NCBI GenBank assembly: GCA_001872725.1
Contig: MNWR01000032.1
Location: 1-49,649, forward strand
Direction: 5' to 3'
Length of the DNA: 49,649 bases
DNA from: Proteobacteria bacterium CG1_02_64_396
GTDB lineage: Bacteria; Pseudomonadota; MNWR01; CG1-02-64-396
The notes under the pieces are model-generated. The model did no database searches, was not told the origin of the DNA, and saw only the letters and a program-made list of their open reading frames with translations. A program made the position numbers and the translations under genes. Of this stretch, positions 1 through 49,649 are shown piece by piece (the first letter of the stretch is position 1; each line of letters opens with the position of its first letter).

Positions 1-246
1 CAACAGATTCTCATCAGCATGGACGGACGGGGCCGGGCGCTGGACAACGTCTTCATCGAACGTTTGTGGCGCACGGTGAAGTACGAAGAGATCTACCTGT
101 ACGACCATGCCGATGGGGTGGCGCTGCACCAGGGGCTCGACCGCTACTTCCGGTTTTACAACACCGAGCGCCCCCACAGTGCCCTCGGCGGCAAGACCCC
201 AGAACAGGTCCATCAAACCCACGGCGGAACCACCCACCGCCACTAA
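1..246 (+). CDS. IS3-family transposase, C-terminal fragment (5' end outside window)
   Basis: About 81 residues of the end of an IS3-type DDE transposase (OrfB, rve integrase core), which cuts and joins element ends. Reading frame 1 is open from the first base. Visible hallmarks are the GRALDN-FIERLWRTVKYE stretch, which carries the last catalytic Glu of the DDE triad (FIERLWR), then YFRFYNTERPHSALGG, the conserved C-terminal motif of this family, and a TPEQV tail. The first ATG at 19 is internal, not a start. The upstream coding region is cut by the window edge, so completeness of the full gene cannot be judged. Confidence 0.88.
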   Translation, partial: QQILISMDGRGRALDNVFIERLWRTVKYEEIYLYDHADGVALHQGLDRYFRFYNTERPHSALGGKTPEQVHQTHGGTTHRH

Positions 247-297
247 CCGTTTACAAATTTTCGCCCCCAAACTGTCCAAGGAGTGGGGTCCACCCCA
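1..297 (+). mobile_element. 3' end of an IS3-family insertion sequence
   Basis: This is the right-hand part of an insertion sequence that starts outside the window. It contains the end of the transposase gene (stop at 246) and about 50 bp of non-coding end sequence. The end is placed at about 297 because the interrupted ATPase reading frame resumes there and the sequence just before it, TGGGGTCCACCCCA, ends in CA, the usual terminal dinucleotide of IS3-family elements. The other terminal repeat and the target duplication cannot be seen. The boundary is inferred to within a few bases. Confidence 0.75.
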
Positions 298-857
298 AGG
301 TGGGCAGCGATCTATTAACCTTTGAGGAGGGATTAAAAGCGGCAATGCGTGAAAATCCCGACATTATTCAGGCGGGGGAAATCCGCGATGTACGCATGGT
401 TGAGATCGCCTTAACGGCTGCGGAGACTGGCCATTTGGTATTAGCCACGGTTCATGCCAACACCTCGCTCAACGCCTTGCTCCGCCTGTTGGCTGTTTTT
501 AAACAGGAGGATCAACCGCTGGCCCGTTCCCGATTGGCCGAAAACCTTCGAGCCATCATAACCCAGCGTCTTCTTCCTAGAGTGGATCGCCCCGGTCGAG
601 TGGCTGCCTGCGATGTGCTCATCAACAACAGCGTGATTCAAACCCTTATCCGAGACCCCGACAGAACCGACGAAATACCAAAACAGATGGCCGAGGGTCG
701 GACCATTTACGGCAGTCAAACCTTGGATCAAAACCTCATGGAGCTTATCGAAGCCCAAGAAATCAAACTTGAGCACGCGCTGGAGCAGGCAGTCCATCCT
801 GAGGATTTGCGAATGAAGCTGAACCTTTCAGGAAAATTTGACATGGAAGGTCTATGA
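298..857 (+). pseudogene. PilT/PilU-type pilus retraction ATPase, C-terminal remnant interrupted by the IS
   Basis: About 186 codons of a type IV pilus retraction ATPase survive downstream of the insertion sequence. Visible motifs are the Walker B region NPDIIQAGEIRD, the His box TGHLVLATVHANT, and the C-terminal helical part with LRAIITQRLLPR. The N-terminal domain and the Walker A loop are missing on this side of the element. The long tail after the ATPase core and the DLLTFEEGLKAAMR stretch look more like PilU than PilT, but that is a judgement from memory. The frame is open leftwards into the IS, but that upstream reading is an out-of-frame translation of the transposase. The remnant lies next to the pilus-chemosensory operon, which fits a motility locus. 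The product is probably non-functional unless the other half sits beyond the IS and a second copy exists. Confidence 0.85.
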
Positions 858-875
858 GTTTTTTGGAATACCCAA

Positions 876-929
876 CCCCACTCCAATAAAAAATGGCCCC
901 GATTGGGGCCATTTTTTATTGGAGTGGGG
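876..929. terminator. Bidirectional intrinsic terminator
   Basis: A perfect 25-bp inverted repeat (876-900 and 905-929) with the four-base loop GATT. The core GGCCCC/GGGGCC is followed on either strand by ATTTTTTATT. It sits between two converging genes, the pilT-like remnant and the CheA-type kinase, and can serve both. Confidence 0.92.
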
Positions 930-938
930 TGGAGTGAA

Positions 939-3404
939 TTACCCGCGTTGGGCCAACTCCATCAATGTCTGAATCATCGAACCCTGTTCCAAATCCTGCT
1001 TAATCAAGAATGCATCCGCACCCAGCTCGAAGGACTTGCGTTTGTCTTCGTCCGACTCACGAGTAGTAATGAACACAATCGGAGTTTGAATAAAACGGCG
1101 ATCACTACGAAGTTTCTGAATTAACCCATAACCGTCCATCCTCGGCATCTCGATGTCGGAAATAATGATGTCAACGGCGGTGTTCTCGAGTTTTTCAAGG
1201 GCATCCACCCCGTCGATCGCCGTTTCGACGTCAAAACCATTTTTTTCAAGGACCGCCCGTTCAACTTGACGGGCAATCAAGGAGTCGTCCACCAACAGCA
1301 CCTTGACCGCCCGATTTGAGCGGCGTCCCGTTTGCGCGGAGGAGGGTCGCAGATCGGAAGCGGACTCAATATGCATCGGCGCCGTACGGGCCATCTCCTT
1401 GATACCTTGCGGTTCAAGGATCAACGCGATCATCCCATCGCCCAAGATGGTAGACCCTAAAACCCCTTGGAGCTGGAACCGCTTCAAGTAGGGGTCAAGG
1501 TCGTTCACCACAATTTCGACCTCATCGATCACTTGATCGACGATAAGCCCGATTTCGCCCTCAAGGTGCTTGGCAATCAAGATCGTCCGTTCGGTGTCGT
1601 CGCCACTATGGTACGACTCGTCGGTTCCGAAAATCCGTCCCAAATTCACCAATGGGATAATGTGTCGATCCCTGCGAATCACCTCGCGACGCTCAACCTT
1701 TAAGATCTCAGCATTTGCATGCCGGATCGCCGAAGAAACCATGTGCGACAACAGGGCGTAACGGCGTTTGCCCAGGGTGAAAATCACCGCTTTTTGAACC
1801 GCAATTGTCAGGGGAATGGTTAAAGTAAAGCGGGATCCCTCTCCAAGGCGGGTATCCACCTTGACCGACCCGGTTAGACGACGGACGGTGCTGCGAACCA
1901 CATCCATGCCGACGCCACGTCCGGAGATATCAGAAATCCCCGATGCGGTTGAAAATCCTGGCCGAAAAATCAATTCGATTAGGTCGCCGGGCAACATCTC
2001 GGTGGCTTCTCGGGCCGTCGTTACGCCTCGACTAACCGCAACCCTTCGGATCTCTTCGTGGTCAATTCCGCGGCCATCATCCTCAATGTGGATGACCACC
2101 TCGGATCCCATCTGCCGCGCATGCACCCCAATGTATCCCACGGGGTTTTTCCCTTTTTCACGGCGCACATCGGGTTGCTCGACACCATGGGCAATAGCGT
2201 TGTTGATCAAGTGGATCAGCGGCTCCATCAACGCATCTACCACAGAGCGATCCAGCTCGATCTCCTCACCCGAGGTAATAAGCTCAATCTGCTTGTCGTA
2301 GCGACGGGCCAAATCGCGTACCGAGCGGGGTAGGGCCAGAAACAACGACGCTAATGGCTTCATTGCCAAAGCCAAAACTCGGTTTCGCAAGTCTTCCATC
2401 AACAAATTGCGGCGGAAAATCTCACTTTTCAGATCTTGTAAAAACCGCTCCAACCGACGTTGGATTTCTACAAATCGGCGATCCACATCCTGCAAATGCT
2501 CGACATCACCACCACTCAGGTAGCCTGAATCCTGCAAGAAGTCATGAATTTCAGTCCACGCCCGCAGTGTGTATTGATGATCGTCGACCAATCGCTGGAA
2601 AACCCGGCTCCCCTCCTCCGCCTGGGATTTATCGATAGTCAATTCAACAATATGGGTTGAAAGCGCCTCTATACGCTCAACTGGAAGGCGAACGCTCCGA
2701 CCACTCGGGGTAAATGAAGAGGATCCGCTCCCTCCATCGGTAACTCGGTGATCGCTCGGAATAAAGGGGGAATCTTTGGAATCCTCGCGTCCACCGGTCG
2801 GGGGGGCGGCGCGGTCCCGTTTCTCAGGGGATTCCTTTTCTTTAGAGGGTTCTTCCTGCCGCGAAGGACGCACTTCGGCAGCTGGACGGGAAGAAGCAGG
2901 CACTTCATCGGATATTTGCTGCGGTTTTGGAGATGCTGAGGGTGGTGCCGCAGACGGGGGTGCCGCGACCTGGGAGGATGGCTCAGGGGCGGTTGCCACC
3001 CCTTTGTCTCCCGCCGCCAAAACCTGAGTCATCGATTTGGAAAAACGCTCCGTATCTAGCAATTTTGGCGCGTTTTGGGTTTCAAGCAGGGTACTCAAGC
3101 GCTCACCGAGCGCATCGGTCATTTCAAGAAGCAAATCGACCAGATCTCGACTGGCCTGTTCGGGATTGGTCTTGAGCCGATTGAGCGCATCTTCCATTAC
3201 ATGGCCGGTCTTACCGATGTCGGTAAGACCCAACATATTGGCCGATCCTTTGATCGTATGGGCGTTTCGAGCCATTTGGGCAAGGATGTCCTCATCCTTT
3301 TTGCCCTGTTCCAACGCCAACAACCCGCGGGAAAACTCCTGGAGTCGCTCGGTCGCCTCCTCCACAAACCCCGCGTAGAACGCGGTCATGTCAAGCTGGG
3401 TCAT
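939..3404 (-). CDS. CheA-type hybrid histidine kinase with C-terminal receiver (pilus chemosensory system)
   Basis: 821-residue cytoplasmic kinase. In order: an HPt domain with phospho-accepting His49 in AHTIKGSA; a long Ala/Pro/Ser/Glu-rich linker (about 130-235); a dimerisation and kinase region with the N box HLINNAIAHGVE (398-409), EDDGRGID (441-448) and SGRGVGMD (494-501); a CheW-like domain (about 535-670); and a receiver (701-820) with Asp750 in ISDIEMPRMDG. This layout matches the CheA-type kinases of pilus-linked chemosensory systems (ChpA/PilL), but with one HPt domain instead of the many in Pseudomonas ChpA. The start is an ATG 7 nt after AGGAGCG. It is last in the operon and ends 10 nt from the terminator. 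The receiver may act as a phosphate sink or output. Confidence 0.93.
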   Translation of the reverse strand: MTQLDMTAFYAGFVEEATERLQEFSRGLLALEQGKKDEDILAQMARNAHTIKGSANMLGLTDIGKTGHVMEDALNRLKTNPEQASRDLVDLLLEMTDALGERLSTLLETQNAPKLLDTERFSKSMTQVLAAGDKGVATAPEPSSQVAAPPSAAPPSASPKPQQISDEVPASSRPAAEVRPSRQEEPSKEKESPEKRDRAAPPTGGREDSKDSPFIPSDHRVTDGGSGSSSFTPSGRSVRLPVERIEALSTHIVELTIDKSQAEEGSRVFQRLVDDHQYTLRAWTEIHDFLQDSGYLSGGDVEHLQDVDRRFVEIQRRLERFLQDLKSEIFRRNLLMEDLRNRVLALAMKPLASLFLALPRSVRDLARRYDKQIELITSGEEIELDRSVVDALMEPLIHLINNAIAHGVEQPDVRREKGKNPVGYIGVHARQMGSEVVIHIEDDGRGIDHEEIRRVAVSRGVTTAREATEMLPGDLIELIFRPGFSTASGISDISGRGVGMDVVRSTVRRLTGSVKVDTRLGEGSRFTLTIPLTIAVQKAVIFTLGKRRYALLSHMVSSAIRHANAEILKVERREVIRRDRHIIPLVNLGRIFGTDESYHSGDDTERTILIAKHLEGEIGLIVDQVIDEVEIVVNDLDPYLKRFQLQGVLGSTILGDGMIALILEPQGIKEMARTAPMHIESASDLRPSSAQTGRRSNRAVKVLLVDDSLIARQVERAVLEKNGFDVETAIDGVDALEKLENTAVDIIISDIEMPRMDGYGLIQKLRSDRRFIQTPIVFITTRESDEDKRKSFELGADAFLIKQDLEQGSMIQTLMELAQRG

Positions 3405-3492
3405 GGAGCGCTCCTGAATCGGGCATCAAACGAGTTGCAAACAGCTTGGCCAACAAAATTGCCGAGGTTTTCGAGCCTCGAAATATGAGGCG

Positions 3493-4932
3493 TCACACGA
3501 TCTGCCGCAGGCGGGTTGCCTCCTCATTGAGGCGATAAGTGATGGCGCGGGTCTCGCCCATCTCCTCTGCGCTTTCGTTCAAAACGTTCGAAATCTCGCG
3601 CATCGTTTCGGCAATTTCTTCTGAACTCAGCTGCTGTTGCTTGGTGGCCAAGGTGATCTGTTTGGTCGCAAGCGCCGTCTTGTGGGTCATTTTCACGATA
3701 CCATCCAACGCCAAACCGGCCTCACGAGCCACCGACGCACCCTTTTCACCCTCCTCCTTACCGATCTCCACCGCTTGCACCGAAGCCTGGGAAGCGCGCT
3801 GCACCTCGGTAATGATGTCCCGAATGTCTTCAGTGAATTCGCGGGTACGTTCTGCCAGACGCCGCACCTCGGCGGCCACCACCGAGAACCGTTTGCCGTA
3901 TTCGCCAGCAGCAGCCGACTCAATGGCGGCGTTCAACGCCAGCAGGTGGGTTTCGTCGGCAATCGACTTAATCTGCTCCACCACGTCGCCAATTTCGATC
4001 GACTTTTGACCGGTGTACGAAATCTTTTCGGCGATCTCGTTAATCTCGTCACGAATCCGCTCCATGTAGGAGACCGCATCGGTCACCTGTTTGGCCCCGG
4101 TTTTCGCCGTTTCAGAGGTCTGGTTCGCGATCTCCTCCACACTGCCGGAGTTAACCGCGATCTGTCGGGCCGCATCCGACATATCGATGAGCATCTTCGA
4201 AATCTCGGTCACCGACGCCGCCTCCATCAACGCCGCATTGGCCTGGGATTCAACGGTGGCCAGAATCTCGGTGGAGGCGTCACCCACACCCACCGACGAT
4301 TGCAACACCCCCGAAACCACATTCCCGGTGAAGCGTTGAATCAGGAACAGAGCAACCAAGAGGGTTGCTACCGCAACACCCACCGCGAAAATTTGCGCGG
4401 TTTGTGCCGAGGCGAGCGCTCCGTCCACCTCGGTTTGGCCGCGTGACTGAAGCGTGTCGTTAATCTGAGCCAGCTTTTGCACGCCGATCTGCGCCAGGGT
4501 ATCCATAACCCGCAACATATCGGTTGAAGAATCGCCGGGGTTTTCCATGCCCAAGATCAAGTCGCCGGTCTGAACCACGTTCTGAACCAGACCGTCGATC
4601 TCTTTCAACGATTGGCGCTCTTCCGAAGACAATCCCGACATCCCGGCCAAGCGGCTGGAAAGTTCGGTGTAATTCTCGACCGCTTTGTCAAAGGTCTCTT
4701 GCTGCTTGGGGTCTAGGTTAACCGTGTATTCCCGGACCGGGGTACTGAGGGTCAGCAGCCGTGTCTCAATTGAGAACATCAAGCGGCTCTTTTCAAGATT
4801 TTCTTGAAGAAGCCCTAACGCTTTCACCCCACTCTGATACCCCCCCAGATACACCGTAAGACCGGAAGCAATTAAAAGCCCGGTGATGATCCCGATGTAG
4901 GTAAATAGCGTTCGGCGAATACGACTTTTCAT
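3493..4932 (-). CDS. Methyl-accepting chemotaxis protein (PilJ-like)
   Basis: 479-residue membrane chemoreceptor. A transmembrane helix lies at about 10-31, a periplasmic helical region at about 32-178, a second transmembrane helix at about 181-199, and a long cytoplasmic coiled coil follows. The signalling tip is recognisable as ETHLLALNAAIESAAAGEYG followed by RFSVVAAEVRRLAER, which binds CheA and CheW. I see no clear HAMP domain after the second membrane helix; the coil begins almost at once. The periplasmic part is small and of no class I recognise. The start ATG follows GAGGAG at good spacing. It lies between a CheW gene and the CheA-type kinase, so it probably feeds this system. No methylase or methylesterase gene is in the cluster. 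Confidence 0.93.
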   Translation of the reverse strand: MKSRIRRTLFTYIGIITGLLIASGLTVYLGGYQSGVKALGLLQENLEKSRLMFSIETRLLTLSTPVREYTVNLDPKQQETFDKAVENYTELSSRLAGMSGLSSEERQSLKEIDGLVQNVVQTGDLILGMENPGDSSTDMLRVMDTLAQIGVQKLAQINDTLQSRGQTEVDGALASAQTAQIFAVGVAVATLLVALFLIQRFTGNVVSGVLQSSVGVGDASTEILATVESQANAALMEAASVTEISKMLIDMSDAARQIAVNSGSVEEIANQTSETAKTGAKQVTDAVSYMERIRDEINEIAEKISYTGQKSIEIGDVVEQIKSIADETHLLALNAAIESAAAGEYGKRFSVVAAEVRRLAERTREFTEDIRDIITEVQRASQASVQAVEIGKEEGEKGASVAREAGLALDGIVKMTHKTALATKQITLATKQQQLSSEEIAETMREISNVLNESAEEMGETRAITYRLNEEATRLRQIV

Positions 4933-5059
4933 GGTAGCTCCTCAACAATCTGCGAGCAGGGGGCCATTGGAGGCACGTCTTGGTCCGCGATACGCCCTGT
5001 TGCGCTGAATGGGATCACCCAGCTCAAATATTAAAAACTTAGCGACAACACCAAATGAA

Positions 5060-5479
5060 TTAGCGAACAAGCCCGCCTATTGTGGCTTTAGAGAGAAGAC
5101 GGGGTACATCCATCAAGGGTACAACGTCTCCGGCTCCCGCCCTGGGGGTAATAACCGCCCAAAACGGGATTACCCGGGCAACCCCAGGTGGAAACGTCTC
5201 AATCGCCTCTGGGGTAACAGAGTAAATGTCTCCCAAGCGATCCACCAGAAGCTGGACCCCCTCCTGATCCTTGCTTTTGCGTAGCAGAACGGAGGACAGC
5301 TTCTTGCTGCCTACTTGGATGCTCGGATTGAAATGGTGTCGCAAATCAAGCACCTTGACACCTTGAAGCTTCTCGGTCGGCAACAACTCAAGAATCTCGC
5401 TCATCAGAAGACCGACTTTGAAGCCCGAGGCTTCAACAACCAAAATGTCGATCAGGCGACCGCCATCTGAAAGCGCCAT
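5060..5479 (-). CDS. CheW-like coupling protein (short form)
   Basis: 139-residue CheW-domain protein, expected to couple the receptor to the CheA-type kinase. Recognisable CheW features are the strand pattern ILVVEASGFKVGLLMSEILELL at the N-terminus and VQLLVDRLGDIYSVTPEAIETFPPG in the second half. It is shorter than a typical CheW (about 160) and diverged from the CheW next to it. The start ATG lies 5 nt after the stop of that gene, so the two are translationally coupled. A separate role, such as binding the receiver-fused PilB or a different receptor, is possible but not shown by the sequence. Confidence 0.85.
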   Translation of the reverse strand: MALSDGGRLIDILVVEASGFKVGLLMSEILELLPTEKLQGVKVLDLRHHFNPSIQVGSKKLSSVLLRKSKDQEGVQLLVDRLGDIYSVTPEAIETFPPGVARVIPFWAVITPRAGAGDVVPLMDVPRLLSKATIGGLVR

Positions 5480-5484
5480 CTCGA

Positions 5485-6036
5485 CTACCGCAACATTCGA
5501 GTGAGATCAACCATCGGAGTTAAACCGCCATCCCGCATCACCTCGGCATCCAATAGGTTTTTCAGGTCTGGGTGCAACGACGGCTCACCGGGATGAATAT
5601 CACGGTCCGAGGCCTCGACAATGTCTTCGACCTCCTCAACCAAAATCCCCAATTGCTCCTTGCCTTCGTAGACCACCAAAACCTTAGCAAGCTCGCTATT
5701 GGTAACCCGCCCCATTCCCAGGTAGCCATGAAGGTCGATCAAGGTCAAAACACGACCGCGCAGATTTCCCAGACCCATCACATACTCAGGCGCAGTAGGG
5801 ATGGGTGTGATGCCGCCGATCTTCGGCAGAGGAACTACTTCACGTAGGTGTTCGATGGCCATTGCCACCCGCTTGCTACTGAGTTTGAACAGAATCAGCT
5901 GATGGAGCACACCACGGTCTTCGTCCCCCGATTCGCCGCCGAGATTCTGACGGGCCGACAACAACTCGGCATAGCGGGAAGAGATGGCGTCATCCGCCAC
6001 CACATTTTGTTCGGATTGGGCAGTCTTATCACTCAC
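5485..6036 (-). CDS. CheW-like coupling protein
   Basis: 183-residue CheW-domain protein of the pilus chemosensory operon (PilI-like position). About 45 N-terminal residues precede the domain. The domain shows LILFKLSSKRVAMAIEHLREVVPLP, then GLGNLRGRVLTLIDLHGYLG, which is the CheW signature of a loop followed by a conserved Leu/Asp pair, and GILVEEVEDIVE. The start is GTG, overlapping the stop of the upstream PilB-receiver gene by 4 nt (GTGA), so translation is coupled. It bridges the receptor and the CheA-type kinase. Confidence 0.9.
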   Translation of the reverse strand: MSDKTAQSEQNVVADDAISSRYAELLSARQNLGGESGDEDRGVLHQLILFKLSSKRVAMAIEHLREVVPLPKIGGITPIPTAPEYVMGLGNLRGRVLTLIDLHGYLGMGRVTNSELAKVLVVYEGKEQLGILVEEVEDIVEASDRDIHPGEPSLHPDLKNLLDAEVMRDGGLTPMVDLTRMLR

Positions 6037-8243
6037 GCTTGCATCCGCTTGTATAGTTTGAGGACTTTCCGAACGCGGGCCGCCAACTTGGCCGGTTCGA
6101 TAGGCTTGCCGATATAATCGTCGGCACCTGCAGACAAACCCTCGACCTCACTGTCTTCCTCTCGCCGTGAAGTCAGCATGATGATTGGGATGTCGGCGGT
6201 CGAAGCAGAAGAACGTAGTTTCTTGATTAGCTCCAGACCATCCATTTTGGGCATTTCCCTATCGGTCATAATCAGATCAGGGCGCTGTTTGCGCAAGACC
6301 TGAAGGGCAGCTTGACCATCCTCGGCCTCAAGAACCTCAAACCCGTCGTTGGTCAGGATGAAACGAACCAAGTTTCGAATGGTGGCCGAATCGTCCACCA
6401 CAAGGATGAGATTGTTCTCCCTCTCTTGGTTTTGCTCACTGTAACGAACATCGACCCGCTTCTCATAGGCCTGAAGGTAGGCCTTCATGAGGTAAGAACC
6501 ATCGATCTCCAAGTCGGTTGGTTCAGGCAACACGTCAATGAACTCGCCCCACGAGACCAATCCCCTCATGACCTTGACCAAGCCATCCTCGAACATGGTC
6601 ATCATGCCTTGGTCCCGACCGGTATCGCGCAATTCGAGCTCGGTGGCACGCCTGGAAATCATCTCCTTGATGGCGTCGTTCAGAAACAAAACCTCATAGG
6701 CACCGATACGTCCCTTATTGCCCGATCCCCCGCAGGTGTCGCAACCTTTTCCATGGTAGAAAACAATCTCTTCGGGAATGTTGTATTTTTGCCGTAGCTG
6801 GGGCGTCAAAGAATCGTCCGGCACCTTGCAGTTGGGGCAAATCTTCCGCAGCAAGCGCTGGGCCTCGACCATCGTTAAGCTGGAGGAGATCTGATATGGC
6901 TCAAGCCCCATCTCCACCAAACGACCAATCGTTTCAGCAGCACCGTTGGTATGCAGAGTCGAAAGCACCATGTGGCCGGTCTGGGATGCGTGCATGGCGG
7001 TTTCTGCTGTTTCGAGATCGCGGATCTCACCCACCATGATGACGTTGGGATCTTGGCGCAGGATCGATTTCAACGCGGCGGCAAAGGTCATCCCTGCAGC
7101 CGGATTGATGGGAACCTGATTGATCCCCTTGATTTGGAACTCAACAGGATCTTCAACCGTGATGATGTTGGTGTCTTCAGAGTTGAGGTAGTTGAGGACC
7201 GAGTAAAGGGTTGTGGTTTTTCCCGAACCGGTCGGACCGGTTACCAGGATCATCCCCTGGGGGTAACCTGCGCATTTCTGCATCAGGTCCAATTCGCCCT
7301 TATTAAAGCCAAGCACCTCAAGACCAAGATTGATCGCCCCCTTATCCAAAATACGAATCACCACCTTCTCGCCAAAGTAGGTCGGCAAGGTGGAGACGCG
7401 CATATCGAAGGACTTTTGACCAACCTTGAGCTTCGTTCGACCGTCCTGGGGGGTGCGCGTGTTGGAGATATCGAGGTTGGAGATGATCTTGATGCGACTG
7501 GCTACCGGCTTGCTGTACTGCTTCTGCAGTTTAAAAATCGGTCGCAACTTGCCATCGATGCGGTAGCGGACCACCAATTGGGTTTCGGTGGGCTCGATGT
7601 GGATGTCGCTGACCCCCTTTTTGATGGCCTCGGCCAAAATACCGTTGACCATTTTGATGACCGGGGAGTCCGAAGCGGCGCGCGCTAGGGATTCAGCATC
7701 CTCCTCCTGCTCCTCGCTCCCATCATCCTCACGAACCTCGGCATCTTCCAAGCTCTCCGATAAACCCGCCATGGCGTCGTCGGCACTGCTGCCGTAGATG
7801 GCCTCTAGTCGTTTTTGGATGGCACTCGGGGTGGCGAACACCCCCTTGATGGGGCGGTTGAGGGTAAAGCGGATTTCGTCGACCGCTTTCAGGTCAAGAG
7901 GGTCGATCATGGCCACCAACAACTGGCCGTTATGTTCTTGCAGGGGAACGATCTTGTACTTCATGGCCGCTTTTTGCGGCACCTGCTCGGCCATTTCGGC
8001 ACGGACGGGAAAGCGTTCCAGATCAATAAAGGGGACGTGATAAAAAGAAGCCAGCTTGGTCACCAAGTCGCGCTCGGGGACCTTCTGATCTTGAACCAGT
8101 GTTTGGATCATCGCCCGACCGTTCAGGCCGCGGACCTTCTCCCACTGTTCAACGGTAATTAAACCCTGTCCAACAAGGTGATTCCCCAGAGCGGCTCGGG
8201 GACCAGTGACATTACCTTTTGGGGCGGCTTTTGCGTCGACCAC
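6033..8243 (-). CDS. pilB: PilB-type pilus extension ATPase fused to a C-terminal response-regulator receiver
   Basis: 736 residues. Residues 1-150 form the N-terminal MshEN/GspE-N region. The secretion ATPase follows (about 190-580), with Walker A GPTGSGKT (335-342), the Asp box ITVEDPVEF, Walker B region VIMVGEIRD, the His box TGHMVLSTLHTN, and a zinc-binding tetracysteine site (C469, C472, C501, C504). This enzyme powers type IV pilus assembly at the inner membrane. After a linker, residues 611-733 form a full receiver: acidic pair in LVVDDS, phospho-acceptor Asp661 in MTDREMPKMDG, Thr in IIMLTS, Lys in IGKPIEP. PilB proteins normally end after the ATPase at about 570 residues. The start is GTG behind GAGGAG. 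It is first in the operon, so it may be a direct target of the CheA-type kinase encoded downstream. Confidence 0.94.
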   Translation of the reverse strand: MVDAKAAPKGNVTGPRAALGNHLVGQGLITVEQWEKVRGLNGRAMIQTLVQDQKVPERDLVTKLASFYHVPFIDLERFPVRAEMAEQVPQKAAMKYKIVPLQEHNGQLLVAMIDPLDLKAVDEIRFTLNRPIKGVFATPSAIQKRLEAIYGSSADDAMAGLSESLEDAEVREDDGSEEQEEDAESLARAASDSPVIKMVNGILAEAIKKGVSDIHIEPTETQLVVRYRIDGKLRPIFKLQKQYSKPVASRIKIISNLDISNTRTPQDGRTKLKVGQKSFDMRVSTLPTYFGEKVVIRILDKGAINLGLEVLGFNKGELDLMQKCAGYPQGMILVTGPTGSGKTTTLYSVLNYLNSEDTNIITVEDPVEFQIKGINQVPINPAAGMTFAAALKSILRQDPNVIMVGEIRDLETAETAMHASQTGHMVLSTLHTNGAAETIGRLVEMGLEPYQISSSLTMVEAQRLLRKICPNCKVPDDSLTPQLRQKYNIPEEIVFYHGKGCDTCGGSGNKGRIGAYEVLFLNDAIKEMISRRATELELRDTGRDQGMMTMFEDGLVKVMRGLVSWGEFIDVLPEPTDLEIDGSYLMKAYLQAYEKRVDVRYSEQNQERENNLILVVDDSATIRNLVRFILTNDGFEVLEAEDGQAALQVLRKQRPDLIMTDREMPKMDGLELIKKLRSSASTADIPIIMLTSRREEDSEVEGLSAGADDYIGKPIEPAKLAARVRKVLKLYKRMQA

Positions 8244-8575
8244 GGGTGCTCCTCAATAACTTGCGAACGATGTGAACCATCGCTCCAACGTGGCGCCAAT
8301 CATGCGGGCTCTTCGATTTCATGGCATGATTCGGTCGGTTCGATCAGGGGCATGCGGAATCCATTGGGAAGAAAATCGATCCAGTCTCGTCGCAACCGAT
8401 CCTGACAACAGACAAGAACTTCCCGCTGCATCTCACAGGCCGAACAAGCCTTTCCATGTGACCCGTTCTTGTCAAGAAATTATTTCTTTACATGGGGTTG
8501 GGACGAGTAACTCGTCCAATACTTCAAAAGTCGAATTCCTTTCGCCCAACTCCATTAAGGGACACAACCGACATC
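8244..8575. promoter_or_regulatory. Divergent intergenic region between pilB-receiver and mltD with several dyads
   Basis: A 332-bp gap between divergent genes, so both promoters should lie here. I see a 17-bp dyad GGACGAGTAACTCGTCC (8501-8517), a 15-bp AT-rich dyad AAGAAATTATTTCTT (8474-8488), and a separated pair GACAAGAAC (8411-8419) / GTTCTTGTC (8465-8473). On the minus strand a TTGACA hexamer (8470-8475) could be a -35, but I see no good -10 at the right distance. No gene is supported here. Confidence 0.45.
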
Positions 8576-10078
8576 ATGGCATGTACTCGGAGCAACCCCG
8601 ATTGGCGGCATCGTTGGGTCCAAACGGGGGCCTTCCTCGCGATCATAGGGGTGCTCGCTTTGGGGCCAAGCCTCCAAGCGGAAGCGCTACCCCCTTCATG
8701 GGAGCGATTGGCCAACGAATTCGCGCTGGAGGTTCCGCAACAACCGGTCATCGAGCGGTGGCGCCAGTCACTGGCGGGCGATCTTCACGATTTATCAACC
8801 ACCTTTGCCCGAGCCTCAACCTATTTGCCCATTATTCTACCGATCATCCGCGAAGAGGGTCTACCTGCGGAGCTGGCATTGCTCCCCTTTGTCGAAAGCC
8901 GTTTCGACCCGTTCGCGATCAGCCCCTTCCGGGCGACCGGATTATGGCAGTTTATCCCAGCCACGGCGCGGCGTTTCGACCTTGTGCCAACGGCTTGGAT
9001 CGACCCCCGCCGCGATCCCGAGGCCTCTACACGGGCGGCTATGAGGTACCTGGCTTCATTGTACCGTCGTTTCAACGACTGGAGTTTGGCCGTTGCTGCC
9101 TACAATGCGGGGGAAGGAAATATTGCCCGAGCCATTCGTCATTACACCGTGAAGGCTGGCAACGAGGCCAGCAGCCCGGTTTGGTTTCTCGATCTTCCCT
9201 CTCAAACCGACGTGTATGTAGCGCAGTGGTGGGGCTTGGTTTCTTTGTTTCACGATCACCAAGAGCTATTGGACCCCCTCCTCAGCGATTGGACCCCTGT
9301 TTTACACGTCCCTATCGAGGGGCCGGTCGATCTAACCGTCCTAGCCAAGGTTGCCGATGTCCCTTTGGAGGAACTCTACCGACTCAATCCCGAATTCAAT
9401 CGTTGGGGAACCCCCCCAAAAACCGGCATCTGGCACTTGAGGGTGACGCCCGAGTATGCCAACGCCATTCGCAGCGCCTGGGCACGACTGCCCTCCTCGG
9501 AACGGGTCGCCTGGATTCGCCATCGTGTCCTTCTCGGTGAAACCCTCGACAGCATTGCCCGCCGCTACCGGGTCGACTTGGAAACCCTTCTGTCGATCAA
9601 TCACGCTGTCGATCCCAGGCGACTACGCATCGGCACCGTTTTGGTGATTCCTCAATCAGCACGCCGGGGCAACACCTTCAACGTTGCCCTTCAAGAACGC
9701 CAGCTCCTGACCTCATCGGCGGGGTATCTTACCTACAAGGTGCAAACCGGCGATTCACTTTGGGATTTGGCCCGACGTTTCGATAGCTCGGTTTCCCGTC
9801 TGCGGGCGTTGAACGGAATCTATCAGGGTGGAGGGATCCAGGTTGGACAAACCATAAAAATCCCCCAAAAGGCGACACCCGCCACCATGGGCACCACCCG
9901 CAAAGTGGTTTACACCGTACGCCATGGCGACAGTTTGGCCTCCATCGCCACAAAGTTCGGTATTCAGGTCAGCGATGTCGTGGCCTGGAATCCCCAGTAT
10001 CGCTCCCCTCTGATCCGGCCCGGACAAAAGATGATTTTGTATGTCCGCCCCACCGATATTGCCGATCGACTGATGTGA
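8576..10078 (+). CDS. mltD: Membrane-bound lytic murein transglycosylase D with three LysM repeats
   Basis: 500 residues from the ATG at 8576. It cleaves the glycan strand of peptidoglycan to form 1,6-anhydro-muropeptides in the periplasm. A hydrophobic export segment lies at about 18-36. The GH23 SLT domain carries the catalytic Glu107 in LLPFVESRFDP, then GLWQFIPATAR and VAAYNAGEGNIARAI. Three LysM peptidoglycan-binding repeats follow, beginning near RHRVLLGETLDSIARRY, TYKVQTGDSLWDLARRF and TVRHGDSLASIATKF. I see no lipobox Cys, unlike E. coli MltD. An upstream in-frame ATG at 8492 would add 28 residues but gives a poorer signal peptide, and AAGGGA lies before 8576. Its products feed the AmpG/NagZ recycling route, both of which are encoded further on. 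Confidence 0.92.
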   Translation: MACTRSNPDWRHRWVQTGAFLAIIGVLALGPSLQAEALPPSWERLANEFALEVPQQPVIERWRQSLAGDLHDLSTTFARASTYLPIILPIIREEGLPAELALLPFVESRFDPFAISPFRATGLWQFIPATARRFDLVPTAWIDPRRDPEASTRAAMRYLASLYRRFNDWSLAVAAYNAGEGNIARAIRHYTVKAGNEASSPVWFLDLPSQTDVYVAQWWGLVSLFHDHQELLDPLLSDWTPVLHVPIEGPVDLTVLAKVADVPLEELYRLNPEFNRWGTPPKTGIWHLRVTPEYANAIRSAWARLPSSERVAWIRHRVLLGETLDSIARRYRVDLETLLSINHAVDPRRLRIGTVLVIPQSARRGNTFNVALQERQLLTSSAGYLTYKVQTGDSLWDLARRFDSSVSRLRALNGIYQGGGIQVGQTIKIPQKATPATMGTTRKVVYTVRHGDSLASIATKFGIQVSDVVAWNPQYRSPLIRPGQKMILYVRPTDIADRLM

Positions 10079-10168
10079 CGTAGCAATCGCGCTGGACCCC
10101 GATGACGGAAGTTTGGAAGATCCCCCGAATGGTTTGGTCCCTCTTCCCCTTTCCCCCGTGGACGGCGT

Positions 10169-11818
10169 ATGACCCGCAAACAATGGACAGAACTCTTGGT
10201 TCTGACCCTGCTGCTCGGCAGCTGCTCCAACGACACAAAGCCCTCTACCCCCCCCCCCTCTCCAGTCCAGCATGCCGCAAATGTCGCTCCTGAACTGGGA
10301 GGGATGCTGATCTCGGGCTCCATCGGAGAGGCTTCGACCCTCATCCCCCTACTCGCCTCAGATGCCTCCTCGCACGCCATCTCAGGCATGGTGTACAGCG
10401 GACTGCTCAGGTATACCGGCGATCTTCGTCTGGTTGGCGATCTGGCCGAATCCTTTGAGATCTCAAGAGACAACCTCACCCTGACCTTCCATCTGCGCAA
10501 GGGGGTGAAATGGCACGACGGCGCCCCTTTCACCGCCAAGGATGTCGCCTACACCTGGGACGTCACGGTCGATCCCAGCACCCGCACCGCCTACGCCGGC
10601 GATTTTCAGATGGTCGACACCCTTGAAACCCCGGACGATTTCACGGTGGTAGTCCACTACAAGGAGCCATTTGCTCCGGCACTGGCCTCTTGGGCGACCT
10701 CAATCCTCCCGGCCCATCTGCTAGAAGGCAAAGACATCCACACCTCCGAGCTTGCCTCCAAACCGGTGGGGACCGGCCCTTACCGCTTTGGCACCTGGGA
10801 GCGGGGGGCGCAGATCACCCTGACCGCCAACCCCGATTACTTCGGTGGCACGGTGTGGATCGACCGTGATCGCACCCGGGTCATTCCCGACACCGCCAGT
10901 CAGTTCTTGGAGCTCAAGAGCGGTGGGATCGACTCCATGGGGCTCACCCCGCCCCAGTACGTTCGCCAAACACAAGGGGCTGAGTTCCAAAAGAAATTCG
11001 AGGTCTACCGCTACGTCTCCAACAGCTACACCTACCTAGGTTTCAACCTGAAGAACCCCCTGTTTGAAGACGTGCGCGTGCGTCAGGCCATCGCCTACGC
11101 CATCGACACCAACGAGCTGATCGAAGGGGTACTGATGGGCCAGGGGATCGCCACGGCGGTCCCCTACAAACCTGGCCACTGGGCGGCCAACACCGCGTTG
11201 TATCCCTACCCCCACGATCCTGAAAAAGCCAAGGCGCTGCTCAAAGAGGCTGGCTGGGAGGACCACGACAGCGACGGTATTCTCGACAAGGATGGCCACC
11301 CCTTCCGCTTCACTGTGGTCACCAACCAGGGCAACAAGATGCGGGAATCGACCGCCATCATCCTGCAGCAGCGGTTGGCCAAGCTGGGGATTGAGATGAA
11401 GATCCGCATCGTCGAGTGGGCCGCATTCCTCAAGCAGTTCATCGACACCCGAGAGTTCGAGGCGACCATTCTGGGTTGGGGACTGGGCAATGACCCCGAC
11501 CAATTCGACATCTTCCACTCCTCCAAAATCAAAGCCCCTCAGCTCAACTTTCTGAGCTTCGACAACCCCGAGGTCGACCGACTTTTGGTCGAGGGGCGTA
11601 CCACCTTCGATCAAGCGACCCGCAAGAAAACCTACGACCGCTTCCAAGAGATTCTGCACGAGCAGGTGCCGCTCATCCCTCTCTACGCCCCTTATGCCCT
11701 GGTTGCCGTGGATCGGCGCGTTCACGGCATTGCGGTGCAAGCGGCGGGGATCGACTACAACCGGGAGGAGTGGTTCATCCCCAAAGCCGAGCAAGTCCAC
11801 CCGACGGTCGCCCCATGA
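10169..11818 (+). CDS. Peptide ABC transporter substrate-binding lipoprotein (DppA/OppA family)
   Basis: 549-residue family 5 solute-binding protein. The N-terminus is a lipoprotein signal with lipobox LLGSC (Cys19), followed by a Pro/Ser/Thr-rich tether. The mature protein shows the family pattern: [34 protein letters not shown] near the N-lobe, the GTGPYRF motif, [14 protein letters not shown], and a C-terminal [16 protein letters not shown]. It would deliver oligopeptides or another family 5 ligand to the two permeases encoded directly downstream. The stop overlaps the next start (ATGA). The real ligand cannot be told from sequence. No ATPase subunit is encoded in this operon. Confidence 0.92.
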
Positions 11819-12798
11819 TCCCCTACCTGCTGCGTCGTCTGGGGGGGATGCTCCCCCTGCTGCTAGGTATCACCCTCATCACCTTTGCCGTCATTCATCT
11901 GGCCCCCGGTTCGCCGGTCGATCAGCTCGGCGAGCTCAATCCCAAGGCGACCGAGCAGTCGCGTCTGAAGATGATTGAGGCCTACAACCTCGACAAACCG
12001 CTTTGGTTGCAATACGGCCTTTGGCTGGAGCGTCTGGCCACGCTTGATTTCGGGACCTCGTTCGCCCCCGATGGTCGCCCAGTCTGGGACAAAATCGTCG
12101 AGCGCATCCCGATTACTCTGGTCATCAACCTGCTCTCGATGCTGCTGATCGTCACCGTGGCGGTGCCGTTGGGGGTCGTCGCGGCGCTGAAACGCAACTC
12201 CTGGCTCGACGGCACGATTTCGGTCTTCGTCTTCATCGGCTTTGCCATCCCCACCTTTTGGCTGGCGCTGCTGCTGATGATCCTGTTCGGGGTGCAACTG
12301 GGCTGGTTGCCGATTTCGGGATTAACCGCCCCAGACCATGCCTCGCTGAGCTTTTGGGGACAGGTGGGGGACTATGCCAAACATCTGCTCATGCCTGTGC
12401 TGCTTTCGGCCTTCGGGGGTCTAGCGGGGTTCTCCCGTTTTATGCGCTCCTCCACCCTTGAGGTACTCCACCAAGACTTCGTCACGACGGCCCGGGCCAA
12501 GGGACTGCCCGAAGCGGTGGTGATCCGACGCCACATCCTGCGCAACGCTTGGCTCCCCATCATCACTCTGCTGGGGTTATCGGTACCGGGACTGATCGGC
12601 GGCTCGGTGATCTTCGAGACGATCTACGCCATCCCCGGCATGGGACAGCTCTTCTACCAAAGTGTGATGATGCGCGACTACCCTCTGGTGATGGGAATTC
12701 TGGTCCTCGGGGCGGTTTTGACGCTGCTGGGCAACTTGATTGCCGATCTGGCCGCCGCGGCCTCCGACCCCCGCATTCGTAAGGGACTGCAATCATGA
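11815..12798 (+). CDS. dppB: Peptide ABC transporter permease (DppB/OppB family)
   Basis: 327 residues from the ATG at 11815, which overlaps the stop of the binding-protein gene (ATGA). Inner-membrane subunit with about six transmembrane helices. It starts [31 protein letters not shown] in the standard DppB way. The EAA loop that contacts the ATPase is present near the C-terminus as [19 protein letters not shown]. The earlier in-frame ATG at 11770 would overlap the upstream gene by 49 nt and disrupts the usual N-terminus, so it is rejected. Forms the channel with the next gene product. Confidence 0.93.
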
Positions 12799-13640
12799 TC
12801 CAGCTGATGTGGCGCCGTTTTGCTGACCTTCCTCTGGCCATGGCGGGGTTGATCGCCGTCGCGATTCTTTTTGTTGTTGCCGTAACCGCCCCCTGGCTTG
12901 CCCCCTACGACCCGACCGCCATCGACGTAAGGGCAATTCTGGAGCCCCCTTCCGGTCAACACTGGCTCGGGACCGATCAACTCGGGCGCGATGTCGCCTC
13001 GCGCATGATCTTCGGCACCCAAATTTCGTTGCTGGTCGGTTTTGTGGCGGTGGGAATTTCGATTGCCATCGGCACCCTGATCGGCGCCTGGGCCGGAGCG
13101 ATAGGAGGACGGGTCGACGCCGCCTTGATGCGGCTGGTCGACGTCATGCTCTGCTTCCCCGCCTTCTTTTTGATTCTGGCGGTGATTGCCCTGCTGGAGC
13201 CCTCGATCTGGAACATCATGATCGTGATCGGCGTAACCTCGTGGATGGGAGTGGCGCGATTGGTGCGCACCGAGCTGCTCAGTCTCAAAGAGCGGGAGTT
13301 CGTCCTGGCAGCCCGTCTGGCCGGAACCCCCAGCTGGATCATCACCCTACGCCATTTGCTACCCAACGCCCTGGCCCCCATCCTGGTAACCGCCTCGCTG
13401 GGGGTGGCGGGGGCGGTGTTGACCGAATCGGCGCTTTCGTTCCTCGGCATCGGAGTGCAGCCCCCTACCCCCTCCTGGGGCAACATCCTGACCGACGGCA
13501 AAGATGCCATTGAGGTCGCCTGGTGGCTGTCGCTCTTCCCTGGCTTGGCCATATTGCTCACCGTGATGGCTTACAACCTGATTGGCGAGGGGATCCGTGA
13601 CGCCAGCGATCCCCGTCTGCTGGAGGAACAGGCTCGGTGA
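12795..13640 (+). CDS. dppC: Peptide ABC transporter permease (DppC/OppC family)
   Basis: 281-residue inner-membrane partner of the preceding permease, again starting in a 4-nt ATGA overlap. The N-terminal helix is followed by [10 protein letters not shown] and [19 protein letters not shown], a DppC signature. The EAA loop is [24 protein letters not shown], and the end has PTPSWGNIL and [12 protein letters not shown]. All expected parts are present. The gene after it is a lipase-like protein, not the dppD/dppF ATPases that normally follow. Confidence 0.93.
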
Positions 13641-14650
13641 CCCACCCCGCCCCCCTAAACGTCGGCGACATCGCCCCCTTGGTACACAAACTGGGGCGCC
13701 CCCCTCGGGTGGGGCTGGCGTTGGGGACCGGCGCGGCGCGGGGCTGGGCCCATCTGGGGGTGTTACAGGCGCTGGAGGAGGCCAAGATCCCAATCCATGC
13801 CATTGCCGGATGCAGCATGGGGGCCTTAGTGGGGGGGATGTACTGCGCCTCGGGATTGGGGCCATTGCAACACTGGGCAGGCAAAACCAGGATGCGGCAA
13901 CTGCTGACCTTCATCGATCCGGTTTTCCCTCGTAGCGGCCTCATCGACGGCGAGAAGGTGCTCGATTTCATCCACGATCTGGTCGCCGATCCCCCCATCG
14001 AATCGTTCCCCATCCGCTTTGCCGCCGTTAGCACCGACCTGGCCCGCAGCCAGGCGGTATTCCACCTCGAAGGGCCGCTATTGGAGGCGATCCGGGCCTC
14101 GATTTCTCTGCCAGGCATCTTCACCCCCGCCCGAGACAACGGTCGCCTGTTGGTCGACGGCGGCTTGGTCGATCCGCTTCCAACCACGATTTTGAAGGAG
14201 ATGGGAGCCGAGTGGATCATCGCCGTCGACCTGACCCTGAACGCCTCGATCCGCTTGGGCAAAAAGCGGAGTCATGTGCCGCACAAGGAGCCTCGCCTCG
14301 ACCCACTGCCCTACGTCAAAGGGCCACTGCGTCGGGCTTGGCGGCGCCGGGTTGACGGCATCCGGCAATGGTGGGAGGCGGAGGGAGCCCAACCCAACAT
14401 GGTGGAAATCCTCCTATCGAGCCTGTATACCATGCAAAGTCGACTGGTCGAGGAGTCATTGCAAGAAACCCCCGCCGACGTGCTGCTCCGCCCCCCTCTG
14501 GACGACATCCGCCTGCTTGAATTCCACCGTGCCTGGGAGGCGATCTCAGTGGGGCATCGGGTCATGCAAGAGGCGATTGCCGCTTGGGGTGGGGCTCAAT
14601 GGTTCACCCCCACCCCCCCTACTCAACCCCGTGGAGCCGCCAATCCATGA
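13637..14650 (+). CDS. Patatin-like phospholipase (RssA/YchK-like)
   Basis: 337-residue serine acyl hydrolase of the patatin family. The catalytic dyad is visible: an oxyanion-hole loop GTGAARGWAHLG (30-41), the nucleophile Ser60 in GCSMG, and Asp174 in DGGLVDPLP. No signal peptide or membrane segment is apparent, so a cytoplasmic or membrane-associated enzyme is likely. The C-terminal third (after about 200) is poorly conserved and Arg-rich in places. It starts with GTG in a 4-nt overlap with dppC (GTGA) and its stop overlaps the next start (ATGA). The tight coupling to a transporter operon is unusual. The substrate is unknown; lipid or lysophospholipid hydrolysis is inferred only from the family. 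Confidence 0.88.
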   Translation: MTHPAPLNVGDIAPLVHKLGRPPRVGLALGTGAARGWAHLGVLQALEEAKIPIHAIAGCSMGALVGGMYCASGLGPLQHWAGKTRMRQLLTFIDPVFPRSGLIDGEKVLDFIHDLVADPPIESFPIRFAAVSTDLARSQAVFHLEGPLLEAIRASISLPGIFTPARDNGRLLVDGGLVDPLPTTILKEMGAEWIIAVDLTLNASIRLGKKRSHVPHKEPRLDPLPYVKGPLRRAWRRRVDGIRQWWEAEGAQPNMVEILLSSLYTMQSRLVEESLQETPADVLLRPPLDDIRLLEFHRAWEAISVGHRVMQEAIAAWGGAQWFTPTPPTQPRGAANP

Positions 14651-16317
14651 GCACCCCACGCGATCAATGGCGTTCCCAAGTCGGGTTCATTCTGGCCGCA
14701 GCCGGTAGCGCCATCGGCCTTGGAAACATCTGGCGTTTTTCATATTTGACCTACGAAAACGGGGGCGGCGCATTTCTCGTCCCCTACTTGATCGCGCTGT
14801 TTCTGGTTGGCATCCCCTTGATGATCGTCGAGATGGGATTGGGCCATTTCATGCGCGCCTCGGCCCCGGTTGCCATGGGACGGATCTCCCCCCGTTTTCA
14901 ATGGGTGGGATGGTGGGCGGTGCTCCTGACCCTGCTCGGCATCGAGATCTACTATTGCGTCATCATCGCCTGGTGCCTGGACTTTACCTTTTTGTCGCTA
15001 GGGTTGGCCTGGGGGAACGACCCCAACGCTTACTTCTTCAAGGATTTTTTGGGATTGAGTGAAGGTCCTTTCGACATCGGCCTGCCCAATCCTGTCATAT
15101 TGCTCACCCTGGCCCTAGTTTGGGGGATCAACTGGTGGATCGTGCGACGCGGCGTAGCCCACGGGATTGAGCAGGCCAACAAAATCTTTATTCCGATCCT
15201 GATCGCCACCACCGCCATCCTGGTTTTCTGGTCGCTGAACCTGCCCGGGGCCATGGTGGGCGTCCACGCGTATCTTTCTCCCGATTGGAGCAAACTGGCC
15301 CAGGGCAAGGTCTGGATCGACGCCTTCACCCAGATCTTTTTCACCCTCTCCATCGGCTTCGGCATCATGATGGCCTATGCCTCATACCTGCCCAGGCAGG
15401 CGCCGGTAGTGCGCGATGCCCTGATCGTCAGCATTCTCAATTGCGGGTTTAGCCTGTTTGCCGGTTTTGCCGTTTTTTCCACCTTAGGTTTTATGGCCCA
15501 GGCCAAAGGGGTCGGCATCGACGAGGTGGTCGCCCAGAGCATCGGTTTGGCCTTCGTTGCCTACCCCGAGGCGATCTCTCACATGCCGTTTTTGCCTGGA
15601 CTATTCGGCTTTCTCTTTTTCGCCTCGTTGACCATTGCCGGGCTTTCCTCCTCGGTCAGTTTGGTCGAGGCCTTCGTCGCCGCGCTGGGGGACCGTTACG
15701 GCCTGGATCGCAAGATGACGGTCGACCGTGTCTCGCTTCTAGGGTTTGCAGGGGGGATCGTCTTTACCACCGGAGCGGGGCTCTTTTGGCTCGACATTGT
15801 CGACCACTTCTTGACCCAATACGGCCTGACCATGATTGCCCTGTTCGAGGTGCTGGCAACTGGCTGGATTTTGAAATCCCAGCGTCTTGAAGAGCATCTC
15901 GAAAACGCCGCCCCGTTTCGGATGCGCAAGGTTTACGCACGTTTCATGCGGATCGTTATCTCATTGGCGTTGTTGGGCGGGTGGCTTGGTTTGACGGCTG
16001 CAGGGGACAGCCTGGGGGCGATGCTGGGACGACTGCTGCTGCTGCTAGCGCTGGCCTCGATTTGGGTGGCCCACTCCTGGTTCGACTTCTCGGTGCGGAT
16101 CATCATCCCGGTGATTTTAGTCATCCTGCTCGATGGAGCGCTCACGCAAGAGTTCGCCCCGATCTTCCAGGATGGCGGTAAATGGTACGGTGGATACAAT
16201 GGCGCCGCAGTCTTCCTTTTAGGGGGGGGATGGCTGCTGGGAACTCTGACGGCCGCCATCGCCGTCGACCGGCATCGGCCACATCCCCACCACGATCAGT
16301 GCCCTGCACCCGAATAA
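14647..16317 (+). CDS. Sodium-dependent symporter of the neurotransmitter:sodium symporter (NSS/SNF) family
   Basis: 556-residue inner-membrane carrier with about 12 transmembrane helices that couples uptake of an amino acid or similar solute to sodium entry. The signature at the N-terminus is AAAGSAIGLGNIWRFSYLTYENGGGAF, containing the unwound part of helix 1 with sodium- and substrate-contacting residues. Further conserved parts are FFTLSIGFGIMMAYASY (helix 6 region) and FASLTIAGLSSSVS (helix 8). The start is the ATG at 14647, overlapping the stop of the patatin gene; an earlier ATG at 14584 lies inside that gene. It is last in a chain of five overlapping genes. The substrate is unknown. 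Confidence 0.92.
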   Translation: MSTPRDQWRSQVGFILAAAGSAIGLGNIWRFSYLTYENGGGAFLVPYLIALFLVGIPLMIVEMGLGHFMRASAPVAMGRISPRFQWVGWWAVLLTLLGIEIYYCVIIAWCLDFTFLSLGLAWGNDPNAYFFKDFLGLSEGPFDIGLPNPVILLTLALVWGINWWIVRRGVAHGIEQANKIFIPILIATTAILVFWSLNLPGAMVGVHAYLSPDWSKLAQGKVWIDAFTQIFFTLSIGFGIMMAYASYLPRQAPVVRDALIVSILNCGFSLFAGFAVFSTLGFMAQAKGVGIDEVVAQSIGLAFVAYPEAISHMPFLPGLFGFLFFASLTIAGLSSSVSLVEAFVAALGDRYGLDRKMTVDRVSLLGFAGGIVFTTGAGLFWLDIVDHFLTQYGLTMIALFEVLATGWILKSQRLEEHLENAAPFRMRKVYARFMRIVISLALLGGWLGLTAAGDSLGAMLGRLLLLLALASIWVAHSWFDFSVRIIIPVILVILLDGALTQEFAPIFQDGGKWYGGYNGAAVFLLGGGWLLGTLTAAIAVDRHRPHPHHDQCPAPE

Positions 16318-16434
16318 GAGCAAGTTGCCCTACTCGCGTTGATCGCTCCATCAGGACAATTTCCTGTGGCGGTCTTGTCGGGCCATCTTATGCTTTACCC
16401 TTGTTCAAGATTGAAGGTATTGTCTTGCGGTTGC

Positions 16435-16480
16435 GGGGATCAAAGGGGGTTCGCTCCCGGTCATGGACCGCCTGATCCCC
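16435..16480. other. Possible structured RNA or hairpin ahead of the cytochrome c gene
   Basis: In the 222-bp gap after the symporter, an 8-bp stem GGGGATCA (16435-16442) / TGATCCCC (16473-16480) encloses two smaller hairpins: GGGGG-TTCG-CTCCC (16445-16458, a UUCG loop) and GGTC-ATG-GACC (16459-16469). Together they form a compact three-way junction. No T-run follows, so it is not a standard terminator. The function is unknown and the fold was drawn by eye. Confidence 0.35.
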
Positions 16481-16539
16481 CATTTCGTTAGCGTAATTTT
16501 CGACGCGCCCCAGCCCATTCATCGGAGGCGGAACGACCT

Positions 16540-16953
16540 ATGGCGGATATGAAGTCACTCCCCGTTCGAACGCTCCTGACCCCTCATTTCATGTGGAAGC
16601 GGACCCGTTTTTGGACGATGGTCGGTGTTGCTGGCCTCTTTGTAGGGGTGTCGGGTGGTGCCTGTGCCGATACCGAAAACGGTGCCATGATCTTTGCCAA
16701 CATCTGCTCCAGCTGTCACAGCATCGATAAAAGCAACGGTATCGGTCCCGGCCTGCAAGGGGTCATCAGTCGCGCCCCCAGCCTCGAATGGATCGACAAG
16801 TGGCTGCACGACCCCGATAAGGTGATCGAGAGCGGTGATGCGTACGCCAAAAAGCTACGGGAGGGGCGTATCATTACCATGCCGACCCTCAAGGTAATGC
16901 AGGACGCAGCCAACCGCCAAGATGTCATCGAGTACCTCAAGACTTTGAAATAA
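16540..16953 (+). CDS. Small c-type cytochrome
   Basis: 137-residue class I cytochrome c. The precursor has a long N-terminus with a hydrophobic export segment at about 25-41 and a likely cleavage after ACA (about 43). Heme attachment is C56-S-S-C59-H60, and Met114 in RIITMP is the likely sixth ligand. The end matches a typical DVIEYLKTLK helix. It should be a periplasmic electron carrier, similar in size to cytochrome c550/c552-type monohemes. GGAGG lies about 10 nt before the ATG. An internal ATG (residue 18) would also give a workable signal. It is followed after 3 nt by orn, so the two are probably co-transcribed. Confidence 0.9.
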   Translation: MADMKSLPVRTLLTPHFMWKRTRFWTMVGVAGLFVGVSGGACADTENGAMIFANICSSCHSIDKSNGIGPGLQGVISRAPSLEWIDKWLHDPDKVIESGDAYAKKLREGRIITMPTLKVMQDAANRQDVIEYLKTLK

Positions 16954-16956
16954 TCG

Positions 16957-17499
16957 ATGGGCAATAACCCCGACCTGTTGGTGTGGATCGACCTTGAGAT
17001 GACCGGGCTCGATCCCGAGCGTCATACCATCCTCGAAATCGCCACCCTCGTGACCGATGCCGAATTGGCCCCTCTGGCGGAGGGGCCGGTTCTGGCCATC
17101 CGCCCCACCCCTCAAGAGCTGGAGGCAATGGATGGCTGGAGCCGGGAGCATCACGGCGCCTCCGGCCTATTGAATCGCTGTTTGTCCTCCCCCCACGATT
17201 TAGCTCAAGCTGAGGCACTTACCCTCACGTTCTTGAAGGAGCACGGGGTGGTCGAGGGACAATCCCCCCTGTGTGGTAACTCGATCTGGCAGGACCGTCG
17301 CTTCATCGCCCGCTACATGACCCATCTGGACCAGTTTCTTCATTACCGTTTGATCGATGTCTCCACACTGAAGGAACTGGCCAAACGTTGGTATCCCGAG
17401 CTCCAGCCCCCCGCCAAGAAAAAATCGCATCTGGCCCTTGACGACATCCGGGAATCGCTGGAGGAGCTTCGGTTTTACCGGCGCGCCATGCTGCGCTAA
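16957..17499 (+). CDS. orn: Oligoribonuclease
   Basis: 180 residues, the normal family length. It is a DEDDh 3'-5' exoribonuclease that degrades 2-5 nt RNAs, including pGpG from c-di-GMP breakdown, to mononucleotides in the cytoplasm. All catalytic residues are in place: Asp12 and Glu14 in [10 protein letters not shown], Asp113 in SIWQDRRF, His158 in KKSHLALDD and Asp163. It starts 3 nt after the cytochrome gene and is followed 20 nt later by the heptose adenylyltransferase gene. Confidence 0.96.
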
Positions 17500-17519
17500 T
17501 TCCCCCCTTGCGAGATCCA

Positions 17520-18026
17520 ATGTTTCTCGATTCCACCCCCCCTTGGGCGCAGGCCCACCTTCGGCTTGAGGCGTGGCGTCGCACATCAAACGCCCGCGTG
17601 GTCTTCACCAACGGTTGCTTCGATATTCTTCACCCCGGCCATGTTACCTACTTGGACGAAGCTCGGGCCCTGGGCACCCACCTGGTGCTCGGCTTGAACA
17701 CCGACGCATCGGTGCAGCGGCTTAAAGGGCCCAAACGGCCCATCCACACCACCATCGAGCGGGCCACCGTTCTGGCTGGCTTGCGGTCGGTCGACCTGGT
17801 CGTCCCTTTCGATCAGGACACCCCCTTGGAATTGATTCTGGCCCTGCAACCCGACGTATTGGTCAAAGGTGGCGACTGGGCGGTGGAGCAGATCTTGGGG
17901 GGCAAAGAGGTCATCGCCTGGGGAGGAGAGGTGCGCTCCCTGCCTTTTGTGGATGGCAAGTCGACCTCGGGGAGCATCGAGCGGATCATCGAGCGTTACT
18001 GCCCCAAAGCTGGAACCTCGTCGTGA
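17520..18026 (+). CDS. rfaE2: D-glycero-beta-D-manno-heptose 1-phosphate adenylyltransferase (stand-alone)
   Basis: 168-residue nucleotidyltransferase, equivalent to the C-terminal half of E. coli HldE. It activates heptose 1-phosphate with ATP to ADP-heptose for the lipopolysaccharide core. Evidence: [17 protein letters not shown] with the HxGH motif (38-41), the [15 protein letters not shown] loop, LKPD-like [12 protein letters not shown] and a closing STSGSIERI, the second nucleotide-binding motif. A TTG at 17508 would add four residues; the ATG at 17520 is preferred. There is no kinase domain (HldE-N/RfaE1) here, so the two activities are split as in many proteobacteria. Its end overlaps the start of the next gene (GTGA). 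Confidence 0.93.
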
Positions 18027-19396
18027 AACTGGCCTTGGCGGAACTTGCCGCCCTTATCAACCCCACAGCGCTTGCAACCGACGCCGCCACCCTGGAGGCC
18101 TACGGTTTCGATGCCACCCGTACCCGGGGCGAGGTCTTGGCGGTGGTATGGCCGGCAACAACCGCAGAGGTTGCCGCCCTCGTACAATGGGCCCGCCGTT
18201 ACCACACCCCGATCATCCCGCGCGGGCGGGGAACCGGCATGACCGGTGGCAGTGTGCCGATGACTCCATCTGTGGTGCTTTCTCTGGAGCGGATGACCGC
18301 CATCCACAGCCTCGACCTTTCCAATCGCTCGGTACGTGTCGAGCCGGGGGTCGTCAATGGCGACCTGCAGCAATTCCTGGCCCCCCACGGTTTCTTCTGG
18401 CCCCCAGACCCATCCTCCTCCCTCTATTGCAGCATCGGCGGCAACATTGCCGAGGGCTCGGGTGGCCCCAAGGCGGTCAAATACGGGGTCACCAAAGATT
18501 GGGTATTGGGACTGACCGCCGTGACCGGCAGCGGCGAGGTGATCCATACCGGAGCGGGGACCAGCAAGTCGGTGACCGGCTACGACCTGACCCGGCTGCT
18601 GGTGGGCTCGGAGGGGACGCTGGCCATCGTTACCGAGGCGATTCTCAAAATCGCCCCACAACCACAAACCAAGGCAACCATCCGGGCCATCTACCGGGGG
18701 GTCAAGGAGGCTGCTGAGGCGGTGGCCGCCATCATGAGCTCCCACATTACCCCATCGGCCCTTGAGTTCATCGACGCCGCCTCGTGTCGCGCCATCGAAA
18801 CCTTCAATCCGGTGGGGCTTCCGGACGGAGCGGGCGGCATGTTGATGATCGAGGTAGAGGGTAGCGTCGAAGGGGTGGCAACCGAGGCTGCCGAGGTGGA
18901 ACGGTTAGCGGCGGTCGAGGGGGTGATTTCGCTGCGCCGAGCCCAAAATGCCGCTGAAGCGGCCAGTTTATGGAAATCCCGCAAGGCGCTATCCCCCGCT
19001 TTACTGCGCATCAACCCCCAGAAAATCAACGAAGACATCGTGGTTCCCGTTGGTCGTCTGCCCGAGCTGGTGCAATGGCTGGAGGGGCAGTCCAAGGAAC
19101 AGAACATACCCATTGCCAATTTCGGTCACGCTGGTAACGGCAACATCCACGTCAACCTGATGGTCGATCCCGCCGACACCGCCATGATGGCCCGAGCTGA
19201 GCCCCTGCTCGACACGCTGTTTCACAAGGTGATCGAAATGGGGGGGTCGCTTTCGGGAGAGCACGGCATCGGTACGATGAAATCGGCTTGGTTGGGGCTA
19301 GAGGTCGATCCCGCCACCTTGGCGACCATGCAGGGGGTGCGCAAGGTGTTCGACCCCGACGGGATTCTCAACCCCGGCAAGATCTTCCCCGCCTGA
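18023..19396 (+). CDS. glcD: FAD-linked oxidase, glycolate oxidase GlcD-type subunit
   Basis: 457-residue flavoprotein of the FAD-binding type 4 (VAO/GlcD) family, oxidising a 2-hydroxy acid such as glycolate or D-lactate. The FAD domain shows [13 protein letters not shown], the [21 protein letters not shown] stretch and [17 protein letters not shown]. The C-terminal cap shows [14 protein letters not shown] and SGEHGIG, with conserved His residues for substrate and flavin. The start is GTG in a 4-nt overlap. GlcE and GlcF partners are not adjacent, so it may work as a single subunit (D-lactate or 2-hydroxyglutarate dehydrogenase-like) or pair with distant genes. The exact substrate is open. 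Confidence 0.9.
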
Positions 19397-19421
19397 TTTT
19401 TCTACGCATCTGGAATGCCCT

Positions 19422-19694
19422 ATGAGCGACGCCCACACCCCCACCATGATCACCCTCGAAATCGAGGAGCATTACCGCCCTTTCGTCGAACTGATCGTGC
19501 AACAGATGCGGATCAACGACGACAAATACGGCCACAGCGATCCCAAACGGACCCTGCCGTACTTCATGGCAGTGTGTAACGAGCAGATGGGGAAGTTGTC
19601 GCTGGCAGCAGCCATGGGCAACCACGAAGAGGCCTTGGAACGCATCGGAAAAACCGCCGCCATTCTGGAGCCGGTCTTTAGGCGACTGAAATAA
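19422..19694 (+). CDS. Small helical protein resembling degenerate MazG-like pyrophosphohydrolases
   Basis: 90 residues, predicted all-helical and cytoplasmic. I recognise no exact family. The layout DDKYGH..., then NEQMGKLSLAAAMGNHEEALERIGKTAAIL, resembles small MazG-like/DUF550 proteins, whose pattern is xDxKWG followed by EExGE..A...G....A..E. Here the metal-binding EExxE is changed to EQxxK, so catalysis would be doubtful. It lies 25 nt after glcD in the same direction and ends just before a terminator, so it is the last gene of that operon. The MazG-like reading is inference from pattern only. Confidence 0.65.
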   Translation: MSDAHTPTMITLEIEEHYRPFVELIVQQMRINDDKYGHSDPKRTLPYFMAVCNEQMGKLSLAAAMGNHEEALERIGKTAAILEPVFRRLK

Positions 19695-19696
19695 AA

Positions 19697-19726
19697 AACC
19701 CCGGCGCCCACATGGGCGCCGGGGTT
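19697..19726 (-). terminator. Intrinsic terminator between convergent genes
   Basis: Perfect 14-bp arms AACCCCGGCGCCCA (19697-19710) and TGGGCGCCGGGGTT (19713-19726) with a CA loop. On the minus strand the stem is followed directly by TTTTTTAT, so it best serves the bacteriohemerythrin gene. On the plus strand no clean T-run follows, though the stem begins 2 nt after the stop of the small helical-protein gene. Confidence 0.88.
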
Positions 19727-19755
19727 CTCAAAAAAAACGCTCGCCTGTTTTGCGG

Positions 19756-20160
19756 TTATTTCTTCTTTTGCAGGTGCTCCCCGACGCGACGATCTTCGAT
19801 CCCCACGTGTTTGACCAACCACTCCACCACCACTTTGTTGGTATTGCGCATCAAGGTCAGGCCGGGCCCTTTGGCTTCGAACTCTTCCTTGATCTTGGTG
19901 AACTCACCCAAAAAGGCCCGGTGAAGCTCCTGGTGCGCCGCGATGCCGGGATAAGCCGACTTCTTCATCAGCTCCTCCTCGGCCTTGAAGTGCTTGACCA
20001 CATAATCGCCCAGAAAATCGATCAGATCCCCAAGCTGCTCTTTGTGGGGCATGCCACCGCTCAAATCGAAGACCTTGTTCACACGATCGAACAATTCGGC
20101 GTGCTGGTGATCGATCGCATCGACTCCAGTGGAAAGGACGCTCATCAGGTCGAGTTTCAT
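19756..20160 (-). CDS. Bacteriohemerythrin
   Basis: 134-residue single-domain hemerythrin, a non-heme diiron protein that binds oxygen reversibly. All expected ligands are present: His20 (DHQHAEL), His57 and Glu61 (KHFKAEE), His76 and His80 (HQELH), His118 and Asp123 (HVGIED). It is cytoplasmic, with no signal peptide. The start is the ATG at 20160 with a GAGG-type site upstream. A longer in-frame reading to 20409 has no hemerythrin homology and overlaps hypF, so it is rejected. It may store or sense oxygen, which would fit a microaerophilic life. It is convergent with the glcD operon. Confidence 0.92.
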   Translation of the reverse strand: MKLDLMSVLSTGVDAIDHQHAELFDRVNKVFDLSGGMPHKEQLGDLIDFLGDYVVKHFKAEEELMKKSAYPGIAAHQELHRAFLGEFTKIKEEFEAKGPGLTLMRNTNKVVVEWLVKHVGIEDRRVGEHLQKKK

Positions 20161-20384
20161 GCAGGAGACCTCGTAGGTGTAAACAAAACCGGCCCCGTGG
20201 GTCCGGCGATACCAGTCACCCCCCGCATGGGTGAACCGATCATCAAGGACATGCAACGTCAGCGGATGTATTCGACATGCCCTGTATATCCACAGATCCA
20301 TCACCCAAACGCGAACCGCTACGTCAACATGACGAGATGTTAACCCGCCCCCCGCCGCGAATCCAAGGTCAAGTATGCATTGTT
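20161..20384. other. Intergenic region upstream of bacteriohemerythrin
   Basis: A 224-bp gap between hypF (upstream, same strand) and the hemerythrin gene. It is lower in coding character, and I see no gene or clear hairpin. It probably contains the hemerythrin promoter. Confidence 0.3.
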
Positions 20385-22733
20385 TTACTGTTTCATGACT
20401 GCAATCCACACCTGACCTGCGGAGATACCCCCATCCCCACCTGGAATAATGCTGGCATTGGTTACGGATAGACCATGGAGCTCAAGTTGCATGCGCACGG
20501 CGTCGGTCAGCAGTCGATTATTCCAACACCCCCCACCCAGGATTACATCGGTCACATTTTCAGGTTTTGCGGCCTGAAGAACCCATTGAGAGATCCCTTT
20601 TGCGAGCCCTGCGTGGAATCCCACCGCCGCATCGGCCACACCCAGGCCACCCTGCTGACCCCTCAACACCCCCAGTAACAGGGGGGTGGGATCGAGCACC
20701 CCACAGGTGATGTCACAGGGTGGGAAATCCCCCGCGACCCCGTGCCGCGCCGCCCCCTCCAGCAGCATTGGTGCCTGCCCCTCGTAGCGATTGTCGACAT
20801 CCCCAAGGATCAACGCCGCAGCGGCATCGAACAACCGTCCACACGAGGTGGTGGTGGCTGTTTCCTTGCCCGCCAATAGCCGCTGTACCAGGGGTTCGAG
20901 CAAGGGACGATTTGCGAAGCGCCGCTTGAGCTCGGGCAACGCCCCATCTCCCAACGCTTGGACCAGCCACGCCACCACCATCCGCCAAGGCTCCTTGGCT
21001 GCCCGATCCCCCCCCGGAAGCGCCACGGGGCGCAGATGACCGACCCGGCGCATCGATCCATCCCCATCGACCCGCAACAGCTCGCCACCCCAGGGTTGGT
21101 CATCCTCGCCCCAGCCGAAGCCGTCGAGTGCCACCCCGAGCACCGGACCCTGAAGACCCCGTTCGGCCATGACGGCGGCAATGTGGGCATGGTGATGCTG
21201 CACTCGAATCAGGGGCAAACCGTGGCGGGCAGCAAAAACCTCAGCCAGCCGGGTGGAACGAAAATCGGGATGGAGATCGCAGGCGACCCATTGGGGATGC
21301 AGGTCAAGCACATGCAGCAGGTGCGTGAGCGACTCCTCGGCAAAGGCGACGGTAGCCCCGTTGTCGAGATCGCCGATGTGCTGTGACAGGAAGATCTCGC
21401 CCCCCCGGCTGAAGGCCAAGGTGTTTTTCAGATCGCCTCCGAAGGCGACGCCGTCGCTCCCCCCCTCCAACCGCGCCACCGGTCTGGGAACGAACCCTCG
21501 CGCCCGGCGCAGAAACACCGGCGCCCGCCCCCCCAACACCACCGAGTCATCGGCCCGGATGACGATGTCGCGGTCGTGCAGCAGGGTGGCGTCAGCGATG
21601 CCGCCCAGGCGAGCCAGCGCCTCTGCGTTGCCGGTCACCAGCGGCTCCCCCCCCGGATTGGCCGAGGTCGCCACCAGCAATATTTCGCAAGGTCGCTCAA
21701 GCCAATCCCACCCGCTCGGCTCCCCCGCCAAGGCATGGAACAACAGAAAGTGAATGGGGGTATAGGGAAGCAGCGCCCCGATCCCCACCCCTCCGGGGGA
21801 GACCTGCTCCATCCACGGCTCTTGCTTGGCCGGATCGACCACCACAATGGGCCGTTCCACCCCCTCCAGCAGGGTTTGGCTGGCGGGATCGACGTTCAGC
21901 CAGCGGCGTAGCGAGGGCAGATTCAACCCCATCACCGCCAGTGGCTTGGCCTCCCGCTGTTTGCGGGCTCGAAGCCGGGCCACCGCCTCGGGGTTCAAGG
22001 CATCGACCAGCAGGTGGAAGCCCCCCAACCCCTTTACCGCCACGATCTTGCCCTGACGTAGCAAACCCGCCGCCTCAACAAAACAATCGCCCGGCAGCGG
22101 TTGTCCGGTTTCGTCGAGCAATCGAGCCATGGGACCGCATTCGGGGCAGGCGACCGGCTCGGCGTGGAAGCGGCGGTCGAGGGGATCGGTGTACTCGGCG
22201 GCGCAGGCGTGGCACAGCGGGAAGGAGGCCATGCTGGTGTTGGCCCGGTCGTAGGGGATCTGGCGGGTGATGGTGTAACGGGGGCCGCAGTGGGTGCAGG
22301 TGATCAGGGGATAAAGGTAGCGGCGATCGGTGGGATCGAAGAGCTCGCGCAGGCAATCGGGGCACAGCGCCGTGTCGATGCCGATTCGGGTTGTGACCTC
22401 GCCCCCCTGGCTCTGCCCGATGACGAACCCGGTCGCACCCACCGGCGGGATTTCACGGCGCTGGAACTGCTCGATCCGGGCGTTCTTGGGGGGCTGGGAT
22501 TGCAGCCGGGTTTCGAAATCGGCCAGCCGCTCCCGCCCCCCCTCGACCTCGATCACCACCCCCCCCGCCGTATTGACCACCCAACCGGCCAGCCCCAGAT
22601 CGAGCGCCAACCGATAGACGAAGGGACGAAAACCGACCCCCTGGACCTCGCCCCCCACCTGCAAACGCAGGCGGAGGGTCTCGGGCGCGGCAGTTTTCAG
22701 AGGGTCACCTTGACCCGTTCGGACTCGATCCAC
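20385..22733 (-). CDS. hypF: [NiFe]-hydrogenase maturation carbamoyltransferase HypF
   Basis: 782 residues, full length. It makes the carbamoyl group that becomes the cyanide ligand of the [NiFe] centre and transfers it to HypE. Domains in order: acylphosphatase ([16 protein letters not shown], about 28-43), a double zinc finger (CPDCLREL ... CTHCGP and CHACAAEY ... CPECGP), a YrdC-like domain ([35 protein letters not shown]), and a Kae1-like domain ([28 protein letters not shown]). The start is GTG at 22733, overlapping the end of hypB by 37 nt. HypA, C, D and E and the hydrogenase are not in this window. Confidence 0.95.
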
Positions 22734-23677
22734 TCGTACCAGGCCGCCATCCCCTCGCCGCTGGTCGCCGAAACCTGAAGGACCTCTAGGCCGGGGTTGA
22801 CCTTGCGCGCGTTGGCGATGGCGAGATCGACGTCGAATTGCAGGTAGGGGAGCAGATCGACCTTGTTGAGCAGCATCAGGGAGGCGGCGTGGAACATGTC
22901 GGGGTACTTGAGCGGTTTGTCCTCACCCTCGGTGACCGAGAGGATCACCACCTTGTGGTGCTCACCCAGATCGAATCCGGCGGGGCAGACCAGGTTGCCG
23001 ACGTTCTCGATCATCAGCACCCCCCCGTGGGGGAGTTCAAGCTGGGGGTAGGCGCGGCCGACCATGTGGGCATCGAGATGGCACCCCTTGCCGGTGTTGA
23101 CCTGCACGGCACGGGCTCCGGTGGCGCGGATGCGCTGCGCATCGTTGGCGGTCTGTTGATCCCCCTCGATCACCGCCAGGGTCAAGCGTTCGCGCAGGTC
23201 GTTCAGGGTGCGGGTGAGCAGCGTCGTTTTGCCCGAGCCGGGGCTGGAAACCAGATTGAGCGCCAGAATCTCGGCGGCCGCGAAGATCGCCCGGTTGTGG
23301 GCTGCCAAATGGTTGTTCTTGCCAAGGATGTCTTGCTCGATCTGCACCATGCGCGATTGCGTCATCCCCGGCGCATGGGCCCCCGCCGCCCCATGGCCGT
23401 AGTGGTGGTCGCCGTGGGCATCGATATGCAGTGGATCGTCGTGGTGATGGTGGTGATGTTCATGGCCATGATCGTGCGGGTGGCCATGACTGTGGTCGTG
23501 GGGATGTTCGTGGTCGTGGTGGTGCCCTTCGTCGCCGGGAGCATGATGGTGATGTTCGCTCTGGCCGTGACGGTGCTCGTGGTAGAACACTTTGCCGTCG
23601 GGGCCGACATGGGCGTGCCGCCCCTGCTCCCCCTCGATGTGAACCTCGCCTTCGCTGCAACCGCAGGTCGTACACAT
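22697..23677 (-). CDS. hypB: Hydrogenase nickel incorporation GTPase HypB with His-rich metal-storage segment
   Basis: 326 residues. It is a GTPase that delivers nickel to the [NiFe]-hydrogenase large subunit. The N-terminus has the high-affinity Ni site CTTCGC (2-7). A strongly His/Asp-rich stretch follows (about 35-95), with more than 30 His, which stores nickel or other metal as in Bradyrhizobium HypB. The GTPase domain has the P-loop [17 protein letters not shown], a [11 protein letters not shown] metal site, [16 protein letters not shown] and NKVDL. GGAGGTGAT precedes the ATG. It is followed by the overlapping hypF. Confidence 0.96.
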
Positions 23678-23800
23678 ATCACCTCCAACCGGTAATGGAT
23701 TCCCCTGCCTTCATCATCGCCACGACACTAGGGATGGCAAGGAGGGGGTGACGCCTGTTTCGAAAATGGAAGGGACCGTCAAGGAAAGCGCCGCTGGAAC

Positions 23801-23825
23801 GGTGGATCAGCGCAGTGCATCCACC
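23801..23825. repeat. Short palindromic repeat (degenerate copy)
   Basis: GGTGGATCAGCGCAGTGCATCCACC forms a hairpin with GGTGGAT/ATCCACC ends. It is a diverged single arm of the larger repeat at 28595-28669. It lies just downstream of the lipoprotein gene at 23842. Confidence 0.6.
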
Positions 23826-23841
23826 TCGTTGAGCAACAGCC

Positions 23842-24915
23842 CTACCCCCCCACCCGCACCACCCGGAATCCGATCAAATTGCTCACCCCCTCCTCCCCCC
23901 CGACGATCCTGGCAGCGGCGCGCAGGCTCATAGGAAAATCAAACCAAGAGCCCCCCTTGACCACCCGTCCGGCGCCCCCGACCTCCCAAGGGGTGTCGTC
24001 GCTTGGCGCACCCTTGTAGCCCCTGTGGAAGAGATCGGCGCACCACTCGGCGGCGTTGCCCGCCATGTCGTAGAGCCCCAGCGGATTGGGGGGGAAGCTG
24101 CCGACCGGCAGGGTTTGACGTGGCCCCTCGGATCCATGATTGGCCTGCCCCTCTTGCATCGCCGCTCCCCAGTAGTAGGGGGTGGTTGTCCCGCCCCGGT
24201 AGGCGTATTCCCACTGCGCTTCGCTGGGCAACCGGTAGTCGTGGCCGGTGACGTCGCTCAGCCACTGAGCGTAGGCGGTCGCCTCGACCCAACTGACGTT
24301 GACCACCGGGCGCATCCCCCGTCCCCACCCCTCGTCGGCGGGGGGGTGGCGGCCGGTTGCGGCGCAAAAAAGGTCGTATTGGGCAAAGGTGGTTTCGTGT
24401 TTCGCCATGGCAAACGGGGCGACCGTCACCGTGTGGGCGGGGGCCTCGTAACGGGTATGGCCGAGCTCGCTCTCCTGGCTGCCCATGACGAAGCGACCGC
24501 CGGGGATGGCGACCATGTCGGCCTCAATGGTCTGAATCTCGGCGGCATGCTCGCTGGCCCACCCCTGGGCCGCCTCGCGCCGGGCGCGCGCCTGTTGCTC
24601 CAACCTGGCGGTCCGCCGGGCCGAGGGCGACGTGCGGGTTGTCACGATGGTCATATTGGTTTGACCCGCCGAGATCGTCACCGTCTGCCCCCCCTCGTAG
24701 CGCCATTCCCCGTCGTCGCTCTCCCCCTCGACCACCAACTTGTGTTGCCCGGCAGACAGGGTCAGCAGGATCGGGGTTTTGCCGATGGCTCCCTGCCGCG
24801 TCCCATCGACCGACAAGGTCAACCCCTCCCGGTCACTCGCGACCTGGAGCTTGCCCTCGGAGGGGGCGCATGCGGTGAGTAGGCTTAACAGCAGCATGAA
24901 GATCCAGCTTTTCAT
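23842..24915 (-). CDS. Lipoprotein with PEGA-like domain and formylglycine-generating-enzyme (SUMF1) domain
   Basis: 357 residues. The signal peptide ends in lipobox LLTAC (Cys16), so it is probably anchored to a membrane in the periplasm. Residues about 22-93 look like a PEGA beta domain (LTLSVDGTRQG ... GQHKLVVEG). An Arg/Ala-rich helical linker follows, and then a C-terminal FGE-sulfatase/SUMF1 domain: MVAIPGGRFVMGS, HTVTVAPFAMAKHETTFAQYD, YRLPSEAQWEYAYRGG, YDMAGNAAEWCADL, VVKGGSWFD and GFRVVRVG. True FGEs convert a sulfatase Cys to formylglycine, but most such bacterial proteins are of unknown role and no sulfatase is nearby. Catalysis is not assured. Confidence 0.86.
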   Translation of the reverse strand: MKSWIFMLLLSLLTACAPSEGKLQVASDREGLTLSVDGTRQGAIGKTPILLTLSAGQHKLVVEGESDDGEWRYEGGQTVTISAGQTNMTIVTTRTSPSARRTARLEQQARARREAAQGWASEHAAEIQTIEADMVAIPGGRFVMGSQESELGHTRYEAPAHTVTVAPFAMAKHETTFAQYDLFCAATGRHPPADEGWGRGMRPVVNVSWVEATAYAQWLSDVTGHDYRLPSEAQWEYAYRGGTTTPYYWGAAMQEGQANHGSEGPRQTLPVGSFPPNPLGLYDMAGNAAEWCADLFHRGYKGAPSDDTPWEVGGAGRVVKGGSWFDFPMSLRAAARIVGGEEGVSNLIGFRVVRVGG

Positions 24916-24963
24916 GGTCTTCTCTCGGCTTTCATGGATTCATGAACCAGGGTTTCGGGTGGG

Positions 24964-24991
24964 TTCCGGGTTCGGCTTCGCCGCCCCGGAA
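24964..24991. repeat. REP-like hairpin in the divergent lipoprotein/ampG gap
   Basis: TTCCGG (24964-24969) pairs with CCGGAA (24986-24991), and inside it CGGC pairs with GCCG around a TTC loop. This is the shape of a repetitive extragenic palindrome. It is 69 bp before ampG, in a 144-bp gap that must also hold two divergent promoters. Confidence 0.5.
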
Positions 24992-25059
24992 TGACGCGGC
25001 TAAATGGGTAGTTCCAGCACGATGTTAGTCAAACCGCCCGCCCCTGCTACCATCGCCCC

Positions 25060-26436
25060 ATGACCCCACCCTCGACCCTGCAACGCTGGCTTGACGCAGC
25101 CGCCGTCTACACCGACCGGCGGGTGCTGGCGATCCTCTTTCTCGGCTTTTCCAGCGGCCTGCCGCTGGCGCTGACCGGCCAAACCCTCTCGATCTGGCTG
25201 ACCGAGTCGGGGGTCGACAAGACCACCATCGGCCTCTTCGCCCTGGTCGGCATCCCCTACACCTTCAAATTCCTCTGGGCCCCCCTGATCGACCGGGTGC
25301 ATCTGCCCTGGCTGACCCGTCGCCTCGGACGGCGGCGCGGCTGGTTGATCGCCACCCAGCTCACCCTGATGGGGGCGGTGGTCGGGCTGGGCGCAACATC
25401 GCCCCAGATCGACCCCTGGTGGACCGCCCTGATCGCCTTTGTCGTCGCCTTTTGCTCGGCCAGCCAAGACATCGTCATCGACGCCTACCGGGTTGAGATT
25501 CTGCGCGACGAACAGCAGGGGGCGGGGGCGGCCAATATCGTTATGGGGTATCGACTGGGGATGCTCGCCTCGGGGGCGGGGGGGCTGTATTTGGCGACCT
25601 ACGTCGGCTGGATGGCGACCTACGGCGTCATGGCCGCCCTGGTGCTGATCGGTATGGCGACCGTGCTGCTCAATCCCGAGCCGAGCAAGACGGCAACCCC
25701 CGAATCGTTGGCAAGCGAGGCGCAGATCGAGGTTTGGCTGGAGGCCCGACCTCATCTGCGCGGACAAACCGCCCGCGCCTTAAGCTGGATCTACGGCGCC
25801 GTCGTCGCCCCCTTTGCCGACTTCATGAGCCGCAAGGGGTGGTGGCTGATCCTGCTCTTCATTCTGCTCTACAAATTCGGCGACGCCATTGCCGGGGTGA
25901 TGAGCAACCCCTTCTACATCGAGATGGGGTTTTCGAAGATCGAAATCGCCAATATTTCGAAGGTCTTCGGGCTGTGGGCGACCATCGTCGGGGGGGTGAT
26001 CGGCGGGGTGATCGTCACCCGGCTGGGGATCATGAAAAGCCTGCTGATCTGCGGCCTGTTGCAGATGGTATCGAACCTGATGTTCGTGCTGCTGGCCCAG
26101 GCAGGGCACTCGATCCCGATGCTGATCGCCACCATCGCGGTGGAAAACCTGAGCGGCGGCATGGGGACCGCCGCCTTCGTCGCCTACCTCTCGGCGCTGT
26201 GCAACGTCGCCTACACCGCCACCCAGTATGCTTTGCTTTCATCCTTCATGGCCTTCGGGCGCACGGTGCTGTCGTCCTCGGGGGGCTGGATCGCCGATCA
26301 CGTCAGCTGGGTGAGCTTCTTTTTGCTCTCCACCGCTGCCGCCCTACCGGGGCTGCTTTTGTTGCTGTGGATGGCCAAGCGCTACCCGATTCACCCCCAA
26401 GCCAGGCAACCGGTCGCGGTCGATCCTTTTTCTTAA
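25060..26436 (+). CDS. ampG: AmpG-family muropeptide permease (MFS)
   Basis: 458-residue inner-membrane major facilitator, 12-14 transmembrane helices. It imports anhydro-muropeptides released by lytic transglycosylases for cell-wall recycling. The AmpG pattern is clear: ILFLGFSSGLPLALTGQTLSIWLTE near the N-terminus, YTFKFLWAPLIDR, RRLGRRRGWL, and SASQDIVIDAYRVEIL. A slightly polar N-terminal tail precedes the first helix. The ATG at 25060 has no strong ribosome site before it. MltD and NagZ of the same pathway are also in the window but in other operons. Confidence 0.93.
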   Translation: MTPPSTLQRWLDAAAVYTDRRVLAILFLGFSSGLPLALTGQTLSIWLTESGVDKTTIGLFALVGIPYTFKFLWAPLIDRVHLPWLTRRLGRRRGWLIATQLTLMGAVVGLGATSPQIDPWWTALIAFVVAFCSASQDIVIDAYRVEILRDEQQGAGAANIVMGYRLGMLASGAGGLYLATYVGWMATYGVMAALVLIGMATVLLNPEPSKTATPESLASEAQIEVWLEARPHLRGQTARALSWIYGAVVAPFADFMSRKGWWLILLFILLYKFGDAIAGVMSNPFYIEMGFSKIEIANISKVFGLWATIVGGVIGGVIVTRLGIMKSLLICGLLQMVSNLMFVLLAQAGHSIPMLIATIAVENLSGGMGTAAFVAYLSALCNVAYTATQYALLSSFMAFGRTVLSSSGGWIADHVSWVSFFLLSTAAALPGLLLLLWMAKRYPIHPQARQPVAVDPFS

Positions 26437-26445
26437 GATTGATAA

Positions 26446-26560
26446 GGAACGCGCCGGAGCATCGCCCGTCCCAAGAGACACCACCAGCCGCAATGGTTGG
26501 GCCAAGCGTTCCCCGGGGGATGCAGCCGGTCCCCCTGCCCGTTCCACGGAGGAGACTGTC
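26446..26560 (+). promoter_or_regulatory. Structured leader upstream of sodB
   Basis: The 124-bp gap before sodB has a distant pair GGAACG (26446-26451) / CGTTCC (around 26506-26511) and a local hairpin GGGGGA (26515-26520) / TCCCCC (26530-26535) with a 9-nt loop. GGAGGAG precedes the ATG. A regulatory role is only a suggestion. Confidence 0.35.
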
Positions 26561-27154
26561 ATGGCCATTCAGCTTCCCGATCTTCCTTACGCTCCAACCG
26601 CATTGGAGCCCTACATCACGGCCCACACCCTGGGCTTCCACCACGGAAAACACCATGGCGCCTACGTCGCCAACGTCAATAAGATGATCGAAGGGACCCA
26701 TCTGGCTGGCGCCAACCTCGAAACCATCATCCAACATTCCGCCGCCGATCCCGCCAAGGCGGGGCTGTTCAACAACGCCGCCCAGGTGTGGAACCACACC
26801 TTCTATTGGCGCAGCATGAAACCGGGGGGGGGCGGCCAGCCGAACGGCAAGGTGCTGGAGGCCTTGACCGGTGCCTTCGGCAGTTATGAGGGGTTTGTGG
26901 ATGCTTTCAAAACTGCCGGAGCGACCCAATTTGGCAGCGGCTGGGCTTGGCTGGTCGACAAGGGGGGCAAGTTGGATGTGATGAAAACCGCCAACGCCGA
27001 CACCCCCATGATCCACGGCGCCAAGGCGCTGCTCACCGTCGATGTCTGGGAGCACGCCTATTACCTCGATTACCAAAACCGCCGCCCCGATTACCTGAAG
27101 GACTTTGTCGAACGTCTGATCGACTGGGATTTCGTGGCAGGGAATTTGGGATAA
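26561..27154 (+). CDS. sodB: Iron superoxide dismutase
   Basis: 197 residues. It converts superoxide to oxygen and hydrogen peroxide in the cytoplasm. Metal ligands are His27 (FHHGKHHGAYV), His79 (VWNHTFYW), Asp161 and His165 (DVWEHAYYLDY). Gln75 in NNAAQVWNHTFYW is the position used by Fe-type enzymes, so iron rather than manganese is expected. Full length, with a strong GGAGGAG ribosome site 8 nt before the ATG. It stands alone between ampG and the NAD genes. Confidence 0.97.
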   Translation: MAIQLPDLPYAPTALEPYITAHTLGFHHGKHHGAYVANVNKMIEGTHLAGANLETIIQHSAADPAKAGLFNNAAQVWNHTFYWRSMKPGGGGQPNGKVLEALTGAFGSYEGFVDAFKTAGATQFGSGWAWLVDKGGKLDVMKTANADTPMIHGAKALLTVDVWEHAYYLDYQNRRPDYLKDFVERLIDWDFVAGNLG

Positions 27155-27229
27155 CGACAAGATCAAAGGCGACTCTCGGCAACTGCTCCTGCGTTGCGCT
27201 ACCTCCGGCATCCATGCCGTCGACGCAAA

Positions 27230-27308
27230 AGCCGCGAAGGTGCTAAGAACGGCAAAAAATCGAAGCCGCGCTTGCAGGTGTTCTTGGTTTTTTTGCGGCC
27301 TCGCGGCT
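27230..27308. repeat. Inverted repeat in the sodB-nadM gap
   Basis: AAGCCGCGA (about 27230-27238) pairs with TCGCGGCTT (about 27301-27309) across some 62 nt of low-complexity A/T-rich sequence. The gap 27155-27359 also has a stretch resembling dispersed intergenic repeats (CTGCGTTGCGCTACCTCCGG, from about 27190). No gene is supported here. Confidence 0.4.
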
Positions 27309-27359
27309 TTGCGTGAGCCAGATTTTGGGTTTTTTGTGCGATTGCTCTAAGCTCCGCCC

Positions 27360-27428
27360 CTCGCCGGATAGACCGGCGAGCTACATTCAGCGGGCCTCGT
27401 GCCCCCATGGTTCAAGGGGATTCCTGCC
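27360..27428 (+). promoter_or_regulatory. Structured leader of nadM, matching the nadV leader (candidate RNA regulatory element)
   Basis: Three adjacent hairpins lie directly before the start codon. Hairpin 1 is CTCGCCGG-ATAGA-CCGGCGAG (27360-27380). Hairpin 2 is GGGC-CTCGT-GCCC (27392-27404). Hairpin 3 is AGG-GGATT-CCT (27415-27425), 3 nt before the ATG, and holds GGGGATTCC, the only Shine-Dalgarno-like purines. CCCCC (27402-27406) could pair instead with GGGG (27416-27419), giving a possible on/off switch. The leader at 28687-28754 has the same plan with different stem bases. Confidence 0.6.
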
Positions 27429-28457
27429 ATGACTTGCGATTTCGACCTACTGGTTTTCGTAGGGCGGTTTCAGCCGTTCCACAACTCCCACGCCGCCATC
27501 GTCCAAACCGCCTTGACCAAGGGGCGTCAGGTGCTGGTGCTGATCGGCTCGGCCAACGCGCCCCGCTCCACCCGCAATCCGTTCACCGCCCGCGAGCGGG
27601 AGGTGATGATCCGCGAGTCCTTCCCCCTGATCGGGGAGCGGCTGGCCATCGCCCCCATCCGCGACTACCCCTACATGGACGACCTGTGGTTGCGTCAGGT
27701 GCAGGACGCGGTCAAAAGCGCCGCCCCCGATGCCCACCGCATCGGCCTGATCGGCCACCTCAAAGACGAAACCTCTTACTACCTACGGATGTTCCCGCAG
27801 TGGCAGCTGGTCGAGATGCCCAACATCGACGACCGCTCCTCCACCGAGATCCGCACCTTGCTTTTCGAGCCCCACGGCGAAGGGACGCGGATGGTGCTGC
27901 AATCGGCAGTGCCCGCCCCCTGCCTGACCTTCCTCACCGAGTTTCGCCGCCTGCCCCAGTTCGCGGCGCTGGTCGAGGAGTACCGCTTTTTGGCGGCCTA
28001 TAAAAAGCAATTTGCCGACTACCCCTACCCCCCGACCTTTGTCACGGTCGACGCGGTGGTGATCCACTCGGGCCATTTGCTGGTGGTGGAGCGCAAGGCG
28101 ATGCCGGGCAAGGGGATGTACGCCCTGCCAGGGGGATTTGTGGGGCAGGACGAACGGCTTCTCGACGCCGCGATTCGCGAACTCAAAGAGGAGACCCGGT
28201 TGAAGCTGCCGGCGCCGGTCCTCAAGGGGTCGATCAAGGGCAGCCGGGTCTTCGACGACCCCCACCGCAGCCAGCGGGGGCGGACGATTACCCACGCCTT
28301 CCACTTTGAATTCCCCGGCGGCCCCCTCCCCCCGGTAAAAGGGGGGGACGATGCCGCCAAGGCCAAGTGGCTGCAGCTGGCCGATTTTTATGCCCTGGAC
28401 GGCGCCATGTTCGAAGACCACTGGCACATCGTGACGGCGTTTGTGGGGGGGGTTTGA
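27429..28457 (+). CDS. nadM: Bifunctional nicotinamide-nucleotide adenylyltransferase / Nudix hydrolase
   Basis: 342 residues from the ATG at 27429. The N-terminal half is a NadM-type NMN adenylyltransferase making NAD+ from NMN and ATP: VGRFQPFHNSH (11-21, HxGH-like motif), ARSTRNPF-like RSTRNPFTARERE, and the SSTEIR motif (137-142). The C-terminal half is a Nudix ADP-ribose pyrophosphatase with a complete box GGFVGQDE...AIRELKEETRL (about 235-257). The same fusion is known in cyanobacteria and Francisella. An in-frame GTG at 27399 would read through the leader hairpins and adds no conserved residues. With nadV downstream it forms the two-step route nicotinamide to NMN to NAD+. Confidence 0.95.
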   Translation: MTCDFDLLVFVGRFQPFHNSHAAIVQTALTKGRQVLVLIGSANAPRSTRNPFTAREREVMIRESFPLIGERLAIAPIRDYPYMDDLWLRQVQDAVKSAAPDAHRIGLIGHLKDETSYYLRMFPQWQLVEMPNIDDRSSTEIRTLLFEPHGEGTRMVLQSAVPAPCLTFLTEFRRLPQFAALVEEYRFLAAYKKQFADYPYPPTFVTVDAVVIHSGHLLVVERKAMPGKGMYALPGGFVGQDERLLDAAIRELKEETRLKLPAPVLKGSIKGSRVFDDPHRSQRGRTITHAFHFEFPGGPLPPVKGGDDAAKAKWLQLADFYALDGAMFEDHWHIVTAFVGGV

Positions 28458-28482
28458 GGAGGAAAAGCGGTCGCCCGCCCTT

Positions 28483-28496
28483 CGACAAGCTCAGGG
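28483..28496. repeat. Dispersed repeat, left copy flanking nadV
   Basis: TCGACAAGCTCAGG. The inverse-oriented copy CCTGAGCCTGTCGA lies at 30163-30176, matching 13 of 14 bases. This core is familiar from dispersed intergenic repeats in many environmental bacteria. Confidence 0.5.
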
Positions 28497-28594
28497 TGCT
28501 CGGGAAAAACGGCTCCCACCACCCAAACGAAACGTTCATCTCGGGTGTAAGAGCCCGGTCCCCGGGCGACCCGCCATGCCGACATCGGCACAAA

Positions 28595-28669
28595 GGTGGA
28601 TGCGCTGCGCTTATCCACCCTACGCCATCGCGGCGGTTTTGTAGGGTGGATAAGCGCAGCGCATCCACC
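28595..28669. repeat. Large perfect inverted repeat (REP-like element)
   Basis: Two perfect 29-bp arms (28595-28623 and 28641-28669) around a 17-nt loop. Each arm is itself palindromic, GGTGGAT...ATCCACC. The motif GGTGGATAAGCGCAGCGCATCC is a common dispersed repeat in proteobacteria. It lies between nadM and the nadV leader. There is no T-run, but it could stabilise or end the nadM transcript. Confidence 0.85.
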
Positions 28670-28686
28670 ACCAAGCGTTCCATTCC

Positions 28687-28754
28687 GGCGACCGGATAGA
28701 CCGGCCGCCCTCATCCAGGGGTGTCTCACCCCTCTCATGTATGGGGATTCCATC
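28687..28754 (+). promoter_or_regulatory. Structured leader of nadV, matching the nadM leader (candidate RNA regulatory element)
   Basis: Same plan as 27360-27428. Hairpin 1 is GGCGaCCGG-ATAGA-CCGGcCGCC (28687-28709, one mismatch). Hairpin 2 is AGGGGTG-TCT-CACCCCT (28717-28733). Hairpin 3 is ATGG-GGATT-CCAT (28741-28753), 1 nt before the ATG. The distance from CCGGATAG to GGGGATTCC is 51 nt here and 52 nt in the nadM leader. Stem bases differ but pairing is kept, which points to RNA structure. The CCCC of hairpin 2 could alternatively pair with the GGGG near the start. Confidence 0.6.
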
Positions 28755-30167
28755 ATGAACACCTACAACCCGATCCTCGACACCGACTCCTACAAGGCCA
28801 GTCACTTCCTGCAATACCCCCCCAGCGCCCGTGGGCTGTTTGCCTACATCGAATCCCGGGGCGGGGTGCACGAGTCCACCCTGTTTTTTGGGCTGCAATA
28901 CATCTTGGCCCGCTACCTTTCCACCCCGATCACCCACGCCATGATCGACGATGCGTGCGATCTGCTCACCGCCCACGGCGAGCCCTTCAATGAGGCCGGA
29001 TGGCGTCTGGTGGTCGAGCGGCACGGGGGGCGGCTGCCGCTGGAGGTTCGGGCGCTGCCCGAGGGGAGCGTTGTCCCCACCGGCAACGCTTTGGTGACGG
29101 TGGAGTCGACCGATCCCGACCTTTTCTGGCTGGTCTCCTACGTCGAAACCATGCTGCTGCGGGTCTGGTACCCGATCACCGTGGCGACCCAGTCCTGGGC
29201 GATCAAGCAGGTCATCGCCCGCACCCTGGCGCAAACCAGCGACGACCCGGCAGGTCAGCTCGGCTTCAAACTCCACGATTTCGGGGCGCGGGGGGTATCG
29301 AGTTTCGAGTCGGCGGGGATCGGCGGGCTGGCCCACCTGGTCAACTTCATGGGGAGCGACACCGTCAGCGCTCTGCTCTGCGGCCGCGATTATTACGACG
29401 AGCCGCTGGCCGCCTTCTCGATTCCGGCGGCGGAGCACTCGACCGTCGTCGCCTGGGGGCGCGACGGCGAGGTCGATGCCTACCGCAACATGCTGACCCG
29501 CTTCGGTAAACCGGGGGCGCTGCTGGCCTGTGTTTCCGACAGCTACGACCTCTATGGCGCCATCGAGCACCTGTGGGGGGGAGCGCTCAAACAGCAACTG
29601 GTCGACTCGGGGGCAACGGTGGTGATCCGCCCCGACTCGGGCGATCCGGCCGAGGTGGCGCTCAAAACCACCGCCCTGCTCGACGCCGCCTTCGGCCACA
29701 CGGTCAACGGCAAAGGGTTCAAGGTGCTCAACCATGTGCGGGTGATCTACGGCGACGGCATCAACGAGCGCTCGATCCGAGAGATCCTGAGCACCCTGAC
29801 CGGGGCCGGATACGCTGCCGACAACATCGCCTTCGGCATGGGGGGGGCGCTGTTGCAACAGGTCGACCGCGATACCCAGCGCATGGCGATGAAGAGCTCG
29901 GCGATCTTGATGCCCGAGGGATGGCGGGAGATCTTCAAGGCCCCCATCACCGACCCCGGCAAAACCTCGAAAAAGGGGGTGCTGACCACCTGGCGGCACG
30001 AGGGGAGCGGCGCCTGGCAAACCGGTTTGCGGGGCGAATGCCCCGGCGCGGGGTGGGGAGACGCCATGCAAACGGTGTGGCGCGACGGGGCATTGCTGGT
30101 GCGGCAGAGCCTTGCCGAGATCCGGCAACGCTCTTGGATTCGCTGCCCCCCTGCCCGCTCATCCTGA
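28755..30167 (+). CDS. nadV: Nicotinamide phosphoribosyltransferase
   Basis: 470 residues from the ATG at 28755. It makes NMN from nicotinamide and phosphoribosyl pyrophosphate, the entry step of salvage in bacteria that use the Nampt/NadV route. Typical Nampt features are NPILDTDSYKASHFLQYP at the N-terminus, LHDFGARGVSS and ESAGIGGLAHLVNF, the AAEHSTVVAWG active-site His, and VIRPDSGDP. An ATG at 28737 would add six residues but lies in the leader. The last codons and the TGA fall in a dispersed repeat (30163-30176), so the natural C-terminus may have been altered. NadM, encoded upstream, uses its product. Confidence 0.95.
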   Translation: MNTYNPILDTDSYKASHFLQYPPSARGLFAYIESRGGVHESTLFFGLQYILARYLSTPITHAMIDDACDLLTAHGEPFNEAGWRLVVERHGGRLPLEVRALPEGSVVPTGNALVTVESTDPDLFWLVSYVETMLLRVWYPITVATQSWAIKQVIARTLAQTSDDPAGQLGFKLHDFGARGVSSFESAGIGGLAHLVNFMGSDTVSALLCGRDYYDEPLAAFSIPAAEHSTVVAWGRDGEVDAYRNMLTRFGKPGALLACVSDSYDLYGAIEHLWGGALKQQLVDSGATVVIRPDSGDPAEVALKTTALLDAAFGHTVNGKGFKVLNHVRVIYGDGINERSIREILSTLTGAGYAADNIAFGMGGALLQQVDRDTQRMAMKSSAILMPEGWREIFKAPITDPGKTSKKGVLTTWRHEGSGAWQTGLRGECPGAGWGDAMQTVWRDGALLVRQSLAEIRQRSWIRCPPARSS

Positions 30168-30176
30168 GCCTGTCGA
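30163..30176. repeat. Dispersed repeat, right copy flanking nadV
   Basis: CCTGAGCCTGTCGA, inverse to the copy at 28483-28496. It contributes the stop codon of nadV. Confidence 0.5.
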
Positions 30177-30203
30177 CGGATGAGCCAATGATCCCTCGCC
30201 GAT

Positions 30204-30232
30204 ACCTTGGGGTGCGCCACCGGCCCCAAGGT
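30204..30232. other. Hairpin between nadV and the pirin gene
   Basis: Perfect 9-bp stem ACCTTGGGG (30204-30212) / CCCCAAGGT (30224-30232) with an 11-nt loop. There is no T-run. It lies in the 136-bp gap before the pirin gene and may end or protect the nadV message. Confidence 0.45.
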
Positions 30233-30303
30233 GTCTCCCCCTGAAACCCTCGGCTTTCCTCAGCGTCGCACCTGTACCGCAGACCCACCAAAGGAGGCCC
30301 GCC

Positions 30304-30999
<696 letters not shown>

Positions 31000-31008
31000 C
31001 TCAAGCTC

Positions 31009-31563
31009 ATGCCGACATCCCTCATCCCCCTCCACAACCTCCACCCCGACCTGCTCTTCGAGCTGCGTTATGCCACGGCCGACAATTTCACCGGCCAGGC
31101 GCTCTACCCCCTCCCCTTGTGCCTGCTGCGCCGTCCGGTAGCCAAGAAGTTGGTGCAGGTGCAAATCGACCTCGCCCCTCGGGGTTTGCGGCTGAAAATC
31201 TTCGACGCCTACCGCCCCTTGTCGGTGCAGCGCCTGCTCTGGGCCCACACCCCCGACCCCCACTACATCGCGCCACCTTCAGAGGGGTCGCGCCACAACC
31301 GGGGGGCGGCGGTCGATCTAACCTTGGTCGATGCGGCGGGGAGGGAATTGCCGATGGGGACCGCCTACGACGACTTTACGCAGCAGGCCCACCGCACCTG
31401 CCGGGATCTGCCCAACGAGGTGCTGCGCGCCCGCGATCTGCTGGAGGGGGCGATGCAACGTAGAGGATTTGTGGGAATGCCGACCGAGTGGTGGCACTTC
31501 GACGACACCGATTGGCAAAGCTACCCGGTGTTGGATGTCGGATTGGAGGAGGTGGCGCTGTAG
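31009..31563 (+). CDS. D-Ala-D-Ala dipeptidase (VanX/DdpX family)
   Basis: 184-residue zinc M15 peptidase that hydrolyses D-alanyl-D-alanine. Zinc ligands are His96 and Asp103 in SRHNRGAAVDLTL and His163 in EWWHFDD. The catalytic Glu160 and Arg69 (DAYRP) are also present. No signal peptide is seen, so it is cytoplasmic as for VanX and DdpX. There are no vanHA or resistance genes nearby, so the likely job is recycling D-Ala-D-Ala from cell-wall turnover rather than glycopeptide resistance. Confidence 0.93.
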   Translation: MPTSLIPLHNLHPDLLFELRYATADNFTGQALYPLPLCLLRRPVAKKLVQVQIDLAPRGLRLKIFDAYRPLSVQRLLWAHTPDPHYIAPPSEGSRHNRGAAVDLTLVDAAGRELPMGTAYDDFTQQAHRTCRDLPNEVLRARDLLEGAMQRRGFVGMPTEWWHFDDTDWQSYPVLDVGLEEVAL

Positions 31564-31658
31564 CGCCAATTCCGGCGAGGGTAAGGGGCAAACGACCGCC
31601 CTTCCGGCGAGCCCTTGCCATCGCGTTGAAATACCCCCTCCCCCACCTCTACCGTCTG

Positions 31659-32120
31659 CTAAGGCTTGGTTAGACGGGCGAGCAGGCGGTCCAGGGCGTT
31701 GGCGAAGTTCTGTTTGTCGGCGTTGCCGAACGCCGAGGGGCCACCCCCCTCCATCATGCCGCTGTCGCGCATTTGGGCCATAAAATCGCGCAGCGACAGC
31801 CGTTCGCGCACGTTGTTCGCGTCGAGCAGATCCCCCCTCGGATCGAGCACCCACCCCCCCCTTTCAACCACACGCGCCGCCAGGGGAATGTCGGCGGTGA
31901 TGACCAGATCGCCCGCCTGGCAATGTTCGGCGATGTGATCGTCGGCTGCGTCGGGGCCGCCATTGACCCGCACCGAGCGATGCAGGGGGGAATCGGGGGT
32001 GGCGGGGGGGCGGTTGGCGACCGCGACGGTGGGAATCTGCACGCGCTGCGCCGCCCGATAGAGGATTTCGCGGATTGGACGGGGACAGGCGTCGGCATCG
32101 ATCCAAATGGTTGGGGCCAT
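31659..32120 (-). CDS. yaiI: UPF0178 (YaiI/YqxD, DUF188) family protein
   Basis: 153 residues of a widely conserved PIN-like/DUF188 family without a proven function. It starts IWIDADACPRPIREIL, the family hallmark with acidic residues, and contains LVITADIPLAARV and the C-terminal RDFMAQMRDSG. The fold suggests a nuclease, but this is unproven. It begins 11 nt after the stop of epmB and is probably in one transcript with it. Confidence 0.92.
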   Translation of the reverse strand: MAPTIWIDADACPRPIREILYRAAQRVQIPTVAVANRPPATPDSPLHRSVRVNGGPDAADDHIAEHCQAGDLVITADIPLAARVVERGGWVLDPRGDLLDANNVRERLSLRDFMAQMRDSGMMEGGGPSAFGNADKQNFANALDRLLARLTKP

Positions 32121-32131
32121 CGGGGGGATTC

Positions 32132-33178
32132 CTATCGGTTGTGAGGGGTTGAACCGGAGGAGACCGTCTCAACCGGCACCTTAAACGGCGCCCCGGTTAC
32201 CTCTCGCACCAACCTGGGCACCCCGTAGCCGGGCAGTTGGCTCCGCATCGCCTCCAGCAGCGCTTGGGCTTGCTCCTCAGCCACCTCAAAATGGGCCGCC
32301 CCCGCCACCCGGTCGAGCAGGTGCAGGTAGTAGGGGGCGATGCGGTGGTCGAGCAGGATTTCGCTGAGCGCCACCTGAGTCTCCACCTCGTCGTTGATCC
32401 CCTTGAGCAGCACAGCTTGGTTGAGCAGGGCCGCCCCGGCATCGGCGATGGCGCCCAGGGCGCGCAAGGTGGGGGGATCGAGCTCTTGGGGGTGGTTGAT
32501 GTGCAGCACCACCCAGTGGCGCAGCCGCCCACCATGCAGCAGATCGAGCCACCCCTCGGTGACCCGCTCGGGAATCACCACCGGGGTGCGGGTATGCCAG
32601 CGGATGCGGGTGAGGTGGGGAATCGCCTCCAGCCGGGCGAGCAGGTCGGCCAGGGTGGCGTCGGGGAGCAGCAAGGGATCGCCGCCCGAGAGGATCACCT
32701 CCCGAATGTCGGGATTGGCGGCAATCCAAGCAATCCCCTGGCTGGCACCGGACGACAACCCCGCATCGGCCTGATAGGGGTAGTGGCGCCGAAAGCAGTA
32801 GCGGCAATGGATGGCGCAGGCCCCCGTAACAACCAACAACGCCCGGCCCCGGTATTTGCTCAGCACCCCCGGCGCCTTGCGGGCCGCTTCATCTCCCACC
32901 GGATCGAGGGCAAACCCCGCCCCCCCCGGCAACAACTCCTCTTGGCGGGCCAACACCTGAAGAAGCAAGGGATCGCTCGGATCGCCACGGCGCATCCGCG
33001 CCGCAAATGGGCGCGGTACCCGCAGCGGAAATCCGCCTGTCGATTCAAGAGCGTTTTGCACCAGAGGGTGGTCTGGAGCGAAACCGAGGTGGGCCAGCAG
33101 CGTGTGGGCGTTGGTGAAGGACTCACGCAGAACGCTTTGCCAAGATGCCTGCTCGGCCTTGAGGATTCGAAGGGACAA
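32132..33178 (-). CDS. epmB: EF-P (R)-beta-lysine formation enzyme, lysine 2,3-aminomutase-like EpmB
   Basis: 348-residue radical SAM enzyme that turns (S)-alpha-lysine into (R)-beta-lysine for attachment to elongation factor P. The cluster-binding motif is Cys121-Cys125-Cys128 in TGACAIHCRYCFRR. ILSGGDPLLL and LVLKGINDE-like LLKGINDEV also fit the family. At about 348 residues it is short like EpmB, not a catabolic KamA (about 415). The start is TTG at 33178 behind GGAG; no ATG lies nearby in frame. It is divergent from efp by 148 bp, and the EF-P ligase epmA follows efp. Confidence 0.95.
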   Translation of the reverse strand: MSLRILKAEQASWQSVLRESFTNAHTLLAHLGFAPDHPLVQNALESTGGFPLRVPRPFAARMRRGDPSDPLLLQVLARQEELLPGGAGFALDPVGDEAARKAPGVLSKYRGRALLVVTGACAIHCRYCFRRHYPYQADAGLSSGASQGIAWIAANPDIREVILSGGDPLLLPDATLADLLARLEAIPHLTRIRWHTRTPVVIPERVTEGWLDLLHGGRLRHWVVLHINHPQELDPPTLRALGAIADAGAALLNQAVLLKGINDEVETQVALSEILLDHRIAPYYLHLLDRVAGAAHFEVAEEQAQALLEAMRSQLPGYGVPRLVREVTGAPFKVPVETVSSGSTPHNR

Positions 33179-33326
33179 AAAAACTCCGAACTGATTGGCG
33201 AATATGGGTTTTTATCGTTGAAGAGCCGATCCGAACTTGCACCGACCGGGTTGGGCCGTTAGATTCCCGCCTCTTTTTTCAAGGGCGCCGCATGGTAGCC
33301 CAAACCGATTGTTCAGGTGACGGACG

Positions 33327-33884
33327 ATGTTCAACCTCAACGAACTCAACGTGGGCCGCAAGGTAGAGGTCGATGACCTGCCTTGGGTCATTGTGGATGC
33401 CGATTTCGTCAAACCCGGCAAGGGCCAGGCCTTTACCAAATACAAGATCAAGAGTCTGATCGACGGTCGCGTGATTGAGCGGACCTGCAAATCGGGCGAT
33501 ATGGTCAAAAAAGCCGACGTCATGGATTCTGAAATGCAGTACCTCTATGCAGACGGCGACTTCTACCATTTCATGGATCCCGACTCCTACGAGCAGGTCG
33601 CCCTGGGCGACAAACAGGTGGGCGACACCAAGCTCTGGCTCAAGGAGCAGGAGACCTACCTGGTTACCATGTGGAACGGCAAGGCGATCTCGGTCGATCC
33701 CCCCTCCTCGGTGGTTTTGACCATCACCCAGTGCGATCCCGGCATTCGGGGCGACACCGTCTCGGGGGCAACCAAACCCGCCACCCTGGAGACCGGCGCC
33801 GTGGTCAAGGTCCCCCTGTTTGTGGAGGAGGGCGACTCGATCAAGGTCAACACCAAGACCGGGGAATACGTCTCCCGGGCTTGA
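33327..33884 (+). CDS. efp: Elongation factor P
   Basis: 185 residues with three beta-barrel domains. EF-P binds stalled ribosomes between the P and E sites and helps peptide bonds form at polyproline stretches. The modification site is Lys32 at the tip of VKPGKGQAF. The end of domain III carries the family motif GDTVSGATKPATLETGAVVKVPLFV-like segment (about 143-168) and GEYVSRA. Both modification enzymes are next door (epmB divergent, epmA downstream), so Lys32 should carry beta-lysine. A terminator follows the stop after 21 nt. Confidence 0.97.
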   Translation: MFNLNELNVGRKVEVDDLPWVIVDADFVKPGKGQAFTKYKIKSLIDGRVIERTCKSGDMVKKADVMDSEMQYLYADGDFYHFMDPDSYEQVALGDKQVGDTKLWLKEQETYLVTMWNGKAISVDPPSSVVLTITQCDPGIRGDTVSGATKPATLETGAVVKVPLFVEEGDSIKVNTKTGEYVSRA

Positions 33885-33905
33885 TCGGTTGAACCGGATT
33901 TGATG

Positions 33906-33937
33906 CAAAAAGGGCGCGGATTTCCGCGCCCTTTTTG
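33906..33937. terminator. Strong intrinsic terminator between efp and epmA
   Basis: 15-bp arms CAAAAAGGGCGCGGA (33906-33920) and TCCGCGCCCTTTTTG (33923-33937) with a TT loop and a T-run on both strands. It ends only 20 nt before the epmA start codon, so there is no room for a usual promoter after it. Confidence 0.92.
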
Positions 33938-33957
33938 TTGGCTCTGCTGGAGGAGCA

Positions 33958-34920
33958 ATGATCGACTGGCACCCCACCGCCCCGTTGAACCACCTGCGTC
34001 TGCGCGCCGATGTCCTGGCACGTACCCGCCGCTTTTTTGTCGAGGCGGGGGTGCTGGAGGTCGAAACCCCCATCCTCTCCCCTGCCAGCGGCACCGATCC
34101 CCACTTGAGCCCCTTTGTCACCCGCTTCGAGCCCGAAGGGGGCGGGGCGGCGACCACCCTGTACCTGCACACCTCCCCCGAGCTGTACATGAAGCGGCTG
34201 CTGGCCGCCGGGAGCGGGCCAATTGTTCAAATCGGCAAAGTTTTTCGCAACGGCGAGGCAGGCAGCCGCCACAACCCCGAATTCACTATGGTGGAGTGGT
34301 ACCGCCCCGGTTGGAATTTACTGGCGCTCATCAACGAGGTCGGCGCCCTGCTGCAAACCCTGCTCAATTGCCCCCCCATCACCACACTGACCTTTCAACA
34401 GGCTTTTGTGGCGCACGCAGGGGTCGATCCATTGGCGGCCGATCTCGCCACTTTGGCCGAGGCGACCCACCGTCTGCATCTCGATCCCCCGGAGGGGCTC
34501 GACCGCGATGGCTTGATCGACTTTCTGCTCTGCTTTGCCGTCGAGCCCCATCTGGGCCATGAGCATCCGGTTGCCCTAACCGCTTGGCCGGTCAGCCATG
34601 CGGCGCTGGCGCAGGTCAGCCCAAACGACCCCCGCACGGCGGAGAGGTTCGAGGTGTTTTATCAGGGGATAGAGCTGGCCAACGGCTTCAACGAGCTGTG
34701 CGACGCGGCCGAGCAGCGGCGTCGCTTCGAGGAAGACAACCGGTTACGCAAGCAGATGGAAAAACCGGCGTTGCCGCTCGACGAGCGGTTTTTGGGTGCG
34801 CTGGAGGCGGGAATGCCGCAGGGGTGCGGAGTGGCGTTGGGATTCGACCGGGTGGTGATGTTGGCGGCGGGGGCCAGTCGGATCGAAGAGGTGATGGGGT
34901 TCGGCTGGCGAGGGGTGTAA
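33958..34920 (+). CDS. epmA: EF-P beta-lysylation ligase EpmA (PoxA/GenX)
   Basis: 320 residues, a class II lysyl-tRNA synthetase catalytic core without the anticodon domain. It activates (R)-beta-lysine and joins it to the EF-P lysine. Motif 1-type region VLEVETPILSPASGTDPHL, motif 2 VFRNGEAGSRHNPEFTMVEWYR, and motif 3 GVALGFDRVVMLAAG are all present, as is YLHTSPELYMKRLL. AGGAG lies before the ATG at 33958. Expression must pass the terminator just upstream. Confidence 0.95.
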   Translation: MIDWHPTAPLNHLRLRADVLARTRRFFVEAGVLEVETPILSPASGTDPHLSPFVTRFEPEGGGAATTLYLHTSPELYMKRLLAAGSGPIVQIGKVFRNGEAGSRHNPEFTMVEWYRPGWNLLALINEVGALLQTLLNCPPITTLTFQQAFVAHAGVDPLAADLATLAEATHRLHLDPPEGLDRDGLIDFLLCFAVEPHLGHEHPVALTAWPVSHAALAQVSPNDPRTAERFEVFYQGIELANGFNELCDAAEQRRRFEEDNRLRKQMEKPALPLDERFLGALEAGMPQGCGVALGFDRVVMLAAGASRIEEVMGFGWRGV

Positions 34921-34960
34921 AGCAACGATCAAAGTGGCTCGCGCTCTTTGGTTTTCACGC

Positions 34961-35413
34961 CTAAATCGCCCGCCGCAGCACCACTGTTTTGTCGCTCACC
35001 AACAGCTGAAAATCGGCGTTGCCCCGGATTGCCTCGGGGACATCCTCCACCTCGACCTGGGCAAACCCGTGGCGCGCGAAGAAGGGGGCACCGATGGTCG
35101 AGACGATGAAGACGTCGGCCAACCCCTTTTGTTCGGCCAAGCGGATGATGTTCAGCAGCAAACGACGCCCCAGACCGCTCCCCTGTTGCTCCGGCTCGAC
35201 CGCCAAGGAACGGATCAGGCCGTGATCCCCGTAGACCTCAAGCCCCACCATCCCCACCACCCGATCCTTCATGCGGGCGATCAGGTTCGATTCGTAATGC
35301 TGTTTGATGCCAATGGTCGGCAAACCCACCGCTTCGAGCAGTGACTGCACCTTGGGCACGTCGTGCAGCGGCAGGCGGACGATGTGGGGCTTGGCGGAAA
35401 GGGCCTCGAACAT
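34961..35413 (-). CDS. GNAT family N-acetyltransferase (ArsN2-like)
   Basis: 150 residues from the ATG at 35413. It has the GNAT acetyl-CoA loop QQGSGLGRRLL preceded by IRSLAVEPE (motif A), and a C-terminal FFARHGFAQVEVEDVPEAIR. The layout and the N-terminal LPLHDVPKVQSLLEAVGLP resemble ArsN2-type acetyltransferases found near arsenic genes, but no ars gene is here, so the substrate is open. A TTG start at 35473 would add 20 residues and overlap rnd by 44 nt. It lies 16 nt after the rnd stop in the same direction. Confidence 0.85.
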   Translation of the reverse strand: MFEALSAKPHIVRLPLHDVPKVQSLLEAVGLPTIGIKQHYESNLIARMKDRVVGMVGLEVYGDHGLIRSLAVEPEQQGSGLGRRLLLNIIRLAEQKGLADVFIVSTIGAPFFARHGFAQVEVEDVPEAIRGNADFQLLVSDKTVVLRRAI

Positions 35414-35429
35414 GGCGGACTCGGCGGGG

Positions 35430-36542
35430 TTAGATGGGGCAGGAAGAGACAACCGCTTCAGCGGATTCGACAACGCTGGGTTCTTCGCTGGGGGGCAAAC
35501 TTAGTCGCCGCGTCGCCTCGCGTCCCAGCGCCTCCCAGCGCCAACCCTGCAACAACCGGGGGGCGGGGGCCCCTTCGACCAGATGGCGAGCCCAACTCAG
35601 GGCATCGCGGGAGGAGGCGATCAGCGACAGGGGCAGCTCAAGTTCTTCGGCCAGCACCCGCAAACACTTCCAGATGCGGTTGTGCTCGGCTGCGACTGCT
35701 GCGGTGGGTTTTCCGGCCACCATCAGCGCCCCGTCGGGGGGGATGGTTTCGAGCAGCGCCATGACCACGTCGCGGTACCGCCCCTTGGGCAGCACCGGCT
35801 CGTCGCGGCTGGCGCCGGTCAAAGCGGGATCGGCCAACACATGGCTGCGGGGACGATTCTTGCGTTGGGCGATCTCTTCGCGCCATACCAGCAGCGCCCG
35901 AGCCCGGAACCGTTCCTTGGGTTTGAGCCAGACCCCCGGTTTGAACCGTTGCAACAGGGTATCGCCATCGATCTGAAAGGGGGTTTTGTCGAGCAGACGC
36001 TCCCGAGAGGCGGCCACCACCCAGGGCCAACGAGCCTCCCCCACCTTGTCGCGCAGCAAATACCCGACCTCGACCAACTGGCGCACATCGGCTCGGGCAT
36101 ATTCGAGTTGCACGTCGCTCAAGGGGCGCTGGGTCCAGTCGCTGCGTGTCGCCTCGGGGGGAAGGGTGGTATCGAGCAGGGTCTCGAACATCTTGGCCGC
36201 CCCGATCTGCTCCCCCATCCCGGCAAAGGCGGCGGCAACCTGGGTATCGATTACTTGGGCGGGCAAGCGGCCACAAAGCAGGTGCAGGATCTCCATGTCT
36301 TGGCTGCCCGAGTGGATCCAAAAGGTGCGTTCCTCAGCGGCCAACGCATCGCAGAAGGGGGACCAATCGGTCAGTTCGAGGGGATCGACCAGATAGACCT
36401 GCCCGGCAATATCGGCCAATTGCACCAGTCCGGGGGTGGGGAAATAGGTCCGCTCGCGCACGAACTCGGTGTCGAGGGCAATGGCTTCCCCCTGAAGGGA
36501 CAACAACGCCTCACGCAGCGCCTGGGGATCAGCAATCCACAT
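35430..36542 (-). CDS. rnd: Ribonuclease D
   Basis: 370 residues from the ATG at 36542. A 3'-5' exoribonuclease that trims tRNA and other RNA 3' ends. The DEDDy domain shows ALDTEFVRERTYFP (Asp and Glu), HSGSQDMEIL, VIDTQVAAAFAG and LEYARADVRQL (the Tyr/Asp motif). HRDC domains follow in the C-terminal half. GGGGAGCG precedes the chosen ATG at good distance, which favours it over a TTG at 36560. Confidence 0.94.
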   Translation of the reverse strand: MWIADPQALREALLSLQGEAIALDTEFVRERTYFPTPGLVQLADIAGQVYLVDPLELTDWSPFCDALAAEERTFWIHSGSQDMEILHLLCGRLPAQVIDTQVAAAFAGMGEQIGAAKMFETLLDTTLPPEATRSDWTQRPLSDVQLEYARADVRQLVEVGYLLRDKVGEARWPWVVAASRERLLDKTPFQIDGDTLLQRFKPGVWLKPKERFRARALLVWREEIAQRKNRPRSHVLADPALTGASRDEPVLPKGRYRDVVMALLETIPPDGALMVAGKPTAAVAAEHNRIWKCLRVLAEELELPLSLIASSRDALSWARHLVEGAPAPRLLQGWRWEALGREATRRLSLPPSEEPSVVESAEAVVSSCPI

Positions 36543-36595
36543 CGGGCGCTCCCCGATCAACGGCGCAGGTCCAACCCATAGGATTCTTCACGCGA

Positions 36596-37375
36596 TCAAA
36601 GTACGAGGGTTTCGCCCTGACGCAACGGGCGAACGTTCGGCAAATCGAGGGCATAGACCTCTTCGAGCAGGGTATCGAGGGTTTCGGGCTTCATGTGGGT
36701 GAGGTAGACCGGCACATCTTTGCTGAGCTTGCGCACCTCGTCGGCCATGGTCTCGGGGGTGTGGTGACCGCTGATGAGGGCCAGCTTACGGTACCGATTG
36801 GGGAAAGATGTATCGATGATGACCCCCTTGAGGTTGGGCAGCTTGTTGGCCGCCTCCCACAACGGATCGGTCGGTCCCGAGTCGGCGGTGAAGACCAGCT
36901 GCGCATTGCCATCGTCGAGAATCACCCCAGTGGTCGGCACCGGGTGATTCACCGGAACGGGGATGAGCCGGACGCTGCCGAAATCGTGGGGCTGCAAGAT
37001 CGGAACCGGATGGAGTTTGAGGATGCCGGTTTCAAGGGTGGGGATCTTGGTGAAATCGGGCCAAATCCGGTCGTTGAGGAAGTCTTGTTTGAGCACGTCG
37101 ATCACCCACTGCGAACCGTAGAGGTCGAAGTGGGGGTAGGAATTGGAGGCCACCAAGTTCTTGAGCGAGCGGTTGTCGGCCAAGAAGGCGATGTCTTTGA
37201 TGTGATCGAGGTGGGTATGGGTGATGAAAATACTGCGGATGCCGTGCTGTTCCTCCAGCGTCAAGGTGGAGGTGGCGGCACCGCAATCGATCAACAGCTC
37301 ACCGTCGACCAATAAAGAGGTCAACGAGAAGCCGGCAAGTTGCCCGCCATAGCAGCCGAGAATCCGAACTTTCAT
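36596..37375 (-). CDS. Metallo-beta-lactamase-fold hydrolase (class II cyclic-nucleotide phosphodiesterase-like)
   Basis: 259 residues. The zinc motif is HTHLDHIKDIAFL, with further His and Asp ligands in GHHTPETM, FTADSGPTD and YLTHMKPE. The LLIDCGAA start of the fold and the spacing resemble class II 3',5'-cyclic nucleotide phosphodiesterases (CpdP/PDE1-like). The true substrate could be cAMP or another phosphodiester. The start is the ATG at 37375 preceded by GGGAGAAAG. An upstream in-frame extension to 37438 has no conserved content. It is downstream of trpA in the same direction (92-bp gap). Confidence 0.86.
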   Translation of the reverse strand: MKVRILGCYGGQLAGFSLTSLLVDGELLIDCGAATSTLTLEEQHGIRSIFITHTHLDHIKDIAFLADNRSLKNLVASNSYPHFDLYGSQWVIDVLKQDFLNDRIWPDFTKIPTLETGILKLHPVPILQPHDFGSVRLIPVPVNHPVPTTGVILDDGNAQLVFTADSGPTDPLWEAANKLPNLKGVIIDTSFPNRYRKLALISGHHTPETMADEVRKLSKDVPVYLTHMKPETLDTLLEEVYALDLPNVRPLRQGETLVL

Positions 37376-37467
37376 GAAGGCTTTCTCCCATACCCACGGC
37401 AACGGATGGTCGCAAATCCCAAATATTTGAGGAGACAAGCCTCAGCAACCACCTGCCCTCGTACAAC

Positions 37468-38271
37468 TTAATGAGGATCGAGTGCCCGGCGCAACGACCG
37501 AACAAACTCGGCCACATCCTCGGCGATCTTATCCCGTTGTTCCAGCCCCTCTTCGATTTTTCGCACAACGGCCGATCCGACGATAACCGCGTCGGCAAAA
37601 GCGGCGATCTCGCGAACTTGTTCGGGGGAGCTGATCCCAAAACCAACGCCGATCGGTTGCTGGATGAATCGGCGGGCCTGTTCTAGATGGGCGCGCAAAG
37701 CATCCGAATGCGCCCGCTTTACACCCGTGACTCCGGTCACACTCACGAAATAGACGAACCCTTTTCCCTGCTGCCCCAGCGCCACAAGTCGGTTTTCTGT
37801 GCTGGTGGGGGCGGCCAAAAGGATGGGATCGAGCCCGTTTTCGGCCATTTGAGGGGCAAAGCTGTCCATCTCTTCGACTGGAACGTCCACCAGCAGCAGA
37901 CCGTCGACCCCAGCCTCGGCCGCCTCGCGGCAGAACCGGGCGGTGCCGTAGACCTCCACCGGATTGGCGTAGGTCATGATGACGATGGGGGTCTGGTGCC
38001 GAGTGCGAAAATCGCGCACCAGACCCAGAAGATCCTCGGCCCGGGTTCCGGCCCGCAGCGCCCGCTCGCTGGCGGCCTGAATCACCGGACCGTCTGCCAT
38101 CGGGTCTGAAAACGGCAGCCCCAGCTCAATGATGTCGGCCCCTGCCCCGGGAAGCGCCTCTAAAATGGCGCGACTGGTGGCGATGTCGGGATCGCCGCAG
38201 GTGATAAAGGGGATCAAGGCGGCCCGACCCTCCTTTTTGAGGGCCTCAAAAACGGTGGCGATGCGGCTCAT
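37468..38271 (-). CDS. trpA: Tryptophan synthase alpha subunit
   Basis: 267 residues, a TIM-barrel enzyme that splits indole-3-glycerol phosphate to indole and glyceraldehyde 3-phosphate. The catalytic Glu and Asp are in [16 protein letters not shown], and the Asp in [11 protein letters not shown] follows the usual pattern. [11 protein letters not shown] and [10 protein letters not shown] form the phosphate site. The start overlaps the trpB stop by 4 nt, so the two subunits are translationally coupled. Confidence 0.97.
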
Positions 38272-39464
38272 GACACCACCCCCGGAGTCAGATGGGCGGC
38301 CACGGTATGGGTATCTTTATCGCCCCGTCCCGACAGATTCACCAAAATGATTTGATCCTGATCCATCTCGACCGCAGCCTTCAGGGCGTGGGCGATGGCG
38401 TGGCTCGACTCCAGCGCCGGAATGATTCCCTCAAGTTTGCAGCACCGTTGAAAAGCATCGAGCGCCTCCTCGTCGGTGATGGTGGCGGTCTCCATCCGCC
38501 CCGTTTCTTTCCAGTAGGCGTGCTCCGGTCCGACACCGGGGTAGTCGAGCCCCGCCGAAATCGAATGGGTGTGCAAAATTTGGCCGTGGTCGTCTTGCAG
38601 CAGATAGGTGCGGTTGCCGTGCAAAATGCCGACGCTGCCCCCGGTCAAAGAGGCCGAGTGCAGTCCGGTCGCCAATCCGTGCCCCGCCGCCTCGACCCCG
38701 ACCATCCGCACCGGATCGTCGACGAAGGGATGAAAAAGGCCGGCGGCGTTGGAGCCGCCACCGATGCAGGCGATCAGCAGGTCGGGCAGTCGCCCTGCCA
38801 TCTCTTGAATTTGCGCCCGTGCCTCGACCCCGATGATGCGCTGGAAGTCGCGCACCATGGCGGGATAGGGGTGGGGACCGGCGACGGTGCCGATAATGTA
38901 GAAGGTATGCTCGACGTTGCTCACCCAATCGCGCAGCGCCTCGTTGAGGGCATCTTTCAGGGTGCGGCTACCGGCGGTCACCGGATGGACCTTGGCCCCG
39001 AGCAGCTCCATGCGAAAGACGTTGAGCGCCTGACGCTCCATGTCTTCCTCTCCCATGTAGACCTCGCAGTTCAGGCCGAAACGGGCTGCCACGGTCGCCG
39101 AAGCGACCCCGTGCTGACCGGCTCCGGTCTCGGCGATCACCCGCTTTTTGCCCATCCGCTTGGCGAGCAGCGCCTGCCCCACGGTGTTGTTGATCTTGTG
39201 GGCGCCGGTGTGGTTGAGGTCTTCGCGCTTGAAGAAGATGCGGGCACCGCCGATGGCGTCGCTCAACCGCTGCGCGTAATAGACCGGTGAGGGGCGACCG
39301 ACGAAGTGTTTGAGGTAGTAATCGAGCTCCCGCATGAATTCGGGATCGGTACTCGACGCCTTCCAGGCCTGTTCCAGCTCGGCCAACGCCGCCATCAGGG
39401 TTTCGGCCACGAAACGGCCACCGAAGCGACCGAAATGGCCGCGTTCGTCCGGTTGTTGGTACAT
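38268..39464 (-). CDS. trpB: Tryptophan synthase beta subunit
   Basis: 398 residues, the PLP enzyme that joins indole and serine to tryptophan. The PLP lysine is Lys90 in [33 protein letters not shown] and [14 protein letters not shown] (phosphate loop) are intact. It is a TrpB1-type enzyme, the form that pairs with TrpA. It lies 83 nt after trpF and overlaps trpA. Confidence 0.97.
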
Positions 39465-39524
39465 CGTCTCGACTCCGGGGTCATGCGCCGCCTCAAGCGA
39501 CGTCGGTTTTGAATTCGAACCCTT

Positions 39525-39541
39525 GCGAACCGGTGGTTCGC
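39525..39541 (-). other. Hairpin between trpF and trpB
   Basis: Perfect 7-bp stem GCGAACC (39525-39531) / GGTTCGC (39535-39541) with a 3-nt loop, just after the trpF stop. There is no T-run. It may affect the ratio of trpF to trpBA message. Confidence 0.4.
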
Positions 39542-39547
39542 AGGGGG

Positions 39548-40168
39548 TCAGCGCGGTCCCACCGCTTTGGCTGCACGGATAAACTGCTCGACTTTATTGC
39601 GGTTTTTGATGCCAGGGGCATCCTCGACGCCGCTGGAGACGTCGACAGCGAAGGGGTGGGCCGTGGCAATCGCCTCGGCCACATTGCCGGGATCCAACCC
39701 CCCGGCCAGGATAGCGGGACGGCGATGGATCTCGTTGCCCAGCCACTTCCAGTTGAATTGTTTGCCGGTCCCCCCCGCCCTATTGGGTACATAGGCGTCG
39801 AACAAATAGGCGTGGGCGGGATAACGCTGAGCGCGGCGGATTGCATCGGGGGTATCAACCCGAAAGGCCTTGATGACGGGACGCGTCAGGCTGATTGCCA
39901 TGCTGGGGGGCTCACTGCCGTGGAGCTGAATGGCATCGAGCTGGAGTTCTTTGGCGAGCGCCTCGATCTCTTCGGCCGTCTGGTCGACAAAGAGCCCCAC
40001 CGCAGAAACAAAAGGGGGAATAGCCTCGCGCAACGTCATCGCCTTGAGCGGCGAGACATAACGGGGACTATCGGGGGTGAAAACCAATCCAATGGCATCG
40101 GCACCTACTTCCACCGCCGCCTGAATGTCGCGCACCCGTGTGAGACCACAAATCTTGACCCTGACCAT
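39548..40168 (-). CDS. trpF: Phosphoribosylanthranilate isomerase
   Basis: 206 residues, catalysing the third tryptophan step. The general base Cys7 lies in [11 protein letters not shown] and the general acid Asp in [24 protein letters not shown] and [15 protein letters not shown] complete the barrel's phosphate-binding loops. The ATG at 40168 is preferred; another at 40180 would add four residues. It is first in the trpF-trpB-trpA operon and divergent from the membrane protein gene at 40252 (83-bp gap). Confidence 0.96.
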
Positions 40169-40251
40169 GGGGCGAAGCATAAACGATCCGGAGAACCGGA
40201 ACAGCACCCCCACGCCGATTTTCCCCGGCTTTTTCCCATTGCGGAGCCGCC

Positions 40252-41751
40252 TTGAATTCCAGCATCCCCCGCTACGGCAACTGGCGACTTCCTCCCGCGA
40301 TTTGGCGTCTGGGCCTCGTATTGACCCTTCTGGGTCTGGCGACATTGGTAGGCCATCTGCTGTACGACGACCACACCCAGCGTCAAATCGCCCAAAAGGT
40401 TTTGCTTGAGGAGGCCCAAACCGTGGCCCCCCTGCTGGCCAAGCCCCATACCCTCCCCCTGGAGCCACTGGGACAAACCCTCTCTTTGTCGCCGGAAAAC
40501 CCAGTGGTGGTTATTGCCCGGATTGAACTGTGGGATATGGCCGGACAAGCCCTATTGTGGACCAAGACCCGGGCGGGAACCGGCAATCTCAATGGCCTGC
40601 CCGGCGCACCCGGGGCGATCGCCCAGCCCCACATCCAAGAACACGAAAAACAGTGGTTTATCGCCACCGTTCCGATCCCCAACCAAAAGGGGCTGTTGCG
40701 ACTGATCGGCCATCGCCCTGCGGGGACAACCTGGCTTCCCTCGCTGACGGTCGCGATGACGAGTTTTGTTGTATTTCCCCTGAGTTGGTGGTCCATCGCC
40801 TGGATGTTCAACCGGCAGCGGCTGCGTGATGAAATGGCGGTGGCCGCCCTGCTCGAATCGCTGACCGGAGCCAGCGCCCCGGAACGTAACGGCCAACACA
40901 GGATCGGCACCCTGATTCGCAAACTGCGCTTGCGCATTCGCCACATCGCCCACCGCCTCGACATTCAACAGGCGGCCCTGACCCTCTACCGTGCCGGCCC
41001 TATCCCCGAACGGGCCATTGCCCAGGCGCTGGAGCCCTTTCTTGCCGCCGGGAGGGGGCATCAAGCGCTGGTCACCGGAGGGGCATTGTTGCTTGCGGGT
41101 CACGACGAGATCCCCACCCTGCGAGTCGCCTGGTCGAGCGATTCCCACCTGCACAGCGAAACCCCCATCCCCCTACTCGACATGTCCCCACTGGAGGCGG
41201 TGCAGCAGTACGAGCCGCTGCAAGATCCCGACCGGGGCCAGTTGATTCTGTCCATTCCCCTATCGGGGAAAGAGGCGCCCGCCGGATTTTTGGTGCTGTT
41301 CGGGCACGACCTACTAGGGACGGTGGAGGATGAATGGCGCCGGTTTGCCCAGGATCTGGGGGTGGTGGTACAGCGCTGGGAGACGCTTTGCCAACAAAAA
41401 ACCCTGCAGGGGTATGTTCAGGAGCTCTTCCGATACAGCGAACACCCCGCTTTTTTACTTGAGGAACGAGGACGGATTCTCGACCTGAATCGGGCCGCCG
41501 AACGGTTTTTGCAGCGCGGTCGACTCGAAACCGCCGGAAATCCACTTTTTAAGGTATTGCCTGAGGCGGCTCAGGAGCCCGCCTCCCAGGTGATCCGACT
41601 GTTGCAGATGCAGCGCCGGGTCGAACCGCGCCCTCTTACGGAACAGGGGACAACCCCCTGGATGGTCTCGGGGGAGCGGATCGAGGGGAGCGAGCCCCTT
41701 TTGCTAGTGAAGCTGCACCCGCGTCATACTTGGGCGAACCAACCGCCATGA
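40252..41751 (+). CDS. Membrane protein with periplasmic region, coiled coil and C-terminal PAS-like domain
   Basis: 499 residues; no named family recognised. Transmembrane helices lie at about 17-37 and 163-187, enclosing a periplasmic segment of about 125 residues. The cytoplasmic part has a helical, Arg-rich coil (about 190-245), an undefined alpha/beta region, and near the end HPAFLLEERGRILDLNRAAERFL, the start of a PAS domain. There is no kinase, GGDEF or receptor output domain. It looks like a truncated sensor or a regulator acting through protein contact. The start is TTG at 40252 behind GCGGAG. It sits between the two trp blocks, 51 nt before trpE, and may be co-transcribed with it. 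Confidence 0.78.
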   Translation: MNSSIPRYGNWRLPPAIWRLGLVLTLLGLATLVGHLLYDDHTQRQIAQKVLLEEAQTVAPLLAKPHTLPLEPLGQTLSLSPENPVVVIARIELWDMAGQALLWTKTRAGTGNLNGLPGAPGAIAQPHIQEHEKQWFIATVPIPNQKGLLRLIGHRPAGTTWLPSLTVAMTSFVVFPLSWWSIAWMFNRQRLRDEMAVAALLESLTGASAPERNGQHRIGTLIRKLRLRIRHIAHRLDIQQAALTLYRAGPIPERAIAQALEPFLAAGRGHQALVTGGALLLAGHDEIPTLRVAWSSDSHLHSETPIPLLDMSPLEAVQQYEPLQDPDRGQLILSIPLSGKEAPAGFLVLFGHDLLGTVEDEWRRFAQDLGVVVQRWETLCQQKTLQGYVQELFRYSEHPAFLLEERGRILDLNRAAERFLQRGRLETAGNPLFKVLPEAAQEPASQVIRLLQMQRRVEPRPLTEQGTTPWMVSGERIEGSEPLLLVKLHPRHTWANQPP

Positions 41752-41802
41752 AAGGCCGTGTTTCATTGACCCCATCTCCCCCCCTGCCTATCCTCCCGCC
41801 CC

Positions 41803-43284
41803 ATGTCCAACCACCTTCATCCCCAAGATTTTGACCGTTTCCAGCAGCTGGCCGCCCAACATGCCGCCATCCCGGTGGCACGCACGATCAGCGCCGATCT
41901 GGATACCCCGGTCACCGCCTTCCATAAGGTCGCCTTCGGACGGCCCCATGCCTTCCTGCTCGAAAGTGTCGAGGGTGGGGAGCAATGGGGTCGGTACTCC
42001 TTTTTGGGGGCCGATTTTCGGGGCCGAATTCGGCTGTCGGGCGACAGCCTGACCCTGATTGCCCCCGACGGCGCCTCGACCACCCTTGACGGCGGGCTGG
42101 ATTCCTTCCGCAAACTGGTCTTCGAAGAGATCGCCCCCCTACCCGACGCCCCCCGATTCTACGGCGGCGCGGTCGGGGTGATCGGCTACGACTGGGTGCG
42201 GCAGATCGAGAACATCGGCAACCGCCACACCGCTCCCGACGGCTGGGACGACATGGAGTTCTTGCTCACCGACACGGTGGTCATCTTCGACAACCTCAAG
42301 GGCAAGATGCAGGTGGTGACCGTGGCCCGCCCCGAACGGGAGGGGGGGGCCGAAGCCGCTTTTGCCGCAGCCCAGGGGCGGATCGCCGCCGTGGTCGCCC
42401 GTCTCAAAGGGGCTTTACCGCCCCTACCGGCGGCCAGTGGCCACCCCCCCGAATTCATCGTCGATACCTCCCCCGAGGCCTTTGCCGCCAATGTGGCGCG
42501 GGCGAGGGAGTACATCGCCGCCGGGGACATCATGCAGGTGGTGCTGTCGCGCCGTTGGAGCGCCCCCTTCGAGGAGGATCCCCTCAATCTGTACCGGGCG
42601 ATCCGGGCGCTGAATCCCAGCCCCTACATGTATTTGATTCGCCTGAATGATCGGGCGGTGGTCGGCTCCAGCCCTGAAATCCTGGTGCGTATCGAGGATG
42701 GGGAAGCGGTGGTCCGCCCCATTGCCGGAACCCGGCGCCGGGGCCGTACCCCCGCCGACGACGCGGCGATGGAACTTGAACTGCTGGCCGATCCCAAGGA
42801 ACGGGCCGAACACCTGATGCTGCTCGATCTGGGCCGCAACGATCTGGGGCGCATCGCCGCCACCGGCACGGTGCGGGTGCGCGAACAGATGGTGATCGAG
42901 CGGTATTCGCATGTGATGCACATGGTCAGCGACGTGGTTGCCATCCCCGATCCCGAGGTCGACGCCTTCGATATTCTCAAGGCGACCTTCCCGGCCGGAA
43001 CGGTCAGCGGCGCCCCCAAAATCAGGGCGATGCAGATCATTGAAGAGCTGGAGGTCAACCGCCGCGGCCCCTACGCCGGAGCGGTCGGCTACATCGGGGC
43101 GAACGGCAACCTCGATACCGCGATCACCATCCGCACCGCCATCGTCGAACCGGGGGTGGTGCATATTCAGGCTGGCGCCGGTCTGGTCGCCGATTCTGTG
43201 CCGGAACTCGAAGAGCTCGAAACCCGCAACAAAGCCGCCGCAATGATGGCGGCGGTGCGCCAAGCGGCTCAGGGCTTGCCCTAA
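41803..43284 (+). CDS. trpE: Anthranilate synthase component I
   Basis: 493 residues; makes anthranilate from chorismate with ammonia from TrpG. The tryptophan feedback site LLES is intact (52-55), so the enzyme should be inhibited by tryptophan. The chorismate-binding domain has [58 protein letters not shown] and [16 protein letters not shown] see no clear ribosome site before the ATG and no leader peptide with Trp codons. Confidence 0.96.
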
Positions 43285-43309
43285 AAAGCCGCGACTTGAG
43301 AAAACAATC

Positions 43310-43966
43310 ATGAATGCATCGACCAGCCAGCAACCGGGGCGGCGCCACGAAGGGCCGACCCGCCGGGTTTTGATGATCGACAACTACGACTCCTTCACCT
43401 TCAACGTCGTCCAGTACCTGGGGGAGTTGGGGGCGCAGGTCGAGGTGGCGCGCAACGACGCCATCACCGTGGCCGAGATCGAAACCTTCCATCCCGACCA
43501 CATCGTGATCAGCCCCGGCCCTTGCACCCCCAGCGAAGCGGGGATTTCGCTGGAGGTCATCCGCCACTTCGCGGGCAGGATTCCGCTGCTCGGCATCTGC
43601 CTGGGCCACCAAGCGATGGGGCAAGCCTTCGGCGGCAACGTGGTACGGGCTCCGGCCCCGGTCCACGGCAAAACCGGCGATATTCTGCACGACGCTCGCG
43701 GCGTTTTTTCAGGTATGCCCTCCCCTTTTGCCGCCACCCGCTACCACTCGCTGGTGGTCGACCGCGCCACCTTGCCCGACTGCCTTGAGATTTCGGCTTG
43801 GCTGGAGGATGGACTGATTATGGGGCTCCGCCATCGCACCCTACCCGCCGTCGAGGGGGTCCAGTTCCACCCTGAGTCGATCATGACCCAAGGGGGGCAC
43901 ACCCTGCTGCGCAACTTTCTGAATATGTCGATTGCCCACCCGGCCCAACCTGGAGGCAAGCCATGA
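43310..43966 (+). CDS. trpG: Anthranilate synthase glutamine amidotransferase component
   Basis: 218 residues, a class I glutamine amidotransferase. The triad is Cys97 ([16 protein letters not shown]), His187 and Glu189 (GVQFHPESI). An N-terminal tail of about 18 residues precedes the usual start ([13 protein letters not shown]). It could also serve p-aminobenzoate synthesis as PabA, but its place between trpE and trpD supports TrpG. The stop overlaps the trpD start (ATGA). Confidence 0.95.
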
Positions 43967-44991
43967 ACGCCGTGCAAACCACCCTGCCCCTGCTGCTGCG
44001 CCGTGAAGATCTCAGTCAAGAGCAGGCCCACGACGCCATTGCCGCCATGATGGGGGGGCAGGTCGAGCCGGTGCAGATCGCCGCCTGGCTGACCGCCATG
44101 GCAATGAAAGGTGAGTGCATCGAAGAGGTTGCCGGCGCAGCCCGGGCCATGCGCGGTGCCATGACCTCGGTGACCCACACCCACCCCGAGGTGGTCGACA
44201 CCTGCGGCACCGGGGGGGACGGCTCCCACACCTTCAATATCTCGACCGCCTCGGCCTTTGTGGTCGCCGCCTGCGGCGTGCCGGTGGCCAAACACGGCAA
44301 CCGGGCGATCACCTCGAAATCGGGTTCTTCCGACGTGCTCGAAGCGCTCGGGGTCAGAATCGACCTGCCCCATTTGGCCATCGAACAGTTGCTGGCCAAA
44401 CTCGACATCGCTTTTCTCTTTGCCCCCAGCCACCACCCCGCCATGCGCCATGTCGGGCCGGTTCGAGCCAAGCTGGGCTTTCGTACCCTGTTCAACCTAC
44501 TCGGCCCCCTGACCAATCCTGCCGGGGCGCGCAAGCAGTTGATCGGGGTTTACAGCGAAGAGAAGGTCCCCTTTATTGCCCACGTCTGTCGCCTGCTCGA
44601 TATGGATCGGGTCATGGTGGTCCACGGTCGCGATGGTCTGGATGAAATCACCCTGTGCAGCGAGACGGTGGTGGCCGAGCTGAACAACGGCATCGTCGAG
44701 CAACGCATCCTCACCCCTGAAGAGCTCGGACTGCCCCGCTGCGATCCCGAGGCGCTCAAGGGGGGCGATGCTACCCACAATGCCGCCATTGTTCGGGCGG
44801 TGCTGGGGGGCGAGCAGGGGGCCAGGCGCGACATCGTTGTGGCCAATGCTGCCGCCATGCTGGTGGTGGCGGGCAAGGCGAGCGATTTGCGCGATGGGGT
44901 GCGTCTAGCCGGCGAAGCCATCGATTCGGGCAATGCGCTCAAGACCCTCGACAGCCTGGTCCATGCTTCACAGGAGATCGGCAATGCCTGA
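43963..44991 (+). CDS. trpD: Anthranilate phosphoribosyltransferase
   Basis: 342 residues; transfers phosphoribose to anthranilate. The PRPP site is [18 protein letters not shown]. Also conserved are [22 protein letters not shown], the [25 protein letters not shown] anthranilate site, and [10 protein letters not shown]. It is a stand-alone TrpD, not fused to TrpG. It starts in a 4-nt overlap with trpG and ends 8 nt into trpC. Confidence 0.97.
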
Positions 44992-45796
44992 AGCGCAGGG
45001 CAAGCCCGACATCCTGGCCACCATCATGCAAACCAAGCTGGAGGAGGTGGCCGCCGCCCGCGCCCAGGTCGACGAGGCGGCGCTGGAGCGCGCCATCGCC
45101 GAGCGTTTGGCCACCCGCCCCATCCGCCCCTTTGCCGCTGCCCTTAAAACCAAGGGTGCGGTGGGAGCCGCCGTCATCGCCGAGGTGAAAAAGGCCTCCC
45201 CCTCGAAGGGGATCATCCGGGCCGATTTCGATCCGGTGGCCATTGCCCAAAGTTACGAGCGCGGCGGGGCCGCCGCTTTGTCGGTGCTGACCGACCGCCC
45301 CTATTTTCAGGGTAGCCCCGAATACTTGCAGGTGGTCTCCAACACGGTTTCTTTGCCGGTTTTAAGAAAAGATTTCATCCGCGACCGCTACCAGATTTTA
45401 GAGGCACTGGCCTGGGGGGCCGATGCGATCTTGTTGATCGCCGCCGCCCTGCCCACCGAGCAGTTGGCCGACCTCTACTACGAGGCGACCTCGCGGGGGC
45501 TCGATGTGTTGATCGAGATCCACAACGCCCAGGAATGGGAGGCGGTCGCCCCCCTGAAACCGACGTTGATCGGGATCAACAACCGCGACCTGCGCACCTT
45601 CGTCACCGATCTGGCGGTCACCGAGTCGCTGCTGCCCCACTTTCCGGCCGGAACCTTCGTGGTCAGCGAAAGCGGTATCCATAGCCGCGACGACGTGCAA
45701 CGCTTGCTCAGCCGTGGTGTCCATGGTTTCTTAATCGGAGAATCGTTGATGCGCCATGAAGATCCGGGCACAAAGCTGGCGGAGTTGCTGGTATGA
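44984..45796 (+). CDS. trpC: Indole-3-glycerol-phosphate synthase
   Basis: 270 residues from the ATG at 44984. Catalytic Lys and Glu appear in VIAEVKKASPSKGIIR, the second Lys in LPVLRKDFI, and the third Glu in VLIEIHN. IGINNRDLRTF and VSESGIHSRDDV close the barrel. It is monofunctional, as trpF is a separate gene. An earlier ATG at 44933 lies well inside trpD and is rejected. It overlaps trpD by 8 nt and the receiver gene after it by 4 nt. Confidence 0.97.
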   Translation: MPEAQGKPDILATIMQTKLEEVAAARAQVDEAALERAIAERLATRPIRPFAAALKTKGAVGAAVIAEVKKASPSKGIIRADFDPVAIAQSYERGGAAALSVLTDRPYFQGSPEYLQVVSNTVSLPVLRKDFIRDRYQILEALAWGADAILLIAAALPTEQLADLYYEATSRGLDVLIEIHNAQEWEAVAPLKPTLIGINNRDLRTFVTDLAVTESLLPHFPAGTFVVSESGIHSRDDVQRLLSRGVHGFLIGESLMRHEDPGTKLAELLV

Positions 45797-46197
45797 GCGG
45801 AAAAACCTTAAAGGTCATGCTCGTCGACGACGAACCGATCATCCTCGATATCGTCGGTCGTTTTCTGAAGCAACTGGCCCAAGAGAAGGGGTTCAGGGTC
45901 GAGCTGTCCCCTTTTAAATCGAGCGTCGAGGCGCTCTTCGACGCCACCTCGGGCGACCTGCAATACGGTCTGATTCTGCTCGACGTACGTATGGGTGAGA
46001 TGATGGGGACCGACCTCTTCACCTCTTTGATGGCGACCCACCCCCAGATCATCGACCGCACCCTGTTCATCACCGCCTTCGAGGGCGACCTCGAATCGAT
46101 TGCCGATCAATATCCGATCAAGGTGCTGGCCAAACCCTTCCGCTACGAGCAGTTTCGCGAGGCGGTGCTTGGCGTCCTGGCCCGTCGCAATAAGTAA
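45793..46197 (+). CDS. Single-domain response regulator (receiver only)
   Basis: 134-residue CheY-like receiver with no output domain. The acidic pair is Asp12-Asp13 (VDDEP), the phospho-acceptor Asp64 (LILLDVRM), the switch Thr94 (FITAF), and the conserved Lys114 (LAKPF). It starts within trpC (ATGA), so its translation is tied to the tryptophan operon. No histidine kinase is beside it. A partner might be a distant kinase or the membrane protein at 40252, but that protein has no kinase domain. nagZ follows after 9 nt. Confidence 0.9.
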   Translation: MSGKTLKVMLVDDEPIILDIVGRFLKQLAQEKGFRVELSPFKSSVEALFDATSGDLQYGLILLDVRMGEMMGTDLFTSLMATHPQIIDRTLFITAFEGDLESIADQYPIKVLAKPFRYEQFREAVLGVLARRNK

Positions 46198-46206
46198 CCC
46201 TTCCTC

Positions 46207-47106
46207 ATGACCCCCCTGCTGCTGGGCCTGACCGGGTTGGAGCCCACCGCCGCCGAATTGGCGGCGCTGCGCGGTTTACAACCGCAGGGCATCATCCTCT
46301 TTACCCGCAACATTCAAGATCCCCAACAAACCATGGCCCTGATCGCCGCCTGTCAGGCGGTGGTCGACCATCGTTTGGCGGTGACCATCGACGAGGAGGG
46401 TGGACGAGTCAAACGGCTGCCCTCCGTTGAAGCCGAGGGGATTGCCCCCCCCGAGCGCCCCACCCCCTGGAGTCTGGCCGCCCGAGGGGTGGCCGCCTGT
46501 CGTCAGGCCGGATTCCAGCACGGGCGCTGGCTCAAGGCTTGGGGGATCACCCATAACCTCGCCCCCGTCTTCGACCTGGGCGACGGTGGTCATGGGATTG
46601 TGGGCGACCGCGCCTTCGGTGCCACCCCTGGCACACTTTCCCCCCCTGCCCTGGCCTGGTGTCGGGGGATGGCGGAGGCGGGCATTGCCCTGTGTGCCAA
46701 ACACTTCCCCGGCCACGGCCTGAGTGGGGTCGATTCCCACCACGGCCTACCGGTTATCCCCAACGACGCCGATCTTCAAACCCATCTGGCCCCCTTTAGG
46801 GCGGCGGTACGGGCTGGCATTCAGTGGATGATGATCGCCCACCTCGATCTGCCACTGCCGGACGGTCGCCGCGAACTGGCCCCGTTTTCACCCTATTGGC
46901 TGCGCACGGTGTTGCGCGAACAACTGGGGTTTTCGGGGCTGACGATCAGCGACGATCTGGGGATGAAGGCGGTCGCCGAGGGACGCAGCGTGGCCGAAAT
47001 CGCCGAAGCAATGGTCCGGGCCGGCTGCGACGTGCTCATCGAATCGCGCCCCGATCCCGAGGTTTGGCAACAGGCGGCCCAGGGGATCGCAAACGCCAAG
47101 GGCTGA
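46207..47106 (+). CDS. nagZ: Beta-N-acetylhexosaminidase NagZ
   Basis: 299-residue cytoplasmic GH3 enzyme that removes N-acetylglucosamine from anhydro-muropeptides imported by AmpG. Substrate motif CAKHFPGHG and the His/Asp loop SGVDSHHGLP contain the general acid/base. The nucleophile Asp is in LTISDDLGMKAV. It is slightly shorter than E. coli NagZ (341), but the core is complete. It lies 9 nt after the receiver gene. Confidence 0.94.
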   Translation: MTPLLLGLTGLEPTAAELAALRGLQPQGIILFTRNIQDPQQTMALIAACQAVVDHRLAVTIDEEGGRVKRLPSVEAEGIAPPERPTPWSLAARGVAACRQAGFQHGRWLKAWGITHNLAPVFDLGDGGHGIVGDRAFGATPGTLSPPALAWCRGMAEAGIALCAKHFPGHGLSGVDSHHGLPVIPNDADLQTHLAPFRAAVRAGIQWMMIAHLDLPLPDGRRELAPFSPYWLRTVLREQLGFSGLTISDDLGMKAVAEGRSVAEIAEAMVRAGCDVLIESRPDPEVWQQAAQGIANAKG

Positions 47107-47163
47107 CAGATCCCCTGCCATTCGGCATCCTGGGGGTTCGGATCCTTTGCCCCAGGAGCAATC

Positions 47164-47835
47164 ATGAACAACCGCCCCCCGCTGCAACTGGTCAGTTTTA
47201 AACTCTGCCCCTTCGTCCAGCGCTCGGTCATCACCCTGCTCGAAAAAGGGCTCGAACCGGGGCGCGACTTCGCGTTGACCTACATTCAACTCGACGCCAA
47301 ACCCGATTGGTTTTTGGCCCTCTCCCCCATGGGCAAGGTACCGCTGCTCAAGGTCGGCGACACCCCACTGTTCGAATCGGCGGTCATCAACGAATACCTC
47401 GACGAGCTCCTCCCCCCCTCGTTTCATCCCGGCGACATCCTCAAAAAAGCCCAAAACAGAGCCTGGATCGAGTTCGCCTCGAACCTGAACATGTTGCTGC
47501 ACGGTCTCTACACCGCCCCCGACGTTGCGGCGTTCGCCGAGAAAAACCGGGTCTTGCAAGGCGCCTTGGCACAACTGGAGGGGGTGCTCGATGACCAGGG
47601 GCCGCTGTTCAACGGGGCCGATTTTTCACTGGTCGATGCAGCCCTTGCCCCCTTTTTGCAGCGGGCGACCCTGGTCGAGGGGCTGGCGGGGCAGCCGCTC
47701 TTCAGTGCCGATCGACCAAAGGCTGTGCGACTGCGAGGAGCCCTGCTCGCCCGCCCCTCGGTACAAAGGTCGGTGGTGCCGGAATTTTCCGATCTCTTTC
47801 GGGGATTTATCACAATCAAGGGGGGGTGGCTGTAA
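47164..47835 (+). CDS. Glutathione S-transferase family protein
   Basis: 223 residues. The N-terminal thioredoxin-fold domain has FKLCPFVQRSVITLLEKG, where Cys15 is the likely catalytic residue as in omega/beta-type GSTs, followed by the KVPLLKV cis-Pro loop and LFESAVINEYLDE. The C-terminal helical domain has the conserved NGADFSLVDAALAPF. The substrate is unknown. It lies 57 nt after nagZ and 88 nt before msrP. Confidence 0.9.
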   Translation: MNNRPPLQLVSFKLCPFVQRSVITLLEKGLEPGRDFALTYIQLDAKPDWFLALSPMGKVPLLKVGDTPLFESAVINEYLDELLPPSFHPGDILKKAQNRAWIEFASNLNMLLHGLYTAPDVAAFAEKNRVLQGALAQLEGVLDDQGPLFNGADFSLVDAALAPFLQRATLVEGLAGQPLFSADRPKAVRLRGALLARPSVQRSVVPEFSDLFRGFITIKGGWL

Positions 47836-47923
47836 GGAACCGGGTGCGGCCACGAAGGGCACCAAACGGGGGGGGCGCCATCCCACCCTACACGGCCCAA
47901 CCCAACGAGGAAGGAGTGATCCG

Positions 47924-48859
47924 ATGACCAAAATCCCACACATTCCGGCCAGCGAAATCACCGATCGAGAGCTTTACCTGCGCCGCCGCGATTTCATCAA
48001 ACTGGGGGCCGCAGCCACCGTAGGCGCCCTGAGTTTGGCGGGGTTGCCCTTGACCGCCTGGGGCGCCCGCAAACTGCACGGCAAGCCGAGCCGTTTCTCA
48101 ACCGACGAGACTCCCGCCCCGAAAAACGAGATCACTCAGTACAACAACTTCTACGAGTTTACGACCGACAAACAAGAGGTCGCCGAGGCGGCCCGCAACT
48201 TCAAAACCGATTCTTGGAGCGTGCAGGTCGAAGGGGAGGTCGAAAACCCCCGCACCTTCACGATGGAGGAGCTGCTCACCCGCTTCCCCCTTGAGGAGCG
48301 GATCTACCGGCTGCGCTGCGTCGAGGGGTGGTCGATGGTGGTTCCCTGGATCGGCTTCGAACTCAGCCATCTGCTGAAAGAGGTCCGACCCACCTCGAAG
48401 GGCAAATTCGTCGCCTTCGAATCGGTGTTGGATCCCAAACAGATGCCCAACCAGAACCGGGCACTGCTGCGCTGGCCCTACACCGAGGGGCTGCGCATTG
48501 ACGAGGCGATGCACCCCCTGACTCTGATGGTGGTAGGGCTCTACGGAGAGATCCTGCCCAACCAAAACGGCGCCCCGATCCGTCTTGCGGTGCCCTGGAA
48601 GTACGGATTCAAAAGCGCCAAGTCCATCGTGCGCATCCGCCTGACCGAAACCCAGCCCCCCTGCACCTGGAATATCTCGAACCCTCGGGAATACGGCTTT
48701 TATTCCAATGTGAATCCCGAGGTCGACCACCCCCGCTGGAGTCAGGCAAGGGAGCGCCGTTTAGGGGAATGGACGCGCCGCCCCACCTTGATGTTCAACG
48801 GCTACGGCGACGAGGTGGCCCACCTCTATACCGGCATGGATTTGAGGAAGAACTTCTGA
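47924..48859 (+). CDS. msrP: Methionine-sulfoxide reductase catalytic subunit MsrP (YedY)
   Basis: 311 residues. A periplasmic molybdopterin enzyme that repairs oxidised methionine in envelope proteins. It has a twin-arginine signal, RRRDFIKLG (20-28), with cleavage after the following hydrophobic stretch. The molybdenum ligand is Cys132 in RLRCVEGWSMVVPW, and the SUOX-fold parts RLAVPWKYGFKSAKSI and NPREYGFYSNVNP are present. AAGGAG precedes the ATG at 47924; a longer in-frame reading to 47525 runs through the GST gene. Its stop overlaps the start of msrQ. Confidence 0.96.
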   Translation: MTKIPHIPASEITDRELYLRRRDFIKLGAAATVGALSLAGLPLTAWGARKLHGKPSRFSTDETPAPKNEITQYNNFYEFTTDKQEVAEAARNFKTDSWSVQVEGEVENPRTFTMEELLTRFPLEERIYRLRCVEGWSMVVPWIGFELSHLLKEVRPTSKGKFVAFESVLDPKQMPNQNRALLRWPYTEGLRIDEAMHPLTLMVVGLYGEILPNQNGAPIRLAVPWKYGFKSAKSIVRIRLTETQPPCTWNISNPREYGFYSNVNPEVDHPRWSQARERRLGEWTRRPTLMFNGYGDEVAHLYTGMDLRKNF

Positions 48860-49467
48860 TGCTGCGTCTGGCCCTGCACATCATCGCCTTGCTCCCCCTG
48901 TCCTGGGTTGCCTGGCAAGCGACCCATCACGGTCTGGGGGCCAACCCCATCGAGGCGGTCGAGCACTTCACCGGCCAGACGGCGTTGATCTTCTTGATCC
49001 TCACCCTGGCGGTCACTCCGCTGCGGATGCTTACCGGCTGGTCCAAGCCGCTGGCCTACCGGCGCATGCTTGGGCTGTTTGTCTTCTTCTACGCCACCCT
49101 CCACATGATCGTCTACTTGGTGATCGACCAGGGGCTGGCTTGGCCCTTCATTTGGGCCGACATCGTGAAACGCCCCTACATCACCATCGGCATGTTGACT
49201 TGGTTGATCCTGCTGCCGCTGGCGATCACCTCTCACAACAAGGTGCGTCGATGGTTGGGAATGGATCTGTGGCGCAAGATCCACCGCTGGGTCTACGTCG
49301 CTGCCGCGACCTCCATCCTGCACTTTAGCTGGGCGGTGAAACTCGACCAAACCGAGCCGCTGCGCTATGGGGTGATCCTCTTCTTGCTGCTGCTCGCCCG
49401 GCGTTGGCACCTCAAACCACTGCTCGCCCCCAAGTCCAAAACCAAAGCACCCCCCACCCTCTCATGA
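48859..49467 (+). CDS. msrQ: Heme-binding membrane subunit MsrQ (YedZ)
   Basis: 202 residues with about six transmembrane helices. A b-type heme protein that passes quinone-pool or flavin electrons to MsrP. Ferric-reductase-like features are FTGQTALIFLILTLAVTPLR, RRMLGLFVFFYATLHM (heme His), WRKIHRWVYVAAATSILHF (further His). The start at 48859 shares one base with the msrP stop (TGATG). Its stop overlaps the next gene. Confidence 0.95.
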   Translation: MLRLALHIIALLPLSWVAWQATHHGLGANPIEAVEHFTGQTALIFLILTLAVTPLRMLTGWSKPLAYRRMLGLFVFFYATLHMIVYLVIDQGLAWPFIWADIVKRPYITIGMLTWLILLPLAITSHNKVRRWLGMDLWRKIHRWVYVAAATSILHFSWAVKLDQTEPLRYGVILFLLLLARRWHLKPLLAPKSKTKAPPTLS

Positions 49468-49649
49468 GCCCCGTCCCCGTCGATACCCCCCATTGGCACC
49501 ACCTTTCAACCGATGAGGTGTTGGCAATCCAGAGCAGCCGTCGCGAGGGGCTGAGTAGTACCGAGGCGGGCGATACGGGGCACTTCAAGACGATTCAGAT
49601 CAATCAAAATGCGGGTAGTGCGCAGGCGACTTACCAAAAAGCGCTCTCC
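49464..49649 (+). CDS. N-terminus of a P-type cation ATPase (3' end outside window, possibly interrupted)
   Basis: 62 codons are open to the window edge, starting in a 4-nt overlap with msrQ (ATGA). HWHHLSTDEVLAIQSSRREGLSSTEA matches the Cation_ATPase_N domain of calcium- and PMA-type P-type ATPases. After about residue 35 the expected RLxxYGPN continuation is absent. Instead the reading is GDTGHFKTIQINQN, then unrelated sequence of lower GC, so an insertion or an assembly junction is likely near 49569. Confidence 0.6.
   Translation, partial: MSPVPVDTPHWHHLSTDEVLAIQSSRREGLSSTEAGDTGHFKTIQINQNAGSAQATYQKALS

Follow-up and report, generated by a model that had tools for sequence, protein, structure and literature searches.

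A paired-hairpin RNA element at the translation start of NAD+ salvage genes in bacteria and their phages

A conserved cis-acting RNA element of ~55 nt is found at the translation start of nadM and nadV and, in one phage, of nadA as well. It is an element of NAD+ metabolism common to bacteria and diverse phages, and it consists of two hairpins. The first, H1, carries a 5-nt A-N-A-G-A loop (more broadly R-N-W-G-W) on a 3-bp inner stem, often followed by a 2x2 internal loop, and an outer stem. The second, H2, holds the Shine-Dalgarno GGA in its loop and adjoins or overlaps the start codon, its stem often reaching the ATG. The spacing from H1 to the Shine-Dalgarno is ~27 nt in most relatives versus ~50 nt in the two leaders of the window, by which we mean the whole stretch of 49,649 nucleotides analysed here. 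Judged from sequence comparison, the element probably controls the amount of NAD enzymes made. Our best overall reading, to which we give slightly less than an even chance, is that of a translational operator of NAD+ salvage genes whose binder would be a protein, most probably NadM-Nudix.

In the window, nadM (27429..28457, forward strand) encodes a bifunctional NMN adenylyltransferase/Nudix hydrolase of 342 aa (Pfam NUDIX E=3.5e-18, CTP_transf_like E=9e-12; NCBIfam NF003788 above cut-off), and nadV (28755..30167, forward strand) encodes a nicotinamide phosphoribosyltransferase of 470 aa (Pfam NAPRTase E=6.7e-58, NAMPT_N E=1.8e-25; NCBIfam PRK09198). An earlier note on this DNA had described twin structured leaders in front of these genes, and direct reading confirms its landmarks. 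The shared 14-mer CCGGATAGACCGGC begins at 27364 and 28692, CATTCAG or CATCCAG lies at +20 in both leaders, and GGGGATTCC follows at 27416 (+52) and 28743 (+51), 4 and 3 nt ahead of the ATGs at 27429 and 28755. The 13-base core of the 14-mer, CCGGATAGACCGG, has exact forward copies at these two sites only in the 2.94-Mb genome from which the window comes. The window's class is represented by this single genome in the set searched, and hence is a deep, little-sampled lineage. The gap between the two genes also holds a large near-perfect inverted repeat, GGTGGATGCGCTGCGCTTATCCACCCTAC...GTAGGGTGGATAAGCGCAGCGCATCCACC (28593-28671), probably a mobile repeat.

All hairpins of the two leaders lie on the forward strand and are recovered by folding. 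H1 of the nadM leader (27360..27380) reads CTCGCCGG-ATAGA-CCGGCGAG, and its loop and stem are conserved with covariation. H1 of the nadV leader (28687..28709) reads GGCG-A-CCGG-ATAGA-CCGG-C-CGCC. H2, which can be read directly and which covaries among relatives, is AGG-GGATT-CCT at nadM (27415..27425) and ATGG-GGATT-CCAT at nadV (28741..28753), each with the Shine-Dalgarno in the loop; an outer CATGG/CCATG pairing extends the former to the start codon, and an outer CATG/CATG takes in the start codon of the latter. These two hairpins, numbered 1 and 3 in the earlier note, are as described there and are strongly conserved in relatives with compensatory changes. The hairpin between them fared differently: GGGC-CTCGT-GCCC at nadM (27392..27404) and AGGGGTG-TCT-CACCCCT at nadV (28717..28733) do fold in both window leaders, but they are specific to the window's lineage and absent from all relatives inspected. 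The two leaders are more than a local repeat, and the middle hairpin lies outside the conserved element. Because this hairpin is a lineage-specific insertion, the suggested switch, in which its CCCC would pair with the Shine-Dalgarno, finds no support in conservation.

To define the element independently of the window, we built a covariance model, R1, from 27 sequences with the window excluded. On the window's own genome, R1 returned the two leaders as its best two matches (27358-27409 at nadM and 28686-28743 at nadV; E = 2.9e-4 and 4.3e-4), the next standing at 0.24. The covariation score was 0.59 versus 0.21 for shuffled alignments with the same 27 sequences and 0.68 versus 0.21 with 141 sequences; none of 500 shuffles attained the covariation score, and 10 of 11 pairs in the 27-sequence alignment show compensatory double changes. 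An alignment anchored on the loops, not fitted to structure, and reduced to 62 sequences below 80% identity keeps pairing at 94-100% in the inner three H1 pairs and at 98% in the three innermost pairs of H2; double changes are numerous. RNAalifold, applied to the 141 sequences, returned the same two hairpins, including the 2x2 internal loop in H1. Among 55 non-redundant leaders, predicted folding gave H1 a probability above 0.5 in all 55 and H2 in 52, and the Shine-Dalgarno always fell within H2. When the best hairpin upstream of the Shine-Dalgarno hairpin was taken with no loop preset, the pentaloop R-N-W-G-W was recovered in 195 of 210 leaders (chance ~1/32), closed by G-C, C-G or A-U. Only ~6 bases outside the Shine-Dalgarno are near-invariant, while stems and spacer vary freely. 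Covarying stems, a fixed position, a coherent gene set and a wide phylogeny, the marks of a structured cis-regulatory RNA, are all present.

How far does the element extend beyond the window? Most of the 80 bacterial nadV loci that we compared have a hairpin with an AYAGA loop upstream of nadV, then a second hairpin around the Shine-Dalgarno, and the pair recurs before nadM, ~1.1 kb upstream of the nadV copy. A structural search of all loci gave 90 matches on the sense strand, 4 on the opposite strand and 9 with a reversed-loop control. The element stands ahead of nadM-Nudix and nadV in Xanthomonadaceae, Burkholderia, Cupriavidus, Acidithiobacillus, Thiobacillus and Thiocystis. Its presence at nadV follows the neighbouring gene: it is found in 60 of 60 bacterial loci with an adjacent nadM and is absent from 19 of 20 without one, the exception being L018, where a remnant of nadM is present and the loop is AAAGA. 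Of the nadM copies that our first loop pattern did not catch, most are loop variants at the same position (AAAGA, AGAGA, ACTGA). Solitary bacterial nadV or nadM genes are without the element. Pseudoxanthomonas 3HH-4, with two nadV genes, has it solely at the one linked to nadM, and another genome (G349), with two nadM genes, solely at the one adjoining nadV. The best eight matches of R1 on 399 Pseudomonadota genomes were all nadM or nadV leaders. Among 13 whole genomes with nadV and without nadM-Nudix, 12 gave no R1 match and the 13th only one of E=0.037 within coding sequence. Weak genome matches (L094-L101, L105, L124, L137-L140) were judged to be chance, to lie in coding positions or to lack a downstream start. 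An element-like hairpin of 29 bits, GCCACGG-GACAGAC-CCGTGGC, possibly also chance, was seen at ~1501-1571 of a Luteibacter MAG contig (L135), before an unidentified gene that opens with a signal-peptide-like sequence. In two Stenotrophomonas loci, a cobalamin riboswitch lies directly 3' of nadV (L049, 4427-4658; L068, 4529-4758).

The twin elements recur, in an AT-rich form, on IMG/VR phage contigs that encode nadM and nadV; named phages of Ruegeria, Phaeobacter, Rhodobacter, Xanthomonas and Synechococcus also have one at each gene. Where nadM and nadV are unlinked in phages, each gene keeps its own element. IMG/VR was scanned with the RNA patterns alone, followed by a structure filter, which yielded 98 distinct structured elements: 49 at nadV, 33 at nadM and 16 at other genes, one of them nadA. 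Most of the 15 remaining others stand at the head of nadM operons, with a small phage gene between leader and nadM; ~4 of the others look like chance, involving terminase coding sequence or an isolated small ORF. Six altered loop motifs gave 0 structured matches versus 109, a one-sided control since the contigs had been preselected for the natural motif. The nadA case is a phage contig (L845) on which nadA, nadM and nadV follow one another and each is preceded by an element (nadA Pfam E=1e-83). No ANAGA hairpin was present at the leaders inspected of KVP40, ICP1, phiCbK, RB16 and the Stenotrophomonas phages BUCT608 and DLP_6. The central claim of the earlier note, a structured NAD-related RNA element distinct from the riboswitches NAD+-I and NAD+-II, thus withstood each outcome named beforehand as fatal to it: homologues lie upstream of other NAD genes, the genome and phage scans showed no random intergenic scatter of a plain repeat, and covariation is strong.

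Rfam 15 has no family that matches the window. A scan of the window and 14 representative bacterial and phage loci gave no match to the element even at permissive E-values; the check for NAD+-I and NAD+-II proposed in the earlier note was likewise negative for the element at gathering and permissive thresholds, and in the leader region the permissive scan produced sub-threshold matches only, mostly to the inverted repeat at 28593-28671. NAD+-I and NAD+-II are different RNAs (PMC7749635, PMC8632094). NAD+-I (the nadA motif) is likewise a cis-acting RNA with translational control ahead of NAD genes, and our element too precedes one phage nadA; NAD+-I, however, has tandem aptamers and extensive conserved bases, and its covariance model does not match the element. 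NAD+-II (the pnuC motif; PMC7749635, PMC8632094) resembles the element as a cis-acting RNA before an NAD-related gene for which occlusion of the ribosome-binding site has been proposed, but it forms a pseudoknot in Streptococcus pnuC leaders. We found no Rfam match to it and no association of the element with pnuC, the downstream genes being nadM, nadV, nadA and heads of NAD operons. A 2022 survey of viral NAD+ systems reports NadV in every NadM phage, and the word riboswitch appears nowhere in it (PMC9503650). Among openly accessible journal papers, those on how phages rebuild NAD+ contain no hint of the element. The element is therefore undescribed in the RNA family library and the papers searched, and may have been described elsewhere.

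What binds H1? Among 143 NadV rows arranged on a NadV tree, a strict H1 at nadV accompanies the element-type NadM in 90 of 106 rows and occurs in 0 of the 37 rows that lack this NadM; the strict pattern imposed a G-C closing pair and misses C-G, A-U and GUAGU variants, and the discordant rows include such pattern misses (for example L001, L022, L194, L197 and L215). Independent pairs on the NadV tree gave 6.4 in the same direction and 0 in the opposite (p ~0.03), and 5 changes on the NadM tree suffice to explain the element label, versus 9 on that of NadV. Phages whose NadM is divergent (~35% identity) show GUAGU as the loop at nadM and lack H1 at nadV; the NadV of these phages is close to that of element-bearing phages. 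Loop sequence and NadM lineage, the AUAGA and GUAGU types, may have coevolved. The co-occurrence of the nadV element with one NadM lineage points to NadM as an RNA-binding autoregulator, with linkage as a confounder: since nadM usually adjoins the nadV leader, recombination could swap the two together, and no functional link would be needed. Two further observations speak against NadM as the binder: H2 hairpins are also seen on their own, with no H1, in phages encoding other NadM lineages, and bacterial nadM genes without nadV have lost the element while NadM is retained.

The main rival to a protein binder is a compact riboswitch, in which H1, the spacer and H2 together would create a binding pocket for NAD+, NMN, nicotinamide or ADP-ribose and no protein is needed; the ligand would stabilise H2 and close the Shine-Dalgarno when NAD+ is plentiful. 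A self-contained sensor would fit an element that accompanies the operon in bacteria of several proteobacterial classes, in their phages and in cyanophages, ahead of NAD genes only, nadA included. We nevertheless consider it unlikely, although well worth keeping in view, for an element with so few near-invariant bases and such free change in stems and spacer, whose presence at nadV tracks the lineage of NadM and not of NadV, and which solitary nadV or nadM genes do without. A kissing or pseudoknot contact of the H1 loop with H2 was sought by eye, and no conserved complementarity was seen. Distinctly less probable is a binder other than NadM, either NadV or a conserved host RNA-binding protein (CsrA-like, Hfq or a ribosomal protein). 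Hairpins with GGA in the H2 loop do resemble generic operator sites, and paired-hairpin CsrA/RsmA sites share with the element two hairpins, one of which covers the Shine-Dalgarno and has GGA as part of its loop. The loop survey nevertheless rejects a CsrA/RsmA target: ANGGA does not occur in both loops, the H1 loop being ANAGA, and the GG beside it belongs to the stem, with which it covaries to CG, AG or CC. Moreover, genome and phage scans revealed no second class of target gene, and genomes that lack the element still encode NadV.

That the hairpins might not regulate at all, H2 serving as a start-site hairpin for robust initiation and H1 as a stabiliser of the 5' end, seems very unlikely to us. 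By eye, promoter-like TTGAC(A/G) and a TA-rich -10 do put H1 near the mRNA 5' end in several Xanthomonas and roseophage nadM leaders, but a stabiliser would need neither an invariant loop, nor a copy inside the operon before nadV, nor restriction to NAD genes. A DNA operator or spreading repeat is scarcely credible. The CCGG-N5-CCGG of the window is palindromic, but stem sequence varies freely while pairing is kept, so that covariation already contradicts a DNA reading; the asymmetric loop is specific to one strand (90 forward, 4 reverse, 9 control) and lies at a nearly constant distance from the ATG.

A protein binder, with NadM as first candidate, is favoured because invariant bases are few and because the element is linked to the NadM lineage. 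Regulation at initiation is the natural reading since the predicted hairpins place the Shine-Dalgarno in the H2 loop, and the earlier suggestion of a translational mechanism is in this respect well supported. H2 would likely be opened for the ribosome or closed against it, as set by whatever binds H1, and each NAD+ synthesis cistron would likely be tuned separately to NAD+ status; the proposal accommodates repression as well as activation. Tentatively, the ligand of H1 may be the NadM-Nudix enzyme, which would control translation autogenously by binding the operator in its own transcript and, in trans, that of nadV, by analogy with the DNA polymerase of T4. That enzyme, gp43, is believed to recognise a structured site close to the Shine-Dalgarno in its own message (PMC3014915). 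Here too a structured site lies at the Shine-Dalgarno of the candidate regulator's own gene, with H1 ~27 nt upstream; the element differs from the gp43 operator in its loop, its two hairpins, its several target cistrons and in having an NAD enzyme, NadM, as candidate binder. Against the proposal, NadM is not known to bind RNA, and a literature search found no paper on such binding. NrtR, an ADP-ribose-responsive repressor, likewise regulates NAD genes and has a Nudix domain distantly related to that of NadM, but it is a DNA-binding transcriptional repressor.

We thus nominate the NadM enzyme as a possible RNA-binding regulator. In its fullest form, which we regard as less likely than not, a moonlighting NadM-Nudix would sense the NAD+/ADP-ribose state and repress or release translation of nadM and nadV (and nadA) through the paired-hairpin operator, and phages would carry this circuit with their NARP2-like genes for rebuilding NAD+. 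In that case, the counter-defence of these phages may be adjusted to the NAD+ depletion caused by host immunity. The element opens to direct testing the question of how NAD+ salvage is adjusted, in bacteria and in phages, while NAD+-depleting defence is active, and several element-bearing phages belong to phage-host pairs that have been isolated and can be cultured, among them Ruegeria phage DSS3P8, Rhodobacter phage RcXuper and Xanthomonas phage LucasX. In the phage operons headed by the element, a small protein family of unknown function, phrog_12218 (...NHTDGCGW...), recurs as first cistron between element and nadM (L159, 1598; L311, 2370; L322, 2197; L476, 456), and may belong to the NAD pathway.
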